Origin: a virus
Strand: one strand, 5' to 3'
Virus record (IMG/VR): IMGVR_UViG_3300031722_000035
Location: 1 to 59,582 of that record
DNA: 59,582 nt
The notes beneath the pieces were generated by a model, which saw only the letters and a list, made by a program, of their open reading frames with translations, was not told the origin of the DNA and searched no databases. Made by a program: the position numbers and the translations under genes. Of the stretch, positions 1 through 59,582 are shown piece by piece. The number at the start of each line of letters is the position of its first letter. Position 1 is the stretch's first letter.

Positions 1-321
1 GATGGTATCTTCTACACTGACATCGAAGGTGCCAAGAAGTTCGTTGCCAAGAACCCTGCGCTGGCTGCCAAGACCGCTCCAGTTCCGGTTGCTAAAGCTG
101 AAAAGCCTGCCAAAGTTACTAAGGCAGAAGTTGCTGCGGAAAAGACCGGCGCCAAGGTCAGTGTGTCTTCGTTGATCCGTGAAGCCATTATTGCTGGCGC
201 GTCGAACCAAGATGTCTGGGACAAGTTTGGTCCTAACGGTCTGAAACTGATCGGTGAAAACCATCGTCATTACGGTTCTTGGTACCGTTGCGAACTGCGC
301 CGCAAAGGTTACGCAGTCTAA
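1..321 (+). CDS. C-terminal part of an Ala/Lys-rich phage protein with a small C-terminal domain
   Basis: The reading frame is open from base 1 to a TAA at 319-321, so the start lies outside the window. The visible 106 residues have an Ala/Lys/Pro/Val-rich linker (about residues 16-52) and then a compact domain ending in a Trp-Tyr-Arg pair and a basic tail. The same plan (linker, LIxxG-type helix, WYR, basic RRKG/IKKG) is seen in the gene at 13822-14466, so the two are probably paralogues. The fragment at the far right end of the window is probably its N-terminus. The function is unknown; DNA binding by the basic C-terminal domain is only inferred. Confidence 0.75.
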   Translation, partial: DGIFYTDIEGAKKFVAKNPALAAKTAPVPVAKAEKPAKVTKAEVAAEKTGAKVSVSSLIREAIIAGASNQDVWDKFGPNGLKLIGENHRHYGSWYRCELRRKGYAV

Positions 322-445
322 GAGCCAAGCGTGAAGACCCTCTGAACGAGGGCTCTTCGGTGTCTGCCCATAGGAGAACTAACTCCTTCGACAAGTCTAC
401 CGGTGAAAGAGGCTGAGAGAAGACTATTGGACAGACACCGAAGAG
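321..445 (+). other. Structured intergenic RNA candidate with alternative pairings
   Basis: A perfect 14-bp inverted repeat (353-366 with 432-445) encloses two smaller hairpins: 372-376 with 383-387, and 394-398 with 421-425. This would form a three-way junction. Just upstream is a CCCTC/GAGGG hairpin (338-342 with 348-352). The sequence AGAGCC at 321-326 can pair with GGCTCT at 351-356, which would exclude the first bases of the long stem. The element lies between two rightward genes and ends 26 nt before an ATG. It could be a small RNA, a processing element or a cis-regulator. No known RNA family is recognised. Confidence 0.4.
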
Positions 446-471
446 ATTCGTCAACCTAACAGGAGCCAGCC

Positions 472-582
472 ATGCACTATATTGTTGCTATTGCTTTTAT
501 TTGTCTCGGTGCTTTTGTAGCTATTGCCATTGTTGCTATCAACAAAGGTGACCCAGATGAAACTGGCGAAGACGGACTGTGA
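472..582 (+). CDS. Small single-pass membrane protein (36 aa)
   Basis: An ATG at 472 follows an AGGAG site (461-465). Residues 3-23 are a continuous hydrophobic helix of Ile/Ala/Val/Phe, followed by an acidic cytoplasmic-type tail (GDPDETGEDG). Its TGA overlaps a GTG that can start the next gene. The size and shape are typical of phage early membrane microproteins that affect the host envelope, but no specific function can be assigned. Confidence 0.6.
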   Translation: MHYIVAIAFICLGAFVAIAIVAINKGDPDETGEDGL

Positions 583-923
583 TTCACCGACCGGAATCTT
601 GTATGAAGACAGTTCTAGCTCCTGGGTCTGCTTGGCCGGACTTCAAGTTTATCCCTCAGCCTCGGGCCAAAACGGACAGGAAGGATACTGGTAACAGGAG
701 CAAACAACGTCGTTTAGGCATTAAGGTTCACAGAGTCATCGAGTACATAGTTACCCACCCTAGATGCACAGCACCTCAAATTGCAGCGAGCATTAAAATC
801 CCTCTGAAAAGGGTTCTATCTACACTGTGGCAATATGTGCAACTGGATGTGATTGTCGGTGAGGTAAGAACACAAACCAACGACCGGGGCTTCCCGCTTC
901 GGGAGTACACAATGAAGGAGTGA
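579..923 (+). CDS. Small basic protein with winged-helix-like C-terminal half
   Basis: The frame opens at a GTG (579) overlapping the previous stop. An ATG at 603 is the alternative start. The N-terminal half is basic and Pro/Arg-rich. The C-terminal half (about residues 48-105) has the helix-turn-helix-wing pattern of a winged helix: a T-A-P-Q-I-A-A-S-I helix, then a KRVLSTLWQYV recognition-type helix, then a strand pair. A DNA-binding regulatory role is inferred from this pattern only. It is followed within 3 bp by the next gene. Confidence 0.6.
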   Translation: MIHRPESCMKTVLAPGSAWPDFKFIPQPRAKTDRKDTGNRSKQRRLGIKVHRVIEYIVTHPRCTAPQIAASIKIPLKRVLSTLWQYVQLDVIVGEVRTQTNDRGFPLREYTMKE

Positions 924-925
924 GC

Positions 926-1405
926 ATGAATTTCAGACGGCATTTTGAGGAGTGGCATCAATGTACCTATGGGTACATTTCACCCGGAACCGGAACAGCG
1001 TTGAACTTCCGTTATAGCCACACCCAAATCCAAGCCCGTTGGGAGGCGTGGCAGGCTTGTGGGGCGTGGCACACGGGGCAAGAGATTAACAACGCGACGC
1101 GAAAAGTCCAAGTGAGCGCTGAGTACATGTCTAAGCTGTCCGAGGCGCTTGGGCATCCAAAAGGCGTCATTGCTATTGGCAGCGAGAACGTGGATGAGGT
1201 GCTGGTGCGTATGGCCACCAATGCGCTGAGTGGGTGTAAGGCTGATGCAGAGAGGTATCGCCTTTTGCCCCAGCTTGACTGGTATGTGGGACCTGAGTAT
1301 CAGACCTACAACGACGTTGTTTGTTACGGTGAATATGCAAATCACAATGCGTCAAAAAGCGAATTGGATAACGCCATCGACGCAACAATGAAAGGCCAGC
1401 CATGA
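926..1405 (+). CDS. Conserved-type phage hypothetical protein (159 aa)
   Basis: The ATG at 926 sits 5 bp after GGAG (917-920). A GTG at 920 in the same frame is less likely because it would overlap that site. Two recognisable phage patterns occur: an aromatic RWEAWQAC segment near residue 40, found in many small phage proteins, and a DAERYRLL motif near residue 110 followed by a short acidic end with LDNAIDATM. No catalytic motif is visible. The stop overlaps the next start as ATGA, so the genes are translationally coupled. Confidence 0.65.
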   Translation: MNFRRHFEEWHQCTYGYISPGTGTALNFRYSHTQIQARWEAWQACGAWHTGQEINNATRKVQVSAEYMSKLSEALGHPKGVIAIGSENVDEVLVRMATNALSGCKADAERYRLLPQLDWYVGPEYQTYNDVVCYGEYANHNASKSELDNAIDATMKGQP

Positions 1406-1620
1406 GCAATCCTGAAACCGCAAAAGAGGCGTCTCGCATCCTTGGGAATATGGCCCGTGTCGCCGGGTATCACGGAACAACTACAGTGGATGTCGTTGAT
1501 TACATGTGCGCAAACTACAGCATGACTGTGTTTTGCAATGGCTGTTTGCGGAACATCATCTTCACGCCCATAACTTCAAAATCTTTTTCTTTTCGTACGG
1601 AGGACGCATGGAAGCACTAA
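1402..1620 (+). CDS. Hypothetical protein (72 aa)
   Basis: It starts at an ATG overlapping the previous TGA. The protein has an N-terminal helical stretch (AKEASRILGNMARVAGYHG) and two cysteines in CNGC near residue 45. It resembles nothing I can name. The last residues overlap the ribosome site and first codons of the next gene. Confidence 0.5.
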   Translation: MSNPETAKEASRILGNMARVAGYHGTTTVDVVDYMCANYSMTVFCNGCLRNIIFTPITSKSFSFRTEDAWKH

Positions 1621-2153
1621 ACAACCTTGAATCTGTTTTGCTTGATCCAGATGGAAACCCCAGCATTTCAGGAAGCCCCGCTGATTTGTTAATCATCAAA
1701 AACAGCTTGGGCGACCTCCGCACAGCCCTTGCGAAAGAAGAGCAGGAGCGCGTAAATCAAGACCGGAATATTGCAGCCACTGTGGTAGAAAATCAGGAGC
1801 TTCGTGCCCGCATATTGACTCTGGTCGATGAAAACAAATCCCTGCAAGCCAAGCTCACGGCGCTAGAGAACCAAAAACCTATTGGTGATGGTTACACAAT
1901 GCTTGTTACCACAGGTGATACGCCGTCAACAATCAATACACAGCGCATCACTGTGGTGGGATATCCCGTCTACGCCGCAGAAGGCGCGGCACCCGTGCCA
2001 GAAGGATGGCAACCGATGAGGCGTACCCCTGAAATGCATTCGGCAGTTCGCCGAGTTCTTAAATATCACGGACTCACGAAAGTTGGGGATGGAGTTGTTG
2101 AGGCTGATCTCATTGAAGCCATGCTCGCAGCAACCACAAGGAGCGCATCATGA
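1608..2153 (+). CDS. Coiled-coil phage protein (181 aa)
   Basis: The ATG at 1608 is preceded by CGGAGGA with good spacing, so the longer upstream frame from 1506 is rejected as the start. Residues about 25-87 form a heptad-like, Glu/Leu-rich coiled coil. The middle holds a PVPEGWQPMRRTPEM segment, a pattern seen in small phage proteins where PEGW lies near the centre. The C-terminus is a short helical domain. It is in a coupled run of small early genes; the function is unknown. Confidence 0.65.
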   Translation: MEALNNLESVLLDPDGNPSISGSPADLLIIKNSLGDLRTALAKEEQERVNQDRNIAATVVENQELRARILTLVDENKSLQAKLTALENQKPIGDGYTMLVTTGDTPSTINTQRITVVGYPVYAAEGAAPVPEGWQPMRRTPEMHSAVRRVLKYHGLTKVGDGVVEADLIEAMLAATTRSAS

Positions 2154-2356
2154 CCACACCAGCTCAACTCCGTCAACTGGCAGCATCGCGATTCCTGTCA
2201 AGCACTAAAAACGCCTGGTGCGACAAAGCAGACACCGAGTTGCGGCGTGCAGCAGACACAATCGAACGATTGGAACGTGAACTGCTCACAACTTCCGCGA
2301 AACTTACCATTTACAGGCGCCGGGTAACAAAAAGGAATATCTGCAATGAACTATGA
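2150..2356 (+). CDS. Small helical protein (68 aa)
   Basis: It starts at an ATG overlapping the previous TGA. It is Arg/Glu-rich, with the pattern ADTIERLERELL near residue 37 that is common in small phage proteins carrying a C-terminal coiled coil. There are no catalytic motifs. Its end overlaps the next start by 11 nt. Confidence 0.55.
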   Translation: MTTPAQLRQLAASRFLSSTKNAWCDKADTELRRAADTIERLERELLTTSAKLTIYRRRVTKRNICNEL

Positions 2357-2522
2357 CTGGATTATCAGATTTGTGTTTATACCATCAGTAATCTGGGTAT
2401 TTAGTGGCATTCTTCTAGTGTTCGTCGTGTGGTACTTCATTGTTGCCTGGCTCGAGGTTCGTGGAATTGACTTGCTGGAGTTTGGTGATGAAGCATGTTC
2501 AGGAACTGAGGATGAGTCATGA
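2346..2522 (+). CDS. Small membrane protein (58 aa)
   Basis: A complete small frame runs from ATG at 2346 to a TGA overlapping the next ATG (ATGA at 2519-2522). Residues 5-35 are strongly hydrophobic (Ile, Val, Phe and Trp-rich), followed by an acidic tail (EVRGIDLLEFGDE). It is probably a single-pass inner membrane protein. The exact overlaps on both sides support it as a real coupled gene. Confidence 0.55.
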   Translation: MNYDWIIRFVFIPSVIWVFSGILLVFVVWYFIVAWLEVRGIDLLEFGDEACSGTEDES

Positions 2523-2713
2523 AACTAATTCACACTGACAACTTTGGCGGTGATTACCCAGATGAAAAGTTCGTCACTGGACTTCCTCCTTTGGGCGAGG
2601 ATACCTTGCAGAAGATGGCTGACCTCATCAATGGCGGAATGGGAAACACTACGTCAAGGTACTACAAGGTAGTTCCTGATGACTACAAACTCCAACCAGG
2701 ATTTGAGCCATAG
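2519..2713 (+). CDS. Hypothetical protein (64 aa)
   Basis: It starts at ATG in an ATGA overlap with the membrane microprotein. It is acidic and has two short conserved-looking stretches (NFGGDYPDEKFV and the C-terminal YYKVVPDDYKLQPGFEP). This type of small protein is common in phage early regions. It closes the first coupled gene run, just before promoter P1. Confidence 0.6.
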   Translation: MKLIHTDNFGGDYPDEKFVTGLPPLGEDTLQKMADLINGGMGNTTSRYYKVVPDDYKLQPGFEP

Positions 2714-2727
2714 TCATCAAATAACTG

Positions 2728-2756
2728 TTTACAAATAGCTTGATCAGGCTTATAAT
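2728..2756 (+). promoter_or_regulatory. Sigma70-like early promoter P1
   Basis: TTTACA (2728-2733), a 17-bp spacer and a perfect TATAAT (2751-2756). The upstream context ATAACTG is shared with four other promoters in the window. A GCTGAGGA leader (2771-2778) lies between it and the ATG at 2786. Confidence 0.85.
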
Positions 2757-2785
2757 ATGATCTTACTAACGCTGAGGACTAGATC

Positions 2786-3076
2786 ATGTCAATACATTAC
2801 GGGACCTTCATCATCGCGATGCCGCACGAAGAGCTGGGCGCTGGGGATGAAGAGTTTGACTGCACCTTCGAATATCGCAGAGGCTGTCCTCAAACTGACG
2901 TTGATCCAGGTGACCCTGATGAGATCAGCTTGATCGAGGCTTACGCTTCTATCTCAGGTCCGGTCAATCGTGTCAACTTCATTCAGGAAAATGAGGTTTG
3001 CCGTATCGAAGAAGCGATGCTGCAACAATTGGCCAAGGACAGCGATCCAGATTTTACTGAATTAGACGGAGACTAA
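2786..3076 (+). CDS. Acidic hypothetical protein, first gene after P1 (96 aa)
   Basis: The ATG at 2786 follows the GCTGAGGA leader. The protein is strongly acidic, with paired Asp/Glu clusters around residues 22-56 (for example DVDPGDPDE) and a C-terminal DSDPDFTELDGD tail. The arrangement resembles small phage proteins expressed at once after infection, but no family is recognised. Confidence 0.7.
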   Translation: MSIHYGTFIIAMPHEELGAGDEEFDCTFEYRRGCPQTDVDPGDPDEISLIEAYASISGPVNRVNFIQENEVCRIEEAMLQQLAKDSDPDFTELDGD

Positions 3077-3079
3077 GAA

Positions 3080-3310
3080 GTGCATTCAATACAGCCTCAC
3101 AAAGACCCTTACTACTCAAATGTAGAGGGCCTAGAACTTGTCATCGACGGGCAAATTCAAGCAGTCATCAAGACCAAGGGGTCAGATACAAACTTCATTT
3201 TCGCTTTCCACGGTCCTAAGGACTTGAATACCGCGAGAACCATCGTCATTGGCCTGTTGGACCTGCAGATGCACTTTGATGCAATGGCCCATAAACGTGG
3301 CAAAACATGA
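3080..3310 (+). CDS. Hypothetical protein (76 aa)
   Basis: It starts at GTG 3080, with GGAG at 3068-3071. It is a small alpha/beta-looking protein with the pattern VIDGQIQAVIKTKG and a central FIFAFHGPKDLNTAR. It lies 3 bp downstream of the P1 gene and is probably co-transcribed with it. The 50 nt that follow contain three tandem TAGAA units. Confidence 0.6.
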   Translation: MHSIQPHKDPYYSNVEGLELVIDGQIQAVIKTKGSDTNFIFAFHGPKDLNTARTIVIGLLDLQMHFDAMAHKRGKT

Positions 3311-3362
3311 GCTCTGTCAGAGTAGAATAGAATAGAATTTTAACTAGTCTTGAAAGGACTTT

Positions 3363-3611
3363 ATGCGCTGCTACCTTGTTACTGCAAAATCCAACGATGG
3401 TGAAACTCTTGCTCGCCGCTTGTCTTCCACTAACGCAGATGCTCGTGCAACGCGCGAAGACCTGATGGAGACATTCGAGGTCAAGAAGAAAAACATCGGG
3501 ATCGACGACCATGATGTACCGGTTGCGAAGCCAGCTCTCTTGGCGTACCTCAATGAATTGATGGTTAAGTTGGACGCCTACGATCCTAATGCTGAATCAG
3601 TCACAAAATGA
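3363..3611 (+). CDS. Hypothetical protein (82 aa)
   Basis: The ATG at 3363 follows an AAAGGA site. The start MRCYLVTAKSND and the run of Arg/Ala residues (SSTNADARATREDLMETF) suggest a ferredoxin-like alpha/beta fold. No catalytic residues are recognised. Its stop overlaps the next ATG by 4 nt. Confidence 0.6.
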   Translation: MRCYLVTAKSNDGETLARRLSSTNADARATREDLMETFEVKKKNIGIDDHDVPVAKPALLAYLNELMVKLDAYDPNAESVTK

Positions 3612-3910
3612 GCAAACATCACGACATTCTCGGCGTCCAGCCGGGGTGTGGTGTGGCCAGTCTAAAAGCCCATTGGAGGGCTCTGGCTTCTGAACATCAC
3701 CCGGACAGGGGAGGAAACTCCATCGAGTTCACGACGTATCGTGGCGCATATACAGCAGCTCTTGGGCTTGAGACTGCGCTCGAAGCTCAATGCCCTGAGT
3801 GCCACGGCAAGGGCAAAGTTCTGCTTGGTAAGGGCTTCACCAAAATGCCAATGGTTTGCCCCAAGTGCAAAGGTTTGAAGTTCGTAAAGGAGACGAGTCA
3901 TGAAGTTTAA
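3608..3910 (+). CDS. Mini J-domain (DnaJ-like) protein with zinc-finger cysteines
   Basis: Residues 3-50 form a short J-domain with the diagnostic His-Pro-Asp at 31-33 (EHHPDRGG), which in DnaJ stimulates Hsp70 ATPase activity. The C-terminal half carries two CxxCxG-type units, CPECHGKG at 62-69 and CPKCKG at 84-89, like half of the DnaJ zinc-binding domain. At 100 residues it lacks the substrate-binding beta domains of DnaJ. It could recruit host DnaK to replication or morphogenesis; that is inference. It overlaps the ligase start by 11 nt. Confidence 0.85.
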   Translation: MSKHHDILGVQPGCGVASLKAHWRALASEHHPDRGGNSIEFTTYRGAYTAALGLETALEAQCPECHGKGKVLLGKGFTKMPMVCPKCKGLKFVKETSHEV

Positions 3911-4787
3911 GCCAATGTTGGCTGCCGCCATTAAGGATCTCTCATCCTTGAAGTACCCACTGATTGTCAGCCCAAAGCTGGATGGCATTCGTGCCATGGT
4001 GCAGAATGGAAAGCTGGTTTCTAGGAACCTCAAACCTATTCCGAACAAGTTTACGGCAAGCCTCTTTGGGCCTGAGTGTGAAGGTCTTGATGGTGAGCTC
4101 ATTGTAGGTGATCCTACTGACAAAGATGTTTTCAACACCACGTCTAGTGGCGTTATGAGCCGTGAAGGAGAACCAAATCTTGATTTTCATGTTTTCGACT
4201 CTTTTCACGAGTCGTTAGAGTTTCCAAGACGATTTTCAGAATCTGTGTTTGAAATCAATGATGTGAATCCATTTTGTAAAGTGGTTCCTCATGACTTCTG
4301 CCGTTGCGAAAGAGACCTGCTAGACCATGAAGCTAGGTACCTAGAACAAGGCTATGAAGGTCTCATGATCAGATCTATAGACGGTCTCTACAAGCAAGGC
4401 AGGTCTACTGTCAACCAAGGATGGCTGCTCAAGCTGAAGCGGTTTACTGATGCTGAGGCTGTTATCATTGGTGTTGAAGAAGCTCAGCACAACGGCAACA
4501 TTCTCATCGCCAATGCTCAGGGCCACCTTGAACGATCTTCTAAAAAGGCTGGCCTGAAGCCCATGGGCACTCTTGGTGCGATCAAAGTTCGTGGTATCAA
4601 CGGTGACTTCAAGGGCGTGGAGTTCCATATCGGAACCGGCTTCAACGATGAACAGCGCACTCAACTTTGGTCTGATAAAGACCTCATCGGAAAAATCGTA
4701 ACCTTCAAATATTTTCCAATAGGGTGCGTAGAAGCTCCACGCTTTCCCGTCTTCAAAGGTCTCCGTAGCAAGGAGGACATGTCATGA
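3900..4787 (+). CDS. ATP-dependent DNA ligase
   Basis: It seals nicks using ATP during phage replication and repair. Nucleotidyltransferase motifs are visible: motif I KLDGIR with the adenylated Lys26, motif III around DGE (Glu66), motif IV EG in YEGLMIR (residues 153-154) and motif V LLKLK (about 176-180). The C-terminal 110 residues would be the OB fold. At 295 aa it is a minimal phage-type ligase like that of T7. The ATG follows GTAAAGGAG and overlaps the J-domain gene. Its TGA overlaps the next ATG, so it sits inside a coupled operon. Confidence 0.95.
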   Translation: MKFKPMLAAAIKDLSSLKYPLIVSPKLDGIRAMVQNGKLVSRNLKPIPNKFTASLFGPECEGLDGELIVGDPTDKDVFNTTSSGVMSREGEPNLDFHVFDSFHESLEFPRRFSESVFEINDVNPFCKVVPHDFCRCERDLLDHEARYLEQGYEGLMIRSIDGLYKQGRSTVNQGWLLKLKRFTDAEAVIIGVEEAQHNGNILIANAQGHLERSSKKAGLKPMGTLGAIKVRGINGDFKGVEFHIGTGFNDEQRTQLWSDKDLIGKIVTFKYFPIGCVEAPRFPVFKGLRSKEDMS

Positions 4788-5098
4788 GTGGCCAAACAAT
4801 TACGCTAACTGTGGCTGAGATAAAAGACTTGGCTGAATCAGTTGGCTTCGTCTTGAAGGACGGGGTATCATTTACCAGCGTTGAACTGGAGACCGAGATA
4901 GTCATCACAGAGTGCCCAGAAGAAGGGGTTCTGGATGACGACAACCAGCACAAGCACTACGCTCACATTGCCTACTTTGAAGATTGCCCAGAAGAAGGCT
5001 GCTACCCACTTGGTGCAGAGGCAATTAAATGGGTGACCACGCACTCCTCTACTTTGTGTCTGGATGGGTTCTCGGAAAAGAACTTATCGACGTGCTAA
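4784..5098 (+). CDS. Acidic hypothetical protein with repeated CPEEG motif (104 aa)
   Basis: It starts in an ATGA overlap with the ligase. Two CPEEG segments (residues 44-48 and 68-72) suggest an internal duplication around a cysteine-acidic loop. The segment EEGCYPLGAEA is a pattern seen in small phage proteins. The function is unknown. Confidence 0.6.
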   Translation: MSGQTITLTVAEIKDLAESVGFVLKDGVSFTSVELETEIVITECPEEGVLDDDNQHKHYAHIAYFEDCPEEGCYPLGAEAIKWVTTHSSTLCLDGFSEKNLSTC

Positions 5099-5133
5099 CC
5101 TTGCTGTTTAAACTGTGGCAAAGCCGGAAATGA
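5029..5133 (+). CDS. Small amphipathic/membrane protein (34 aa)
   Basis: A 34-residue frame runs from ATG 5029 within the end of the previous gene to a TGA forming an ATGA overlap with the next start at 5130. The sequence is hydrophobic (LLYFVSGWVLG, then LIDVLTLLFKLW) with a basic end, suggesting a membrane-associated helix. The precise coupling supports it, but it is short. Confidence 0.4.
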   Translation: MGDHALLYFVSGWVLGKELIDVLTLLFKLWQSRK

Positions 5134-5363
5134 AAGACCCATTCCAGTATTTGGCAAGAGCACTCACTGAGCCCAAGGTCTTAGGTGTAGGCTCTGGGCC
5201 AGGTCCTGGATTGTGGGTCGATGGCAAGCGCACCAAAATCCACCGGCTCCCACCTCTCAAGAGATTGCCACCTCATAGCCCATGGCGTGGTAATTATTTT
5301 CACACGGATAAAATTACCTGTTTACAAACACCTGAAACCTATGAAGATAAAACCTTGGCCTGA
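5130..5363 (+). CDS. Hypothetical protein (77 aa)
   Basis: The ATG at 5130 forms an ATGA overlap with the preceding microprotein. A GTG at 5115 in frame is an alternative. It is rich in Gly/Pro and basic residues (VGSGPGPGLWVDGKRTKIHRLPPLKR). The last 23 nt overlap the ParB-like gene. No family is recognised. Confidence 0.45.
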   Translation: MKDPFQYLARALTEPKVLGVGSGPGPGLWVDGKRTKIHRLPPLKRLPPHSPWRGNYFHTDKITCLQTPETYEDKTLA

Positions 5364-5694
5364 TCCAAAAGATCAGATGGCAATTATTGGTAAGCGCGGA
5401 TGGAGCGTCCCAAAGCTGTTTGAGCTGTCCAGAGACCTACCAGTGATGGACGTACCACTTGATTACCTAAACATCTGGTATTACTATCAAAAATTAACTC
5501 TGCGCGAAATGGTCATGCACATGGCTGCTGTCAATAATGCTGACTTAGACAAACCAATCATCCTCGATGAAGATGGTGAGTTGATGGATGGTCGCCACCG
5601 CATCATGAAGGCACTTTTGCTTGGGCATAAAACAATCAAAGCAGTCAGGTTTGATGAGAACCCAGTCCCGTGTCAGATAACTGATGAAACGTGA
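5341..5694 (+). CDS. ParB/sulfiredoxin-fold-like phage protein
   Basis: I chose ATG 5341 as the start because the upstream residues of the longer frame (from 5221) look unrelated. The core PIILDEDGELMDGRHRIMKA (about residues 71-90), with its GRHR motif, is the signature loop of ParB-like nuclease or sulfiredoxin-fold domains, where the arginine-histidine loop binds phosphate or nucleotide. The 117-aa protein has only this domain. Phage copies are often single-domain proteins whose role is unknown; DNA or nucleotide handling is inferred. Confidence 0.7.
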   Translation: MKIKPWPDPKDQMAIIGKRGWSVPKLFELSRDLPVMDVPLDYLNIWYYYQKLTLREMVMHMAAVNNADLDKPIILDEDGELMDGRHRIMKALLLGHKTIKAVRFDENPVPCQITDET

Positions 5695-5704
5695 CAAATA
5701 AGTG

Positions 5705-5733
5705 TTTACAGGTTGGGCAAAGCACTTTATAAT
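5705..5733 (+). promoter_or_regulatory. Sigma70-like early promoter P2
   Basis: TTTACA (5705-5710), 17 bp, TATAAT (5728-5733), preceded by AAATAAGTG. The leader contains CTGCTGAGGA (5749-5758) directly ahead of ATG 5764. It drives the ssDNA-binding protein block. Confidence 0.85.
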
Positions 5734-5763
5734 CAACCCATGTTCAACTGCTGAGGATCACAA

Positions 5764-6162
5764 ATGGCAACTACCAAACCAACCTACAAGTTCCCAAAAG
5801 CCATGGGTTCTTGTGCCGACCGTCTCTATGAACTCAAGGCCAAGCGCCTTGCAGGTCAGAAGGCGGTCGACGAAGTCGAGGCCGAGGAAAAGGCTCTCAA
5901 GGCTTACATCATCGACAACCTCCCTAAATCAAACGCGTCAGGCGTGGCCGGAGCCATTGCTCGTGTCACCGTGGTCACTCGTGATGAGCCTCAGATTGAA
6001 GATGCTGACCTCTTCCATAAGTACATCACCAAGCACAAACGCTGGGATCTGATGCAAAACCGCTTGTCCCCGGCCGCTGTCAAGGAGCTTTGGGAATCGG
6101 GTAAAGAAGTGGACGGTGTGAAGCGATTCCAAGTCGTTACTCTGAGCCTTAACAAGGTATAG
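5764..6162 (+). CDS. Conserved phage protein upstream of ssDNA-binding protein (132 aa)
   Basis: The ATG follows the GCTGAGGA leader of P2. It has an N-terminal coiled-coil segment (RLYELKAKRLAGQKAVDEVEAEEKAL) followed by a conserved-looking core with NLPKSNASGVAG, and a C-terminal alpha/beta part ending VVTLSLNKV. I recognise this architecture from other phages, where it sits beside replication genes, but no activity is known to me. Its place directly before the SSB-like gene suggests a replication or recombination accessory role. Confidence 0.75.
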   Translation: MATTKPTYKFPKAMGSCADRLYELKAKRLAGQKAVDEVEAEEKALKAYIIDNLPKSNASGVAGAIARVTVVTRDEPQIEDADLFHKYITKHKRWDLMQNRLSPAAVKELWESGKEVDGVKRFQVVTLSLNKV

Positions 6163-6252
6163 TCAAGTCCTCGGCACCTCAGCGACTCTGAGGTTGACAT
6201 CCAGGAAAGCCCGGAACTTAGTAACAAACTACCAACTTCAAAGGAACCTTAA

Positions 6253-7107
6253 ATGGCCACCAAGAAACCCGCTCCTGCGAGTACCTCCCGCGCCGTCGCT
6301 AACTGGGACGAAGAGCTTGCCAAACAGGCAGCTGCTGCAGCGCAAACCGAAGCCAGTACGGCGACTGGCAACTTCTTCAGTCTCAAGGGCGGTATCCTCG
6401 CCTGGAATGACTCACCGATGAAGAACAACGAAATGGCAGTCATCATCCTCGACTCCGTTTTGGAAAATGTGTTCTACGGTTCTGACTACGACCCTGATGA
6501 ACCCAAAGGCCCGTTGTGCTTCTCCTTTGGTCGCGAAGAAAAGGACATGGCACCTCATGAAGTCGTCATCGAAGCCGGCACTGAGCAGAACGAAACTTGC
6601 CATGGCTGCCCCATGAACGAGTTCGGTACTGCTGACAAGGGCAAGGGCAAGGCATGCCGCAATGTGCGCCGTATGGGTCTCATCTCAGCCGGTACCTTTG
6701 CTAAGGATGGTACGTTTGAACCTGAAGAAGATGAAGACGCTTACAAGGACGCCCAACTGGGTTTCCTGAAGCTCCCAGTCACTTCTGTCAAAGGCTACGC
6801 CGCTTACGTCAAAACCTTGGCCGCCTCTCTGAAACGGCCTCCACTCGGCGTGTTCACGAAAATCAGCGTGGTGCCTGATGTCAAGAGCCAATTCCGTGTG
6901 ACCTTTGAAGCTCTGGGCAACGTGCCTAACGAGTTGATGGCGATCATCATGGCTCGGAAGCCTGAAGCGGTCAGCACCATTGACTCACCTTACAAGGTCG
7001 ACGAAGTCGAAGAAAAACCTGTCAAAGCTCCAGTGTCCCGCAAAGGTGTTGTGAAAGCTCCTGTCAAAGCGGCTCCTGCAAAACCAGTAGCCAAACGCAA
7101 GTATTGA
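6253..7107 (+). CDS. Phage single-stranded DNA-binding-like protein
   Basis: The 284-aa protein has a probable OB-fold core (about residues 40-235). The core is split by a cysteine cluster, CHGCPMNEFGTADKGKGKAC (residues 117-136), typical of phage ssDNA-binding proteins of this type and possibly metal-binding. Unlike bacterial SSB it ends in a Lys/Ala/Pro/Val-rich basic tail, not an acidic tip. The leader (6163-6252) holds a 7-bp hairpin (6176-6182 with 6188-6194). A strong terminator follows the gene, so P2 drives a short, probably highly expressed two-gene unit. The assignment rests on pattern and context. Confidence 0.7.
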   Translation: MATKKPAPASTSRAVANWDEELAKQAAAAAQTEASTATGNFFSLKGGILAWNDSPMKNNEMAVIILDSVLENVFYGSDYDPDEPKGPLCFSFGREEKDMAPHEVVIEAGTEQNETCHGCPMNEFGTADKGKGKACRNVRRMGLISAGTFAKDGTFEPEEDEDAYKDAQLGFLKLPVTSVKGYAAYVKTLAASLKRPPLGVFTKISVVPDVKSQFRVTFEALGNVPNELMAIIMARKPEAVSTIDSPYKVDEVEEKPVKAPVSRKGVVKAPVKAAPAKPVAKRKY

Positions 7108-7139
7108 TTGTCTCCCTTGGCTGAGATCACTCGCCTTTA

Positions 7140-7167
7140 CCCTGGGTCTTCGGGCTCAGGGCTTTTT
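7140..7167 (+). terminator. Rho-independent terminator with UUCG tetraloop
   Basis: A nine-pair stem (7140-7148 with 7153-7161, with G-T pairs) closed on the loop TTCG, followed by CTTTTTG. It lies 33 nt after the ssDNA-binding protein stop. Confidence 0.9.
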
Positions 7168-7257
7168 GATGGTGGTTTGACGAATAGGTTGCTATTTCAT
7201 AGCAGGCGTGTCACACTGAGAATAGAGGCTCAGAGCCACCTTCAAAAGGACTGAAGC

Positions 7258-7467
7258 ATGAACCATAAAGACCCTGTACTACGCACCTGGAACGGCTTGA
7301 ACGAGCATCTGAGAGACGCTGATGAGGCTGAGTGTATGCGTCTGCTCAAGCTGGAGCAAAAAGGACCTCGCAAAAGCAAGACCATTCTGTTGCGGATCCA
7401 TTCTCGTCTGAACATTGTTCGCGCTCACCGCGAGAGGGAGGAGCTATGTCCTGGATCATCGGATTGA
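7258..7467 (+). CDS. Small basic helical protein (69 aa)
   Basis: The ATG at 7258 follows AAAAGGACTGA. It is Arg/Leu-rich throughout (for example RLLKLEQKGPRKSKTILLRIHSRLNIVRAHRERE) and probably all-helical. It is the first gene after the terminator. The 90-nt gap upstream must hold a promoter, but only a TTGACG with a weak TAGCAG at 17 bp is visible. It resembles small phage helper proteins near DNA polymerase; the function is unknown. Confidence 0.65.
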   Translation: MNHKDPVLRTWNGLNEHLRDADEAECMRLLKLEQKGPRKSKTILLRIHSRLNIVRAHREREELCPGSSD

Positions 7468-7583
7468 TTATCTTCTTGATTGTCTCAGGACTTGTTGGCA
7501 GTGGGGCTAAGCAGACTGGCGGAGCTGGTTTTGTTCTGTTCATCGCCATTGTCATAATCATCAAAATTATGGTGTCAAATTGA
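7446..7583 (+). CDS. Small two-helix membrane protein (45 aa)
   Basis: The ATG at 7446 is preceded by GGGAGGAG. Two hydrophobic segments (residues 3-17 and 27-42) flank a Gly/Lys loop. Its TGA overlaps the TTG start of DNA polymerase, so it could couple polymerase translation. The role is unknown. Confidence 0.6.
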   Translation: MSWIIGLIIFLIVSGLVGSGAKQTGGAGFVLFIAIVIIIKIMVSN

Positions 7584-9451
7584 AAATACCTTCTCCGGTT
7601 ACAGTTGACTTTGAAACCATCGGCATCAAGGCCAGGCCCTTCTACCCACCGGCTCCTGTCGGGGTCTCCATCAAGTACAAGGGCAAAAAGTCTAAGTACT
7701 ATGCCTGGGGCCACGTAACCGGGAACAATTGTTCTTGGGGCGAAGCGGAAGCTGCTTTGAAGAAGGCCTGGGCTCACAAGGATGGTGTTCTCTTCCAAAA
7801 TGGCAAGTTCGACATCGATGTGGCTGAAGTGCACATGGGGATGCCAGAGTTGCTGTGGGACAAGATAGAAGATACTATGTTCTTACTGTTCCTTGATGAT
7901 CCTCATCAGATGGAACTTGGCTTGAAGCCATCTGCGAATAGATTGCTTGGGCTCCCAGCTGAAGAGCAAGATGCTGTAGGTGAATGGCTTGTCGTTAACC
8001 AGCCCATTCCTGGAATTAAGATTAGCAAATCCAAACAGTCAGACCATTATTTTGGTAAGTACATCGCTTTTGCTCCTGGTGACCTTGTTGGAACATACGC
8101 TGAGGGCGATACAGATCGCACAAGTGGTTTGTTCCAATTGCTATACGAGAAGACATGTGACAGAGGTATGAAAGAGGCTTACGACCGCGAACGGGAACTA
8201 ATGCCTATTTTGCTTGGCATGGAGCGGGAAGGTGTCCATGTTTCCCACGACAAACTTGCCAAAGATGTAAAACTCTACTCAAAGTGGATGGAGACCATTG
8301 AGGCATGGATCCACAAGCAACTCAAATCAGATGGGTCTATCAACCTTGATTCAGGAGCTCAGTTAGTTGACGCTATGGTGGCAGTCGGAAAAGCTGACAC
8401 AAATTTACTGCCAACAACTCCAACTGGAAAGTACCAGACAAACAAAGAAGCATTGCTGCTTGGTGTTACTGACAAAGTCCTTCTTGCTGTTTTGAAATAC
8501 AGAACGCAATTGAAGACATGCCTTGGCACCTTCATGAAGCCATGGTTGTACACTGCTGATATGTCTGGTGGGATGATCTACACTACATGGAACCAAGTGA
8601 AAGGTGACGTTGGCACAAGGTCAGGAAGACTATCGTCCACACCGAATTTTCAAAACATTCCAAACGAGTTTAAGCCCATCTTCGCGCATGAGCAAAAGGG
8701 GTTGGCTAAGTGCCCGTTCAAAGACTTGCCGCCACTGCCGAAGATGCGTGGGTACATCTCAGCACCGAAAGGTGAGATTTTGTGTGGTCGTGATTTTAGC
8801 AGTCAAGAATTGCGCGTTTTAGCCCATATGGTAGGTGGTGGTCTTGCCGAAGCGTACTTGGAAAATCCAAATATTGATTTGCACCAGTATGCCGCAGATT
8901 TAATTACCAAGATGACAGGGCGTGTAATCACGCGTAAAGAGACAAAGAACATTGCGTTCTCCATCTTGTATGGGTCTGGTCTTGGTAAGTTGGCTGAAAG
9001 TCTTGGGTGCTCAGTAGAAGAAGCCAAAAAGTTTAGGGATGCCTACCTTGGGACTTTTCCTGGTATCAAAATCCTTCAGAGTGATCTGAAGGCTAGGGCT
9101 AAGGCAAAGTTACCAATAACAACTTATGGCGGTCGTGAATATTACTGCGAAGAACCCAAGTTGGTTGATGGACGACTTAGGCACTTTGACTACAAGTTGA
9201 CGAACTATCTTATTCAGGGAAGTTCAGCTGATCTGACTAAGGATGCTGTCATCAGATTTAGCAAAGCTAAGGGATCGTCAAGAATGCTTCTGTCTGTGCA
9301 CGATGAAATTCTGATCAGTTCACCAATCAAGGATGCAAAAACTGAAATGAGTATTCTAAAAGAATGCATGAACAATTGCGGGTTAGAAGTTCCAATGATG
9401 AGCGATGGAGAAACAGGGTTCAACTGGGCGGAAATGAAAGAATGCGACTGA
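7580..9451 (+). CDS. DNA polymerase, family A, with 3'-5' exonuclease domain
   Basis: This is the replicative polymerase (623 aa, close to the size of phage T7 enzymes and lacking the 5' nuclease of Pol I). Exonuclease signatures: DFET (Asp10, Glu12), NGKFD (Asp78) and YAEGDTD near residue 175. Polymerase signatures: motif A DFSSQELR at about 403, motif B around KNIAFSILYG at about 455 and motif C VHDE at about 573. The only start compatible with residue 1 before DFET is a TTG overlapping the previous TGA, with no good ribosome site, suggesting translational coupling and low expression. The HNH gene starts inside its 3' end. Confidence 0.97.
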   Translation: MKIPSPVTVDFETIGIKARPFYPPAPVGVSIKYKGKKSKYYAWGHVTGNNCSWGEAEAALKKAWAHKDGVLFQNGKFDIDVAEVHMGMPELLWDKIEDTMFLLFLDDPHQMELGLKPSANRLLGLPAEEQDAVGEWLVVNQPIPGIKISKSKQSDHYFGKYIAFAPGDLVGTYAEGDTDRTSGLFQLLYEKTCDRGMKEAYDRERELMPILLGMEREGVHVSHDKLAKDVKLYSKWMETIEAWIHKQLKSDGSINLDSGAQLVDAMVAVGKADTNLLPTTPTGKYQTNKEALLLGVTDKVLLAVLKYRTQLKTCLGTFMKPWLYTADMSGGMIYTTWNQVKGDVGTRSGRLSSTPNFQNIPNEFKPIFAHEQKGLAKCPFKDLPPLPKMRGYISAPKGEILCGRDFSSQELRVLAHMVGGGLAEAYLENPNIDLHQYAADLITKMTGRVITRKETKNIAFSILYGSGLGKLAESLGCSVEEAKKFRDAYLGTFPGIKILQSDLKARAKAKLPITTYGGREYYCEEPKLVDGRLRHFDYKLTNYLIQGSSADLTKDAVIRFSKAKGSSRMLLSVHDEILISSPIKDAKTEMSILKECMNNCGLEVPMMSDGETGFNWAEMKECD

Positions 9452-9945
9452 TCAAGTCCAAAGACTGTATTGTATGCGGCAAGGTGTACCAGCCAACTGG
9501 CTCTTGCTCTAAATACTGCAGTTCTGATTGCAAAGCCAGTGTCTGGACGCAGGAAGTTAAATCAAAAGCAACTTACGATTGGCAGGTCAAGAAGGGAATT
9601 ATCAAACAACCTGGCGTAGGTACTGGACATGGCCAAGAATCAGGACCTGAACACCATAGTTATAAACCAGATGCACCTCATCGTTACCGTGACTTCATCA
9701 AAGATGTCTGTGAGAAGTGCGGAAGTAAGAAGTTTCTCTGTGGGCACCATAGGGACCAAGATAGATCGAGCAATGTAGAGTCGAACATTCAGACACTCTG
9801 TAAGAAGTGTCATCAGAAAGAACATAAAACCCATCTGAACTTTCTCGTTGGGTTGGATGATGTAAGACGGGCTAAGTTAGCTGCCAACATGACAAAGCTA
9901 AACAAGACACTTCCTAGAAAGAACGGTAAAAACAATGGCAACTGA
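9442..9945 (+). CDS. Free-standing HNH homing-type endonuclease
   Basis: The ATG at 9442 overlaps the polymerase stop; the longer frame from 9364 is inside the polymerase gene and rejected. There is an N-terminal zinc ribbon (CIVCG with CSKYCSSDC) and a C-terminal HNH fold: CEKCG, CGHHRDQD, NIQTLCKKCHQKEH, in which the paired His, Asn and final His fit the nuclease core. It lies exactly between the polymerase and a nuclease gene, a common homing-endonuclease niche. Confidence 0.85.
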   Translation: MRLIKSKDCIVCGKVYQPTGSCSKYCSSDCKASVWTQEVKSKATYDWQVKKGIIKQPGVGTGHGQESGPEHHSYKPDAPHRYRDFIKDVCEKCGSKKFLCGHHRDQDRSSNVESNIQTLCKKCHQKEHKTHLNFLVGLDDVRRAKLAANMTKLNKTLPRKNGKNNGN

Positions 9946-10663
9946 CAAAATGAAGGTGACGGCTTGGAGCTTCTCTAGGTACTCTACCTATCGCCAATGC
10001 CCTGCAAAATTTAAGTATTCGGCATTAATGAAGATCGCGGAGCCTAAGAACCAAGCGATGCAACGAGGTGCCGACATCCACTTGATGGCTGAGCAGTACC
10101 TCAAAGGCATGGTAACAAGACTGCCTGCAGAGCTGAAACTGTTTGCAGACGAGTTCAAGAAACTCCGCCTGCTCTACAAGAAGCGTGCCGTTGGTACCAC
10201 GGTGGAAGATAACTGGGCATTCACCGAGGGGTGGGACCGCACAGAGTGGAACAACTGGCTGAAATGCTGGTGCCGCATCAAGCTCGATGCTGCTCACCAG
10301 TCTGATGACGAGACCATGGTCATCACTGACTGGAAGACTGGCAAAATGCGTGATGAACTGCACGAGGAATATCTTGAGCAGCTTCAGCTCTACGCGCTTG
10401 CTGCTTTGCTCTTGCATCCACACATCAAGTTCGTGAAGCCACGTCTCGTGTACCTGGACCAGGGCATGATCTACCCGGCTCCCGATGACGAGATTGTCTA
10501 TGACCGGTCAGACGTTCCCAAGCTCAAGAAGCTGTGGGAGAAGCGTGTGAAGCCAATGTTCAACGACAAACTCTTTGCTCCTAAGGCCAATGACAAATGT
10601 AAATGGTGCTTTTACGGACAGTCAGGCAAAGCAAAAGGCGGCCCTGGACTCTGCCAATTTTGA
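9935..10663 (+). CDS. Cas4/RecB-like PD-(D/E)XK exonuclease
   Basis: The 242-aa protein has the helical N-terminus SRYSTYRQCPAKFKY found in RecB-like nucleases, a His in RGADIH (motif I), and the active core VITDWKTGK (Asp-x-Lys, about residue 131). The C-terminal cysteines (CKWCFYGQ and a final Cys, with one N-terminal Cys at about 21) could hold an iron-sulphur cluster as in Cas4/AddB. It would process DNA ends in replication or recombination. It is not part of a CRISPR system here; no array or other cas gene is present. Confidence 0.88.
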   Translation: MATDKMKVTAWSFSRYSTYRQCPAKFKYSALMKIAEPKNQAMQRGADIHLMAEQYLKGMVTRLPAELKLFADEFKKLRLLYKKRAVGTTVEDNWAFTEGWDRTEWNNWLKCWCRIKLDAAHQSDDETMVITDWKTGKMRDELHEEYLEQLQLYALAALLLHPHIKFVKPRLVYLDQGMIYPAPDDEIVYDRSDVPKLKKLWEKRVKPMFNDKLFAPKANDKCKWCFYGQSGKAKGGPGLCQF

Positions 10664-10687
10664 TACCACAACCAAAGGAGAACTAAA

Positions 10688-10879
10688 GTGCTGAAACCAG
10701 GAGATAAAGTTGACATGGATGGTGAAGAAGCAACTGTCATCCATGTCACTCCAAGTTACCCAGAGACTTGTTCTCATGACTGGGAGTACGTTGAAACAGC
10801 TAACGGTGACCCAGAGCCATCTCACTGTGTCAAGTGTGGAATGAGCTTCACTCGGTACATATTTTGTGAATGTCCATAA
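10688..10879 (+). CDS. Small cysteine-containing protein (63 aa)
   Basis: The GTG start at 10688 follows AAAGGAG. The first 20 residues (KPGDKVDMDGEEATVIHV) look like a small beta-barrel. The C-terminus has C-x(n)-H, CVKCG and CEC cysteines that could bind zinc. It lies between two exonuclease genes. No function can be named. Confidence 0.6.
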   Translation: MLKPGDKVDMDGEEATVIHVTPSYPETCSHDWEYVETANGDPEPSHCVKCGMSFTRYIFCECP

Positions 10880-10896
10880 CTTTAAAGGAAAAATGA

Positions 10897-11439
10897 ATGA
10901 AACACTTGATGGTAGACCTTGAAACCCTGGGCACAGTTCCAGGTTGCTCTATTCTGAGCATTGGTGCGGTCTTCTTTGACGGCAAGACTCTCGGCGACGA
11001 ATTCTACAAAGTCATCCACCGCCGTTCATGTGAAGAAGCCGGGCTCCATGAGGATCCGGACACTATTGAGTGGTGGAGCAGGCAAAGTATTGAGGCCACC
11101 CAAGTTCTTCGTGACTCTTTGCTCGACGGTCAAAATTCTCTCACCAGTGTGTTGACTGACTTCAATGCCTTTATCAAGCGTGATACTGGCGTCAAGGTCT
11201 GGGGTAATGGCGCTGATTTTGACAACCCCATTCTGGCCTGTGCCTACAAAGCTGTTGGATTGGAGCAGGGTTGGCTCCCATACAATGGCCGCTGCTATCG
11301 CACCATCAAGAACTTGGCCATCAACGTTCCTAAGCTGGAGCGTGTTGGCACATACCACAATGCTCTAGACGACGCAAAGTCTCAGGCCATTCACTTGAAC
11401 ACTATCTTGCAGCTGAACCCTGGGCTGCGTCTGAAGTGA
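10897..11439 (+). CDS. DEDD-type 3'-5' exonuclease
   Basis: The 180-aa protein starts MKHLMVDLETLG (DxE at residues 7 and 9), has WGNGADFDNPIL (third acidic residue, about 105) and ends the fold with HNALDDAKSQA (His and Asp, about 157-162). This is the DEDDh layout of single-domain DnaQ/ExoX-like phage exonucleases. It probably trims single-stranded DNA or RNA during replication. Its stop overlaps the GTG of the VRR-NUC gene. Confidence 0.9.
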   Translation: MKHLMVDLETLGTVPGCSILSIGAVFFDGKTLGDEFYKVIHRRSCEEAGLHEDPDTIEWWSRQSIEATQVLRDSLLDGQNSLTSVLTDFNAFIKRDTGVKVWGNGADFDNPILACAYKAVGLEQGWLPYNGRCYRTIKNLAINVPKLERVGTYHNALDDAKSQAIHLNTILQLNPGLRLK

Positions 11440-11741
11440 GAGACCTTGAAGTTGACGAGGAGGCCAAGTTTGTCCGGGAGTGCTGGAAGCACTGGAGCCT
11501 CAAGGTCAGTAAGTTTGAAATACCAGGCGACACTGGGTACCCAGACAGAATTATCTGGATGCCAGGAGGTCGCCCGATCTTCTTTGAGTTCAAACGTGAA
11601 GGCTACGAGCCAAGCCTAAAGCAGTCAGTAATTCACGCCGAACTCTGTCTCCTAGGTTACCAAGTCGAGGTACATACAAATGCAGATAGAGCTCTTCAAT
11701 CGCTCGCCCGCGCCGTGGAAGCAGCGCTTAATATAAAATAG
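11436..11741 (+). CDS. VRR-NUC domain nuclease
   Basis: The 101-aa protein starts at a GTG overlapping the preceding TGA. It has the VRR-NUC core: GDTGYPDRIIW, then a strand with FFEFKREG (Glu-x-Lys), then PSLKQSV. These give the PD-(D/E)XK active site. Stand-alone phage VRR-NUC proteins are thought to cut branched DNA (Holliday-junction-like). It sits in a three-nuclease cluster with the Cas4-like and DEDD enzymes. Confidence 0.88.
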   Translation: MRDLEVDEEAKFVRECWKHWSLKVSKFEIPGDTGYPDRIIWMPGGRPIFFEFKREGYEPSLKQSVIHAELCLLGYQVEVHTNADRALQSLARAVEAALNIK

Positions 11742-11809
11742 ATCCTTTAGGAAAGACTACGCAAAAAGGAAGAGCAGCTAGGACACAGGAGGACATTGGT
11801 GGCTACTTA

Positions 11810-12281
11810 GTGTTTCAGTTGAGCGCAAATTATGAAGTGGTTGGCGAATGTTGGATGCGGTGTGGTGGGCTGTCATGGAATGGGTACGGACTTTTGGCCA
11901 GACACTTACCAAGGGCGTCATACCCCCGTAGGACAAATATCGCCTCTTACCAACTTCATAAAGGCCCAGTTCCAAATGGGTTGTTTGCCACACGTGTGAC
12001 AACAAAGGTTGCATTAACCCAGACCATCTCTGGCTGGGCACCAATAAAGAAAACCAGTTAGACGCCTCTGACAAAGGTATTTGGGAAAAGATTTGGGCCA
12101 TAGAAAAACGCGCAAAGATGAGTAAAAGAGTTTCTGGAAAGGCAACCCAATGTATGGTAAGGCCAAAGAAGATGCGCCTTGCTATGGACGAACCGGAGCT
12201 AAACATCCAATGTTTGGCAAACATCATACTGAAGAAGCTAAGACGAAAATTTCGGCTGGGCTTCTGAGATCTAGGAAATAA
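11810..12281 (+). pseudogene. Decayed HNH/NUMOD3 homing endonuclease (multiple frameshifts)
   Basis: No single frame covers it, but consecutive frames together spell a GIY/HNH-type homing nuclease. ECWMRCGG and WNGYG lie in one frame. DFWPDTYQGRHTPVG is in the +1 frame. YQLHKGPVPNG returns to the first frame. HTCDNKGCINPDHLWLGT is one frame further (HNH core). NPMYGK and HPMFGKHHTEEAKTKIS (two NUMOD3 repeats) come after another shift. The last two switches, near 11989 and 12150, each fit loss of a single base. It ends at TAA 12279-12281, just before the helicase start. It is either a dead element or a region of sequencing error. Confidence 0.8.
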
Positions 12282-12282
12282 C

Positions 12283-13780
12283 ATGGAGATGACCCTGTTC
12301 AGGGTCGAGAAACCCCAGCCTTGGAATCCTCACGGGTTTCAACGCAAGGCCATCAAGTTCTTGTTAGAACATGGTGCGGCTGGGTTATTTCTCGACCCTG
12401 GCTAGTGAAGGTTTAGGAAAAACCTCTATCACGCTAGCCGCTATAAAATTGATGCTTAAGGCGAAAGTCGAAAGCAAGGTCTTGGTCATCGCTCCGTTGC
12501 GCGTAGCGCACAGCACGTGGCCGGGTGAAGCAGCGAAATGGCTGGACTTCGCTGGACTTAGAATTGTGGTTTTGCACGGGCCAAACAAGGACGAGTTGCT
12601 GAAGCAGGATGCTGACATCTACGTCATCAACCCAGGTGGACTCGATTGGCTACTTGGAGTCACCAAGGCCAAGTCGATAAGGACTGGCAAGAACGCTGTC
12701 TCAGTCGACATGAAGAGGTTCAAGAAGCTGGGGTTTGGGACTCTGGTCATCGATGAACTGACCGCCTTCAAGAACCACCAGTCTGACCGGTTCAAAGCCA
12801 TGAAGCAGGTCATTGGCCTATTCCAACGTCGCTGGGGTCTTACTGGATCACCGGCAGCTAACGGGCTTCTCCAGCTATTTGGCCAAATGTACATGTTAGA
12901 CCAAGGTAGAAGTCTTGGACAGTATGTGACTCACTACCAGAAGACTTACTTCACTCCAGCCTACTCTGGGTTTGGTTGGGATATCAAGCCAGGCGGTGAA
13001 GAGCTCATCTACGAGAGAATCAACCCATTGGTGCTCAGAATGGCAGCCAAGGATTACTTGGAAATGCCTCAGCTGATAGAGAATTTGATCCGCGTGAAGA
13101 TGCCACCAGCCGCCTTGAAGGCCTATCTGAGTGTTGAGGATGACCTCGTGGCCATGGTCGAGACCGGCAAGATTGTGGCCAAAAACACCGGTGTCGCTAT
13201 GGGCAAGTGCCGTCAGATGGCGTCCGGTGGAGTCTTTTTGACGCCAGATGTAGAAGTGTTGTTTAAGCCAGCTAAGACCAAGCGCGAGTGGGTGGAACTC
13301 CATACAGAGAAGGTGGAAGCTCTGGAAGTCTTGATAGAAGAACTTCAAGGGTCTCCACTTCTAGTTGCCTACGAGTTTAGCCACGAGGCTGAGAGGCTCA
13401 GGAAGGCGTTACCAGATGCAGTCTTTGCCGCTGACCATGCTGCTAAGGACTTCAAGAAACTGGAAGACCGTTGGAACAAAGGTGAAATTCCAGTCCTCTT
13501 TGCCCAAGCACAGAGTCTTAGCCATGGGTTGAACCTCCAAGAGGCTGGAAACAACGTGGCGTGGTTCACCCTGACTTGGGACGGAGAGGTCTACGAGCAG
13601 TTCATTAGGCGCGTTCTCAGGCAGGGTAATAAGAGCAAACGTGTCTTTGTTCACGTATTCTTGTGCGACAACACAGTGGACCTATATGTTTGGAACAGCC
13701 TGACTGCTAAGGGCAAAACTCAAAATGCTTTGTTTGATGGTTTGAAGAATCTGGCAAAATCACGCCACCAAAAATCATAG
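12283..13780 (+). CDS. SNF2/DEAD-type helicase, interrupted inside Walker A
   Basis: Helicase motifs follow in order: GLGKTS (motif I), LVIDELTAFK (motif II), WGLTGSP (motif III) and, near the end, QFIRRVLRQGN (motif VI). The natural N-terminus starts at ATG 12283 after TAGGAAAT and reads through GFQRKAIKFLLEHG to LFLDPG (40 codons, ending GGC at 12400-12402). It then meets TAG TGA (12403-12408). The frame of LGKTS resumes at 12413, after a GGT at 12410-12412. Removing 10 nt restores the canonical LDPGLGKT. Without recoding, translation could only begin at ATG 12371 (469 aa), losing the Q-motif region. See the findings. Confidence 0.85.
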
Positions 13781-13783
13781 GCA

Positions 13784-13792
13784 TGATACAAT
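13784..13792 (+). promoter_or_regulatory. Possible extended -10 promoter
   Basis: TGATACAAT carries an extended -10 (TG at 13784-13785, TACAAT at 13787-13792) just after the helicase stop. No -35 is visible at 17 bp. A leader with GCTGAGGA precedes ATG 13822, as at the clear promoters. Confidence 0.4.
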
Positions 13793-13821
13793 GATCATAC
13801 TTTAACGCTGAGGAACATTAC

Positions 13822-14466
13822 ATGATCACTTACGGACCAATCACTAAATTCCCCGCTGTTTGTGCAGACCGTGAACGTCGCACATGTTTGGCATTGAATG
13901 GCAATGGAAGCACGATAGAATTCATACCTCTGAACATCGAAAACGGTTTCAATATCGAAGCGATGTCCAGGAAAACCTTCGACGGTCTGTACCAACAGAT
14001 GGTCGATTACCCGCCGGCGCGGTGTGCTACGCTCTATGCGCAGTACGCCATGACGGCGGGTGCCTCAGCGGAGGCCATGGAAGCTCTTGGCCGCCTTACT
14101 AAACTCACCCAAAAGGAAATCGAAATGGCCACTGCCAAAAAGGCGTCCACTGCCAAAGTGGAAAAAGAAACCAAGGTTGCGGTCGCTGCTGCAAAACCTG
14201 AAAAAGCCGCTAAGGCGCCCAAGGTTACCGCCGAAAAAGACGCGGTGAAGAAACCGTCGGCTGCCCAAATGTTCAAGGACTTGATCTTGACCGGCAAGTT
14301 CACTGACGAGCAAATCTTTGAAAAGGTGCAGGCAGAACATGGTCTTGACGACAAGAAGTTCAGCTACGTGGCCTGGTACCGCAAGGATATGATCAAGAAG
14401 GGTGTCGAAGTGCCTGAACCCAAGATCGCCAAACCCGTCAAGACACCCAAACAGCCGGCGGCGTAA
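13822..14466 (+). CDS. Ala/Lys-rich two-domain phage protein, paralogue of the split end gene
   Basis: The ATG follows ACGCTGAGGA. The N-terminal domain (about 95 residues) is unrecognised. A long Lys/Ala/Pro/Val linker (about 96-150) leads to a C-terminal domain with MFKDLILTGKFTDEQIFEKV and FSYVAWYRKDMIKKG. This matches the organisation of the C-terminal domain at 1-321. Such domains occur in several phage proteins and may bind DNA. It is flanked by leaders of the same type, so it is probably well expressed. Confidence 0.75.
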   Translation: MITYGPITKFPAVCADRERRTCLALNGNGSTIEFIPLNIENGFNIEAMSRKTFDGLYQQMVDYPPARCATLYAQYAMTAGASAEAMEALGRLTKLTQKEIEMATAKKASTAKVEKETKVAVAAAKPEKAAKAPKVTAEKDAVKKPSAAQMFKDLILTGKFTDEQIFEKVQAEHGLDDKKFSYVAWYRKDMIKKGVEVPEPKIAKPVKTPKQPAA

Positions 14467-14516
14467 GCCAAGGTCTTTCTGGTTTACTAACCTTTTGCTG
14501 AGGATCCACAAATACC

Positions 14517-15275
14517 ATGGCTACAAAACCTGCAGTCGAGCGCGACACTCGTGACTACGACACAACACAACTCCATGCTAACGGGCATGGGAAAACCCTT
14601 CACAGAGACTACAGTTCTCATTTTTTCCGCTGGTCTTTTGCCCGTAGGTTTATCACAGCCAAGGACCACGTTCTTGAAATCGGTGCTGGCGAAGACAGGC
14701 CGCTGAGCAAGATCTTGACAGGAGGTGCAGCTGCTCACGTCAACACCTACGTCGGCGTTGATCTGAACAAGTTGAAACCATCCAACAGCCAGCGTTTGAC
14801 GTTTATCGGTGAGTTCAACTTTGTTGAGCGCCACAAGGAACTCATGAAGTTACGCCCTGAGGGTTACGACGTGCTTGTGCATTATGAGGTGTTTGAGCAT
14901 CTCAATAGCAAGTTTCAGGCAAAGTTCTTGAAAAATTGCTTTGATTGCCTTAAACCAGGCGGTGTCATGCTGATGTCTACACCAGTCTGGGATCATGTGC
15001 ACATGGCTAAGAACCATATTGCTGAGGTTGATGTTCCCATGCTCCAGAAGTACCTGGATAAGGCTGGATTCAAAGTTGAGCAGCGATGGGGAACGTTCAT
15101 GAACATCAAGTCAATCGGTAAAGCCGACTCTGATTTGGCCAGTAAAGCCTCCATTGCAGAGGTATATAAGGCCTTGTCAACCTACTTTGATTCTGATGCC
15201 CTCAGCAACATTTTTGGCCCGCTGTACAAGGATAGTGCCAGGAATAACCTGTGGAAATGCCGGAAACCGCTGTAG
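14517..15275 (+). CDS. Class I SAM-dependent methyltransferase
   Basis: The 252-aa protein has motif I VLEIGAGEDRPLS (about residues 52-64), an acidic residue after the second strand (VGVDLN), motif IV in the VHYEVFEHL segment (about 119-127) and LKPGGVMLMSTP as the fifth strand. It lacks the (D/N)PP(Y/W) motif of DNA N-methyltransferases and the PC motif of cytosine C5 enzymes, so a small molecule, protein or modified base is the more likely substrate. It is expressed from a GCTGAGGA leader. It precedes an HNH element and the nucleotide-metabolism genes. Confidence 0.85.
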   Translation: MATKPAVERDTRDYDTTQLHANGHGKTLHRDYSSHFFRWSFARRFITAKDHVLEIGAGEDRPLSKILTGGAAAHVNTYVGVDLNKLKPSNSQRLTFIGEFNFVERHKELMKLRPEGYDVLVHYEVFEHLNSKFQAKFLKNCFDCLKPGGVMLMSTPVWDHVHMAKNHIAEVDVPMLQKYLDKAGFKVEQRWGTFMNIKSIGKADSDLASKASIAEVYKALSTYFDSDALSNIFGPLYKDSARNNLWKCRKPL

Positions 15276-15760
15276 CTGAAGAGTGGAGGGCTATAACTGG
15301 ATACGAGAACTTGTATGAGGTCTCGAGTCTAGGAAATGTTAAGTCTTTTCACTCGAAGAACATTAGAGTGCTGAAACCAAAGCTGGTTAAAGGCTACAGA
15401 GTTGTAACTCTTTGCAAGGTTGGCTTAAAGAATCTCCAGGTTTACATAGGCAGAACTATGCTTGAGGCCTTTAAAGGTCCTCAGTCAGAACCTGAAATGC
15501 AAGCTGATCATAGGAATAGAATCAAAACAGATGATGTCTTAAGCAACCTCAGATGGGCAACTCCATCTGAGAATTCTAGGAATCAGAAGAATGTTCTAGG
15601 ATCTAAAAGCGGCGTCCATGGAGTGCAATGGAATAAGCTTACCGGTAAATGGAGAGCCATGTCTAGGTTAGATAACAAACAGGTTTATCTAGGGTATTTT
15701 AATTCTGTCGAGGAGGCTGCTTTGGCAGTCTCGACTTTTAACAGGAGAAACAATGTTTAA
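15251..15760 (+). CDS. NUMOD4-HNH-AP2 homing endonuclease
   Basis: The domains are in the order typical for phage homing nucleases. A NUMOD4 segment EEWRAITGYENLYEVSSLG lies near residues 10-28. An HNH core ADHRNRIKTDDVLSNLRW is centred near residue 85, with ENSRN after it. A C-terminal AP2-like segment GVHGVQWNKLTGKW begins near residue 123. Start choice is between GTG 15251 and ATG 15257, both within the methyltransferase end. It is intact, unlike the copy at 11.8 kb. Confidence 0.9.
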   Translation: MEMPETAVAEEWRAITGYENLYEVSSLGNVKSFHSKNIRVLKPKLVKGYRVVTLCKVGLKNLQVYIGRTMLEAFKGPQSEPEMQADHRNRIKTDDVLSNLRWATPSENSRNQKNVLGSKSGVHGVQWNKLTGKWRAMSRLDNKQVYLGYFNSVEEAALAVSTFNRRNNV

Positions 15761-16181
15761 GTGGTTTAAAACCTTAAAGCGCAAGTTCGTCTATGATGAA
15801 ATGGTCGACGTCCGCGACTTCTACAAGAAGTTCAAGCAGCCGATGTCGCCATACCCGACACAAGACTTGGCTGCTGGGCGCATCAGAGAGCGCACTGACT
15901 TTATGCAGGAAGAACTTGATGAGTTCAGGAAGGCGTACACTGAGGGCGACTTGCCCGGTATGGCAGATGCCCTCATAGACTTGGTCTACGTTGCTAAAGG
16001 CACGTCCATTGAACTTGGCCTTCCATGGGAGGTGCTGTGGCAAGACGTACAACGCGCCAACATGGCCAAGGTCATTGGTACAACCAAGCGTGGTATCAAG
16101 GTTGACGTCGCAAAACCACCTGGTTGGGTTGGGCCAAAGACTGAGGAAATTTTGTTTAACCCAGACCATTACCGGAAGTAA
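15753..16181 (+). CDS. MazG-like nucleotide pyrophosphohydrolase
   Basis: The all-alpha NTP pyrophosphatase pattern is visible: EELDEFRKAY (about residues 54-63), then ADALIDLVYVAKGTSIELG (about 72-90), giving the ExxE and ExxD-like metal sites. The 142-aa, AGGAG-preceded gene starts inside the HNH gene's end. MazG-like phage enzymes hydrolyse (d)NTPs or alarmones. Beside a TS-fold enzyme and dCMP deaminase, a role in supplying dCMP/dUMP is plausible but not shown. Confidence 0.85.
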   Translation: MFKWFKTLKRKFVYDEMVDVRDFYKKFKQPMSPYPTQDLAAGRIRERTDFMQEELDEFRKAYTEGDLPGMADALIDLVYVAKGTSIELGLPWEVLWQDVQRANMAKVIGTTKRGIKVDVAKPPGWVGPKTEEILFNPDHYRK

Positions 16182-16184
16182 ACC

Positions 16185-16562
16185 ATGCCAACTTTAAAAG
16201 CAACTATCAAAAAACCACTGAGACCACTTGAGACCATTGATACTGAGTCAATGCTCTTGGAAATATATCACCGCCGTGGCCATCCTGGAGCAGTGGCCAA
16301 AGCTGTTCTGCTTTGTATCGAGAAGAGCAAGGATTACAACCATGGACAGTCTGACCCTCACACCATTGACCGCACTGGGTATTTCCCGTTTGGAGTGTCC
16401 AGCTATGCTCAGATGCTGCACACCAAGACTGAGCGCTTCGTGTCTCTGACCAAGAAGACCTTGGATGGCGGCCAGCCCAACTTCGAGGGTCTTCGCGACA
16501 CGGCTCTCGACATCATCAACTATGCTGGGTTTTTCCTGGCAGACCCAAGGAGCGAGAAGTGA
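16185..16562 (+). CDS. DUF1599/Nmad1-like protein
   Basis: The 125-aa protein has the DUF1599 layout: IEKSKDYN near residue 46, then FGVSSYAQMLHTKTERFVSL, and a final LRDTALDIINYAGFFL helix. This family has been named nucleotide-modification-associated domain 1 because of its neighbourhoods. Its exact reaction is not known to me. Here it is next to a MazG-like enzyme and a thymidylate-synthase-fold enzyme, which fits that association. Confidence 0.75.
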   Translation: MPTLKATIKKPLRPLETIDTESMLLEIYHRRGHPGAVAKAVLLCIEKSKDYNHGQSDPHTIDRTGYFPFGVSSYAQMLHTKTERFVSLTKKTLDGGQPNFEGLRDTALDIINYAGFFLADPRSEK

Positions 16563-17365
16563 ATGCTAACTGGCTTGTAACGCTTCACTCAATACTGACC
16601 ACTGGTTCAATGGTCAGTCCAAGGGGCAAGCACACTCTGGAGATACCACAGCACACGGTGCGTGTCCCCATGCGCAGACCTGTTCTGACTGTGACTGAGC
16701 GCAAGCTCAGTTACCAGTTCATGGCAGCTGAAGCCTATTGGATCCTGTCCGGTGATGAGACAGTTGAAGGCATTGCCACGTGGAACCAACGGATCCACGC
16801 GTTTAGTGACGATGGCAAGATCTTCTTCGGTGCCTATGGTCCTAAAATCTCTGATCAGCTTGACTACGTGGTTACCAAACTGGCTGAGGATCAATTTTCG
16901 CGTCAAGCTGGTCTGACTATCTGGCGTGAAAAACCAAAACGGACGAAGGATGTTCCATGCACGGTGGCTATCTTTGCCTTTATCCGTGGAGACAAGTTGA
17001 ACCTGTCTGTATATATGAGATCATCTGATGTGTGGCTTGGTTTGCCATATGACGTTTTCAACTTCAGCATGTTGGCTCACTTGATCTGCTGCCGTCTCCA
17101 CGCCCAGAAGGGCATCCTCGTCTCCCCAGGCACTTTGTACCTTACGGCAGCATCGAGTCACCTGTACGAAGAGCAGTGGGCTCAGGCCAAAGAATTGACT
17201 ATAGCTGCTATGGTGCCATCAGTTCTTGGCTTGTCACCCCCTTCAGATGCGGCTCAACCTGACACTCCTGAAGTTCTTTACAAGGATGAAGCTGAGTTGA
17301 TGTTGACTCTCAAGGTTCTCCGTGACACGAAGCCTGGTGATGACCTCCGTTGGTGGTCAAAATGA
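16559..17365 (+). CDS. Thymidylate synthase-family enzyme; dCMP hydroxymethylase-like specificity residue
   Basis: The 268-aa protein starts at GTG 16559 after AAGGAG, coupled to the previous stop. The catalytic Cys is in VPCTVAIFAF (Cys134). The phosphate-binding Arg and following loop read MRSSDVWLGLPYDVFNF (Arg154 to Phe168). Aligned without gaps to Escherichia coli ThyA, the base-reading Asn177 corresponds to Asp165 here. Asn-to-Asp at this site is known to favour dCMP and is found in T4 dCMP hydroxymethylase. The enzyme may therefore make dTMP or 5-hydroxymethyl-dCMP. A dCMP deaminase lies immediately downstream, which argues that dUMP is also made. Confidence 0.85.
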   Translation: MNANWLVTLHSILTTGSMVSPRGKHTLEIPQHTVRVPMRRPVLTVTERKLSYQFMAAEAYWILSGDETVEGIATWNQRIHAFSDDGKIFFGAYGPKISDQLDYVVTKLAEDQFSRQAGLTIWREKPKRTKDVPCTVAIFAFIRGDKLNLSVYMRSSDVWLGLPYDVFNFSMLAHLICCRLHAQKGILVSPGTLYLTAASSHLYEEQWAQAKELTIAAMVPSVLGLSPPSDAAQPDTPEVLYKDEAELMLTLKVLRDTKPGDDLRWWSK

Positions 17366-18432
17366 AGACAGTTGTAGCGGGCGGAGAGTATAACCTGAAC
17401 AAAGTGGTTGAAGACCTTGGAGACAATTACTTCTTAGTGAAGTGTACTGGGTGCGGGTTAGAGCGCCGAGTCTGGAAATACAACGTGCTTCGTGGGGTTG
17501 GCTGCCGCAAATGCAGTCAAAGGAATTTTGAGGCCCCAGTTACCATAGATGGCAGGCAAACCAAGGAGTATACTGCCTGGGCGAGTATGGTGGCTCGCTG
17601 CCAAGTGTCTATGCCCTCATGGAAAGAACGGTTCTCAGAAACTAGGTACCCGGGCCTAGAAGTAGAACCTTCTTGGCTAGGACCTGATGGCTACACCGAG
17701 TTTTACAAAGCCGTCGGCCCGGCATTTGAAGGGGCAGTTCTAGACCGGACTGACAACGACAAGGGTTACGTAGTTGGAAATGTTAAATGGGTAACTGTCC
17801 AGCAGTCTAATGTCAACAAGTCCAATACTCATTGGGTAACTGCATTTGGGTTGACAAAGACTTTGCAGGAATGGGCCGATGATCTAGGCATTAGCTCCAC
17901 GGGGCTAAATCTACGCCTGAAGGCCGGGTACTCACCAGAAGATGCCGTTAGTGTTAGGCCGCAGGGAATCCGGTCCTCTAGTGACGAGTATTTTATGTCG
18001 ATCGCAGTTAGAATAGCCGGGCGCTCTACGTGTAGTCGTAGAGCTGTCGGGTGTGTATTGACTGACGCTAGGCGCCATGTGCAATCTACCGGGTACAACG
18101 GGGTACCACCAGGTCTTCCTCATTGCCACGGGGGAGCGAAATGCGCAGGTTCTATGGCTAAGAGTGGGGAAGGGCTAGACCTCTGCATGTCTAGCCATGC
18201 AGAGCAAAGCGCCCTCTTACAATGTAAAGACGTCTACACCATTGACGCCGCTTATGTGACTGCCAGTCCATGTATGACCTGTACGAAACTTCTGCTGAAT
18301 ACATCATGCAAGCGCATCGTATACCTGGAGGAATATCCTCACACGGAGGCCAGAGACCTTTGGCTGAGGTCAGGTCGTGAGTGGATTAAACTGGACTTCA
18401 AATACACTGTTACAGGGTTCGACATGCTATAA
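17362..18432 (+). CDS. HNH-type homing nuclease fused to dCMP deaminase
   Basis: The ATG at 17362 forms an ATGA overlap with the previous gene. Residues about 1-60 hold a zinc ribbon (CTGCG, CRKC). Residues 70-205 resemble phage homing nucleases (LDRTDNDKGYVVGNVKWV, then QSNVNKS, then a LQEWADDLGIS helix-turn-helix). From about residue 208 a complete deoxycytidylate deaminase begins at DEYFMSIA: CSRRAVGCVL, TGYNGVP, zinc ligands in HAEQSALL and SPCMTCTKLL. The reading frame is unbroken across the junction. The deaminase makes dUMP for the TS-fold enzyme. Confidence 0.9.
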   Translation: MKTVVAGGEYNLNKVVEDLGDNYFLVKCTGCGLERRVWKYNVLRGVGCRKCSQRNFEAPVTIDGRQTKEYTAWASMVARCQVSMPSWKERFSETRYPGLEVEPSWLGPDGYTEFYKAVGPAFEGAVLDRTDNDKGYVVGNVKWVTVQQSNVNKSNTHWVTAFGLTKTLQEWADDLGISSTGLNLRLKAGYSPEDAVSVRPQGIRSSSDEYFMSIAVRIAGRSTCSRRAVGCVLTDARRHVQSTGYNGVPPGLPHCHGGAKCAGSMAKSGEGLDLCMSSHAEQSALLQCKDVYTIDAAYVTASPCMTCTKLLLNTSCKRIVYLEEYPHTEARDLWLRSGREWIKLDFKYTVTGFDML

Positions 18433-18440
18433 TCATAGCA
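18425..18440 (+). promoter_or_regulatory. Extended -10 box within a perfect dyad, abutting a start codon
   Basis: TGCTATAAT (18425-18433) is a full extended -10 consensus and is also the left part of the palindrome TGCTAT-AATC-ATAGCA. The next gene's ATG begins at 18440, about 7 nt after the -10, so transcription from here would be almost leaderless. There is no consensus -35. Confidence 0.4.
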
Positions 18441-19309
18441 TGATCATTTACAAACCACCACATCGAGTAGAAGGCGCTCCTAACCTATCCAAGGGCATAG
18501 ACGTCTTCTCAGTCACTGCCAACATGGCACATGACAAAATCATCACCATTGACCCTGCGGAAGAACCGGTAATTGGCGAGACCATTGAGCTTCTCAGAGC
18601 TATTCACGGTGAGAAGTATGTCAATGCCATACTGGCTGGCACCGAACTCAATGGGTATGGCTCTCGCGACAGTGGTGAGAACTTCCATTCTGTTTTCTCA
18701 TGCGCTATTATGCGAGACGCTGCTTTGACGGCTCTGAGAGACCCAAAAACTCCAGTCTTCGCCCCTGTCTCTGGCTTTCACCATGCTGGATACGGCTATT
18801 GCGGTGGATACTGCACTTTTAATGGCTTGATCCTTGCCGCGATGGCAGTCTATGAGAAGAAACCTGATGCGAAGATTCTGATCATTGACGGTGATGGCCA
18901 CTTTGGTGATGGTACTGCCGACCTCATCAACAAACTAGGTTTAGATTGGTTGTCGCATCTCTCGTTATCAAAAAGTTCGGTGAGAGGAGATTACCCCATC
19001 GCAAGAGGGTTTACGAATACTTGGCTAAACCGCAGAAAATGGGACTTGGTGATCTACCAGGCCGGCGCAGACTCACATGCTGACGACCCGTATTACTCCG
19101 GTTATTTGACTGATGGTGAGTGGCTCGCCAGAGATGCTCAGATCTTTGGTCACTGCCATGACACAGAAACTCCTATTGTCTTCGCGCTTGCTGGCGGGTA
19201 CAACGGGTCAAAGACTATTTTGCTCCACAGTAGCACTGTGTCAACGACCCGGAGTGTGTACCAGGAACCTGCACGCGCCCACCTTTCGCCTTCGCCAGAC
19301 CACGGATAG
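18440..19309 (+). CDS. Histone deacetylase/acetylpolyamine amidohydrolase superfamily protein
   Basis: The fold signatures are clear: GFHHAGYGYCGGYCTFNG with paired active-site His at 114-115; DGDGHFGDGT (residues 150-159) giving zinc ligands Asp152 and His154; YQAGADSHADDP with the third ligand Asp211; and AGGYN with the catalytic Tyr254. All catalytic positions are kept, so it is likely an active zinc amidohydrolase acting on acetylated lysine, polyamine or a similar N-acyl substrate. The start ATG 18440 follows the dCMP deaminase by 7 nt. The last 32 residues overlap, antisense, the end of the late operon. Confidence 0.9.
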   Translation: MIIYKPPHRVEGAPNLSKGIDVFSVTANMAHDKIITIDPAEEPVIGETIELLRAIHGEKYVNAILAGTELNGYGSRDSGENFHSVFSCAIMRDAALTALRDPKTPVFAPVSGFHHAGYGYCGGYCTFNGLILAAMAVYEKKPDAKILIIDGDGHFGDGTADLINKLGLDWLSHLSLSKSSVRGDYPIARGFTNTWLNRRKWDLVIYQAGADSHADDPYYSGYLTDGEWLARDAQIFGHCHDTETPIVFALAGGYNGSKTILLHSSTVSTTRSVYQEPARAHLSPSPDHG

Positions 19310-20366
19310 TCTCAGATCCTAGGAAGTCTCTTGGGTCCATGTCTGGGTTAATCAGGAAGTCGTTGGTCAACCCAGACCGTCTGAGTGTATCATATCCAAC
19401 CGGTCTGGCAATACCGAGTTGACTGGATAGGTCTCCAATGGAGTCACCAATCCTGTTGAAGTCCATGTTCGACGAGGGTGTGAAGCTATCACTGAGACCT
19501 AACTTTCTGGCGGTCAGGTACGAGTCATTAAACTTGTCCATTCCATCCATGTTATTTTGGAAGATGCTTTCACCGTTGAGCCAAGCTGATCGCTCATCGT
19601 CGACCTTTTTCATGAGGGCACGAACCTTCGCAGTCGTGTTGTTGCCCATGGCCATGTTCAAAGCGCCGATCTGAGTGGGTGTGTCTGACCTCTGGAACTG
19701 CCCGTCATTCTTGAAGGAGCCGTAATTTCCATCGAGTTGTTCAGGAGCTATCTGCATCAGGTTCCGACCTTTGTCACCATACTTCTCCATGGCCATGGCT
19801 TGGTACAGGCCTTTCTTCTGCATGTTTGTTTCTGACAAGCCAAGGTCTAAAGCAGCAGTTCCTGGGTGCGCAAGCAACCAGTCTGTGAACAGCGGATAGA
19901 ACTTCTTGGCCAGCCCAGAACCAGCCTCAGCACCCATCATATCGATGGCATGGTAGTCGCCATATGGGGCCATGTCCGCGTCTTTGGCAAACTTGATTCT
20001 ATCCATCAACACGGCACGACGGTTCTCAGGAGCTTCTCTCAAAGCTGCTGCCAATGTCAAAGGGGTGTCACCGATGGGGCTGATGCTTGCCCCTGATGGT
20101 CTGACAGTCAGAGAACCCTGATCAGTGATCAGCGAGTGAGGGTCCAAGCCGTACTTCTTAGCCAGGTCCCAGGCTATCGACCTGTCTGTCCCTTTAGGTA
20201 TATCTCGGCTTGTTGCTGCATAGGCAGGATCCTCAGAAAGTCCCTGAAAGAACTTCCCTACTCTCGCTTGAACCGCCTGCATCTCAGGAGTCCAGGCTTT
20301 ACCTAGACGAGCGTAGATCTCAGCCAGCGGACCTGTAGCTTTCTCAAATAGAGCTATTCCGCTCAT
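19215..20366 (-). CDS. Last late-operon virion protein (383 aa), unknown
   Basis: A largely helical protein with no recognised enzymatic motif. It ends in a basic GLAKAKGGRV segment resembling short phage virion tails. Its start overlaps the transglycosylase gene by 4 nt, which suggests it belongs to the same ejected (internal virion) set. Its 3' end overlaps the HDAC-like gene by 95 nt on the opposite strand. Confidence 0.75.
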   Translation of the reverse strand: MSGIALFEKATGPLAEIYARLGKAWTPEMQAVQARVGKFFQGLSEDPAYAATSRDIPKGTDRSIAWDLAKKYGLDPHSLITDQGSLTVRPSGASISPIGDTPLTLAAALREAPENRRAVLMDRIKFAKDADMAPYGDYHAIDMMGAEAGSGLAKKFYPLFTDWLLAHPGTAALDLGLSETNMQKKGLYQAMAMEKYGDKGRNLMQIAPEQLDGNYGSFKNDGQFQRSDTPTQIGALNMAMGNNTTAKVRALMKKVDDERSAWLNGESIFQNNMDGMDKFNDSYLTARKLGLSDSFTPSSNMDFNRIGDSIGDLSSQLGIARPVGYDTLRRSGLTNDFLINPDMDPRDFLGSETIRGLAKAKGGRVQVPGTHSGSLTQCYCGAK

Positions 20367-22744
20367 GGTGAAGGTCCCTCATCAGGTTGGTCATCCATCG
20401 GCATCTGAGCCCTTATCAATGCCTCCATGGAAGGTGCTGGTTGAACTGTTCTAGTCCAGTCAGCCAAGGCACCGCGTGGTTGGTTCAACCTGTCAAGATT
20501 GATGCGGGTATTCAAGGAACCTCTGCTTGCAGCTGCAGCAGCCATGGCTGCAATAGGCAGAATGGAGGCCTTGGCTACTTGAGTCAGAACACCGTCCTTG
20601 TCATTTGGGTCATGGTTGACACCAGCAGAAATGATGGCACCTTCACCCAAACCTGCTGCAAGGGCTGGTGCCATCTTACCGGCAAACTGCTTACCCTGTT
20701 TCCACAGACTTTGCTTTCCGGTATTGGCATCCATGCCCATGAACGTAGAACCAAATTGGGCCAGGTCCTGCAAAGTAGGGTCACCCTGGTCGAATTGAAG
20801 TCCAGGAGTCCGCTGAAGTTTCCGTGCCACTGTTGTCGGGTTGAAGTCAGAGTTCAGATCTGGCGGCGCAAGACCTTCCAATGTCTTCATGTTTCTGAAT
20901 TGGCGGTTTGTCTGCTGAAACAATTCTTGCTGCCACGGGGGTATAGCAGTCGCTGCTTGATCATGCAAAGCATCAATCATCTTGCCGTAAGCATCAGCAG
21001 CCTCGTAGTCAGGCGACCCAGTCTGGGTGTTGTTGACAATGGACGTCTTCCTGGCTCTTGATCCAGACGCAGAATAGTCACGCAAGTAGTTCTGATACTG
21101 GCGACCTGACAAGGTACCGTTATTGTTTGAGTGGGTGATGGCTGAATCGATGTCATTGAGCAAACCTGAGTCTGGTGCGCTCATCGGCTTAGACCTCAGG
21201 TAGGCATCACGAATATCCATCATCCGCTGACTGAAATTGTTCGGCGATGGTGGGCCATTAGAAGTGATACCATTAGCTGGAGGAGGCCCGGAAGTTGCCC
21301 CAAGTCGAATGACTTTGTTTCCAAGAAGTTGGTCGTACGTGTCACTCAACCGCTGGCGACTGTCTGAGAGGGCCCCTTGAATGTCATCAGATGCAGAGCC
21401 ATGAGTTGAGTTCATAGCACGAGTCAAAGCTGATGATTGGTCGTCTGCAGCACCTTTCGCTAAGGCGACACCTGGTTGATCAAGCTGCTCAGGGTAGACA
21501 GGAACATCATGCATCACTGCGCGGGCGACAACCTGCCTCTGCTGAGGAGTTGACTGAGCATTGAAACTCTTGCGCAGAAGAGGGTTGTTGATTGGCCCAA
21601 GCTGAGGAGCGTGATCGCCAATCCATTGAGTAACAGGTCTCGCAACCCTACCGATCAACTCACCTCCCTTGTCCATAACAGGGCCAAGAGCAACACCCAT
21701 GCCAGCGTTTTCTAAGCGTTCACCAGGAGCTGTAGTTGGTGTCAGCGCCGAGAGCGAGGCACCAGTTGCAGCTGCTGGCGCATACCTTGTCAAGACAGCT
21801 TTAGCTGTTGGGTTGTTGAGTAGGCCAATCAGCGGCCTGAATGTACCTGATGCCAACTTGGTAGCCACTCCGCCTGGTAATGCAAGAGAAGCAGCTGCTG
21901 CGCCTCCATACCCAACATTACCTCCTGTTGTATCCATCAAAGAGGAGTCAAGAACTTTGCGTTCTTTTTCTCCTTCATAGTCATGCGTCATAATGTCTTT
22001 GCCATTCAACGCCTGTGAGATGATGTTGGCTGGAGTTGCTGCCAATTGTCTGATACCTGAGCCAGTGTCTGAGAAGAACTTCCCAGCTCCGATGAGGGCA
22101 TTTTGCCCGAAACTATTTCCAGCAGTTGGATCCATTCCTGGGTTTTCTTTGAAGAACGCCTTCCGATAGGCAATCTGGTCATCCGGAGTCAAATCTCTGT
22201 ATCCAAGACCTGGCGGAAAAGCTGCTGGTTTGGTAACGGCAGCTGCTGGCTGATCAGTAGGCGCGACAGTTTCAGGAGTTGCAGCTTGTGCACTCCCCAT
22301 CAGATGTTTAGTGACGCGGTCAACGTAGGCCTTAGTCTTTGGAAACCCATTCATATTACCAGTAACTGCTGGAGTAGAACCAGGGCCTGCGTGGTAAGCT
22401 GCAGCAAGCACCTTTGGATCGTCAGTCTTCAACTGAGATGACAGTTGAGCTAGGTACTTGGTGCCACCGTCGATGGATTGGATCGGATCAACTGGATCCT
22501 TGACGCCCATGGCTCTGCCAGTAGATGGGATGGTCTGCATTACTCCACGCGCATTTGCAGAACTCACAGACTTAGACCCAGATTTTTCTCCGGCGTTTTT
22601 GATGGCCAGAGCTAGTTTTGGGTCAACTCCAGACTGCAAGGCGCTATGAACCGCATAGTCATCCAGCAAAGGATGATTGTACGGAAGACTTGCGCGGTCC
22701 TCTGGAGTAAGGTCTTCTAATGTCAACTGTTGTCCCATGGTCAA
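20363..22744 (-). CDS. Internal virion protein with lytic transglycosylase domain
   Basis: The 793-aa protein carries an SLT-type domain at residues about 35-145. Catalytic Glu53 is in AGEKSGSK, followed by ARGVMQTIPST, then DPIQSIDGGTKYLAQL and AAAYHAGPG, the standard motif order of lysozyme-like transglycosylases. The remaining 640 residues are Ala/Gly-rich and include a hydrophobic stretch (AAAASLALPGG), as in podovirus ejection proteins that open the cell wall and form the DNA channel. It is the second-last gene of the late operon. Confidence 0.9.
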   Translation of the reverse strand: MTMGQQLTLEDLTPEDRASLPYNHPLLDDYAVHSALQSGVDPKLALAIKNAGEKSGSKSVSSANARGVMQTIPSTGRAMGVKDPVDPIQSIDGGTKYLAQLSSQLKTDDPKVLAAAYHAGPGSTPAVTGNMNGFPKTKAYVDRVTKHLMGSAQAATPETVAPTDQPAAAVTKPAAFPPGLGYRDLTPDDQIAYRKAFFKENPGMDPTAGNSFGQNALIGAGKFFSDTGSGIRQLAATPANIISQALNGKDIMTHDYEGEKERKVLDSSLMDTTGGNVGYGGAAAASLALPGGVATKLASGTFRPLIGLLNNPTAKAVLTRYAPAAATGASLSALTPTTAPGERLENAGMGVALGPVMDKGGELIGRVARPVTQWIGDHAPQLGPINNPLLRKSFNAQSTPQQRQVVARAVMHDVPVYPEQLDQPGVALAKGAADDQSSALTRAMNSTHGSASDDIQGALSDSRQRLSDTYDQLLGNKVIRLGATSGPPPANGITSNGPPSPNNFSQRMMDIRDAYLRSKPMSAPDSGLLNDIDSAITHSNNNGTLSGRQYQNYLRDYSASGSRARKTSIVNNTQTGSPDYEAADAYGKMIDALHDQAATAIPPWQQELFQQTNRQFRNMKTLEGLAPPDLNSDFNPTTVARKLQRTPGLQFDQGDPTLQDLAQFGSTFMGMDANTGKQSLWKQGKQFAGKMAPALAAGLGEGAIISAGVNHDPNDKDGVLTQVAKASILPIAAMAAAAASRGSLNTRINLDRLNQPRGALADWTRTVQPAPSMEALIRAQMPMDDQPDEGPSP

Positions 22745-22747
22745 CCT

Positions 22748-24355
22748 TTATTGAATAGTTCCACTGACGCCACGTTGTTTTGCCGGACGTGGGACGCCGT
22801 GGTCAAATACATATGGGACACCAGTCGGCCCAATCTTTGTTCCCAGCTCATAATTGCGAAGGTCAACAGGAGCCTTCACCTGTGGTACTGGAGTCTGGGG
22901 CACAACTTCTTGAGGCGGCAGTTTTGGCGGAACATTCATAGTAGGTGAACCAGGTTGCCCAGCAAGTCCAGGTGACTGAACTGCGGCTTTGATAGCTGGT
23001 TCACGAACCGATACAGGCGGAGATAACATGCCAGCCTTAGGTGGAGTGTTCTTATCACCTATTAACTGAGTAGCTTCATTGACAGACCATGGGATGTCAA
23101 ATGCTGGAACAGATAAGTTAGGACCAGCCTGCTTGGCGTAGTCACCCCACGCTTTTAGTTTGTTAGCTGTGTTCGATGCACGACCACGAGTAAAGTCCAT
23201 GAACTTACTGAACGCCGCTGGGTCTGAAGAAACGCCTAGCATGGCAGCGTTCAAGGCGCGGAATTCCTGCTGCCCAATTCGACCTTGACCCTCAAGAGAT
23301 GACTTCAACTGAGCTAGGGTTTCCTGAGTTTTAAGGCTTTCTGCAAACTGTGACGCAGCCACTGGATTGGCATCCTTGCCATCACCTTTGGGACCCATCA
23401 GATTTGTCACGTAGTCATTGAGAGTCGCAGTTGACGCATTGGGGAACATCTTCTGAAGATCTTTTGTAGCAGCTGCCAACCCAGTCACAGTCTGTGAGTA
23501 CTTACCTGGAGAGAAGCTATTGAGAGACGCTTGAATGGCATTACCACGTTGGAGGATGTCATTGTAGGACGCCATGGTCCCGGTGAGGTCATCAGTGTAT
23601 TTGCCAGGATCTGAGCGGTACTGCTTATCGAGATCAACCTCTGTTTTCGTCGGGTTGACAGCATCAGAGTTGCCACCAGATCCTGGCATTCCAACAGTTC
23701 CCTTGACTGGGTTTTGCAGGGTGGTAGCCCCAGCAGAATTGGTACCAAATTTGGCGATGCCAGACTCAGCAGGTGCAGCTGACGTTCTCAGTTGGTCCAA
23801 GTAACTACCCATATTGGCGCCATCAGAACCGGCCCCACGTTGCAGAGCGATATGATGTGGCAACAATTCTTGTGGACTCATGCCAAACATCGAGCCTGTG
23901 TCATTAATGCGCTTGTGAGCCGTTTCCAAATCAGGAGTATTGTTCCCAGCTTGCATACCATATAAAGCTGAGTTGATGAGTGGGGTGACCTTCTCAGCGC
24001 GCTCCTGGGCGAACTTTGCGTAACCAAGATCATTAGAACGCTGTTGCGTAATTGTCTGCATAATCATCGGGATGTAAGCAGCCCTCAGTTTATCCTGGGC
24101 CTCACGTGCTGCCACCTGTGCAGACATGGCATTGCTAACTGAGGACATGCCTCCAGTGTTTGGGCCTGACATACCAGCCCAGAATGCTTGGCGCTCAGTT
24201 TGGCCCGATCTCTCTGGATCAATCAAAGCAGAAAGAGCCCCTTTAAACATGTCTCCGCTACCAGACCCGTAAGCCAGGTTTTGAGCGATGTCACGGCCAC
24301 CAGTAACAGGTTGGTCTTGGTAGTTTGAGCTGAGTGCTCCGCTGTCATCAGCCAT
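22748..24355 (-). CDS. Internal virion/ejection protein (535 aa)
   Basis: A helical, Gln/Ala/Ser-rich protein with a Pro-rich C-terminus (PPKLPPQEVVPQTPVPQV). It starts MADDSGALSS, like the next upstream gene (MADSGALS), so the two may share a packaging or scaffold-recognition N-terminus. Its position beside the transglycosylase protein supports a role in the internal core. No enzymatic motif is seen. Confidence 0.75.
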   Translation of the reverse strand: MADDSGALSSNYQDQPVTGGRDIAQNLAYGSGSGDMFKGALSALIDPERSGQTERQAFWAGMSGPNTGGMSSVSNAMSAQVAAREAQDKLRAAYIPMIMQTITQQRSNDLGYAKFAQERAEKVTPLINSALYGMQAGNNTPDLETAHKRINDTGSMFGMSPQELLPHHIALQRGAGSDGANMGSYLDQLRTSAAPAESGIAKFGTNSAGATTLQNPVKGTVGMPGSGGNSDAVNPTKTEVDLDKQYRSDPGKYTDDLTGTMASYNDILQRGNAIQASLNSFSPGKYSQTVTGLAAATKDLQKMFPNASTATLNDYVTNLMGPKGDGKDANPVAASQFAESLKTQETLAQLKSSLEGQGRIGQQEFRALNAAMLGVSSDPAAFSKFMDFTRGRASNTANKLKAWGDYAKQAGPNLSVPAFDIPWSVNEATQLIGDKNTPPKAGMLSPPVSVREPAIKAAVQSPGLAGQPGSPTMNVPPKLPPQEVVPQTPVPQVKAPVDLRNYELGTKIGPTGVPYVFDHGVPRPAKQRGVSGTIQ

Positions 24356-24364
24356 AGTAGATCC

Positions 24365-25381
24365 TTACGCTTTACCTAGAGAGGTAGACAGAGCCCCTAC
24401 GCCAGACAGGGCCGAACCACTGTAAGGCGCAGAAGCATTCGATGGGCTGTTGGTTGTCTGTGTCGTAGTTGACGGAAGCTGAACACCTCTAACAACTGAG
24501 TTCAATTTGTTCAGAGTATCCCAATCATAGTTATTGGCGTTTACTTGGTTTGTGTAAGAAGTATCCAAACCTTGTTGTTGCAAGGCCTGCTCTTGAGAAC
24601 CTATGGCTCCAAGTTGCTGGCTGTCATTCAGATTCAGCTGCTGGGTAGCAGTTCCAAGAGCGCCGAGTTGCTGAGCACCAGCAGTACCAGCAGCGGTCGT
24701 AGCGGCAGCACCCTGAAGAGCAGTGTTTCCTTGCATCTGCTGCTGCTGCTGCTGACGGTCAGCATCTGCTGTGAATGCAGTTTGGGCGTTCGTGTAGCCA
24801 CTATTCAAAGCGTTTGTTACCTGGCCATTGATATCTGTATTGGCATCACGAACTGTTCTGCCAAGAATATCCGCATTGCGGGTTGACCCAAACTGACCTG
24901 ACCCAAGAAACTGGTCTTGAACAGCTGGGAGAAGGTTCTCTTGCAGGTTTCTGTTTCCGAGACGTTGGATGTTATCTATGACTTGTGATGTATACGGACT
25001 CATGTACTTGGTGGCAGCAGCATCATCCCATGTAGCTGCTGGACCGGATACTGCAGACTGGGCCTGTCCAACCAAGGCATTCGCAGTTGGGGCGATGCTT
25101 GAGGCAGTCTCCGTAGCAGCATTGATATTTGGCTGCCAAGAACCTTGATTGTTCCTGACGTTTTGGAATGCTTGAGTTTGGTCTCCGTTGAATCCTGCCA
25201 CTGATTGCGCAGGTACGGCAGCTGATGACTGAGCCCCCGCAATCTGAGTGGCCTTGCCTGCTATGCCAGATAGGTACTGCTGATACCAGGTAGGAAGACC
25301 ATTAGATGATGCCGTAGAGGTGTCAACTCCAGACGGTTGTTGACCTCCAAACAGATAGCTAAGTGCGCCTGAGTCCGCCAT
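24365..25381 (-). CDS. Internal virion protein, Gln/Ala-rich (338 aa)
   Basis: It starts MADSGALSYLFGG. It has a conserved-looking KYMSPYTSQVIDNI motif (about residue 128) and an LGSGQFGSTRN segment that I recognise from podovirus ejection-type proteins. A Gln run (QQQQQQ) is encoded by a CTG-type trinucleotide repeat near 24740. It is rich in Ala, Gln and Ser and predicted helical. It lies between two other internal-protein candidates. Confidence 0.75.
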   Translation of the reverse strand: MADSGALSYLFGGQQPSGVDTSTASSNGLPTWYQQYLSGIAGKATQIAGAQSSAAVPAQSVAGFNGDQTQAFQNVRNNQGSWQPNINAATETASSIAPTANALVGQAQSAVSGPAATWDDAAATKYMSPYTSQVIDNIQRLGNRNLQENLLPAVQDQFLGSGQFGSTRNADILGRTVRDANTDINGQVTNALNSGYTNAQTAFTADADRQQQQQQMQGNTALQGAAATTAAGTAGAQQLGALGTATQQLNLNDSQQLGAIGSQEQALQQQGLDTSYTNQVNANNYDWDTLNKLNSVVRGVQLPSTTTQTTNSPSNASAPYSGSALSGVGALSTSLGKA

Positions 25382-25382
25382 A

Positions 25383-26306
25383 TTATTTCACCTTCCCTAG
25401 GTAGTGAGTCGGGGCTTTCGCTTTTGGCGGGATTTGATCAGCAGGGGCTGATCTCTTTTGTCGGCGTAGTTCCTCACGCCACTTGTCTAGCAGTCTTGCC
25501 CCAGCTTCGTTATTTCCATCACCAAGAGCGGCCACAGTGTCAGCATCGAAAACATATTCTCCGTGCGATAGATTTGCCTTAACAGTGTCTGACTGGCCGG
25601 TGTCAGAGCCTTTGACAAAACTAAGCGGACCCTGTGGCTCTGCAACTGGTTGCCCCACGCCTTCAACCTCACCACCACCAGCATATCTCTGACCAGAGAC
25701 TATTGAAGACGGCATGGAACTAGCGGCAAGTTGCGTCCGTGGTGTGTAACTACCACCAAAATAATTATTGGCGGCCGTCTGAGCAGATGGTTGGAACGTA
25801 TCGAAAGGGCTCTTGAATTGAGCAGCGAGTTCTGAAGCTGACTTCTTGTTCTGCGGGCCACGTAAGGTATTTACGATTGACCCGCCAATTGTTACGGCCT
25901 TCAAAATTTTGTCTAAGACCTTTGGGTCTGAGTAATCAACTTCCCCATTCTTGTTCTGAATTCCAAACCCCTGAAGTATCTTACTGAAAACACCTTGACC
26001 ATCAGTAGAACTTGACGAATTCGCGTACTTGGGGTCGTAGGCAGTAGATGACTGGTCCTGAGCTTGACCAGTTTGGTATGATTGACCTGGACTTGACTGA
26101 CTTGGTTGGATCTGTAAGTCGCCTATATACTGGTTAAAATCACTAGGCAGTTGGTAAGATGACTGGTCTTGACTTGGGCCATACTGATCATACTGAGATA
26201 ATGCACCTGTATCTGTTGGAGCTACATATGAACCAGTAGACGGAAGGGGTGAATCTGCCGTATATTGGTCATCTGTGTATGAAGGGTCAAAAGAATCATA
26301 GGACAT
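25383..26306 (-). CDS. Virion protein with SHGEYVFDADTVAALG motif (307 aa)
   Basis: The N-terminal 110 residues are low-complexity (Ser, Gln, Tyr, Asp). The C-terminal 60 residues contain SHGEYVFDADTVAALGDGN and AGARLLDKWREELR. This motif recurs in many tailed-phage structural proteins, though its role is not known to me. A YAGGGEVEG segment at about residue 208 belongs to the recurring [FY]AxGG motif of this genome's virion proteins. Confidence 0.75.
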   Translation of the reverse strand: MSYDSFDPSYTDDQYTADSPLPSTGSYVAPTDTGALSQYDQYGPSQDQSSYQLPSDFNQYIGDLQIQPSQSSPGQSYQTGQAQDQSSTAYDPKYANSSSSTDGQGVFSKILQGFGIQNKNGEVDYSDPKVLDKILKAVTIGGSIVNTLRGPQNKKSASELAAQFKSPFDTFQPSAQTAANNYFGGSYTPRTQLAASSMPSSIVSGQRYAGGGEVEGVGQPVAEPQGPLSFVKGSDTGQSDTVKANLSHGEYVFDADTVAALGDGNNEAGARLLDKWREELRRQKRSAPADQIPPKAKAPTHYLGKVK

Positions 26307-26317
26307 TGTGGTTCACC

Positions 26318-26578
26318 TTATGCTGTTGTGCCAATTAAAGCACAAGCCCAGTCTTGCCAACTTCCGAATCCCCATGGATTAGGTGCCGCATAACCAGGCA
26401 TAGTACCATCTGAAAAACTGATCGACCACTCACGCCAGGCACTTTCTTCTGGAGCTTGTGGAATGCCATATTGAATAAACTGCTCTACAGCAATTTGAGC
26501 CCACTCGTTGAATTTTAACCCGTGGGGGGATGGTAGACCACCAAAGTTTGGGCCCTGATTAACTGGATCCACGTTCAT
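26318..26578 (-). CDS. Small virion-region protein (86 aa)
   Basis: Trp/Pro-rich, with AWREWSISFSDGTMPGYAAP and WGFGSWQDWACAL. It overlaps the start region of the operon neighbour by 20 nt. It may be a small tail or assembly protein; no family is recognised. Confidence 0.65.
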   Translation of the reverse strand: MNVDPVNQGPNFGGLPSPHGLKFNEWAQIAVEQFIQYGIPQAPEESAWREWSISFSDGTMPGYAAPNPWGFGSWQDWACALIGTTA

Positions 26579-28520
26579 CTCCAGGTTCTAATTTCATCAG
26601 GGTCTCTCCAAGTTGAAACGAACCACCGACCACATTAGAAACGACCTCTACTTGGAGAACTCGCTCCTGAACTCTGGGCGTAATGAAGGTAGTTGTTGGC
26701 AGCACCTCGTCTGATGATAGCTTCTTGTACTCTTGGGCTGCATAACTCTTTCCATAGACATTGACAGTAAGTGGGCCGACTTGGCCAAAATCAGGCTCTA
26801 TTTTAGTTATACGTGTCATGACATCCACAGTTTGTGGAACATCGTCAAAGGGACCTCCCACTGCCAAACCAAAGTTGCATGTTGTAAAGCTAGATTTTAT
26901 GGCATTGACAGTCTGTCCGACAATCTTGTCGTACCCTGTTTCATGCCTGTAAACACCAGTAAGCGTCTGCGAAAAACTTGTTCCCTGCGTTTTAGCTGTA
27001 GCGCCTGATGTACCAGTAACTGTCTCAGACGCGTTGAAAATACCAGTGACGTTAGACAGGTTCAAGAACCGCTCTGTAGCCCTGACGACTATTCCTGAGG
27101 CACCAGACGTTGATCCAGTTGCCAATTGGCCCTGTACGAAGCCAGTTGTCATAGATGTGAAGGTTATGGCAGTGCCAGCCGCTATGAGAGACGTTGCTGC
27201 CAGGCTCATTGTAACTGAAGTACCAGTAAACGAAGACACAGTAGCAGAACCTGGAATACCAGGATCCCCACTTATCTTCATCCCATTGGCAACACCAGCT
27301 GTACTGGAAAAGTTCAGAACTAGACTGGCACTTGCTGTAGATGCAGAAGTGGCTAGGATGGTGCCGATCGGCAAACAGGTTGTGGACTGTGCGTCCTCAT
27401 CACCTGCCCACACAGGTTTAGTGTACAGTTGGACTGTGTGCCCAGCACTTCGTGACGCCATGGCCTCATACCAAGTGTTTTCAATGTAGTTGAAGATAAT
27501 GGCATTATTGCATTCAGTATCTGTGCCTCGTGGGTAGAACCACCAAATCTCACCAAATCTAGAAACACGCGTTCCCCACACTTTATTTCTATGGGTGTAG
27601 TTCAAGTTATCAAAAAAATAGTTGCAGTTCATCTGATTAGGAAGCTCCTGCACAATTCCGTTATAAAACAAAAATCTGTCTGTTCCAATCCAAAAGAACT
27701 TTCCATCCATCTCAACAATGGTCTTCTTTCCCATGATAGAGATCGGATCTGCCAAAGTGTCATAACTGAAAAGTTTAGTGCCTCCTACAAATGACATTCT
27801 GATAAGGGAATCCAAAGACCAGAACAAGCCTGCTGGTGCTTGACTACCTCCTCTGATAGGGGCGCCATAGATAATCTTCGTTCCTGCTGGGTTTGCACTG
27901 TTAGCATATCCTGTTCCAGTGGTCCATCCAGATGCCACACTGAAGTCATTTGCATTGCTATTGCGGATCAGTCCATTACTCCCATAAACTACGAGGAATG
28001 GTTGCAAAACGCAGAGACCTCCACTGACGATGATTGGGCCAGAACCATCACTCACAATTGTGAGAGGAGCCGTTCCTCCTACATCTCCAGACAGAATTGG
28101 ACCTGCCACATCTGACGTCATGTCTAAGAGGTCTGGGGTGGCTGATGCAAGCAATGCAGCGTAGGAACCACCTGTTGATGAGTACATCACATCATGGGAC
28201 CATGTCAGATTGTCGTTTGCTACGAAACCCACTGGCGTGCGATCAAACAGTCCTGTCGCTGAAATACCAGAGAGTACTTGGCGTTGGATACCCCATTTCC
28301 CAAAGTAGTGGGCTGTTGTCTGCCCATTCCTCGCATCTACGAAGACGGATCTAATTGGAGAATTCAGTTGACCAGACAATTGAGTGTACCCACCAATTTT
28401 GCGTGGTTTTCCACGTTGGAACCTAGTCCATACGACATCTGCATAAAACGGCGAGTCAAGTTCTGTCCCATCCTTGCGGACGCCTGATTGAGACTTCAGG
28501 ACGAATAGAGGATCTGGCAT
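26559..28520 (-). CDS. Tail nozzle/stabilisation protein (P22 gp10-like or T7 gp12-like)
   Basis: The 653-aa protein is beta-rich and resembles tail nozzle proteins of podoviruses. Features include GLFWSLDSLIRMSF, KTIVEMDGKFFWIGTDRFLFYNG and the Trp-rich WGTRVSRFGEIWWFYPRG, blade-like repeats as in propeller-type nozzles. Residues about 385-530 form a Thr/Ser/Gly-rich insert that looks like an added immunoglobulin-like or beta-sandwich domain. It follows directly after an adaptor-like gene, as expected for a neck-to-tail series. Confidence 0.8.
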   Translation of the reverse strand: MPDPLFVLKSQSGVRKDGTELDSPFYADVVWTRFQRGKPRKIGGYTQLSGQLNSPIRSVFVDARNGQTTAHYFGKWGIQRQVLSGISATGLFDRTPVGFVANDNLTWSHDVMYSSTGGSYAALLASATPDLLDMTSDVAGPILSGDVGGTAPLTIVSDGSGPIIVSGGLCVLQPFLVVYGSNGLIRNSNANDFSVASGWTTGTGYANSANPAGTKIIYGAPIRGGSQAPAGLFWSLDSLIRMSFVGGTKLFSYDTLADPISIMGKKTIVEMDGKFFWIGTDRFLFYNGIVQELPNQMNCNYFFDNLNYTHRNKVWGTRVSRFGEIWWFYPRGTDTECNNAIIFNYIENTWYEAMASRSAGHTVQLYTKPVWAGDEDAQSTTCLPIGTILATSASTASASLVLNFSSTAGVANGMKISGDPGIPGSATVSSFTGTSVTMSLAATSLIAAGTAITFTSMTTGFVQGQLATGSTSGASGIVVRATERFLNLSNVTGIFNASETVTGTSGATAKTQGTSFSQTLTGVYRHETGYDKIVGQTVNAIKSSFTTCNFGLAVGGPFDDVPQTVDVMTRITKIEPDFGQVGPLTVNVYGKSYAAQEYKKLSSDEVLPTTTFITPRVQERVLQVEVVSNVVGGSFQLGETLMKLEPGDERGSS

Positions 28521-28521
28521 A

Positions 28522-29163
28522 TTAGCCCCTTGTCACAACTTCGCTGCGGTCAGCCATACGCTCAGCGGTTTCTTGCATGAGACCAGCTTTTGCAGACGTG
28601 TAGTGACCCTCCCATTCAGTTGACTTGGCAGTGTTCTTGAGCCACAGTTGAGCTTCAAGTATGCACGCATACAGAAGACACTGAGGGGCGTTCAACGTTA
28701 ACCAGTTTGTCTGATTAGTTTCACCAAGAGGTTCCAATCTAGCATAGTAAGCAAGTTCAAACTCATAACCTACATCTGGAGATGGGGCCACCAAGAAGTT
28801 CTGGAAGTTGTAATCAGCATAAAACCTTGGGGGATTGGTCTGACCTTGGAGTGGCCAGAAGTTTTTGACATATTCCAAGGCCCTTATTTTGATGGGTTTC
28901 CACCCAGTCACCGGATCCCTGTAGTTGAAACTAATGGTCTCTCTCCAGAATGCCGGCTTCTGAACAATGGCGCCAACTGAACCAATGGTGAATGTGCCTT
29001 TGACTACTGACTGAAACCCTTGCTGCTTCATATCAGTTGCAATGCGGTTCTCAGCCAGCATAATCAACACGGGAAGTTGGGCAATTAGCGCTGCGTCATT
29101 CTGGCGTTCGCAGTAACCTGGCACCTGCGATACAATCTCATTATATGTAAGTGCTGCTGACAT
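28522..29163 (-). CDS. Head-to-tail adaptor/tail tubular protein (213 aa)
   Basis: The protein starts with a helical segment (LTYNEIVSQVPGYCERQND, LPVLIMLAENRIATDM). It then has a beta part with YVKNFWPLQGQ and PRFYADYNFQNFLVAPSPD, a layout matching phage adaptor proteins of the gp4/gp11 type. It ends only 2 nt before the nozzle gene, the usual partner. The exact family is inferred. Confidence 0.75.
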   Translation of the reverse strand: MSAALTYNEIVSQVPGYCERQNDAALIAQLPVLIMLAENRIATDMKQQGFQSVVKGTFTIGSVGAIVQKPAFWRETISFNYRDPVTGWKPIKIRALEYVKNFWPLQGQTNPPRFYADYNFQNFLVAPSPDVGYEFELAYYARLEPLGETNQTNWLTLNAPQCLLYACILEAQLWLKNTAKSTEWEGHYTSAKAGLMQETAERMADRSEVVTRG

Positions 29164-29172
29164 AGTGTTCTC

Positions 29173-29778
29173 CTACCTGGCCCCTATGGCCTGTGAAACA
29201 GACGCAGCAAGGGCGTCAGTCTTTTTCTCGCTACCTAAACTACCGCCATAAATAAAGTTGACGACTGTCTGCGCATTTGCGGCAATGTATCCAACGACAG
29301 ACCCTACTAATCCTGATATCGCAGCCACAACAGATACATCTTTGATTGTGATACCACCCTGCAAAATCATCCAGCACCCATATAGAACTAATCCCATCAT
29401 TACCGCAAATGTGAGAAGTATGACAATAGCGATATACCAAACAGCATCTCTCTGAGAGTTCTGTTTGCGGGCATCTTTGCGGTCATCGATAACTGCTAAC
29501 ATTTGAGCCGTCTCAAAATCATTGTTAACCTTGACGATGTCTATTTCTTGCTGCTGCATAGTCTCAGCATGCTTTTGATCTTGAGCACGAATGGAGGCAG
29601 TAATTTCAGGTGTCATACTTGTGGACAACACCTTGGTAATAGCCTCTTGACCAGAACCAGGGGTTAAACCGCAAGCTGACTCAAGAGATGATATTGCCGT
29701 ACCAGCAAATGGCCCTGCAAGCATGGTAGCCAATGTAGGAGCTATAGTGATCAATGCAGATTTGATATCAAAACTCAT
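29173..29778 (-). CDS. Holin candidate with two transmembrane helices (201 aa)
   Basis: I chose ATG 29778, which forms an ATGA overlap with the preceding gene; the longer frame adds an unrelated N-terminus. There is an N-terminal helix (IKSALITIAPTLATMLAGPFAG), a charged coiled segment with RAQDQKHAETMQQQEID, then two membrane helices at about 112-137 and 146-172. This resembles the 3TM holin family that accompanies endolysins. It lies in the lysis cassette. Confidence 0.75.
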   Translation of the reverse strand: MSFDIKSALITIAPTLATMLAGPFAGTAISSLESACGLTPGSGQEAITKVLSTSMTPEITASIRAQDQKHAETMQQQEIDIVKVNNDFETAQMLAVIDDRKDARKQNSQRDAVWYIAIVILLTFAVMMGLVLYGCWMILQGGITIKDVSVVAAISGLVGSVVGYIAANAQTVVNFIYGGSLGSEKKTDALAASVSQAIGAR

Positions 29779-30143
29779 GGTTTTATCCTTAGAAATTTGC
29801 AGAGTCCTGCCCATGCTGACCATATTACCACGCCAAACAAGAGCAGGACTGCGCTGATTAAAATACCCCAAATCGGCATTGGTCTGCACGGTACAAAATC
29901 ATGGTGGATCACCTCACCATAAAATCCGCTTAAGGAATGCATTGGTGTCTTCAACTCGTCTGGAGGCACGAAGTGCGATAACTCATTGTTCCCATCTGTA
30001 TACTGTACGTGGAAAATTGGCCAGTGGCTTGAGGCTCTGAAGTTTATCCTCCCACCCTCAAGATTGCATCTCCACAGTGCATAAAAGAGGCACTGTCCCC
30101 ATGTTTCATCAGAGTCCACGCTTGCGCCCACACATTTTGTCAA
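29775..30143 (-). CDS. Membrane-anchored lysis-region protein (122 aa)
   Basis: The globular N-terminal part has WPIFHVQYTDGNNELSHFVPPDEL, a pattern seen in phage lysis-region proteins. One C-terminal transmembrane helix (about residues 90-112, ILISAVLLLFGVVIWSAW) follows. The start is uncertain: the frame opens at TTG 30143, with GTG 30119 as an alternative. It overlaps both neighbours. A spanin-like or holin-accessory role is possible but not demonstrated. Confidence 0.6.
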   Translation of the reverse strand: MTKCVGASVDSDETWGQCLFYALWRCNLEGGRINFRASSHWPIFHVQYTDGNNELSHFVPPDELKTPMHSLSGFYGEVIHHDFVPCRPMPIWGILISAVLLLFGVVIWSAWAGLCKFLRIKP

Positions 30144-30306
30144 CCTCTAAGGCGGTGTCTACATCAGTCCACTCTCCAGACCCATTCCTCTTCTCATGGG
30201 TTTCAAAAGCGTAGGCTATTCTCCGCTCCTTGAACTCGTGCCATGCTTTAAGCTGCTCAGCAAGAGTTCGAGCCGCCGGTCTGTTTTGTGTTTCCTGGGC
30301 ATTCAT
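30109..30306 (-). CDS. Small charged protein in lysis cassette (65 aa)
   Basis: It starts at an ATG overlapping the endolysin stop by 4 nt. It is helical and charged (LAEQLKAWHEFKERRIAYAF) without a membrane segment or signal peptide. The function is unknown; its position suggests a lysis accessory. Confidence 0.6.
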   Translation of the reverse strand: MNAQETQNRPAARTLAEQLKAWHEFKERRIAYAFETHEKRNGSGEWTDVDTALEVDKMCGRKRGL

Positions 30307-30884
30307 GCTAATACCTGTTTGGCCTGTTGATAAAGAGCTAGGCGCTCTGCCGCACCATTTTGTCCACCATTAATGATGGACGTGATTTGAGTAAACTGGC
30401 CAAGGTCAGCGCGGGCGTTCAATCCGTGACTTTGCCAGAACCACATTGCGCTGCGCACGGCGTACTCAGGTTGGGCTAGCCAACTAGGGTTTGAAACAAA
30501 GTCTGTCGCCAGATGGTTTGATACGTCTTGGTAGTTCGCCTTACCGGTGACTTGAAGAAGACCTCGCCCGCGATAAGTCAGGCCATCTCCTTTGCAGTCA
30601 TTACCAAGGGCGTAGGCCTTGAAGTTGCGATCACCACGTTTTAACTGTGGGCCCCAAGGCTGTGCGAAGTCACGCTCGTAGGTCTCTTGTTCTGAGGTTG
30701 GACCCCACAACTCAGTCAGCCAGTGCAAACCTCCAGATTCGTGTCCAACTTCAGCTAAGAAGGCTGACATACGAGCCGTGGTGGTGATATCAAAATCTGG
30801 TGCTGCCTGATCAATGATTGGCTGAAATATGATTGCGCGATCGAGACTAGCCCCAGTTGATGCCGCAAGTTGTTGAGGTGTCAT
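30303..30884 (-). CDS. Endolysin, glycoside hydrolase family 19 (chitinase-like)
   Basis: Muramidase-type lysis enzyme, 193 aa. The active site is in AEVGHESGGLHWLTE (Glu49 and Glu58), followed by GLTYRGRGLLQVTGKANY (about 103-120), the substrate-cleft motif of GH19 enzymes. ATG 30884 is chosen because it forms an ATGA overlap with the upstream gene and starts MTPQQL; the longer frame is rejected. There is no signal peptide, so release needs the adjacent holin. Confidence 0.93.
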   Translation of the reverse strand: MTPQQLAASTGASLDRAIIFQPIIDQAAPDFDITTTARMSAFLAEVGHESGGLHWLTELWGPTSEQETYERDFAQPWGPQLKRGDRNFKAYALGNDCKGDGLTYRGRGLLQVTGKANYQDVSNHLATDFVSNPSWLAQPEYAVRSAMWFWQSHGLNARADLGQFTQITSIINGGQNGAAERLALYQQAKQVLA

Positions 30885-31201
30885 GGTTTTGCTCCCCAGT
30901 GAGATGCCCAGTAAAGGAACGCACTTATCAGACCACCAAGTGCCAGTATGGTTTTGAGTTTTTCCCCAATCCAACCTAAGACTTTAAAGAAGTTCTCACC
31001 CATTGTGACGATTTCCAACACCTTTTTTGTGTCGGCATTGTTCTTGACTAACATTGTTTCTAGTACATCCATACGTGTTTTCCCAGCTGCAAGTTGGTCC
31101 GAGTGCTCCTTGATCTTCACACCAAGAATTACACCTAGCTCACAGTCAGCCCCGTTACAGAACTTAGATTGGTCTTCACGGTGGTCTGGTGTATGATTCA
31201 T
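30881..31201 (-). CDS. Tail-anchored coiled-coil membrane protein of the lysis cassette (106 aa)
   Basis: The N-terminus carries two cysteines (CNGADCELG). A coiled coil follows (about 30-70). One C-terminal transmembrane helix lies at about residues 85-102 (TILALGGLISAFLYWA). The plan recalls XhlA-type haemolysin/holin accessory proteins. It is translationally coupled to the endolysin. A role in lysis is inferred from context. Confidence 0.65.
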   Translation of the reverse strand: MNHTPDHREDQSKFCNGADCELGVILGVKIKEHSDQLAAGKTRMDVLETMLVKNNADTKKVLEIVTMGENFFKVLGWIGEKLKTILALGGLISAFLYWASHWGAKP

Positions 31202-31218
31202 GATTTGTAGTTCTTTGA

Positions 31219-33630
31219 TTAGAACAATCTAGCAGAGAATGAAAGAGCTTGGGCAGCAACATAAGTGAGGCTGCCCTGCCCGATAGAAAAAGTCCCGCCT
31301 GTGGTAAAATCTATTGACGCCGAATTGACGGTCGGCGCACCAACAGCTGTAAGTGAATATCCGGTGACCAGGGGGTTCCCAGACTGATTATTTACTAAAC
31401 TCACGCCGGTAACTTGTTTGTCTATTACTGGAGCGATACGTTTTGTGACTTTAAATGGTACTGAACCTCGAGCCACAGTTGTAGAGGCTGAGTAAGTTTG
31501 GAAATACCCATCACAGATTTCGTAATATCTTTGGCATAACTGTAGTTCATTGATTCGCCTCTCAAATACGGTAGGTGACACACTACCGAGACGAACATCA
31601 ACACCAGTGATGTTTAGAGTGGACCCTGCAATTTGAGAGACTAAGGAAACAGATCCAGTAGTGCGGAGAAAAAACCCTGAGTTCCAGATGCCGGCAGATG
31701 CATTGAAGGTTGAACCTGAGCCTAAATCCCAAGAGATATACATTCCAATGGAGTTGTCCGTCGCCCACGCACCTGTCAGGTCGCCAGTGATTGTTATCTT
31801 CAATTGTGCCCAGGAGGTGGTCACTGAAACTGTCCCTACGTATGACCTGTTAAGTGATTGGTTCCATAGGGAGATTGCGTACGTCCCTGGCACGGACCCT
31901 TTAATCCACTGACTGACGGTAAAAGTTGCTGCTCCAGCGGCCCCTAACTGGAAGTCGATGATATCTTTACCCTCAATGGCAGTTCTTAGGTAGAGCTGGT
32001 CAGAACTCAGTGGAGAATACTGAGAGGCCACAGTTATCTTCATTGAATTTTTCAACCCTGGGGGCGCATCTGAAACCTGCTGGAATGTCAACTTTGACGG
32101 TTGTGTAATTCCACATCCAAACATATCGGTAAGAGGGGCGCTTGCAGTTGGCGTAACAGCTGAACCACTGTTAACCTGATCTATCTCCATTTCGCCATTG
32201 ATATTGCGACGGCCGTAAATGGAACCACCGTTTATAGACGTCACTGCTAGCAAACTAGTAATGTCAGAATTTGAACCAGATGCGGCAGCTCCTGTAATAC
32301 CAGAAGATGCTAATGGTCCTGCTGCAGCGGCTCCAGTTATTCCTGAGGTTGATAGTGGTCCCGCTGCAGCGGCTGCGGCGGCTGTCCTCAACTGAGTTGC
32401 AGTCATATTGGCTGGGAAGGTTATCCCAGTTCCAAATATCACCGGCACGTTTTGAATGACCTGAGTTTGTGTAAACCTAGTAGTCTCAACACCAGATGCA
32501 GATACAGCGATTGTGGCGCTTGATGGTGCGAAAAGACCATTGTTACTAGCTCCAATAGCTAGAGAAGGCGCGCCTGCAGAACCGCCTGCAAGGAGCAGCG
32601 CTGTAATGCCACCTACTGAAGTAGACGCGTTAACTACATTGACACCATCACAGAATACAACAGCTGCTTGCCCGTATGGGATGCCCAGTGTTGCCCCTGG
32701 AGTCGGTGATTGGATTGTGAACCCATACCCGCCTAGAACATTGTTGGCTATGTAGTAGACTTGCACAACAGATGGGACGACAATTGTATTATTGCTAGTT
32801 GCGGTACCGGAGTAGGTCTGGACAACATTGCTCGCCTCTGTCAAAGACAGAGTTGTGGTTCCACCAGTGACAGACTTCAGAAGTTGAGTGAAACTGAATT
32901 GAGTGTTTCTTCCTCTACCTACTGTGTACCATGCACCAGTTCCAGACTGGACAAAGCAAGATTCATTCAGCTGAAGAGTGATAGACGCACTAGCGTCTAT
33001 GTTTTCGTCAGTTGGAGAGATTGTGACGACTCCAGTACCTTGGTTTCTAATTTCAAAAAAGAAGTCATTTCCAACTGAGGAGGTCAAAGGAAGCGTTACC
33101 GTGATCGCCCCACCGATATTGACGAAAAGTTTTGCCCTATCTGCAAGAGTCAGAGTCTGGCTGGAAGATATAGATGCCGTGATAGCAGACTGGTTCAGCG
33201 AGCTTCCAATGGCCTTCAACCCAGAACCTGCTAGGGTTGACGCATCCAATGCACTAGTACCAACTCCGAATAGTGTGACTCTCCAAACTCCGGCAGGCGT
33301 AGAGTTGTCACTGAGGTATAGGTATTTCTGCTGGCCTGGAGCAATAGTTGCAACAGGGTTTCCAGATGAATCTTGAACAGTAAAAGTGTTGGACCCTGGA
33401 TTATTGAAGAAGACATCCTGACCTAACCCTGCTAATGTAGCATCAGGCAACTGGATTGACAGACCTGTAATGCTAGCGATGACATCCATCAACCTAGCAA
33501 GTGGTTGCTGAGTGCCTACTACATAAGCAGGCCAGTAAGTTGGAATGGTGGCTGATAGTGCCACAGAAGCATAGGCAACATTTGAAGGTTGAACTGTGCT
33601 CCCACCGAAGACGTCAACAAGTCCAGTCAT
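31219..33630 (-). CDS. Tail fibre protein with putative receptor-binding C-terminus
   Basis: An 803-aa, beta-rich and Ser/Thr/Ala/Gly-rich protein. The N-terminal two thirds consist of shaft-like repeats. A duplicated GPLxxSGITGAAA segment sits near residues 408-440. The C-terminal 330 residues begin with RRNINGEMEIDQVNSG, the usual entry to a phage carbohydrate-binding module, and include SVSPTVFERRINELQLCQRYYE, typical of tail-fibre ends. It is the likely host-range determinant. Confidence 0.85.
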   Translation of the reverse strand: MTGLVDVFGGSTVQPSNVAYASVALSATIPTYWPAYVVGTQQPLARLMDVIASITGLSIQLPDATLAGLGQDVFFNNPGSNTFTVQDSSGNPVATIAPGQQKYLYLSDNSTPAGVWRVTLFGVGTSALDASTLAGSGLKAIGSSLNQSAITASISSSQTLTLADRAKLFVNIGGAITVTLPLTSSVGNDFFFEIRNQGTGVVTISPTDENIDASASITLQLNESCFVQSGTGAWYTVGRGRNTQFSFTQLLKSVTGGTTTLSLTEASNVVQTYSGTATSNNTIVVPSVVQVYYIANNVLGGYGFTIQSPTPGATLGIPYGQAAVVFCDGVNVVNASTSVGGITALLLAGGSAGAPSLAIGASNNGLFAPSSATIAVSASGVETTRFTQTQVIQNVPVIFGTGITFPANMTATQLRTAAAAAAAGPLSTSGITGAAAAGPLASSGITGAAASGSNSDITSLLAVTSINGGSIYGRRNINGEMEIDQVNSGSAVTPTASAPLTDMFGCGITQPSKLTFQQVSDAPPGLKNSMKITVASQYSPLSSDQLYLRTAIEGKDIIDFQLGAAGAATFTVSQWIKGSVPGTYAISLWNQSLNRSYVGTVSVTTSWAQLKITITGDLTGAWATDNSIGMYISWDLGSGSTFNASAGIWNSGFFLRTTGSVSLVSQIAGSTLNITGVDVRLGSVSPTVFERRINELQLCQRYYEICDGYFQTYSASTTVARGSVPFKVTKRIAPVIDKQVTGVSLVNNQSGNPLVTGYSLTAVGAPTVNSASIDFTTGGTFSIGQGSLTYVAAQALSFSARLF

Positions 33631-33632
33631 GA

Positions 33633-33950
33633 TTACAAGCCCAGACCTTGGATGACAGTCATCTTGATCCCAGAACCAGCAACCGCCACATTGAGCCGAA
33701 CAGCTCTGATTGGAGCAGTCAAGAACTGGTCTTTATTTGTGGTTGTGCCAGTCGGGATGTTGGTCAACTGGCCAAACACGACAGGGGCATTTGCTGTGTC
33801 GAATGGGTCGTCGTACGTGTAGTCCACGCCATAAGTGGCGCCACCGAGATTTCGGCAGCCGACTGAGCAGCTGAAAGGGTTCTGTGTAACGTCCAACGGA
33901 ATCCACGCGCCGGCAGCGACTGTGGTGACTACTTGATTGACTGGGCGCAT
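33633..33950 (-). CDS. Small structural protein (105 aa)
   Basis: Beta-rich, with AAGAWIPLDVTQNPF, GVDYTYDDPFD and a C-terminal IRAVRLNVAVAGSGIKMTVIQG. Such small proteins beside tail fibres are often decoration or tail-tip components. It follows the connector genes and lies 2 nt upstream of the tail fibre. The assignment is by context. Confidence 0.65.
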   Translation of the reverse strand: MRPVNQVVTTVAAGAWIPLDVTQNPFSCSVGCRNLGGATYGVDYTYDDPFDTANAPVVFGQLTNIPTGTTTNKDQFLTAPIRAVRLNVAVAGSGIKMTVIQGLGL

Positions 33951-33962
33951 GGGAAACTCCTG

Positions 33963-34238
33963 TTATGCTGTGCTGTCGTTCCAGTTCCTAGGGTCGTTGA
34001 ACTGGTCATCTGGAACAACCAATGGTGTCTCTGGTCTTGGGTATTCAACTGTGATCTTGTCCTGTGCCCGTGCTGGCAACCTCCAAGGATCAAACTGGTC
34101 TGCACAATAACTGTGCACTCGAAGACCTGGAGCATTTGGGTCACTCACTAGATCTACCAACTTTGCCTTCATTTTGCAGCGATCACAAACCGCTATAGTC
34201 AGGGTTTTTTCGCCCAGAGTGTTCAGATAAGTACTCAC
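33963..34238 (-). CDS. Small phage protein with CxxC motif (91 aa)
   Basis: It has CDRCKMK at about residue 18 and a second Cys at about 45 (HSYCADQFDPWRLPAR), so it may bind zinc. The C-terminus is Pro-rich. Similar small proteins lie beside connector genes in other podoviruses. It overlaps the connector gene by 4 nt. Confidence 0.65.
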   Translation of the reverse strand: MSTYLNTLGEKTLTIAVCDRCKMKAKLVDLVSDPNAPGLRVHSYCADQFDPWRLPARAQDKITVEYPRPETPLVVPDDQFNDPRNWNDSTA

Positions 34239-35248
34239 GTTGTGTAACCTCTAAGGGCTGGTTGGAGACGTATCGGAGCTCCATCTGATTCGCCTTGGGC
34301 CGCACGCAGTAAGTGGTATTCTGACTTCTGTTCCAAGTATTCTAACCTGCCAGGTGGTAATTCCCCAGTAGGCAACTCCACCGCTACCCGGCAAGACAGT
34401 GCAAATGTCACATACTCATACCACCTTTGAGGAACCTCAAGAAGATTGTTCAGTGATCCCACATCTTGTATCTGGCGGTGATACTCAACTGCTAATTGGT
34501 CTGCAGTGTTTGGGACGGGCCAGAGCCAAACCTGCGGTGATATCTGCTTGTCGAACCAGTATTGCAAACTCTTATTGGCCTGGAATGTTTTGTTCGGTAA
34601 ACTGAAGTAGTCATCGCGATTCATCGCAGTTACTGGGATCTCAGATGGGTTGTAACTGAACACCAGAGTAGATACTGGTGCAATCGACCCTGACGTATCC
34701 CTGATCCTCCAGTAAGATGCCGATGCTGAGTTGTCAATATCATCAGATAGAGCAGTTCCAGCTGGCACCTGAGTTTGCTGTTTGTCAAAGCTTGCAACTC
34801 TGATCCAAGTGGCACCAGAATCCAAAGAATATTCTGTGACGAGCGACGGAAGAGAGACGGAAGAGAACGACACCTGAACATTGGTAGGTGTGATCGGTGT
34901 TGGAAATGACTTGCCAGCCCAACCTACCCCTGAGATGGGAGAAGAGTTCTGCTCTACAGACTGAGTTCTGTAATTGCAGGAAATTATCTCACTGGAACCT
35001 GGAGGCAGTACGTAGACTGCTTGAGCTGGTACCAATGGAATGATTGACTTCTGAATGCACCAAAGGCTGACGCCATCGTTGACAAGGTCGGTCAATAGAA
35101 AAAAGAGACTTTCCATGGCAGCAGTCTGCTGCTCACCAGAGATAGTCGATGGCATCTTCCCACAGCGACGAAACGCGTGCTCAATGAACGTCGTGACGTC
35201 GACTGTGGTTAGACCAACGGTGCCAGAAGTTGAGGCAACCACGGCCAA
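34235..35248 (-). CDS. Head-tail connector/tail accessory protein (337 aa)
   Basis: The N-terminal helices (VTTFIEHAFRRCGKMPSTIS, then LFFLLTDLVNDGVSLW) and the C-terminal YWFDKQISPQVWLWPVPN and PQRWYEYVTFALSCRVA segments match gp4-type adaptor proteins of podoviruses that join the portal to the tail. In between lies a beta domain (about 110-200), perhaps an insertion. It is downstream of the capsid genes, as expected. Confidence 0.8.
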   Translation of the reverse strand: MAVVASTSGTVGLTTVDVTTFIEHAFRRCGKMPSTISGEQQTAAMESLFFLLTDLVNDGVSLWCIQKSIIPLVPAQAVYVLPPGSSEIISCNYRTQSVEQNSSPISGVGWAGKSFPTPITPTNVQVSFSSVSLPSLVTEYSLDSGATWIRVASFDKQQTQVPAGTALSDDIDNSASASYWRIRDTSGSIAPVSTLVFSYNPSEIPVTAMNRDDYFSLPNKTFQANKSLQYWFDKQISPQVWLWPVPNTADQLAVEYHRQIQDVGSLNNLLEVPQRWYEYVTFALSCRVAVELPTGELPPGRLEYLEQKSEYHLLRAAQGESDGAPIRLQPALRGYTT

Positions 35249-35254
35249 GTTTCC

Positions 35255-35983
35255 TTAGACCTGAGGAACCCCTGCGGCCCCGATTCTTGTGGCGTTTGGA
35301 CCGACTGCAATGGCGGGCAGGCAGATAGCCATGACCAAGCGCTTTGTACCGTTGGAAGCTGATGACGGAGTATAGCAACCGCGCACGTCCGTCGTCGAAA
35401 CAGTCGCTGGACTGGTCGTGTCAGCAGCAACAAACGTACCGGCATCAGCTGCCAACGTCGCAGCCCACTTGACAGACGAGATGTAGCCGACGTCAGTGAC
35501 TCGGAACGGCAGGCCGAGCTTGTCATTAAAGCCGGCAGTGATGGCAGAACCAGCAGCACCTGAGATGGCAATACGACTCACCTGGCTGAATGCCTTGGTG
35601 GTTGCCACAGTGCTGGTAGATGGCGCGGCAATCAACTGACTCAACGGCTGACCATACTGGTCGTAACCGTAGACCGTGAACGTTGCAGTATTGGCACCTG
35701 CAGCAGTCACTGTAACACAGCGGGGAACGTCCAATTGAACAACAACTGAACCATCAGGACGGGTCACAGAGGTCGCACCAGTGCCGGCAGTCAGTATCAG
35801 ATTACCAGCAGCTCCTGGAGTCTGAGAAGCTGCTACACCAGCTGCCTGAAGAGTCACTGGAACCGCGTCCCACACGTAGACACGGCCCATGGGACCGACG
35901 CCAAGTTCTTGTAGTGAAGGGCCGTCGTTTTGAGCGTTGGGGAGGAATACCGGGCCGAGCCGGAGGTCGTCAGATAATTGCAT
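35255..35983 (-). CDS. Capsid-associated protein downstream of the major capsid protein (242 aa)
   Basis: Ala/Thr/Val/Gly-rich and beta-predicted, starting MQLSDDLRLGPVFLPN. The composition is like head decoration or fibre proteins. It follows the capsid gene after a strong hairpin at 36021-36040 that may lower its transcription relative to capsid. No catalytic motif is visible. Confidence 0.7.
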   Translation of the reverse strand: MQLSDDLRLGPVFLPNAQNDGPSLQELGVGPMGRVYVWDAVPVTLQAAGVAASQTPGAAGNLILTAGTGATSVTRPDGSVVVQLDVPRCVTVTAAGANTATFTVYGYDQYGQPLSQLIAAPSTSTVATTKAFSQVSRIAISGAAGSAITAGFNDKLGLPFRVTDVGYISSVKWAATLAADAGTFVAADTTSPATVSTTDVRGCYTPSSASNGTKRLVMAICLPAIAVGPNATRIGAAGVPQV

Positions 35984-36020
35984 GGCCTGCTCCTTGAAAA
36001 GTTTGACCAGTGAATATGAA

Positions 36021-36040
36021 CCCTGGGCCGAAGCCCAGGG
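36021..36040 (-). terminator. UUCG-capped 8-bp hairpin after the capsid gene
   Basis: On the minus strand this reads CCCTGGGC-TTCG-GCCCAGGG: a perfect stem with a UUCG loop, 16 nt after the capsid stop. It lacks a strong T-run, so it may be a partial terminator or an mRNA 3'-end stabiliser. Confidence 0.65.
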
Positions 36041-36055
36041 AGTTTGCGCTAGTGC

Positions 36056-37168
36056 TTAGGCGCCTGGGGTGCCGAACACAGCACGAGGATCAGTGACACC
36101 TGGGATGTAGCGCATAGTGGCTTTGTAGCGCATGGAGTCAGTTTCGAAGTCACCTTCCATGCTCTTTTCCAACCGACGGCGCATCATCATGTTCAAGCCA
36201 CGTGGCGCATTGGTTTGAATCCACCAAGCAGTCGGACTTGTCAAGCGAGACAAGACGGCTGGGTCGGCATCGAGAACACCCATGGATTTCACAGGGTTGA
36301 TGTCGTTGTTGTTGGTACCAGCACGCAGAACCGACTTCAGCAGCACTTCGGCTTGGAAGATGTTGTCAGGAGCGACCACAAGTTTCTTGGGTTCCAGACG
36401 AATCTTCTTACCAGTGTTGTCCACCGTCTTGCGGATCTGAATCAGCATCTGTTCCAGACTTGTCTGAGACAAAGCTGCGGCAGAGCCAAGCTGGTTGCTG
36501 AACGAACCACCGACAATCGGGTGAGCCGCGTTGATCAGAGAAACACCGTCACCAATGGTGTAGGACGAATTGAATGCACGATTCATGATGTTGGCAGCCA
36601 GCGTTTCCTGCGTTTCCACCAGAGATTGTGCCAGATGCTCAGCGAAGATGCGACCGATGCGGATGTGGTCACCGTCTTCAACCAAGACCTTGGTCAGGGC
36701 GTAAGCCAGACCAAACACCTGGTAGTAGTACCGTTGGTTAAACAGCACACCACCTTGTTGGTAGGTCACTGCTTGGCCATCAGGCAACTGAGGAGCAACA
36801 CCAAAACCGTACATCACAGGTTCTTCATGGTACGCCCGGGCAATGCCATCGCGTTCCTTGAAGATCTGCTTCCATTCGTCTTTGCGTTGGTCGTAGACAC
36901 CATCGAATGCCTCGTTCAAGATGGGTTCAACAATGGCACGGAAGTCATTGGACCGCATGGGAGCCGCAGCACTGACCAAACTGGTCGGGTTCAGCCAGGA
37001 ACCAATGCCACCAATGACACCTCCAACTACCAGTGCTACCAAGGCCAATGGAGCAAACTCCTGCGCCGTTGGGAACATGAGCTGAGGCGCAACAATGGTT
37101 GCAAACGCAGCGATTGCTAAAGCGGCTGTCAGCAGGGCAAAGCCCAAAGAGTTGAAAATTTTCTTCAT
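36056..37168 (-). CDS. Major capsid protein candidate with hydrophobic N-terminal extension
   Basis: The 370-aa protein lies downstream of scaffold. From about residue 71 (MRSNDFRAIVEPILNEAFDGVY) it looks like an HK97-type capsid protein: long E-loop/P-domain-like middle, then RIGRIFAEHLAQSLVETQE, LVVAPDNIFQAEVLL, and KATMRYIPGVTDPRAVFG at the end. The first 60 residues are unusual for a capsid protein: two hydrophobic helices (about 9-28 and 40-58). They could be a delta-domain-like extension removed at maturation, or a membrane-targeting device. Confidence 0.82.
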   Translation of the reverse strand: MKKIFNSLGFALLTAALAIAAFATIVAPQLMFPTAQEFAPLALVALVVGGVIGGIGSWLNPTSLVSAAAPMRSNDFRAIVEPILNEAFDGVYDQRKDEWKQIFKERDGIARAYHEEPVMYGFGVAPQLPDGQAVTYQQGGVLFNQRYYYQVFGLAYALTKVLVEDGDHIRIGRIFAEHLAQSLVETQETLAANIMNRAFNSSYTIGDGVSLINAAHPIVGGSFSNQLGSAAALSQTSLEQMLIQIRKTVDNTGKKIRLEPKKLVVAPDNIFQAEVLLKSVLRAGTNNNDINPVKSMGVLDADPAVLSRLTSPTAWWIQTNAPRGLNMMMRRRLEKSMEGDFETDSMRYKATMRYIPGVTDPRAVFGTPGA

Positions 37169-37182
37169 GATGCCAGTGCTCC

Positions 37183-37749
37183 TTAGACGGAAACCTTGTT
37201 GGCCACAAACTGGTGGCGAGCAATGCGCACTTGGAGAACCGTGAAGGCGTCACCAGGTGCATTCGTTGGAGCTTGGTTGTAGTCCACAATGGCCAGTTGA
37301 CCTTGCACACCAGCCGCCAAAACCGTGGCAGAAGCCATGGCGGTGCTCAAACCAGTCGTGGAAGAACCAGAACCAATAGAGCCAGAATCCAAGTCAATTT
37401 GGCGACCAATCAAGCCAGCGGCGATGGGGCCAGCAGCTTGAATTTCGTAGACAACCATAGGGTCGTCAGTCACCCAAGCGATGATGTTTGTGGCACCAGT
37501 TTGAGCACCAGGCCAGAAGTTCGTCACATTCGGTTTGCCAGTAACGTCGGTGTAAGTGACACCATCGAAGCAACCAAGAAAATCAGCTTGGTACGAGGCC
37601 AAATTGATCTGATTGCCGACCAAGGCCACAGGGCTTCCTGAGTAGATGGGCGTGGCGTAGGATGCCAACAGGCTGTACTCACGAGACCGGTCACGACCAG
37701 AAGGGTGATAAGCCGCGCGAAGGCCAAATGGTGCTGATGTAGCGCTCAT
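37183..37749 (-). CDS. Head protein upstream of the capsid gene (188 aa)
   Basis: Beta-rich, with FGLRAAYHPSGRDRSREYSL and ALVGNQINLASYQAD. This type of protein sits immediately before the capsid gene in related podoviruses and may be a head decoration or cement protein. It has only 14 nt to the capsid gene, so the expression levels are probably matched. The assignment is by position and composition. Confidence 0.7.
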   Translation of the reverse strand: MSATSAPFGLRAAYHPSGRDRSREYSLLASYATPIYSGSPVALVGNQINLASYQADFLGCFDGVTYTDVTGKPNVTNFWPGAQTGATNIIAWVTDDPMVVYEIQAAGPIAAGLIGRQIDLDSGSIGSGSSTTGLSTAMASATVLAAGVQGQLAIVDYNQAPTNAPGDAFTVLQVRIARHQFVANKVSV

Positions 37750-37767
37750 AGGTCTGCTCCTTGCAGA

Positions 37768-38352
37768 TTAGGGTTTGAACAATGGGGCGCCTTGTTGAGC
37801 CCGCTTGATGTTCTCGCCCAGTTGTGTGAAACCGTCACCTTCTGGCTTGCCCAGCTGGCGTCCGGAGCTGTCTTCTTCACTAGCTGCCGACATGGCCCGT
37901 TCGTAGATGCTGTTCTCCTCATCCAACGGACGCTGGTGGTGGAACATTTGCATGATCGCTTGGTAACGACGTTCTGTTATCTTGAACAGGACCATTTCGT
38001 TGCAAGTAATCGCACCTTCAAACTGAGCTGAAGCCGCACCGCCGGTCTCAAAGCCAGGCACATCAGACGCGACCACAGGGATATACCCTAGCCGCTGTCG
38101 TTTTTGCACACTGTCGTAAGTAGAACCAGTAGTCAACCAGCAAAGATGCCAACCCGGAATCTGAGGGGGCGCCGGCAACGCCACCTGATCAAATTCATTC
38201 GCAAGCAGTTGGTTCAGCTCGCTTATGTCTTCGACCAACCCGGTCTCATTTGTACGCGCGGTATCCTCTACGACACCACGTTCCCCGCGCACGGTAGGAG
38301 CATTATTGCGGCGCAGACGATCGTCAGATTTTGCAAGAGTTTTTGTGGCCAT
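37768..38352 (-). CDS. Conserved phage head-region protein (194 aa)
   Basis: A charged N-terminus, then IPGWHLCWLTTGSTYDSVQKRQRLGYIPV, a conserved-looking phage pattern, and a long helical C-terminus (YERAMSAASEEDSS, LGENIKRAQQGAPLF). I recognise this from phage head operons between scaffold and capsid, but its job is unknown to me; head assembly or internal protein. Confidence 0.75.
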   Translation of the reverse strand: MATKTLAKSDDRLRRNNAPTVRGERGVVEDTARTNETGLVEDISELNQLLANEFDQVALPAPPQIPGWHLCWLTTGSTYDSVQKRQRLGYIPVVASDVPGFETGGAASAQFEGAITCNEMVLFKITERRYQAIMQMFHHQRPLDEENSIYERAMSAASEEDSSGRQLGKPEGDGFTQLGENIKRAQQGAPLFKP

Positions 38353-38369
38353 TTCATTCTCCAGAAGAT

Positions 38370-39374
38370 TTAAGTTTGTTCACGGTCAAGTTTGCGGTAC
38401 GAAGCAATCATTTTCTGACGCCGTTGAGGGTCGTCCCAAATTCCTGCTTCTTTCATCGCTTTCACTCGCTCAGTGCTCAGCTTAAATCCCCCTTCTGATT
38501 CGGAGGACCGACTCTCACGCTGACCGGCACCCGCAACGGGTGACCGTGGTCTACGCTCAGTTGAGGCATTATAGCCCACACTTTTATCGTCGCCACCTGT
38601 AAATCTGTGGGGCAGATATTTTTTGGCACGCGATTCAAGTTCTTGCCAATACGTATCAGAAGCCGGGTCAAACCCCTCTTTCGTGACAGCATTGTCCAGC
38701 ATGGTCATGACCTGACTGTCGGAGTCTGCTGCACCCGGTCCTTTGTACCATTGATGCTTGCTGGAGAACTCTGTGGCGGCTCGGCGAACCAGCGGATTGA
38801 CTGGAGCTGGTTGCCGTGAGGTCTGCACGAGACTCTGTTTGACGCCAAGCAGCTGAGTGTGCCGGTCACGAGCTTTCAGCATCATTTCCAAGGCCTGAGC
38901 AGATGTGGTGCCATCAGCTTTTGCCGTGGCGTCGGCCATGATGGCCTTGTAGTGGTTGAAGACCTGGTCAGCCTCTTGGATGGCACTGTCAAGCTGGTTC
39001 AACTTTGCAGACGAGTCACTTTGGGTCAACCGCATCAGGTCTTCGGCCATCTTGCGGTTTTGAGCAGCAAGACTTTCTACAGTACGCTCAAGTGTTTCGA
39101 CCTTTTCAACACGATTGTGTTTGCGGCGAAGACGTTCTTGGCGCCGACGATCACGAATCGCTTCACGCTCAGATTCATCAGCAGCGTCATCGAGCTCTGT
39201 GTCAGTCTTGGTAGACCGCTCATCACCTTCGTCATCCTTGTCATCCTTGTCATCCTTGTCATCAACATCATCGTGCTTGATGTCGCTATTCAGCTCTTTT
39301 TCGAGTTGAGCGGATTCAGCTTCAGACGCAGACGACAGATCTACGTCTCCTACCATTGTGGTTGGGTCAGCCAT
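38370..39374 (-). CDS. Scaffolding protein
   Basis: The 334-aa protein is highly charged and helical with little globular sequence. An Asp/Lys/Glu-rich segment (residues about 33-55) contains three DKD repeats coded by a 9-bp tandem (39231-39257). The central coiled coil spans about residues 70-150. The C-terminus is basic (PQRRQKMIASYRKLDREQ). This composition and its position before capsid are typical of scaffold proteins. Confidence 0.8.
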   Translation of the reverse strand: MADPTTMVGDVDLSSASEAESAQLEKELNSDIKHDDVDDKDDKDDKDDEGDERSTKTDTELDDAADESEREAIRDRRRQERLRRKHNRVEKVETLERTVESLAAQNRKMAEDLMRLTQSDSSAKLNQLDSAIQEADQVFNHYKAIMADATAKADGTTSAQALEMMLKARDRHTQLLGVKQSLVQTSRQPAPVNPLVRRAATEFSSKHQWYKGPGAADSDSQVMTMLDNAVTKEGFDPASDTYWQELESRAKKYLPHRFTGGDDKSVGYNASTERRPRSPVAGAGQRESRSSESEGGFKLSTERVKAMKEAGIWDDPQRRQKMIASYRKLDREQT

Positions 39375-39696
39375 TCAAGTTCTCCTTCAGAGCTTGCAGG
39401 TTAGCATCGATGATGCATTGGAGTTTCGAAAAAGGTGTTGAAACACCTTCATAAACCAGTAAGGCCAGATAGTCAGCAAGTTTGCGCTCAGCATCTTCTC
39501 GAGAATATTTCATACCAAGAGCTGGGTCAAACTGTGTCGTTGGGACACTTGCAGATTGGCCAACAACAACGAACCCATTCCCAAGCACAATGGCACAGGC
39601 CATGGTAGTTGTGTGTTTGAACAGATGATATTCGACATTTGTAATGATGTCTTCCATCACTTCCCTGGTGATGACAGGTCCTTTGTTATAAGACAT
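39367..39696 (-). CDS. Gp49/Gp66-type phage protein
   Basis: The pattern ACAIVLGNGFVVVGQSASV, then FDPALGMKYSREDAERKLADYLA, matches the phage protein Gp49/66 family, which is common near portal and head genes; its function is not known. ATG 39696 is preferred to the frame start at GTG 39702 because the AAGG site lies 9 nt before it. It overlaps both neighbours by a few bases. Confidence 0.8.
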   Translation of the reverse strand: MSYNKGPVITREVMEDIITNVEYHLFKHTTTMACAIVLGNGFVVVGQSASVPTTQFDPALGMKYSREDAERKLADYLALLVYEGVSTPFSKLQCIIDANLQALKENLNG

Positions 39697-40162
39697 ATGC
39701 ACGCACCTTCAGAGGATCACCATCGACGCGACCGATCAGTTCGTGGTCATTCAGAGTCAGGAAAACGACGTCGCTGAGTTTGTCATCTGCTTTGACTGAC
39801 CAACGGTCTCCGCCCCAACGAGGAACGCGGACGAAGTCACCGATCTTGGCCCAGATACCTTCAGGCCAAGCTTCACCGGTGTCGCGTTTCTTAAATGCAA
39901 GAGGACCGACTTTGATGAGACGAGCTACTTGGGTGTTCCAAGCTTCGGTCTCCTTGGTGGAAGACGACAAGATGATGCCGCTTTTGGTAGAGTTTTTGAC
40001 CCGGCGCAGTTGGACAACCACACGACTTCCGAATGGTGTGAAACCTGGGTCGATACCGTCTGGGAAGAACTCCTCCATGGTACCTTCGGCTTCAAACCCT
40101 GTGGAGTAAGGGTTCACTCCAGGAAGTTGGTCTGTAATTTCAAGTGAATCTGCAAAGCTCAT
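39686..40162 (-). CDS. GroES-like co-chaperonin
   Basis: The central part (about residues 43-155) follows the GroES fold: TPFGSRVVVQLRRVKNSTKSGIIL with a mobile-loop-like segment, then WNTQVARLIKVGP, GDFVRVPRWGGDRW and VVFLTLNDHELIGRV. The first 40 residues are an acidic extension. Like T4 gp31, it may adapt host GroEL for folding the capsid protein. It sits in the head-gene block, consistent with this. Confidence 0.8.
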   Translation of the reverse strand: MSFADSLEITDQLPGVNPYSTGFEAEGTMEEFFPDGIDPGFTPFGSRVVVQLRRVKNSTKSGIILSSSTKETEAWNTQVARLIKVGPLAFKKRDTGEAWPEGIWAKIGDFVRVPRWGGDRWSVKADDKLSDVVFLTLNDHELIGRVDGDPLKVRAYVL

Positions 40163-40189
40163 AATGCTCCTTCAGCAAAAGCTCTGTGG

Positions 40190-40206
40190 CTGGGAGCCCG
40201 TCCCAG
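40190..40206 (-). terminator. Weak intra-operon hairpin
   Basis: CTGGGA (40190-40195) pairs with TCCCAG (40201-40206) between the proline-repeat gene and the GroES-like gene, with only a short T-run after it on the minus strand. It is probably an attenuator or a structural element. Confidence 0.3.
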
Positions 40207-40219
40207 AGGCGGTCTGCCG

Positions 40220-40483
40220 TTAAGCAGCTGGTGTTTCTTGGGCTGGTTCAACCGGAGGTGGTTCAACCGGAGGTGGTTCAACCGGAGGTGGTTCAACCGG
40301 AGGTGGTTCAACCGGAGGTGGTTCAACCGGGGTTTCGTCGACGATCTCGACCTTGGTGCCTTGATCGATGATCTCGTCTTCGGTCAGGCCGAATTTGACG
40401 TTGCAAAAACTGTGAAGGTCATTGGCGTCAGATGTTTCAACTTCTTCAACCAGACCACTTGAGTAAGTTACTTTGAATTTCAT
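40220..40483 (-). CDS. Small protein with EPPPV repeat tail (87 aa)
   Basis: The N-terminal domain of about 50 residues (MKFKVTYSSGLVEEVETSD, then FGLTEDEIIDQ) looks globular. The tail has five PVEPP-type pentapeptide repeats, encoded by an exact 15-bp tandem. Such rigid proline tails often act as spacers or binding arms. Its ATG overlaps the upstream stop. It lies in the head operon; the function is unknown. Confidence 0.7.
   Translation of the reverse strand: MKFKVTYSSGLVEEVETSDANDLHSFCNVKFGLTEDEIIDQGTKVEIVDETPVEPPPVEPPPVEPPPVEPPPVEPPPVEPAQETPAA
40245..40330 (-). repeat. 15-bp tandem repeat, five full copies plus a partial one
   Basis: The plus-strand unit GGTTCAACCGGAGGT is repeated exactly at 40245, 40260, 40275, 40290 and 40305, with a partial copy at 40320-40330. 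It lies in frame and encodes a Val-Glu-Pro-Pro-Pro repeat. Confidence 0.95.
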
Positions 40484-40653
40484 GTGTCGTTCTCTTTCAT
40501 TTGGAAGTGGAGTTCTGTAATGAGTTCCTGAAGTTCAGACCAGCGACCTAGCCTCTTCTGAAACTCTTCCCAGTTGGAAGGTGGATGAGAGAACATTCCC
40601 TCCTCCATTGAAAGTTTCCTCTCGGTGAGGAACTTTAGAAGTTGCTCGTTCAC
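40480..40653 (-). CDS. Small acidic helical protein (57 aa)
   Basis: A complete frame runs from GTG 40653, directly after the TAA of the upstream small gene, to a TGA overlapping the next ATG. It is all-helical, with EEFQKRLGRWSELQELITELHFQ as its main helix. The tight coupling on both sides supports it as real. Confidence 0.55.
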   Translation of the reverse strand: MNEQLLKFLTERKLSMEEGMFSHPPSNWEEFQKRLGRWSELQELITELHFQMKENDT

Positions 40654-40833
40654 TTAGCACTTCCCACCTTTTTTCATACCGGGGATGCCGTTGGCCCGTT
40701 TCACATCAGTAATAGGACTTGTTGGGATACCCTTGGCAAGACCACCGCGGGCGAATTTGGTTGATCCTTCGACCTTTGGTTTCTGGCCCATGGCCATTTG
40801 TTTGTGTTGGCTTACTCCTGCTGTCTTGGCCAT
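40654..40833 (-). CDS. Small basic Gly/Lys protein (59 aa)
   Basis: It starts ATGGCCAAG at 40833. It is Lys/Gly-rich with the pattern STKFARGGLAKG and a C-terminal GIPGMKKGGKC, a signature I recognise from tiny phage head-operon proteins of unknown function. KFARGG belongs to the recurring [FY]AxGG motif in this genome. There is a one-codon gap to the next frame. Confidence 0.6.
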   Translation of the reverse strand: MAKTAGVSQHKQMAMGQKPKVEGSTKFARGGLAKGIPTSPITDVKRANGIPGMKKGGKC

Positions 40834-40842
40834 GATGACTCC

Positions 40843-41229
40843 TTAGAGGATAAGTGAAAATAAAAGAAGGTCTTGATCTTCCCTCAACCTCTGCTGTTGT
40901 TTTGCAAAAGAATTGAAGTCGGTCACAAGCAGGTTGAATTTTATCGCCATTCCCACTAAACTTGCCACATCCACGTTAGATTTAGTTTCTAACACCAACT
41001 CTGCTTTTTTGACGAGGCTTTCTACATGCCTGGAATCATCTTCTATCTCAGAAGGCTCTGACTCAGTAACTGGTTTTGGAACCGCTGAGTTTTTGAATGC
41101 CTGGGTGTAGTAGTCAGTGAGTAACTGTCTCAGGTACAGGTTGACGTGACTCTTGCCACTAGAGACAATAACCTTTGGAGCCCAAGATACCGTGGCAAAC
41201 GAGCGCCGTGAGAATGACTTAAGGTGGAA
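40843..41229 (-). CDS. Hypothetical protein (128 aa)
   Basis: GTG 41229 is chosen as the start because a GAGG site precedes it and it trims the overlap with the tailspike gene to 11 nt; the frame opens upstream at 41268. The central part is charged (PKPVTESEPSEIEDDSRHVE) and then helical. Its place between tailspike-like and small head genes gives no clear function. Confidence 0.55.
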   Translation of the reverse strand, partial: FHLKSFSRRSFATVSWAPKVIVSSGKSHVNLYLRQLLTDYYTQAFKNSAVPKPVTESEPSEIEDDSRHVESLVKKAELVLETKSNVDVASLVGMAIKFNLLVTDFNSFAKQQQRLREDQDLLLFSLIL

Positions 41230-43867
41230 CACCGATACCTCTCCACATATTCGCCTCTGTTCCATCACCTTGTATCGGCGCGTTGTTCATCAAGTGAGCA
41301 TTTGCCCAGATTGGGCTGACTTGAGCTGCTGAGAGCACCGCACTCGCATTGCTGGTTGAGCTCGGAATGGCTGCCAACACCGTCGAGATGTCGCCCGTGA
41401 TCACGTTTACACCACCAACAGTGACAATGTTATTGACAACATGATTGACTACTGGAAAGATGGACCCTCCTGACGTGTCTAGTATGTCTGCAACTGACCC
41501 AGTAACAGAGTCAACACCCCATCCACCTGTTATCTGCAGCGGTGTTCCGCTTGTGTTCTTGATCTTAAATAACTGGACAATGTAGTTAGCTTGATCTTTT
41601 GCGGTAATGATCGACCCTACATCCTGCATACCTGTGAATGTAGTCAGCCAGTAAACGTTGTAAGCGTAAATCTGCGCCCAACTCACTGAGCCACCACCAA
41701 TATTGATCTGCATTCTAGTAACTGCGTCTACGATTGTGATACCTGTAACTGCGCCACCGTCTATCGCATTGGCGTTGTAGACGGTGTCAACTGCTTGACT
41801 TGCCAGGTAGCTGATAGACGCGTTGCCAGACAGTACCCCACACGTTCCGACATTGGCTTCAAGGAACTGGTAAGCAGAAGTTCCACTTGAGTAAGCCACC
41901 CTGACTCTGATGGCTCTTGAACTTGCAGCATAGACCGGGTCTGTCCAAGTATAGGTTGTTCCAGATGCTATGGCATTTGCCAATTCAGTACTGCTTGTGA
42001 CGTCGTAAATCTGGATCCGCGAGCCTGCCACAAGGCCAGACACGGTGACACTTTGGTAAACCAGAGCTGGTGGCAAATACGTGGTGCCGTCATCAGCGGT
42101 CATCGTAGCGAAGCCATTGAAGGCATTACCCACAGAGTTAATAACACGAACCCCTTTTACCGATGCACCAGCGCCACCGCTTGTGCCGCGCTGCGTGATG
42201 TACGAGCCTCCAGACTCTTCTACCAGCACGTGCCATAGAACACCAGTCTTCCCATTCCACGTGGACAGTTGGGCAATACCGGCCTTGACGTGCCTGAAGA
42301 CATCCTGTGCGGTAACACCCGGGTAGGTCGAGGTGTCAACTGTGATTGTGATTGACCACTGCTTTGACTGCCAGGTGACTGGACTTGCTCCGTGGTCAGT
42401 GACGGTGATGCCAGCGATGGCCAGTGCCGTGGCTTCGGAAACCCCGCCAAGCGAGGCGCGGGCAGTCTGCCTCGTGAACCCACCGAACGCCACATTGAAG
42501 GCCGTTCCTGCCGTGCCGAGCGGGTATGAGGCTTCGGCAATGGCACCTTCAATTTCATCGTAGCCAAATTTTCGGACACGGTAGGTCCATGGCCCGCGTC
42601 CTGTCATTGCACCAAAACCAGTATTTGTCGAATGAAATACCTGAACATCAGCTGACGTCGTACTCGTTACGCTGTTGTCAACCGTCCACGCACTGTTGCG
42701 AATGGTTGCTACTGAACTTGCGTTCTGCAGGCCGGTGAACGTGTCTTTGAAGTATAGGTTCTTCGTTGCATTTGGGTTGGGATTAACCTCTGGATTTAAG
42801 TCAACTCCTGCTCTATAGTCAGTTGATATCAAATTTGTGATATTGATCGTCTGCACTCTGGTATTTGAGTCTGAGCGCCAAAGGGTATTGTTAGTACCCA
42901 TGTCTAATACTACTGACCGAGAACCAGCAGGTGCGCCTAGTGTGTATGTTCCATTAGCATCTGCACCAAAGATGGATATGGGATTAGACGACCCATTAAG
43001 AATTTTGTACGAACCGCCTTGCACTAAACCATTGCCCCAGCGAACGAAAATCTGGTTAACACCAGCACCGACGTAGGTGCACGACTCTAGAACATGATTT
43101 GAACCTGTTGACCATGCCCCACCACTCCCAACAGAGACAATATCCGTCGCGTTAAACAGTACTCCTAACCCCCAGCAAAATCCCCAATCTGTTCCGTATG
43201 GAACATAAGATACTTGACCGCACCCAAAATAGCAACTATAAGCAGAAGAACCAATATGCTCACCGCCAAAAATGCATATACGAGCAGCAGTTGACAAAGA
43301 AGTAAAGGAGTTGGATCCAAAACTAGACGGCGGAGTAGTAAAGTAGAAAGACACAGAGCCGTAAATTTTACGGGACGCCCAATCCTGCAAATGACCAAAT
43401 GTCAAGAATCCACCAGCCGTGTCATAGAGTCTGGCACTGGCGGCGTACACTGTGTTGACAACGAACTTATCTTCATCGTGGAAAGCGCAGGAATTGACAG
43501 TGGACACCGTGCCCCAAGTGATGGTATCGCTCACCGTCACTGTGTTGTTTGAGATCGCAATACCTGCTTGTACAACATCAGCCCAATTCTTAGACACTAA
43601 AACTGTGTCTCCAACTACCTGTGTAGCAATTGCGCCAGTTTTCGGGTCGAAGAATTCGGATTCAAGCTGCAGCACGCTGGTGCTTGAGAAGGCCCGAACA
43701 AAGGCCATGCCCTTGAATGTGGTCCCGGCAGCGTTGTACAGATCAACCCGCCGTGCCACCGCGAAGTCGCCAGAAACAAATGGCGCTGAACTACAGGTAA
43801 CTGTTGTTGTACCGGCTGTTGTGATAGCTGCAACGGCGTACTTACCGCCTGTGATGGTTATTGCCAT
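41219..43867 (-). CDS. Tailspike/tail-fibre-like virion protein (882 aa)
   Basis: A beta-rich protein with almost no charged helices, starting MAITITGGKYAVAAITTAG. Its Gly/Ser/Thr/Val composition and repeated aromatic strands resemble beta-helix or fibre shafts. The last 90 residues (VVNHVVNNIVTVGGVNVITGD, then LSAAQVSPIWAN) match a stalk-like end used in phage appendage proteins. Its position directly after portal, far from the other fibre gene, is unusual. Confidence 0.7.
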   Translation of the reverse strand: MAITITGGKYAVAAITTAGTTTVTCSSAPFVSGDFAVARRVDLYNAAGTTFKGMAFVRAFSSTSVLQLESEFFDPKTGAIATQVVGDTVLVSKNWADVVQAGIAISNNTVTVSDTITWGTVSTVNSCAFHDEDKFVVNTVYAASARLYDTAGGFLTFGHLQDWASRKIYGSVSFYFTTPPSSFGSNSFTSLSTAARICIFGGEHIGSSAYSCYFGCGQVSYVPYGTDWGFCWGLGVLFNATDIVSVGSGGAWSTGSNHVLESCTYVGAGVNQIFVRWGNGLVQGGSYKILNGSSNPISIFGADANGTYTLGAPAGSRSVVLDMGTNNTLWRSDSNTRVQTINITNLISTDYRAGVDLNPEVNPNPNATKNLYFKDTFTGLQNASSVATIRNSAWTVDNSVTSTTSADVQVFHSTNTGFGAMTGRGPWTYRVRKFGYDEIEGAIAEASYPLGTAGTAFNVAFGGFTRQTARASLGGVSEATALAIAGITVTDHGASPVTWQSKQWSITITVDTSTYPGVTAQDVFRHVKAGIAQLSTWNGKTGVLWHVLVEESGGSYITQRGTSGGAGASVKGVRVINSVGNAFNGFATMTADDGTTYLPPALVYQSVTVSGLVAGSRIQIYDVTSSTELANAIASGTTYTWTDPVYAASSRAIRVRVAYSSGTSAYQFLEANVGTCGVLSGNASISYLASQAVDTVYNANAIDGGAVTGITIVDAVTRMQINIGGGSVSWAQIYAYNVYWLTTFTGMQDVGSIITAKDQANYIVQLFKIKNTSGTPLQITGGWGVDSVTGSVADILDTSGGSIFPVVNHVVNNIVTVGGVNVITGDISTVLAAIPSSTSNASAVLSAAQVSPIWANAHLMNNAPIQGDGTEANMWRGIGVPP

Positions 43868-43878
43868 GGTGTGGTAGT

Positions 43879-46848
43879 TTAAATACTGTCTTCGATCGTG
43901 GATTTAACACCGAGCACATTCCCAAGTGGGTCTCGAATATATTGAGCAACACGAGGAGCAGCGTGAGATTTGTGAAGTGCTGTCATCCCATCAGCCAGTT
44001 GACTGAGAGTTGCAGTTGTCATTTCATTACTTTGTGCCATATACTGGGCCAAGTCCTGGTTGTTCTGCTGCATCGATTGCAGAAGTTGTTGGATGACAGA
44101 TGAAAGGTCGGCACCTCCAGATGACTTATCAGATGGAGTCACTGTCTGCTGACTGAGCATCGACTTCAGGACTAACAGTGCCTGGTCACTTTCTTCCTTC
44201 ATCTTGGCAAGGACACGCTTGTTCTCTTCGCCTGACTCCATTTGCTGGTTCTGTGTCATGAGCGTGAGCTCGGCGATGCGGTTCTCATTTTCTGCTTGCA
44301 TCTTCTCGATGTTAGCGGCCAGCATAGCTGTTCCTTGCGTCATCTGACGGTTCAGTGCCTGGATGCGTTCTTCCGATGACAATTCCATCTGACGCTTTTG
44401 CAGTTGGAACGCCCTTTCCTTGTCAGCCTCTTGTGCTTTGTAGGCGAGTTCAGCCTGCAGTTTTTGCTGAGCTGCTTGTGTAGATGCTTGTAATTTCTTC
44501 TCTTCCAGCTGAAGTTTCTGAGTTTCAAGTTGGTTACCCATTTGAGCAATTTGTGTCTTAGTAGCAAGCGTAGCAGTTGTGTTCCCATCAGCTGGTAGCT
44601 TCGGTGCCATCTTCTGCATGGACTCCATAGCTGCTTGCAGACCTGGTGCCACCATAGTACTCAGTTGAGTGGCCATTGCCTTATCAGCGAATGCATGGCC
44701 TTTCGACTGGGCTTGCTCTGGAGTCAGATCAAATCCTTGCATCTTAGACACAACGTCGATGGCCTTGGCGGCTGCCTTGTGATGCTTGCGATAGTAGGCG
44801 ACCAAATGCTCTCTGCAGTGCGTAATAAGTTTCGGTAATGCTGTGGCACCAATGATCGGATTAGCCCCGAGAAGAGGACTTGTCATGAATGTCACATGAC
44901 TTTCCAAGTGGCTCAAGTCATCCTGTTCTTCATAAACCTTCAAAGGTGTTCCGTCGTCGAGAGCAGCAGCCGCGTTCTCGTCAACTGGATCCAAGCGCTT
45001 GGGGTCACGAGGAAGGTTTGCTATATCTTCAGCATATGGCACCTGGAGCAAACGAAGAGCTCTAATGAGTAGTTTCTCTGGTTTGAAGAATGGTTTGAAC
45101 TCAGGCATCGCTTCGAGCTGCATGACCGCCTGCAATTGCGCATAGCGCTGAGCTTCGCTAAAGATATTTGGGTCGCTGACTGGCAAGATGTCCATTGGAC
45201 CCTTGAAGTCATCGCGGTAGACAATAAGTTCACCGAGTTCTTCGACAGTTTCTTCATCTTGCAAATACGTGGCATTTAAGCGGTGGAGAATCTCCAACTC
45301 ACGGCGCGCAGAGTGGTGCAGACGCGCGTGAATAGCGCTGAAGTTCGTGCTACCACCTTCAATCAAAGCAAGAGCTGTGCCCATGGGCATGTTGGCTCCG
45401 GCATCTGCGATCTTCTCTGAAGCAGTAGAAACCACCATCTCAGCTTGTTGTGTCAACCATTCCATCAGTTGGTACAGGACATTGGACGGTCCGTTGAACG
45501 GGAATGCCATAACAAGTTTGCGGATGTCATCAACACCTGCTGGCGCATCTATCTCGCGCAACTCAGTGGCGTTCACCTGAATCGATTGTCCACTGCTACG
45601 AGTCCCTTTCAGTTTTAGGCCACCTGGGAAGTTGTTGATGTGTGCAGAATCGAGCAAAGCGTTGAGTGCTCCGGTCGACGCCGTGCTCATGGAACCAATC
45701 AGGTGAGCGAGACCGATGGCATAAGCTCCACGCCATGGGATGAAGTTGTATTCAACAATCCAGTGGAGTTTCAGTTGTTTCTCGTCTTTTTCTGCCCAGT
45801 TGCGATAAATGCCAAGCACCTTGCTGCCAAACTCTTCGACATGGACGATGTACGGGGCAGTTTCTCCTTTGGTCAGAGGATCGGACTCAAATGCAAGGTC
45901 AGCGTACACAGTGTAGACTTCACGCGTTCCACCAGTCTTGTCATAGGCAGCTGAATCATCTGTGACACCTTCGACGTCGCGAGCTGCCTTGGCTGACTCA
46001 GACCGTTCTGGTTGTTCACCAGATTGGGCGCCTTCAGGAGCAATGTACAGACCAGAATCAATGCGAGATTGGAACTCAGTCTTACCTACAAACTCACGGT
46101 GAGTCAATCTCGGTGTTGTGTAGAAGTCGTTCTGGTCAAACGGCAGGAAGATGTCATCGATGTAGACCGCCATGGTCCTGGCGCGCCCAAGTTTCTCATC
46201 ACGCCACCAGCGTTTATACTGGCTACCACCAAGCGGCAGTTGGCTGAGCATCTTCTCAAACTCAGGACGGTGCTCTGGGATCTGGCTGGTTAGTTGCCAG
46301 TTCATGTAGGTCTTCTTGCGTTCAGCCCTGTCGATCTTTGCGTCAGTTTGATCACCCATGATCTGAGTGCGCACAGGGCCGGCAGATGGGAAGAGCTCTT
46401 TGACCGCCTTCGACGCGAAGTCAACACAGCCCTTTGCTAGCATCGGGTGAACAACAGAGCTTGCCCCATCGAAGTTAGCACCGGCATTCTTGCCACCAGC
46501 CAAGCCGGTCTTTTTGATGCCCTCTGCATACTGTTTGTCACGCTCAGTTCTAGCTTCTTTGTCAGCTTCGATCAATTCGCAGAGCTCACGACCTAGTCCT
46601 GAGATCTCAAAGTCATCGAAGTATTCCACAAGATTCTCATCGAACTCCGACTCTTCACGGTCCTCCTTAGCTTTTTTGTCATGGACAATGACCGAGCCGT
46701 CTGGAAGTTCTTCAAGGCTGTCATTATCAATCGGCTCTTCCCCCTCTGTCGAACCAAAAATCTCGAGGTCGGAGTTTGGAACTTCATCTTCAGCCAGAGA
46801 GGCATTAGGAGGAAGGTCTGCCATTGGATAACTAGTATTTGGTGTCAT
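43879..46848 (-). CDS. Portal protein
   Basis: At 989 aa it is among the larger podovirus portals, with a long C-terminal coiled coil (about 740-940, Gln/Lys/Met-rich) that could form an internal barrel. The portal core spans about 85-640, with VEYNFIPWRGAYAIGLAHLIGSM, PGGLKLKGTRSSGQSI and GTALALIEGGS. The N-terminal 80 residues are acidic. ATG 46848 overlaps the upstream TGA. It is located after terminase and the polyvalent gene, the usual portal position. Confidence 0.88.
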   Translation of the reverse strand: MTPNTSYPMADLPPNASLAEDEVPNSDLEIFGSTEGEEPIDNDSLEELPDGSVIVHDKKAKEDREESEFDENLVEYFDDFEISGLGRELCELIEADKEARTERDKQYAEGIKKTGLAGGKNAGANFDGASSVVHPMLAKGCVDFASKAVKELFPSAGPVRTQIMGDQTDAKIDRAERKKTYMNWQLTSQIPEHRPEFEKMLSQLPLGGSQYKRWWRDEKLGRARTMAVYIDDIFLPFDQNDFYTTPRLTHREFVGKTEFQSRIDSGLYIAPEGAQSGEQPERSESAKAARDVEGVTDDSAAYDKTGGTREVYTVYADLAFESDPLTKGETAPYIVHVEEFGSKVLGIYRNWAEKDEKQLKLHWIVEYNFIPWRGAYAIGLAHLIGSMSTASTGALNALLDSAHINNFPGGLKLKGTRSSGQSIQVNATELREIDAPAGVDDIRKLVMAFPFNGPSNVLYQLMEWLTQQAEMVVSTASEKIADAGANMPMGTALALIEGGSTNFSAIHARLHHSARRELEILHRLNATYLQDEETVEELGELIVYRDDFKGPMDILPVSDPNIFSEAQRYAQLQAVMQLEAMPEFKPFFKPEKLLIRALRLLQVPYAEDIANLPRDPKRLDPVDENAAAALDDGTPLKVYEEQDDLSHLESHVTFMTSPLLGANPIIGATALPKLITHCREHLVAYYRKHHKAAAKAIDVVSKMQGFDLTPEQAQSKGHAFADKAMATQLSTMVAPGLQAAMESMQKMAPKLPADGNTTATLATKTQIAQMGNQLETQKLQLEEKKLQASTQAAQQKLQAELAYKAQEADKERAFQLQKRQMELSSEERIQALNRQMTQGTAMLAANIEKMQAENENRIAELTLMTQNQQMESGEENKRVLAKMKEESDQALLVLKSMLSQQTVTPSDKSSGGADLSSVIQQLLQSMQQNNQDLAQYMAQSNEMTTATLSQLADGMTALHKSHAAPRVAQYIRDPLGNVLGVKSTIEDSI

Positions 46849-49800
46849 GCTGTGGTGCCTTGCCTGAAGACTGATGATGATGGCGACACACTAAGAGTGT
46901 GTGCTCCAAGTGCTGATGGTTCGTACGCGCCGTAAATGGCAGTATTATTACTTGCTGTTGGATATGCTTGACCGAGGTCTGTGGCGAGAGTGACGTTGCC
47001 ACCATGCCACGGCTGACTATTTGTAGTTGACCCAGCTACAGTGTTTTGCGCTTGTTCTGTCTGACCTATTGACCCATTCTTTGCATAGTTTTCACCTGCT
47101 CTACGAGCATCTGAGGCTAGACTACTTAATGCCCCAGCTACATAATTACCTGGACTTGTTGGAATATTTGTTCCGTTAAACAAGTTGTTGACCGCCGCAC
47201 CTTGGCCAAATAGAGACAGACCGGCTGAAACCTCAGGACCAACTGCACTGCCCACTACACCGTTGACTGCACTACCTACTTGGCCTAGAGCATAGTTTCC
47301 AAGAACGTGGCCGATGGTCCCCATGATAGTCGAGTCTGGTTTGCTCATATCATTGGCAACAGTCTTTGCAGCGCCAAAAGCGGTTCCAAGTACTGGGTTT
47401 GCAAGTGTCAAAGCAAATTGAGCGATGTTTGGCCAGTTCCTAGCGAGCCAGCCTGGCGCATAGGTGGAGTCGTATGATGCGGATTCTGGATCTGACTCTT
47501 GACCAGTCTGATATCCTCCATAGTTGTTAGAGTAGTTGGAGTCGAACGCAGGTGATGAAGGATCTGATGCCTGACCAGGTGTATAGCCACCATAAGACCC
47601 AGAAGGACTTGAAGGACCACTAGGAGCACCCGCATCTCCATGACTGGAATCGCCTTCGTGTCTTCCACCTGATGGGCCATCTCCACCTGTAGAACCACCT
47701 TCCCCAAAGTTCACACACCCACCATCAGCGTAGTCATATCCTTGGATCTTGGACAACGCACCTTCTCCAAGAATCTTTCCTGACCGTTCAATGAGTGGTG
47801 TAACTAGTCTTGCAGTACCTTTAATCAAAGGACCTGAACCGAGGCCACCAGTATAAGAAGCAAGGTCAGCCGCCGTCCGTAATCTGGGGTCCTCAGACGC
47901 CCCTGGCAACCACTCCTTATAGAATCCACTCGTAGGGAGAATGGAGTTGTTGCTGACACCAGGAATTAAGTGCCTGGTCAGTCCCTCAAGGTCTCCTGGG
48001 ATGCCAACCGTGCCTGCGAGCCAACCACGAGCCATTTGTTTGATGACTTGGTTGGTATGCTCACTTTGAAGTCGCGCCTCGCGGTCACGGTCGACCTGAC
48101 TTGTGGAGACGCTTCCGCCTTGTGCAAAGTTCTGGGCAGCGGGCTTCTTTGTGGCAGACGAATCCATCACCCACTTCTTGAAGTCGTCCACATGCATTGG
48201 TGTAACGCTCTTTGCACCTTTCCAACCATGCGGATAGTTTCCTAGGTATGCTTCTTTGGCTTCTTCAGGCGTTTTGAAGCCCATCATGACCTTATGTTCA
48301 TCAAAATCGCCGTTTTCTTTGTGCTGGTCAATGACGTGGACAGGAATTTGGCGATCCTTGAAGTCAGGACCAAGGAACACGTCAACATGATCTTTGTCTG
48401 CGCCCTTTGTGCCTCGAATGTAGCCATAATCGTGCTGCATGCGCGAATCCCACTCTTCTCCATCAGCGTTCTTGCCACTACGGATAGAATCAGCTGGGTT
48501 TTCAATGGAAATGTTGAGTCCATGGGCCCAGACGTGGTCCTTCTTGTAATTGCCAGCTTCTGCTTGGGCCTCAGATGGTTGCACGTGGCCTCCTTGTGCG
48601 AAGTTCTGTTCACTTTGTGTTGGTGCGTCTGGGTTCCACCTGGCTGGATCTCGCTCAGAGACGTCGCGTCCAGTGTCAAGTTTGTACCACTGATCCTGGA
48701 ATGCTTTGCGCTCAGTGTCGTTCAAGTGAGTCGGCAGCTCAACACCGTTTTCTCTGAACTTGCTCATCTCAGTTGGACCGAAGACGTCAGAGGTCTTACG
48801 CAGACCTGTGTTCTGCAAATCTCCGACGTCAGACCATTGCCCAGACTTGACAAAGTCCTGAGCGAATGGCTTGTATTGGTCAGCAGGTGCAGCATTGCCC
48901 TTGCCTTTGATCTGGACGATGTAATCTGGCTGCCCAGTTTTCTGTTTTGCGTTCCACGCATCAGCAAGTTCCTGCGACCTTTCTTGAACTGCATACATGT
49001 AATCTTCAGATTCGTCGTCCATTCCAGGGTGCGCTCTCATAACATCATTATGGGCTTGCTCGTCAAAGTTAACTCCGGCACCAAAACGAGGGTCTTCTTT
49101 TGGCCCACTAGGTCTCGTCTCAATCGTCACATGAGGTTGGCCCTTGGCATCACGCAGACTGAAGATACGAGATTTGCCAGATGCCACGTCATCGCAGTAA
49201 CCACCAACACAGTGTCCCATGGTGTCGCCTTCGTACTTGAGGGCCGTCTCAAGTGCTTTGTCGGGGCTGTTTCCATTCCACGCGTCTTCTGGGTTTCCTG
49301 TAGCCGTTGGTTTCTTTAGCTCCACCCACTTCATTCCGTGCTCTGGGTAGTCCTTGTGAAGAACTGTGGCCGCGTTGTTGGCCTTGGCAGCGTCCGCTTC
49401 GGCTTTCTGCGCAGTTCTCCATTCGTTGATCTTTGCCACGTGCTCAACGGCCTGGGGCACGGAGACGCGAGGCAAGCTCTCAGGTTTCAGTTGCAGGTGC
49501 TCTGGAAGATCCACTGGGAACGCCTGCCTAGCGGTCTGCTCCTCAGCAGGTGTCTTCGCCTTTGACAACCACGATTGCAGCTCTTGCTGTTGTGAATGGG
49601 CATTCATAGCATTACGGAGTTCGTCGATGAGGTGGTCGAAGCCGAGGTCTGGGGCTAAGGTGAGAGGCTCTCCAACAAGGTGGACCGGAGTTTCAGGTGC
49701 GACCTTTTGCAACCAAGGGTTTTCACCCAGCGCATTGGACGTTGCACGAGTGTCTGGAACCCACGTATCGCCATTTGGCAGAAAATCTGACGCTTTAGAG

Positions 49801-50444
49801 TTGAACACTTTCAAGTCACTAGCACCTTCCCAGCTCTTAGCTGCTGGAGACTGCGCCACAGCGGTTTGACCAGGCTCAAGGTACTTGCCGTGGGTCTCAG
49901 GTCTGAAGTTCAGCTGATCAGGGTTGACGTGAAGAACACCACGCTCAGCCAAGGCTCTCACAGGGTCGCGCTCTGTGGCCATGTCGTTCTTGACGTAGCG
50001 AGTCAGTTGCTTGTCGACGAAGTTATTGATGGCTTCAGTTTGAGATCCTGGAAGTATTTCCGCTGGGCCTGGGCCATAATGTGCGCCGCGCTTTAATCTT
50101 TGGAGACTATCTTCCACACTACCGTTCAACCAGTTGCCTCCAGGCGCTTTGATCACACCACGTTGTGCAAGGCGCCCACCTGACACAGGGCCAGTTGCTT
50201 CGGCTATGCGACTAAGAGGTCCTAGCATTGGCGCCACTTGTGCAGCAGTGCCCAATGGGTAACCTGCTCTGGCTCCCGCCTGGCGGGCTTCGTGCAAAGG
50301 GTCTAAGACTGAGTCGTTGGACAGCTGATCAGGTGCCACACCTGTCAGGAGGGCTTCAAGGAACCCAGAAACTTTGGGGAACTGCTTAGTGAGTTCGTTG
50401 TGGCCGCCACGTTGCTTGGCGTAAGGATCTTTGAAGTCAGGCAT
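46845..50444 (-). CDS. Polyvalent protein with PcfJ-like and inorganic-pyrophosphatase-like domains (1199 aa)
   Basis: Several domains are visible. A PcfJ-like segment GHCVGGYCDDVASGKSRIFS lies at about 410-430. The region GNYKKDHVWAHGLNISIENP and DYGYIRGTKGADKDHVDVF (about 630-690) matches the phage InPase-like domain. The motifs NFAQGGHV and NFAQGGSV separate modules, and a Gly/Ser-rich tail follows, with hydrophobic segments near residues 1010-1070. Polyvalent proteins are thought to be packaged and injected to counter host defence. It lies between terminase and portal. Confidence 0.8.
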   Translation of the reverse strand: MPDFKDPYAKQRGGHNELTKQFPKVSGFLEALLTGVAPDQLSNDSVLDPLHEARQAGARAGYPLGTAAQVAPMLGPLSRIAEATGPVSGGRLAQRGVIKAPGGNWLNGSVEDSLQRLKRGAHYGPGPAEILPGSQTEAINNFVDKQLTRYVKNDMATERDPVRALAERGVLHVNPDQLNFRPETHGKYLEPGQTAVAQSPAAKSWEGASDLKVFNSKASDFLPNGDTWVPDTRATSNALGENPWLQKVAPETPVHLVGEPLTLAPDLGFDHLIDELRNAMNAHSQQQELQSWLSKAKTPAEEQTARQAFPVDLPEHLQLKPESLPRVSVPQAVEHVAKINEWRTAQKAEADAAKANNAATVLHKDYPEHGMKWVELKKPTATGNPEDAWNGNSPDKALETALKYEGDTMGHCVGGYCDDVASGKSRIFSLRDAKGQPHVTIETRPSGPKEDPRFGAGVNFDEQAHNDVMRAHPGMDDESEDYMYAVQERSQELADAWNAKQKTGQPDYIVQIKGKGNAAPADQYKPFAQDFVKSGQWSDVGDLQNTGLRKTSDVFGPTEMSKFRENGVELPTHLNDTERKAFQDQWYKLDTGRDVSERDPARWNPDAPTQSEQNFAQGGHVQPSEAQAEAGNYKKDHVWAHGLNISIENPADSIRSGKNADGEEWDSRMQHDYGYIRGTKGADKDHVDVFLGPDFKDRQIPVHVIDQHKENGDFDEHKVMMGFKTPEEAKEAYLGNYPHGWKGAKSVTPMHVDDFKKWVMDSSATKKPAAQNFAQGGSVSTSQVDRDREARLQSEHTNQVIKQMARGWLAGTVGIPGDLEGLTRHLIPGVSNNSILPTSGFYKEWLPGASEDPRLRTAADLASYTGGLGSGPLIKGTARLVTPLIERSGKILGEGALSKIQGYDYADGGCVNFGEGGSTGGDGPSGGRHEGDSSHGDAGAPSGPSSPSGSYGGYTPGQASDPSSPAFDSNYSNNYGGYQTGQESDPESASYDSTYAPGWLARNWPNIAQFALTLANPVLGTAFGAAKTVANDMSKPDSTIMGTIGHVLGNYALGQVGSAVNGVVGSAVGPEVSAGLSLFGQGAAVNNLFNGTNIPTSPGNYVAGALSSLASDARRAGENYAKNGSIGQTEQAQNTVAGSTTNSQPWHGGNVTLATDLGQAYPTASNNTAIYGAYEPSALGAHTLSVSPSSSVFRQGTTA

Positions 50445-50479
50445 CGGACTGTGCCTCCATGTTGAAGGGTTAGTCGAAC

Positions 50480-50514
50480 AAAGAGAAAAGCACTAAGCTT
50501 GTGGGCTCAGTGCT
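50480..50514 (-). terminator. Rho-independent terminator after terminase
   Basis: On the minus strand AGCACT-G-AGC pairs with GCT-T-AGTGCT (one mismatch), followed by TTTTCTCTTT. It could limit read-through into the polyvalent gene. Confidence 0.6.
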
Positions 50515-50550
50515 GAAGGCCGTGGACTGCGATGTTTCGGCTCTCATAAA

Positions 50551-52224
50551 TCATCTTCCATAAGGGTTCTGACGGCCTTGCCGCAGAGCGTTGTAATCAA
50601 TCTCTTCAACCACGTCATCAGGCACTGCATCGAGTTCCAAGAACCCAGAGTCTCTGAAGTAAATGCAGGCTTGGGTGAATGTATCAACAAGGTCGTCGTG
50701 TTCCCCGTTCGGAAACTCTTCACACTGCGTGAGCAGTGGACGTGCCCATGTGACTGCTTTTCCAGGGTCGCGCTTGGACTCAAGCACATAGAACATGTCT
50801 GCTTCTAGGAATGGAGCTGTCATATGTGCACGTGCGATCTTGTCAGCACGTCCTGGGTTATAAGCCTCAACAGGTAGGTTTATATCACGCAGATCTTGGA
50901 TGATGGACTGTCCACTGGCCTTCTGTTCCACAAGGATGACATCAGGCTTGCGCGACGGATGGAGCGGATCATCTTTGACCCCACCGTATGGAGCCTTCCA
51001 ATCGTCCATGAGCTTCTTCTTGAGCTTACCATACTTGAGGTGGTCAGTCCATGCGTCGAGAAGGATGGCGAACTTCTTGCCCTTACCGTCCCCGAACTCG
51101 TGCTCACCGATACCCCACACTGTCCCTGCGCTAGGATCCCCAGACACATTCTCTGTGAACGCAGTATCGTAGGACTGCAGCACAAAGAAGAGGTCTGGGA
51201 GCCGCGCCTTGGCTGGCCACAGGTTGAAGTACTGAGGTTGAAGGATCCCACCACCTGCAGGTGAAGGTCGTTGCGCTAACTGCCCAGCTGCTCCGTAGTC
51301 GCCCAATGATCTCTTCAGCTTCTTCACAGTGTCTGGGTCGAAGCGCTTAGGCCAAAGAAGTTCACCTTCAGTCTTACGTGGATCAGAGAACCCCGTGCTC
51401 GTCTTGCAGTGGCGTGACTTCTCATACTCCATGGGCAACATCAAATGTTCCCACCCACCCTGCTCCAAGACGTGGCCACTCAGGTCCTTCTGGTGAAGTC
51501 TCTGCATGATGATGGCGATGGCACCATCAATAGGGTCATTTAGCCGGCTGATGATACCTTCATCGAACGTGGTAAGAGCTGTCTCTCTTTCCGCCTCGCT
51601 ATGGGCGCCGTTGCGGTCGTGAGGGTCGTCACATAAAATAGTGTCGCCACCGTCTCCCATCACGCCACCAGTCATACCGAAGGCGATGCGATAGCCCATG
51701 GATGTATTCTGAAACCTAGTCTTTTCATTCTGATCTGAGGCTAACGTTACTTGACGACCCCAATGCTTTTGGTACCATGGGCTTGTCACTAAGCGCCGCA
51801 TCTTCAAGTTGTCTCTGATGGCGAGCTTAGCAGCATAGGACCCACACAACCACTGATGGCTTGGGTCGTGGATCCAGGTCCACGCAGGCCAGGCGACAGA
51901 GGTTATCGTAGATTTGCTTGTACGAAAAGGAACGTTGATTAACAGTCGAGTTAGTTCGCGGCGACTGACGGCCTCTAGATGCTCAGCAATGGCCCTGAGG
52001 TGCCAGTTGTCTACGAACTCTCGTCCTGGCTCGATGACGGGCCAAGCGCATTGAAGGAAAGCATGGAGTGAAGATTCACACAAACGCCGCTCAATCTCAT
52101 CAAGAGCCGTGTACACACCCAGCTTGATGTCTCTAGTGAGTGGACCAGCTGTAAGACCTTTGACCTGCGGCAGGACGAAGTTCGGCTTGACCTTGGTAGA
52201 TTGCAGCGAGTTGGGGATCTTCAT
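50551..52224 (-). CDS. terL: Terminase large subunit
   Basis: A 557-aa DNA packaging motor. The ATPase has a P-loop variant NVPFRTSKST (Lys104) with Ser in place of the usual Gly before Lys, followed by the WPAW helix. Walker B is ILCDDPHD (Asp199-Asp200). The nuclease domain shows QSYDTAF (about 340), VEQKASGQSIIQ (about 435) and GEHDDLVDTF (about 515), the acidic triad of the RNase H-like fold. The start overlaps the small subunit stop, so they are translationally coupled. Confidence 0.95.
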   Translation of the reverse strand: MKIPNSLQSTKVKPNFVLPQVKGLTAGPLTRDIKLGVYTALDEIERRLCESSLHAFLQCAWPVIEPGREFVDNWHLRAIAEHLEAVSRRELTRLLINVPFRTSKSTITSVAWPAWTWIHDPSHQWLCGSYAAKLAIRDNLKMRRLVTSPWYQKHWGRQVTLASDQNEKTRFQNTSMGYRIAFGMTGGVMGDGGDTILCDDPHDRNGAHSEAERETALTTFDEGIISRLNDPIDGAIAIIMQRLHQKDLSGHVLEQGGWEHLMLPMEYEKSRHCKTSTGFSDPRKTEGELLWPKRFDPDTVKKLKRSLGDYGAAGQLAQRPSPAGGGILQPQYFNLWPAKARLPDLFFVLQSYDTAFTENVSGDPSAGTVWGIGEHEFGDGKGKKFAILLDAWTDHLKYGKLKKKLMDDWKAPYGGVKDDPLHPSRKPDVILVEQKASGQSIIQDLRDINLPVEAYNPGRADKIARAHMTAPFLEADMFYVLESKRDPGKAVTWARPLLTQCEEFPNGEHDDLVDTFTQACIYFRDSGFLELDAVPDDVVEEIDYNALRQGRQNPYGR

Positions 52225-53030
52225 ATATCGGTGCCGGTCTTCCGTGTCGACGCTGCGATGACACCAAGTGTGCTGATCCGTTTGGCAAGGTCAGAGTTGA
52301 TCTCTTCTTCTGTCTTGCCTGCGAACAGACCACCTGGTGCTGTGCCAGCAGGACCAAGCTCCATGCGGCTACGGTCTTGGAAGTGTTCTGGGTCTGCAGC
52401 CTTGAGAAGAGCCAGAGCCAGTGTGTCGCTGAACATGCACTCAGCACCGACCTGAAGTCCTTGATGGAAGATCGGACGCTCCCAGCCTTGGAATGCGCGC
52501 CTTGCTGCTTCGTCCTTCCATGCTTCGACACCAAGTCTGAGTGCTTCGTTCAGTGCAGCGCAGAAGCCTTCATTTTCCTTCTTGAACGCGTACACAGACA
52601 GACGACTCATATTGAGCTCTTCACATGCGAGTGTGAGGTTCCCAGTCGATGCGACGGCGCCAAGCAGAGCAGGTATGGTGACGGACGTCAATGGAGTGTA
52701 GGCTTGGACACCGTGGATCATCCAACTATCTTTGTGAATGATGACGTCCTGAGCGCCTTGTGCTGAGCCTGCCCCTGGTCTCACTTTCTTCTTCGTGCCG
52801 TCAGGCATGACTACGTCTATAACTGCCTTGCGGACGACCCTCGTGCTTTGCCGTGACGCGTACGCACTATTTGCTGGCATTAACCCACCAGGGTACATAG
52901 CCTTTGATGGTTTCGGCTTCTTTGGTGGAGCCAGTGGAGCCTTAGGTGCTTGAACTGCGCGTGGTTTCCTAGGCTGCGATGGAGGCTTGGCCGCAGGCTG
53001 TGCAGGCTGCTGCTTTGTCTTTGTTGCCAC
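52221..53030 (-). CDS. terS: Terminase small subunit
   Basis: I chose GTG 53030 because AGGA precedes it at good spacing; the longer frame begins at a TTG. The N-terminal 70 residues are a Pro/Lys/Ala-rich basic tail. The core has TGNLTLACEELNMSRLSVYAFKKE (about 138-160), a helix-turn-helix typical of DNA-recognising small terminases, then helices with EAWKDEAARRAFQGWE. It directly precedes terL, as usual. It recognises the packaging site. Confidence 0.85.
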   Translation of the reverse strand: MATKTKQQPAQPAAKPPSQPRKPRAVQAPKAPLAPPKKPKPSKAMYPGGLMPANSAYASRQSTRVVRKAVIDVVMPDGTKKKVRPGAGSAQGAQDVIIHKDSWMIHGVQAYTPLTSVTIPALLGAVASTGNLTLACEELNMSRLSVYAFKKENEGFCAALNEALRLGVEAWKDEAARRAFQGWERPIFHQGLQVGAECMFSDTLALALLKAADPEHFQDRSRMELGPAGTAPGGLFAGKTEEEINSDLAKRISTLGVIAASTRKTGTDI

Positions 53031-53049
53031 GTGTGATCCTCGTGTTGTG

Positions 53050-53241
53050 ATGAACAAAGGGCATTGTACTTGGTGCCCACCACTATGCGGGCGGACTGGC
53101 GAAAGAAGACGTTATTCCACGTGTCACAAAGTCCTCAGTGCCATGCGCACAGCAATCGGAAGAGATGCATTTGTGGTCTCGCGTCTTATGGGAGTCTCAT
53201 ATCCACAAATACCAGCAATAGCGGAATGCAAACACTTCTAA
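53050..53241 (+). CDS. Small Cys-containing HTH-like protein (63 aa)
   Basis: The ATG at 53050 opens a frame with CTWCPPLC at residues 6-13 and another Cys at about 28, followed by FVVSRLMGVSYPQIPAIAE, which reads like a helix-turn-helix. It lies divergent to the terminase genes, in the switch region. The ribosome site is weak. It could be a small regulator or a chance frame. Confidence 0.35.
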   Translation: MNKGHCTWCPPLCGRTGERRRYSTCHKVLSAMRTAIGRDAFVVSRLMGVSYPQIPAIAECKHF

Positions 53242-53287
53242 CAGAATTACGAGAATAATAGGTCAACTTCTCTTTAAAAGAAGTAGC

Positions 53288-53325
53288 TTAGCTTTTCTAA
53301 TATATATAGATATTAGAGATGCTAA
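53288..53325. promoter_or_regulatory. AT-rich extended dyad in the divergent control region
   Basis: An exact 8-bp inverted repeat TCTAATAT/ATATTAGA (53296-53303 and 53310-53317) is flanked by outer arms TTAGC and GCTAA (53288-53292, 53321-53325) with 3-bp gaps. The 205-nt interval 53242-53446 has no gene and separates leftward late genes from rightward early genes. It is a candidate operator, promoter region or origin element. No consensus promoter with 17-bp spacing is seen here. Confidence 0.6.
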
Positions 53326-53446
53326 ATACATTCTTACTCTGGTAAGTTGGCTCAGAATTCGCGCTATTCTGTTATTGTGGTGTTAGAAGCTGTTTTAGGT
53401 ACTAGAATACTCGATACTTATTACCTTTATCCAGTTTGGAATGTAT

Positions 53447-53968
53447 ATGGACGCAAAAATCAGAGAGTCACTGTTCGATGTGTTAAAACGCATCCCACTC
53501 AAGACACGCAAAGAATTATCCACGCAGATCACAGATCTGTGCGAGATAACTGGGCTCGAAAATAACTTCATGTTTAATCGTTGTGGCCTGTACACAGGTG
53601 CAAGAACTGAGTCCGCGCGCACCAACATAAGTAAAGCAGGAACGCTAAAAAGACTCAATATGCCTCGCTATTGGGTTTGGATTGAGGGTCATTCCTTGCC
53701 AAAAGAGGCTACATTGTCCGAGGCTGCTGAGTTCATGGGGGTATCAGAAACGTCCATAAAGGTCCGAGTTTCGAGCGGAAGGCATTACGAGCGAGAACGA
53801 AACCACTCAGAATTTACCAATATGGGTAAGAAAAAGGGGCTCCAAGATGGCATCCATGTCTGTTCAAAGATGGGTCCTGAAGATCTGGAGCGCTTTGAAA
53901 AGGAGTATAAAGAAAAACTCCACCGCGGAGAATTCGACATACAATCGGTTTCGTCAGCGCGTCAGTAA
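53447..53968 (+). CDS. Putative DNA-binding regulator with helix-turn-helix (173 aa)
   Basis: ATG 53447 is preferred to ATG 53441 because TTGGA lies at proper spacing. The segment ATLSEAAEFMGVSETSIKVRV (about 88-108) has the helix-turn-helix pattern of excisionase/MerR-like or sigma-like domains. The C-terminal part is charged. It is the first rightward gene after the dyad, consistent with an early regulator. No known phage repressor is recognised. Confidence 0.7.
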   Translation: MDAKIRESLFDVLKRIPLKTRKELSTQITDLCEITGLENNFMFNRCGLYTGARTESARTNISKAGTLKRLNMPRYWVWIEGHSLPKEATLSEAAEFMGVSETSIKVRVSSGRHYERERNHSEFTNMGKKKGLQDGIHVCSKMGPEDLERFEKEYKEKLHRGEFDIQSVSSARQ

Positions 53969-54059
53969 AGGTGGTCATTCGATTTAATTCGTTTCGCCAC
54001 CCAAACAGGTGGTCCTCAGCAAATTGCCGACGCGTTGGCACCCTTATTCAGGAACTTGC

Positions 54060-56108
54060 ATGTCTGATGCAAAACAACTAGCAGCTGAAAAGCTAGAATC
54101 ATCCGGCCTCACACTGGCCGACGCTAAGATTCTCAATATCACTTGGAACGAACACGGTAATAAAGTAGACAGTATCTACCCAGATGTTCCGGTTCTAGTC
54201 TTCAACTACATGGATCCTCGCACAGGCGAAGCGTCCCATTTCAAACCAGGTTACCCAGCGTACCAGCGCATCAGGACTCTCAAGGATCCTGCTGGGTTCG
54301 CAGCTCAGACTACTAAGAAACCTGTCAGGTATCTTCAGCCAAAGGATTCTGGAGTTGCAGCGTATTTCCCATCGAACGTCGACTGGTCGAAGATCCTAGA
54401 TGATCCTGATGAGCCTATCATCATTACTGAGGGCGAACTCAAAGCTGCTAAGGCCTGCAAAGAAGGTTTACCAACCATTGGTCTTGGAGGTGTGCACTCC
54501 TTCAAAAGCGCTAGGCACGGTCTTCTATGGCTGACAGAGTTAGAAACGGTTAACTGGGTAAAGCGTCCTGTTTTCATCTGCTTCGACTCAGACACACGGA
54601 CCAATGAGAATGTCTGCAACGCCACGAATGAGATTGCGAAGTCCTTAGAGCGTAGAGGTGCACGTCCATATGTGCTACCCATGCCCGATATCGAAGGTCT
54701 TGGCAAAACTGGGCTTGATGACTTCCTGGTGGCAAAGAACGTTGAGGAGTTTGAGACTTACAAAGCAGGAGCTGCTCAATTACTGACTGCGATCGAGCCA
54801 CTCTTCAGATACAACGAGCAATACATCTTCATCCATAACCCAGGCATCATCCTCAAGAAACCCACTGGACAGAAAATCAGCCCATCTGCCTTCACCGGCT
54901 CTGAAACCACGTCTGAGATAGCTGAGCAATATCTCACTGCGAAAGGTGCGGTTTCCATTCGAGCAGTGGCCGCAGGACTTTACTGGCTCAGGTGGCCTTT
55001 GCGCCACGCAGTAGAAACACTTACATACTACCCAGGCAAAGAGCAAATTATTAGCCCAGGAACTTACCAGTCAGCGTGGAACACATGGCCAGGTTGGGGT
55101 TGTGAACCAGCAAAAGGAAGTGTGAAGCCATTCACCGACTTGGTAGATCATCTTTTCACAGGAGCATCTAATGAGGCAAAACTTTGGTTTCTTCGATGGC
55201 TTGCGTACCCTCTTCAATTCCCAGGGACTAAGCTGTTCACTTCAGTCCTATTGTGGGGAGTTAGACACGGAACTGGAAAGTCCCTTATTGGATACACGCT
55301 GGGAAAGATCTATGGACGAAATTTCACTGAACTCAATCAAAAGAACATTGATGGAGACTTCAATGAGTGGGCCGAGAACAAGCAGTTCGTCATGGGAGAC
55401 GACGTCACAGGTACAGACAAACGCCATGACTCAGACCGGCTCAAGAAGCTCATTACCCAAAGTGAAATTCGTCTTAACATCAAGCACGTCCAAACCTTCG
55501 TCATCCCTGACTGCATCAACTATTACTTTACGGCCAATGGACCAACTGCACTTTTCTTGGAAGACGATGACCGACGCTCTTTCGTCCATGAAATAACTGC
55601 GGCTCCACTTAGTGAGGCATTCTACAAAAAGTACGATACGTGGATGCATGGAGACGGTCCATCTGCCTTGTTTCACTATCTCAAAACCGAGATAGACTGC
55701 TCTGCCTTCAACCCAGCAGCTCCTGCTCTTCGCACTGAGTCCAAGGAGCGGATGATCGCTGACGTCAGATCAGACCTTGGTGAATGGGTCAACATGCTTC
55801 TGTCTAACCCAGAAGAGGTTCTGAAGGTTGGCCAAGTTGCTTTGCACTACGACCTGTACACCAACAAAGAACTTTTGGCTCTCTACGATCCAGAAGGACG
55901 GAGCAAGGTCACAGCCAATGGTCTTGGTCGAGAACTCCGCCGTGTTGGCGTTTGGTATGCACTCCAAGGTAGAACCATTGCAACTAAGAAGCAGGTCAGC
56001 CGCTTCTATATAGTGCGCAACCAGATAAAGTGGGAAGCCGCTAAACTGAATGAGATTCAGGACCATCTGAACTCACCACCAGCTCCAGACCGCAGAAAAA
56101 AGTATTGA
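54060..56108 (+). CDS. Primase-helicase (TOPRIM-like plus D5-type helicase)
   Basis: ATG 54060 follows AGGA at 7 nt; the frame begins earlier but without support. The N-terminal TOPRIM-like domain shows IIITEGELKAAKA (about 118-130) and VFICFDSDTRTN (about 170). The helicase domain has Walker A GVRHGTGKSLIG (about 400) and a Walker B-like QFVMGDDV (about 441), then an arginine-containing C-terminus. This is the DUF3854/DUF5906-type phage primase-helicase that initiates replication with the family A polymerase. Confidence 0.9.
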   Translation: MSDAKQLAAEKLESSGLTLADAKILNITWNEHGNKVDSIYPDVPVLVFNYMDPRTGEASHFKPGYPAYQRIRTLKDPAGFAAQTTKKPVRYLQPKDSGVAAYFPSNVDWSKILDDPDEPIIITEGELKAAKACKEGLPTIGLGGVHSFKSARHGLLWLTELETVNWVKRPVFICFDSDTRTNENVCNATNEIAKSLERRGARPYVLPMPDIEGLGKTGLDDFLVAKNVEEFETYKAGAAQLLTAIEPLFRYNEQYIFIHNPGIILKKPTGQKISPSAFTGSETTSEIAEQYLTAKGAVSIRAVAAGLYWLRWPLRHAVETLTYYPGKEQIISPGTYQSAWNTWPGWGCEPAKGSVKPFTDLVDHLFTGASNEAKLWFLRWLAYPLQFPGTKLFTSVLLWGVRHGTGKSLIGYTLGKIYGRNFTELNQKNIDGDFNEWAENKQFVMGDDVTGTDKRHDSDRLKKLITQSEIRLNIKHVQTFVIPDCINYYFTANGPTALFLEDDDRRSFVHEITAAPLSEAFYKKYDTWMHGDGPSALFHYLKTEIDCSAFNPAAPALRTESKERMIADVRSDLGEWVNMLLSNPEEVLKVGQVALHYDLYTNKELLALYDPEGRSKVTANGLGRELRRVGVWYALQGRTIATKKQVSRFYIVRNQIKWEAAKLNEIQDHLNSPPAPDRRKKY

Positions 56109-56115
56109 GCGCTTG

Positions 56116-56191
56116 CAAATAAGTGTTTACAAACAGGTAGATGCGCATTATAATTTCCTCATCAACAACCAACCTGCTGAGGAACATCATG
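56116..56191 (+). repeat. Promoter-leader module, copy A
   Basis: A 76-nt unit from CAAATAAGTG to the ATG, matched by the unit at 57206-57281 with 7 differences. It contains the -35, the -10, the leader and GCTGAGGA. The last 32 nt are identical. Confidence 0.9.
56126..56154 (+). promoter_or_regulatory. Sigma70-like early promoter P3
   Basis: TTTACA (56126-56131), 17-bp spacer, TATAAT (56149-56154), with AAATAAGTG upstream. It drives the DUF2786 gene. Confidence 0.85.
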
Positions 56192-56404
56192 ACAACACAA
56201 CCAGACGAAAAGATTCTTGGCAAGATCAAGAAGTGTCTCGCTCTTGCGACGAGCTCAGAGCCACATGAAGCAGCTGCGGCCATGCGCCAAGCTCAGAAAC
56301 TCATGGAGCTTCACGGCATCGGCCAGATTGATGTCAAGCGTTCTGACATTGGTGAAGTCCAAGTCAGCAGCAAAGTCTCAGTTAGCAAGGTCAATCCTTG
56401 CTAA
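56189..56404 (+). CDS. DUF2786 domain protein, N-terminal part (71 aa, truncated by TAA)
   Basis: The ATG follows the leader GCTGAGGAACATC. It has the DUF2786 signature: ILGKIKKCLALATSSEPHEA, then AMRQAQKLMELHGI. The frame stops at TAA 56402-56404 after SKVNPC. The continuation of the same family begins in the same frame at 56414 (75 codons from the first ATG), so the gene is split by an in-frame stop. Its role is unknown; the family is common in phages. Confidence 0.8.
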   Translation: MTTQPDEKILGKIKKCLALATSSEPHEAAAAMRQAQKLMELHGIGQIDVKRSDIGEVQVSSKVSVSKVNPC

Positions 56405-56413
56405 CTGAGTCTC

Positions 56414-56875
56414 ATGAACACCGTGGCAAAAGCCTTCGGTTGCCAACTGATGTGGGAATGTAGTGCTAGTTGGATGACTGACGTCTACGGCAAATACGTC
56501 TTCATTGGCCTGAAAAGCCAGACTGAACTGGCACAGTACACAGCTGAAGTCATGCAGCGGAAACTGTTGAAGGCCAAGACTGAGTTCTCCAAGACCTTGA
56601 TGAAGTATACACCTCGGGCCTACAAATCAACTCAGCTCAATGGGTTTTGCCTTGGTTGGGTGAACGAAGTCTCCAAAACAGTTCACGCTTTTGCCCTGGA
56701 CGAAGAAACTAAGCAGATGATCACTGACCACGTTGAAGAGAAGACAATTGGCAAGGCCAAGAACCGGGTCCAAAGGTACAGTACTGCTGGATACCAAGCT
56801 GGCCTTGAAGCTGGGTCTGGCGAATCCATCCATCGTCCAATGGGCGCTCAACAGAACTTGATGATTGGAGCATGA
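56414..56875 (+). CDS. DUF2786 family C-terminal part (153 aa)
   Basis: It starts ATGAACACC at 56414, 9 nt after the TAA and in the same frame as the N-terminal part. MNTVAKAFGCQLMW and VFIGLKSQTELAQYTAEV, then FCLGWVNEVSKTV, follow the arrangement expected downstream of the DUF2786 core. Translation might restart here, or the stop may be read through. No ribosome site better than CTGAG is seen upstream. Confidence 0.8.
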   Translation: MNTVAKAFGCQLMWECSASWMTDVYGKYVFIGLKSQTELAQYTAEVMQRKLLKAKTEFSKTLMKYTPRAYKSTQLNGFCLGWVNEVSKTVHAFALDEETKQMITDHVEEKTIGKAKNRVQRYSTAGYQAGLEAGSGESIHRPMGAQQNLMIGA

Positions 56876-56876
56876 T

Positions 56877-57212
56877 ATGAGTATCAAATGTCCTTTTGAA
56901 TTGGACTCTCAAACAATCTGGAGGGTCCTTGACAAACCATGGGGAAAAAGTGTGCCACCAGAAGATGCTACATACCCAGTTTGTGGTGTTGTATACAAGA
57001 TACATCTCACGCATGGTGTTGATCAAGACATCACTGAAATTCTTGACTGGTTTTATGTCGTGGCTTACACAGCTGGGAAACCAGTTGCGAAGCCGCCGTG
57101 TATCAATTTAGATGAGTACGCCGGCACATATGGTGGATACACTGCTGACCAGCCAAAGCCTACTATTTGGCAGCGAGTTCTAGGCATCTTATTTAAACCT
57201 GCTCACAAATAA
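56877..57212 (+). CDS. Hypothetical protein (111 aa)
   Basis: ATG 56877 is chosen because GGAG (56866-56869) lies upstream; the frame also opens at TTG 56865. It has a conserved-looking ILDWFYVVAYTAGKPVAKPP and ends in a short amphipathic IWQRVLGILFKPAHK helix. Its stop is at the edge of promoter P4. The function is unknown. Confidence 0.65.
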   Translation: MSIKCPFELDSQTIWRVLDKPWGKSVPPEDATYPVCGVVYKIHLTHGVDQDITEILDWFYVVAYTAGKPVAKPPCINLDEYAGTYGGYTADQPKPTIWQRVLGILFKPAHK

Positions 57213-57281
57213 GTGTTTACAAGTAGGTAGATGTGCGCTATAATTGCTTCATCAACAACCAACCTGCTGAGGAACATCATG
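57206..57281 (+). repeat. Promoter-leader module, copy B
   Basis: A second copy of the 76-nt unit, 7 differences from the one at 56116-56191. A shorter version of its 3' part recurs at 59199-59224. Confidence 0.9.
57216..57244 (+). promoter_or_regulatory. Sigma70-like early promoter P4
   Basis: TTTACA (57216-57221), 17-bp spacer, TATAAT (57239-57244), with AAATAAGTG upstream. Confidence 0.85.
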
Positions 57282-57488
57282 GCAAGACTCTTCAAACTTG
57301 AACCGAACAAGACCTACGCCACTGAAGCTAACGCTGTCAAGGCCGTCGAGAAGAAGTATCCAGAAGCATCGAACGACAATCTGGTTTACTTCCTGCAGAG
57401 AACTGAGGACGGACGCTTCTTCCCAGTGTTCGTCGGCCAGCGCGCAATCAATGCCCAAGTGCATTTCCATTTCAACGTAACTTGCTAA
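57279..57488 (+). CDS. Hypothetical protein, first gene of P4 (69 aa)
   Basis: The ATG follows GCTGAGGAACATC. It is a small alpha/beta protein: helix ATEANAVKAVEKKYPEAS, then VYFLQRTEDGRFFPVFVG, a pattern I recognise in small phage proteins with a central RTEDGRFFPVF. Early expression is expected. The function is unknown. Confidence 0.7.
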   Translation: MARLFKLEPNKTYATEANAVKAVEKKYPEASNDNLVYFLQRTEDGRFFPVFVGQRAINAQVHFHFNVTC

Positions 57489-57496
57489 GGATTGCT

Positions 57497-57685
57497 ATGA
57501 AACCATACGGAGTGCCTAGGCGCAAAGACACTGAGAACCCAGACAAAGCTGACATCAAATACTTTGGGTTTTCTAGCTCTGATCGCTGCAGTAAAGCAGA
57601 CCGCGGTAAGAATGAATCTCACCGTATCTGGAAAAAGAAAGCTCGTGCAGGCTTCAAACGCGAATTGTTAAAGAAACAATTGTGA
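57497..57685 (+). CDS. Small basic protein (62 aa)
   Basis: The ATG at 57497 follows TAAGGA. Lys/Arg-rich, with RCSKADRGKNESHRIWKKKAR, a pattern I have seen in small basic phage proteins that may bind nucleic acid. Its stop overlaps the GTG of the next small gene. Confidence 0.65.
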   Translation: MKPYGVPRRKDTENPDKADIKYFGFSSSDRCSKADRGKNESHRIWKKKARAGFKRELLKKQL

Positions 57686-57813
57686 AAATCTACCTCGTCC
57701 ATGTTGGCGCTTTGATTTACCTCGACTCTCAGACTTGCAGCATCGATGCAATCCTCCATGCTATGGACTTGTTTCCTGGAGCTTGCATCAGTGCGAAATT
57801 GTTTAAGGTGTAG
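57682..57813 (+). CDS. Small hydrophobic hypothetical protein (43 aa)
   Basis: GTG 57682 overlaps the previous TGA. The frame runs to TAG 57811-57813: KIYLVHVGALIYLDSQTCS, then IDAILHAMDLFPGACIS. It may be a small soluble protein or a membrane-peripheral one. The coupling supports it moderately. Confidence 0.45.
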   Translation: MKIYLVHVGALIYLDSQTCSIDAILHAMDLFPGACISAKLFKV

Positions 57814-57815
57814 CA

Positions 57816-57971
57816 TTGGACCCAACCATTAAAGACAGACATCCTGGAGGTCATGCGATCTCTAGGAACTGCAACAAATGCCTCAAGCCTGCTCACACCT
57901 AAGTTGGCAGCGGAATGAGGTTCGTGTTTGGAATGAAACGCTGGGTGTGCAAAGTGTGTAACTCAGATTGA
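57816..57971 (+). pseudogene. Zinc-ribbon microprotein split by an in-frame TAA
   Basis: From TTG 57816 the frame reads to NCNKCLKPAHT and then TAA (57900-57902). In the same frame it continues with GSGMRFVFGMKRWVCKVCNS to TGA 57969-57971. The two CxxC pairs together would make a zinc ribbon, so the halves belong together. It is a pseudogene, a read-through gene, or two short peptides (the second could start at ATG 57915). Confidence 0.5.
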
Positions 57972-57988
57972 TGCAAAGGTGAAACAGA

Positions 57989-58147
57989 ATGTCAAAACGA
58001 TTTGAACAATGGTTTGCAAAGTATGTGGACCTTAGCGCTGACCGCGTACGAGATATGTGGAATGGAAGTACCTACACTGATCGCACGTATTACGTAGAGA
58101 TTGCGTGGGCTGCATGGCAAGAAGCTGTCAACGTTGTAGCACGGTAA
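57989..58147 (+). CDS. Small phage protein (52 aa)
   Basis: ATG 57989 to TAA 58147. It has KRFEQWFAKYVDLSADRVRD and a C-terminal YVEIAWAAWQEAV, the Trp-Ala-Ala-Trp pattern typical of small phage proteins also seen in the gene at 926-1405. The function is unknown. Confidence 0.6.
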   Translation: MSKRFEQWFAKYVDLSADRVRDMWNGSTYTDRTYYVEIAWAAWQEAVNVVAR

Positions 58148-58161
58148 CAGGAGAACAAGTA

Positions 58162-58521
58162 ATGAAGATCAAAGTATCAGAGTCCATAAACATCCAAATC
58201 GACTGGCTGGTGGCGAAATGCTTGGGAGATGAAGTCAATTGGTTGAATTGGTACCTTGAGTATCAGCAACATGCGGGGTGTTATTCCACTGACTGGGCTC
58301 AAGGAGGTCCAATCATTGAAAAATACAAGATTGAACTCGCTCTGTCAAGTGATGGTGAAGTCGCCGGTGAAAGTGGTTGGTACTCATGCATGAGCAATGA
58401 CACAAGATCTACTGAGGAGCTCTGTTATGCAGATGGAGCAACACCATTGATTGCAGCCACGCGCTGTTTCATTGTGTCAAAGCTGGGTGATGAAGTGGAG
58501 GTGCCAGATGAGCTCGTCTAA
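58162..58521 (+). CDS. DUF2591/NinX-like protein (119 aa)
   Basis: ATG 58162 after AGGAGAACA. It has YSTDWAQGGPIIEKYKIEL (about residues 40-58), and near the end ATPLIAATRCFIVSKLGDEVEVP. Both are characteristic of the phage DUF2591 family (NinX-like), of unknown function and usually found in early or replication regions. It overlaps the next start. Confidence 0.8.
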   Translation: MKIKVSESINIQIDWLVAKCLGDEVNWLNWYLEYQQHAGCYSTDWAQGGPIIEKYKIELALSSDGEVAGESGWYSCMSNDTRSTEELCYADGATPLIAATRCFIVSKLGDEVEVPDELV

Positions 58522-58714
58522 GAAGCCAAAGGCCAATGATGTTATCGTCATTGACTCTTACCAACCAGACTACAAACGCAAGTGCATTAACTGTGAGCAA
58601 ACTCCTGTTGTCACAGCAGTCAAGAATGGCAAAGTTGTCTACCAGGGTGACATGTGTGGACCATGCACTTGGGGTGAGTCTGAGACCATTGACCCAGCAA
58701 CTTGGAATAGCTAA
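58508..58714 (+). CDS. Small cysteine-rich protein (68 aa)
   Basis: ATG 58508 lies inside the DUF2591 gene's end. It has CINCEQ near residue 26 and CGPCTWGE near residue 50, a two-CxxC zinc-ribbon arrangement, with DPATWN at the end, a known pattern in small phage proteins. The function is unknown. Confidence 0.7.
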   Translation: MSSSKKPKANDVIVIDSYQPDYKRKCINCEQTPVVTAVKNGKVVYQGDMCGPCTWGESETIDPATWNS

Positions 58715-58717
58715 GCC

Positions 58718-58855
58718 ATGAACATGATTCTGGTGATCATGTCAATGCTTCTAACTGTCGCCATCATATCTATGATGACCACCGTCTTCGGATGGTTGGG
58801 TGTTATTCCAACAGTGATATTGTTTATGCTTATAGCAACGGTGGTATCATTATGA
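58718..58855 (+). CDS. Small membrane protein (45 aa)
   Basis: ATG 58718 to TGA 58855. It is almost entirely hydrophobic (ILVIMSMLLTVAIISMM, then GWLGVIPTVILFMLIATVV), suggesting two membrane segments. The TGA overlaps the next ATG by 4 nt. It is a likely envelope-acting early microprotein. Confidence 0.6.
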   Translation: MNMILVIMSMLLTVAIISMMTTVFGWLGVIPTVILFMLIATVVSL

Positions 58856-59112
58856 ATGTGTATCAAATCAGAATCTGCAACGCAACTCTTTCGAAGTTGA
58901 AATGTGGTGCAATCACAGTGAAATTAATCGAAGCCTACATCCGTAACCATGAAGCTTTGGCAAAACTCCACATTGATACTGGGCTGTCTATGGAGAAGAT
59001 GAAGCTTACCGAGTCAGCTCGCCGCTGCAGGAACAAAGCGCGTCGCTATACAGAAACCATCGAGGCCCTCAGGCAAGCGATTCAGATGTACAAAGATGTG
59101 GTTGGCTACTAA
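58852..59112 (+). CDS. Helical hypothetical protein (86 aa)
   Basis: ATG 58852 overlaps the preceding stop. It is mostly helical and Lys/Arg-rich (MKLTESARRCRNKARRYTET). The function is unknown. It is followed by promoter P5. Confidence 0.65.
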   Translation: MNVYQIRICNATLSKLKCGAITVKLIEAYIRNHEALAKLHIDTGLSMEKMKLTESARRCRNKARRYTETIEALRQAIQMYKDVVGY

Positions 59113-59139
59113 ATAAATTCAAATAGTTGAAAATAACTG

Positions 59140-59168
59140 TTTACAACTCCATAAATGTGATGTACAAT
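59140..59168 (+). promoter_or_regulatory. Sigma70-like early promoter P5
   Basis: TTTACA (59140-59145), 17-bp spacer, TACAAT (59163-59168), with AAATAACTG upstream, a shared context. The leader ends with CCAACCTGCTGAGGAACATC before ATG 59222. Confidence 0.8.
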
Positions 59169-59221
59169 ACACCTACGCACAAACAATACCGGATGTGCGA
59201 ACCAACCTGCTGAGGAACATC

Positions 59222-59452
59222 ATGGAAAAGTACATCGAGTTGAAACAAAGCTCTAACCCTAAGTCTTTCATGTTTCAGAATAAAATTCACACGCCAAAGA
59301 CTTACACTGTTAGCATTGTTTCAGGAAACACCAAGATTTTCACTAAACCAAAGCTTGGGTATGGTGTGCCAGAAGAACTTAATGAAGTCAAAGCTCGCGA
59401 GTGGGCTTCTGAAGTTGCTAATGCTCTTGGTCTAGACGTTATTGAGTCGTAA
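59222..59452 (+). CDS. Hypothetical protein, first gene of P5 (76 aa)
   Basis: The ATG follows GCTGAGGAACATC. A small basic-then-acidic alpha/beta protein (KTYTVSIVSGNTKIFTKPK, then AREWASEVANALGLDVIE). No family is recognised. It is followed by another leader of the same type. Confidence 0.65.
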   Translation: MEKYIELKQSSNPKSFMFQNKIHTPKTYTVSIVSGNTKIFTKPKLGYGVPEELNEVKAREWASEVANALGLDVIES

Positions 59453-59475
59453 ACTAACCTGCTGAGGACCTTACC

Positions 59476-59582
59476 ATGGACATGTCAACCGCCACCCAAT
59501 ACAACACACGCGACTCTGCCACCTCTGCCCTACGCAAGATTGGTATCACGAAGTCTGACTATGACGACTTCATCGTCCGTCG
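59476..59582 (+). CDS. N-terminal fragment of a phage protein, probably continuing at base 1
   Basis: ATG 59476 follows CTGCTGAGGA. The 35 visible codons give TSALRKIGITKSDYDDFIVR before the window ends 2 nt into a codon. With one more base the frame would join DGIFYTDIEGAKKF at base 1, a sensible alpha/beta continuation. It is a single gene that spans the artificial linear ends. Confidence 0.7.
   Translation, partial: MDMSTATQYNTRDSATSALRKIGITKSDYDDFIVR

Follow-up and report, generated by a model that had tools for sequence, protein, structure and literature searches.

We report an interruption within the Walker A motif of a phage helicase gene. It is very probably the work of a mobile HNH homing-endonuclease cassette that targets this region, with the gene kept working by programmed ribosomal bypassing. 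The window, which is the whole stretch of DNA that was analysed, comprises 59,582 nt of an IMG/VR virus record (IMGVR_UViG_3300031722_000035). In it, the ATG at 12283 opens the frame MEMTLFRVEKPQPWNPHGFQRKAIKFLLEHGAAGLFLDPG, the last codon of which is GGC 12400-12402. This codon is directly followed by TAG (12403-12405) and TGA (12406-12408). The next glycine codon, GGT 12410-12412, precedes TTA GGA AAA ACC, which encodes LGKT in a frame that lies one over from that of ATG 12283 and is open to 13780. The long ORF was assigned to the SNF2-type SF2 helicases (Pfam SNF2-rel_dom; PHROG 62). When 10 nt were omitted from the window sequence, LDPGLGKT was restored. On re-reading the sequence, the bases and coordinates of this 10-nt interruption with tandem stops agreed with those of an earlier note on this DNA. 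That note had ranked a T4-like bypass first among several explanations, and the relatives described below point the same way. The analysis adds an mRNA helix, a displaced original helicase start at 11680 and the recurrence of the arrangement with hops of 8, 9 and 10 nt. The features are listed in Table 1.

Table 1. Features of the interrupted helicase locus in the window.
Feature	Position	Strand	Basis
Putative vestigial original helicase start, MQIELFNRSPAPWKQRLI then stop, within the end of a VRR-NUC-like ORF	11680..11736	+	predicted from comparison
Remnant of an HNH-NUMOD3 homing endonuclease gene, with two frameshifts and no start codon	11777..12281	+	73%, 73% and 87% identity to the HNH of L001 over three frames
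Rewritten helicase 5' end, 40 codons to take-off Gly GGC 12400-12402	12283..12402	+	pN/pS 0.22 in this frame against L001
Lower helix, 5' arm, pairs with 12388-12401	12299..12312	+	
Upper helix, 5' arm, partner of 12378-12384; preserved in L001 by two compensatory double changes	12314..12320	+	
Upper helix, 3' arm	12378..12384	+	
Lower helix, 3' arm, reaching as far as the second base of the take-off codon	12388..12401	+	
Gap TAGTGAA between the two Gly codons, beginning with the stop UAG	12403..12409	+	sequence
Putative landing codon GGT, with decoding predicted to continue from TTA 12413	12410..12412	+	predicted
Remainder of SNF2-family (SF2) helicase, LGKTSITL..., open to stop	12413..13780	+	pN/pS 0.14

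The helicase is interrupted at the same Walker A codon in five metagenomic phage genomes, namely the window and L001, L053, L133 and L141, all of which are known only as uncultivated virus contigs. Their gene order is the same: an HNH gene, the helicase start, 40-42 codons ending in ...LDPG, then a stop and a short gap, and after a further Gly the residues LGKT (MRKT in L053). The take-off Gly is followed by the stop and 2-4 further bases before the landing Gly (Table 2). The stop is UAG in four phages and UGA in L141, and the matched landing codon, which is GGC or GGU in 5/5, would rejoin the protein that is standard for the family. Since the predicted hops are of 10, 9 and 8 nt, all three reading frames are represented. 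The uninterrupted relatives have a single Gly at this site. The closest interrupted relative, L001 (IMGVR_UViG_3300045747_000156), encodes a helicase protein 87% identical to that of the window (1061/1365 nt, 78%, in the helicase body). In the alignment, it carried the same 10 nt at the same codon and had an intact HNH gene upstream. L002, which comes from the same metagenome as L001, and L003 have neither the HNH gene nor the insert. The occurrence of a cassette-bearing and a cassette-free genome in one metagenome is as expected for a mobile element. Because the same insert is present in L001 and analogous inserts at the same codon are present in L053, L133 and L141, a sequencing or assembly error, which had been a concern, is very unlikely as its cause.

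Table 2. Sequences at the interruption in the five phages, with the predicted hops.
Phage	Take-off codon, gap, landing codon	Hop	Frame change	Remark
Window	GGC-TAGTGAA-GGT	10 nt	+1	
L001	GGT-TAGTGAA-GGT	10 nt	+1	
L053	GGC-TAGTTGA-GGC	10 nt	+1	LDPG-MRKT
L133	GGT-TAGTT-GGC	8 nt	-1	
L141	GGC-TGAGTA-GGC	9 nt	0	in-frame insert holding TGA

In the five phages, every possible +/-1 or +/-2 shift from the take-off codon was checked for stops. A programmed +1 (or -2) frameshift at GGC-UAG, which the earlier note had listed as an option, would add SEG in the window and give LDPGSEGLGKT. The +1 frame is indeed open from take-off to landing in the window and in L001, and for these two taken alone such a shift is also possible. 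It fails, however, in L053, where the +1 and -2 shifts leading into the landing frame hit UGA directly before the landing codon, and in L141, where every +/-1 or +/-2 shift runs into a stop. Moreover, the opposite frame would be needed in L133 and no frame change in L141, the tRNA-Gly anticodon does not fully re-pair on GCU or GUU by the established pairing rules, and the product would have three extra residues in the P-loop. Frameshifting is thus an improbable account of the arrangement. GGC and GGU are decoded by one tRNA-Gly according to established rules. Judged from the sequences, Gly-to-Gly hopping is the only single mechanism that would yield a complete Walker A motif in 5/5.

Homing nucleases are known to yield split products (PMC2988022). 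By analogy with the genes-in-pieces nrdA of phage Aeh1, a 40-residue peptide might assemble with a helicase whose translation restarts downstream, in the window at ATG 12371. An ATG lies 13 codons before the landing Gly in the window and in L001. In L053, AUG is the codon right after the landing Gly, where decoding would resume, and its Walker A contains Arg (GMRKT). We regard a split gene as improbable, however, because L141 has no start codon between the stop and the Walker A lysine. Its first one lies 23 codons past the landing Gly, beyond that lysine, so a restart there would lose the P-loop. Restart, an alternative listed in the earlier note, therefore does not hold as a general mechanism. 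The break would also fall within the P-loop, the matched Gly codons and the helix would be left unexplained, and the restart frame showed no purifying selection (pN/pS 0.99 for 12371-12409 vs 0.12 for the overlapping frame-0 stretch, with four changes each). A further explanation assumes different recoding in each phage (readthrough in L141, frameshift or restart elsewhere), the helix serving for translation control of a nuclease-helicase operon. UGA readthrough would preserve the frame in L141, for which alone it is possible, and coupling is plausible as the HNH and helicase genes overlap or abut. This would demand a separate mechanism for each phage despite the shared codon position, Gly-stop-Gly order and helix, and we consider it highly improbable. 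Phage-encoded suppressor or Gly tRNAs were rejected, as ARAGORN found no tRNA genes in the window.

The comparison of the window with L001 also bears on whether the helicase is functional. For the 5' 40 codons, pN/pS was 0.22 in frame 0, and 0.73 and 1.15 in the other two frames. For codons 14-31 of this 5' ORF it was 0.17, and for the helicase body it was 0.14. These values indicate that purifying selection acts on the 5' 40 codons as read in the frame ending at the stop. Constraint on both halves indirectly supports a single protein made from the two ORFs. Near-unchanged blocks were seen at the start (34/34), before the take-off codon (20/21) and over the gap (27/28), with 49/66 in the stretch between. 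A dead helicase with the cassette as a scar, the knock-out of the earlier note, could account for the two stop codons in the window and for the decayed state of its HNH gene. It is extremely unlikely, however, given that the interruption is kept in divergent phages, that both halves are under purifying selection and that the RNA helix covaries.

The mRNA before the take-off codon can form a long two-part helix in the window (Table 1). The compensatory double changes of L001 keep the upper helix even though they substitute amino acids (Q to R, P to L). Helices of the same plan, made from different sequences, are present in L053, L133 and L141, and in all five phages the 3' arm ends on the take-off codon. 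The arm duplex energies of the five were -40.0, -38.9, -36.4, -35.5 and -32.6 kcal/mol, compared with a best value of -23.3 and a mean of -14.0 kcal/mol in 73 uninterrupted homologues. This comparison with homologues was also used because the whole-region folding energy was not exceptional in the two G+C-rich cases (L053, L141). Against synonymous recoding of the same protein, the values were extreme in the window (0/5000), L001 (0/5000) and L133 (6/5000), and unexceptional in the G+C-rich L053 (324/5000) and L141 (446/5000). As MAFFT failed to align the helix arms, they were aligned by hand for the covariation analysis. With these hand-picked arms, 96.6% of the cells were paired and 8/19 pairs were changed on both sides, a count that leans towards structure because the alignment was made for that structure. 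The covariation score on the same arms was reached by 0/500 shuffles, and when the registers were slid the paired cells fell to about 20-52%. No KKYK-like nascent-peptide motif was recognised by eye in the 40-42 codons before the gap. The gap of 5-7 nt is too short for an in-gap take-off stem-loop of the T4 type. In the window, a possible 5-bp hairpin enclosing the landing codon (GGTTTAGGAAAAACC, 12410-12424) was seen by eye, which recalls the 3' stem-loop of T4.

The HNH gene lies directly upstream of the helicase in 5/5 phages, with the helicase start codon at or overlapping its end. The copy in the window is a remnant; its description in the earlier note as a decayed gene was borne out by comparison with the intact homologue of L001 (Table 1). 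Intact homologues occupy the equivalent place in L001, L133 and L141. Their proteins are ~50% identical and have a C-terminal repeat in common (Pfam NUMOD3 in L001, where HNH_3 is also present). The nuclease upstream of the helicase in L053 is of a different HNH type. Thus an HNH gene adjoins each interrupted target, with NUMOD3 outside L053, and the target is uninterrupted in L002 and L003, where the nuclease is absent. These two phages start the helicase (MQIELFK...) at the place equivalent to 11680 of the window. On the minus strand of L133, a remnant of the original helicase 5' end (MSVPQTWTPRPYQETSLEWLIEKP...) precedes the HNH gene at 4432-4509 of the reverse complement, and it marks the left edge of the cassette. 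The vestige at window 11680 is similar to this remnant. Over the compared stretch, the L133 copy after the HNH gene and the remnant are identical at 14/19 protein positions and at only 37/57 DNA positions. Since L133 and the window retain old helicase starts before the HNH gene, the cassette seems to supply the 5' end of the target gene in a version of its own. An intron was sought as well; no Rfam family reached the gathering score in the window, L001, L002 or L003, and a group I or II intron was rejected for lack of an Rfam match and for the size of the insert, which is only 8-10 nt. Elsewhere in the window, a 360-aa ORF at 17350-18432 (+) matches an HNH endonuclease over residues 69-206 and a dCMP deaminase over residues 204-351. 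It looks like an in-frame fusion of an HNH gene to a deaminase and is possibly a further nuclease insertion at a metabolic gene.

In the proposed mechanism, the cassette would have three components: the gene for the HNH nuclease, a rewritten second copy of the helicase 5' end that has its own start, and a few non-coding nucleotides inserted at the target. Translation of the helicase would start at ATG 12283 and run for 40 codons. Once GGC 12400-12402 occupies the P site and UAG the A site, the peptidyl-tRNA would release its codon, slide 10 nt and re-pair with GGU 12410-12412, and decoding would resume at UUA to give LDPGLGKT. The helix 12299-12320/12378-12401 may melt under the passing ribosome and re-form behind it, and the re-formed helix may stall the ribosome and push it forward, as the zipper hypothesis for the 5' stem-loop of T4 has it. 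The nuclease would be expected to cleave the uninterrupted site; a gene with the insert and a rewritten 5' end would in addition be shielded from it. More broadly, the five phages probably represent a natural home-and-rescue family, in which the HNH nuclease attacks the helicase gene where its codons are most conserved, carries a rewritten rescue 5' end and marks its own copy with an 8-, 9- or 10-nt hop insert, the hop being directed by one compact hairpin signal and independent of frame.

The distribution of the interruption is patchy. Nearly all of 80 surveyed helicase loci read straight through at this site; among them, L010 was L001 again, L032 was a partial copy without the region, and L053 was a new case, 41% identical to L003 in the helicase and with a 10-nt insert at the same codon. 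As a separate observation, the uninterrupted helicase of L016 (about 3105-3125) has LDPGLRKT in place of LDPGLGKT, like the Arg in the predicted hop product of L053. Pattern scans of IMG/VR gave L001, L053 and L133 (8-nt insert), the last by a gapped pattern; other matches were terminase-like Trp codons or chance. L141 (9-nt insert) was found by a scan with HNH alignment. Two matches in a genome-collection scan were both due to chance, and a search for relatives of L053 recovered that phage and otherwise uninterrupted helicases only. HNH relatives in the isolated phages PAE1, slur01 and Pocitis76 lie beside photolyase, queuine-related and SSB genes, not beside a helicase. Among the plasmid matches listed for the HNH protein, coverage was only partial. 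A generic screen for a short ORF, a matched codon and a long ORF downstream of 100 HNH genes recovered the known cases; its other rows were weak or overlapping starts, and L188, on close look, was apparently chance. The search patterns were limited and may miss members with other gap lengths or codons, so that five phages is a minimum count. A helicase tree of 72 sequences implied at least three gains or losses for the five phages, the bootstrap not being settled and L133 sitting on a long branch.

To our knowledge, ribosome hopping in phages is firmly established for one T4 gene only. In T4 gene 60, translation halts after 46 codons at a GGA codon, UAG being in the A site, and the ribosome then slides 50 nt along the mRNA to land on a second GGA. 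Two stem-loops, one on the 5' side and one at take-off, re-form behind it, and landing is aided by a 3' stem-loop (PMC11194080, PMC5009743). The mobA HNH gene interrupts the same T4 topoisomerase gene (PMC2988022). The phages studied here resemble gene 60 in the Gly take-off, the UAG in the A site (four of five), the matched landing codon and the adjoining mobile nuclease (PMC5009743, PMC11194080, PMC2988022). They differ from it in a gap of 5-7 nt (hop 8, 9 or 10 nt) in place of 50 nt, in GGY-GGY instead of GGA-GGA codons, and in one long 5' hairpin ending on the take-off codon, where gene 60 has a take-off stem-loop reaching into the gap and a KKYK nascent-peptide signal. Here the gene is an SNF2-type helicase, interrupted in several lineages with several hop lengths, and a rewritten target 5' end comes after the nuclease gene. 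Because of the short gap, the GGY codons and the hairpin in place of an in-gap stem-loop, the helicase case is filed as a candidate variant of programmed bypassing and not as a member of the gene 60 type.

Unlike the phage helicases, the byp elements of Magnusiomyces capitatus are mitochondrial, occupy 81 sites and are described as independent of mRNA context, and we know of no nuclease gene beside each site. They are alike in being short inserts in coding genes that are skipped by ribosomes (PMC5009743). The Streptomyces phage Hau3 terminase and the mycobacteriophage Corndog tape-measure gene are also candidate bypasses in phage genes, the latter with an HNH gene inserted next to it (PMC5009743, PMC4351075). 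They are other genes, however; Corndog could use an ACG start instead, the Hau3 case is linked to a UUA codon, and the Gly-stop-Gly layout is not reported for either. In phage Aeh1, mobE is likewise a homing nuclease inserted in a critical region of its target, nrdA (PMC2988022), but that gene is left as two separately translated pieces, whereas here the sequence favours one joined product. No report of bypass in a phage helicase was found among the open-literature titles and abstracts listed, a coverage outside which most subscription papers lie. According to a 2016 review, counterparts of gene 60 have long been presumed, perhaps with shorter distances and matched codons, and few uses are known (PMC5009743). 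By sequence, the five phages appear to be such counterparts. If the home-and-rescue reading is true, they would constitute a second class of programmed bypass in phages, one that differs in mechanism and was acquired on several occasions. Their natural variants (three hop lengths, a small signal and uninterrupted alleles) make the programming of short, frame-independent hops, and the question of whether a 5' hairpin suffices, directly testable. With bypass tied more than once to the spread of homing nucleases, the T4 case would cease to be a single accident.
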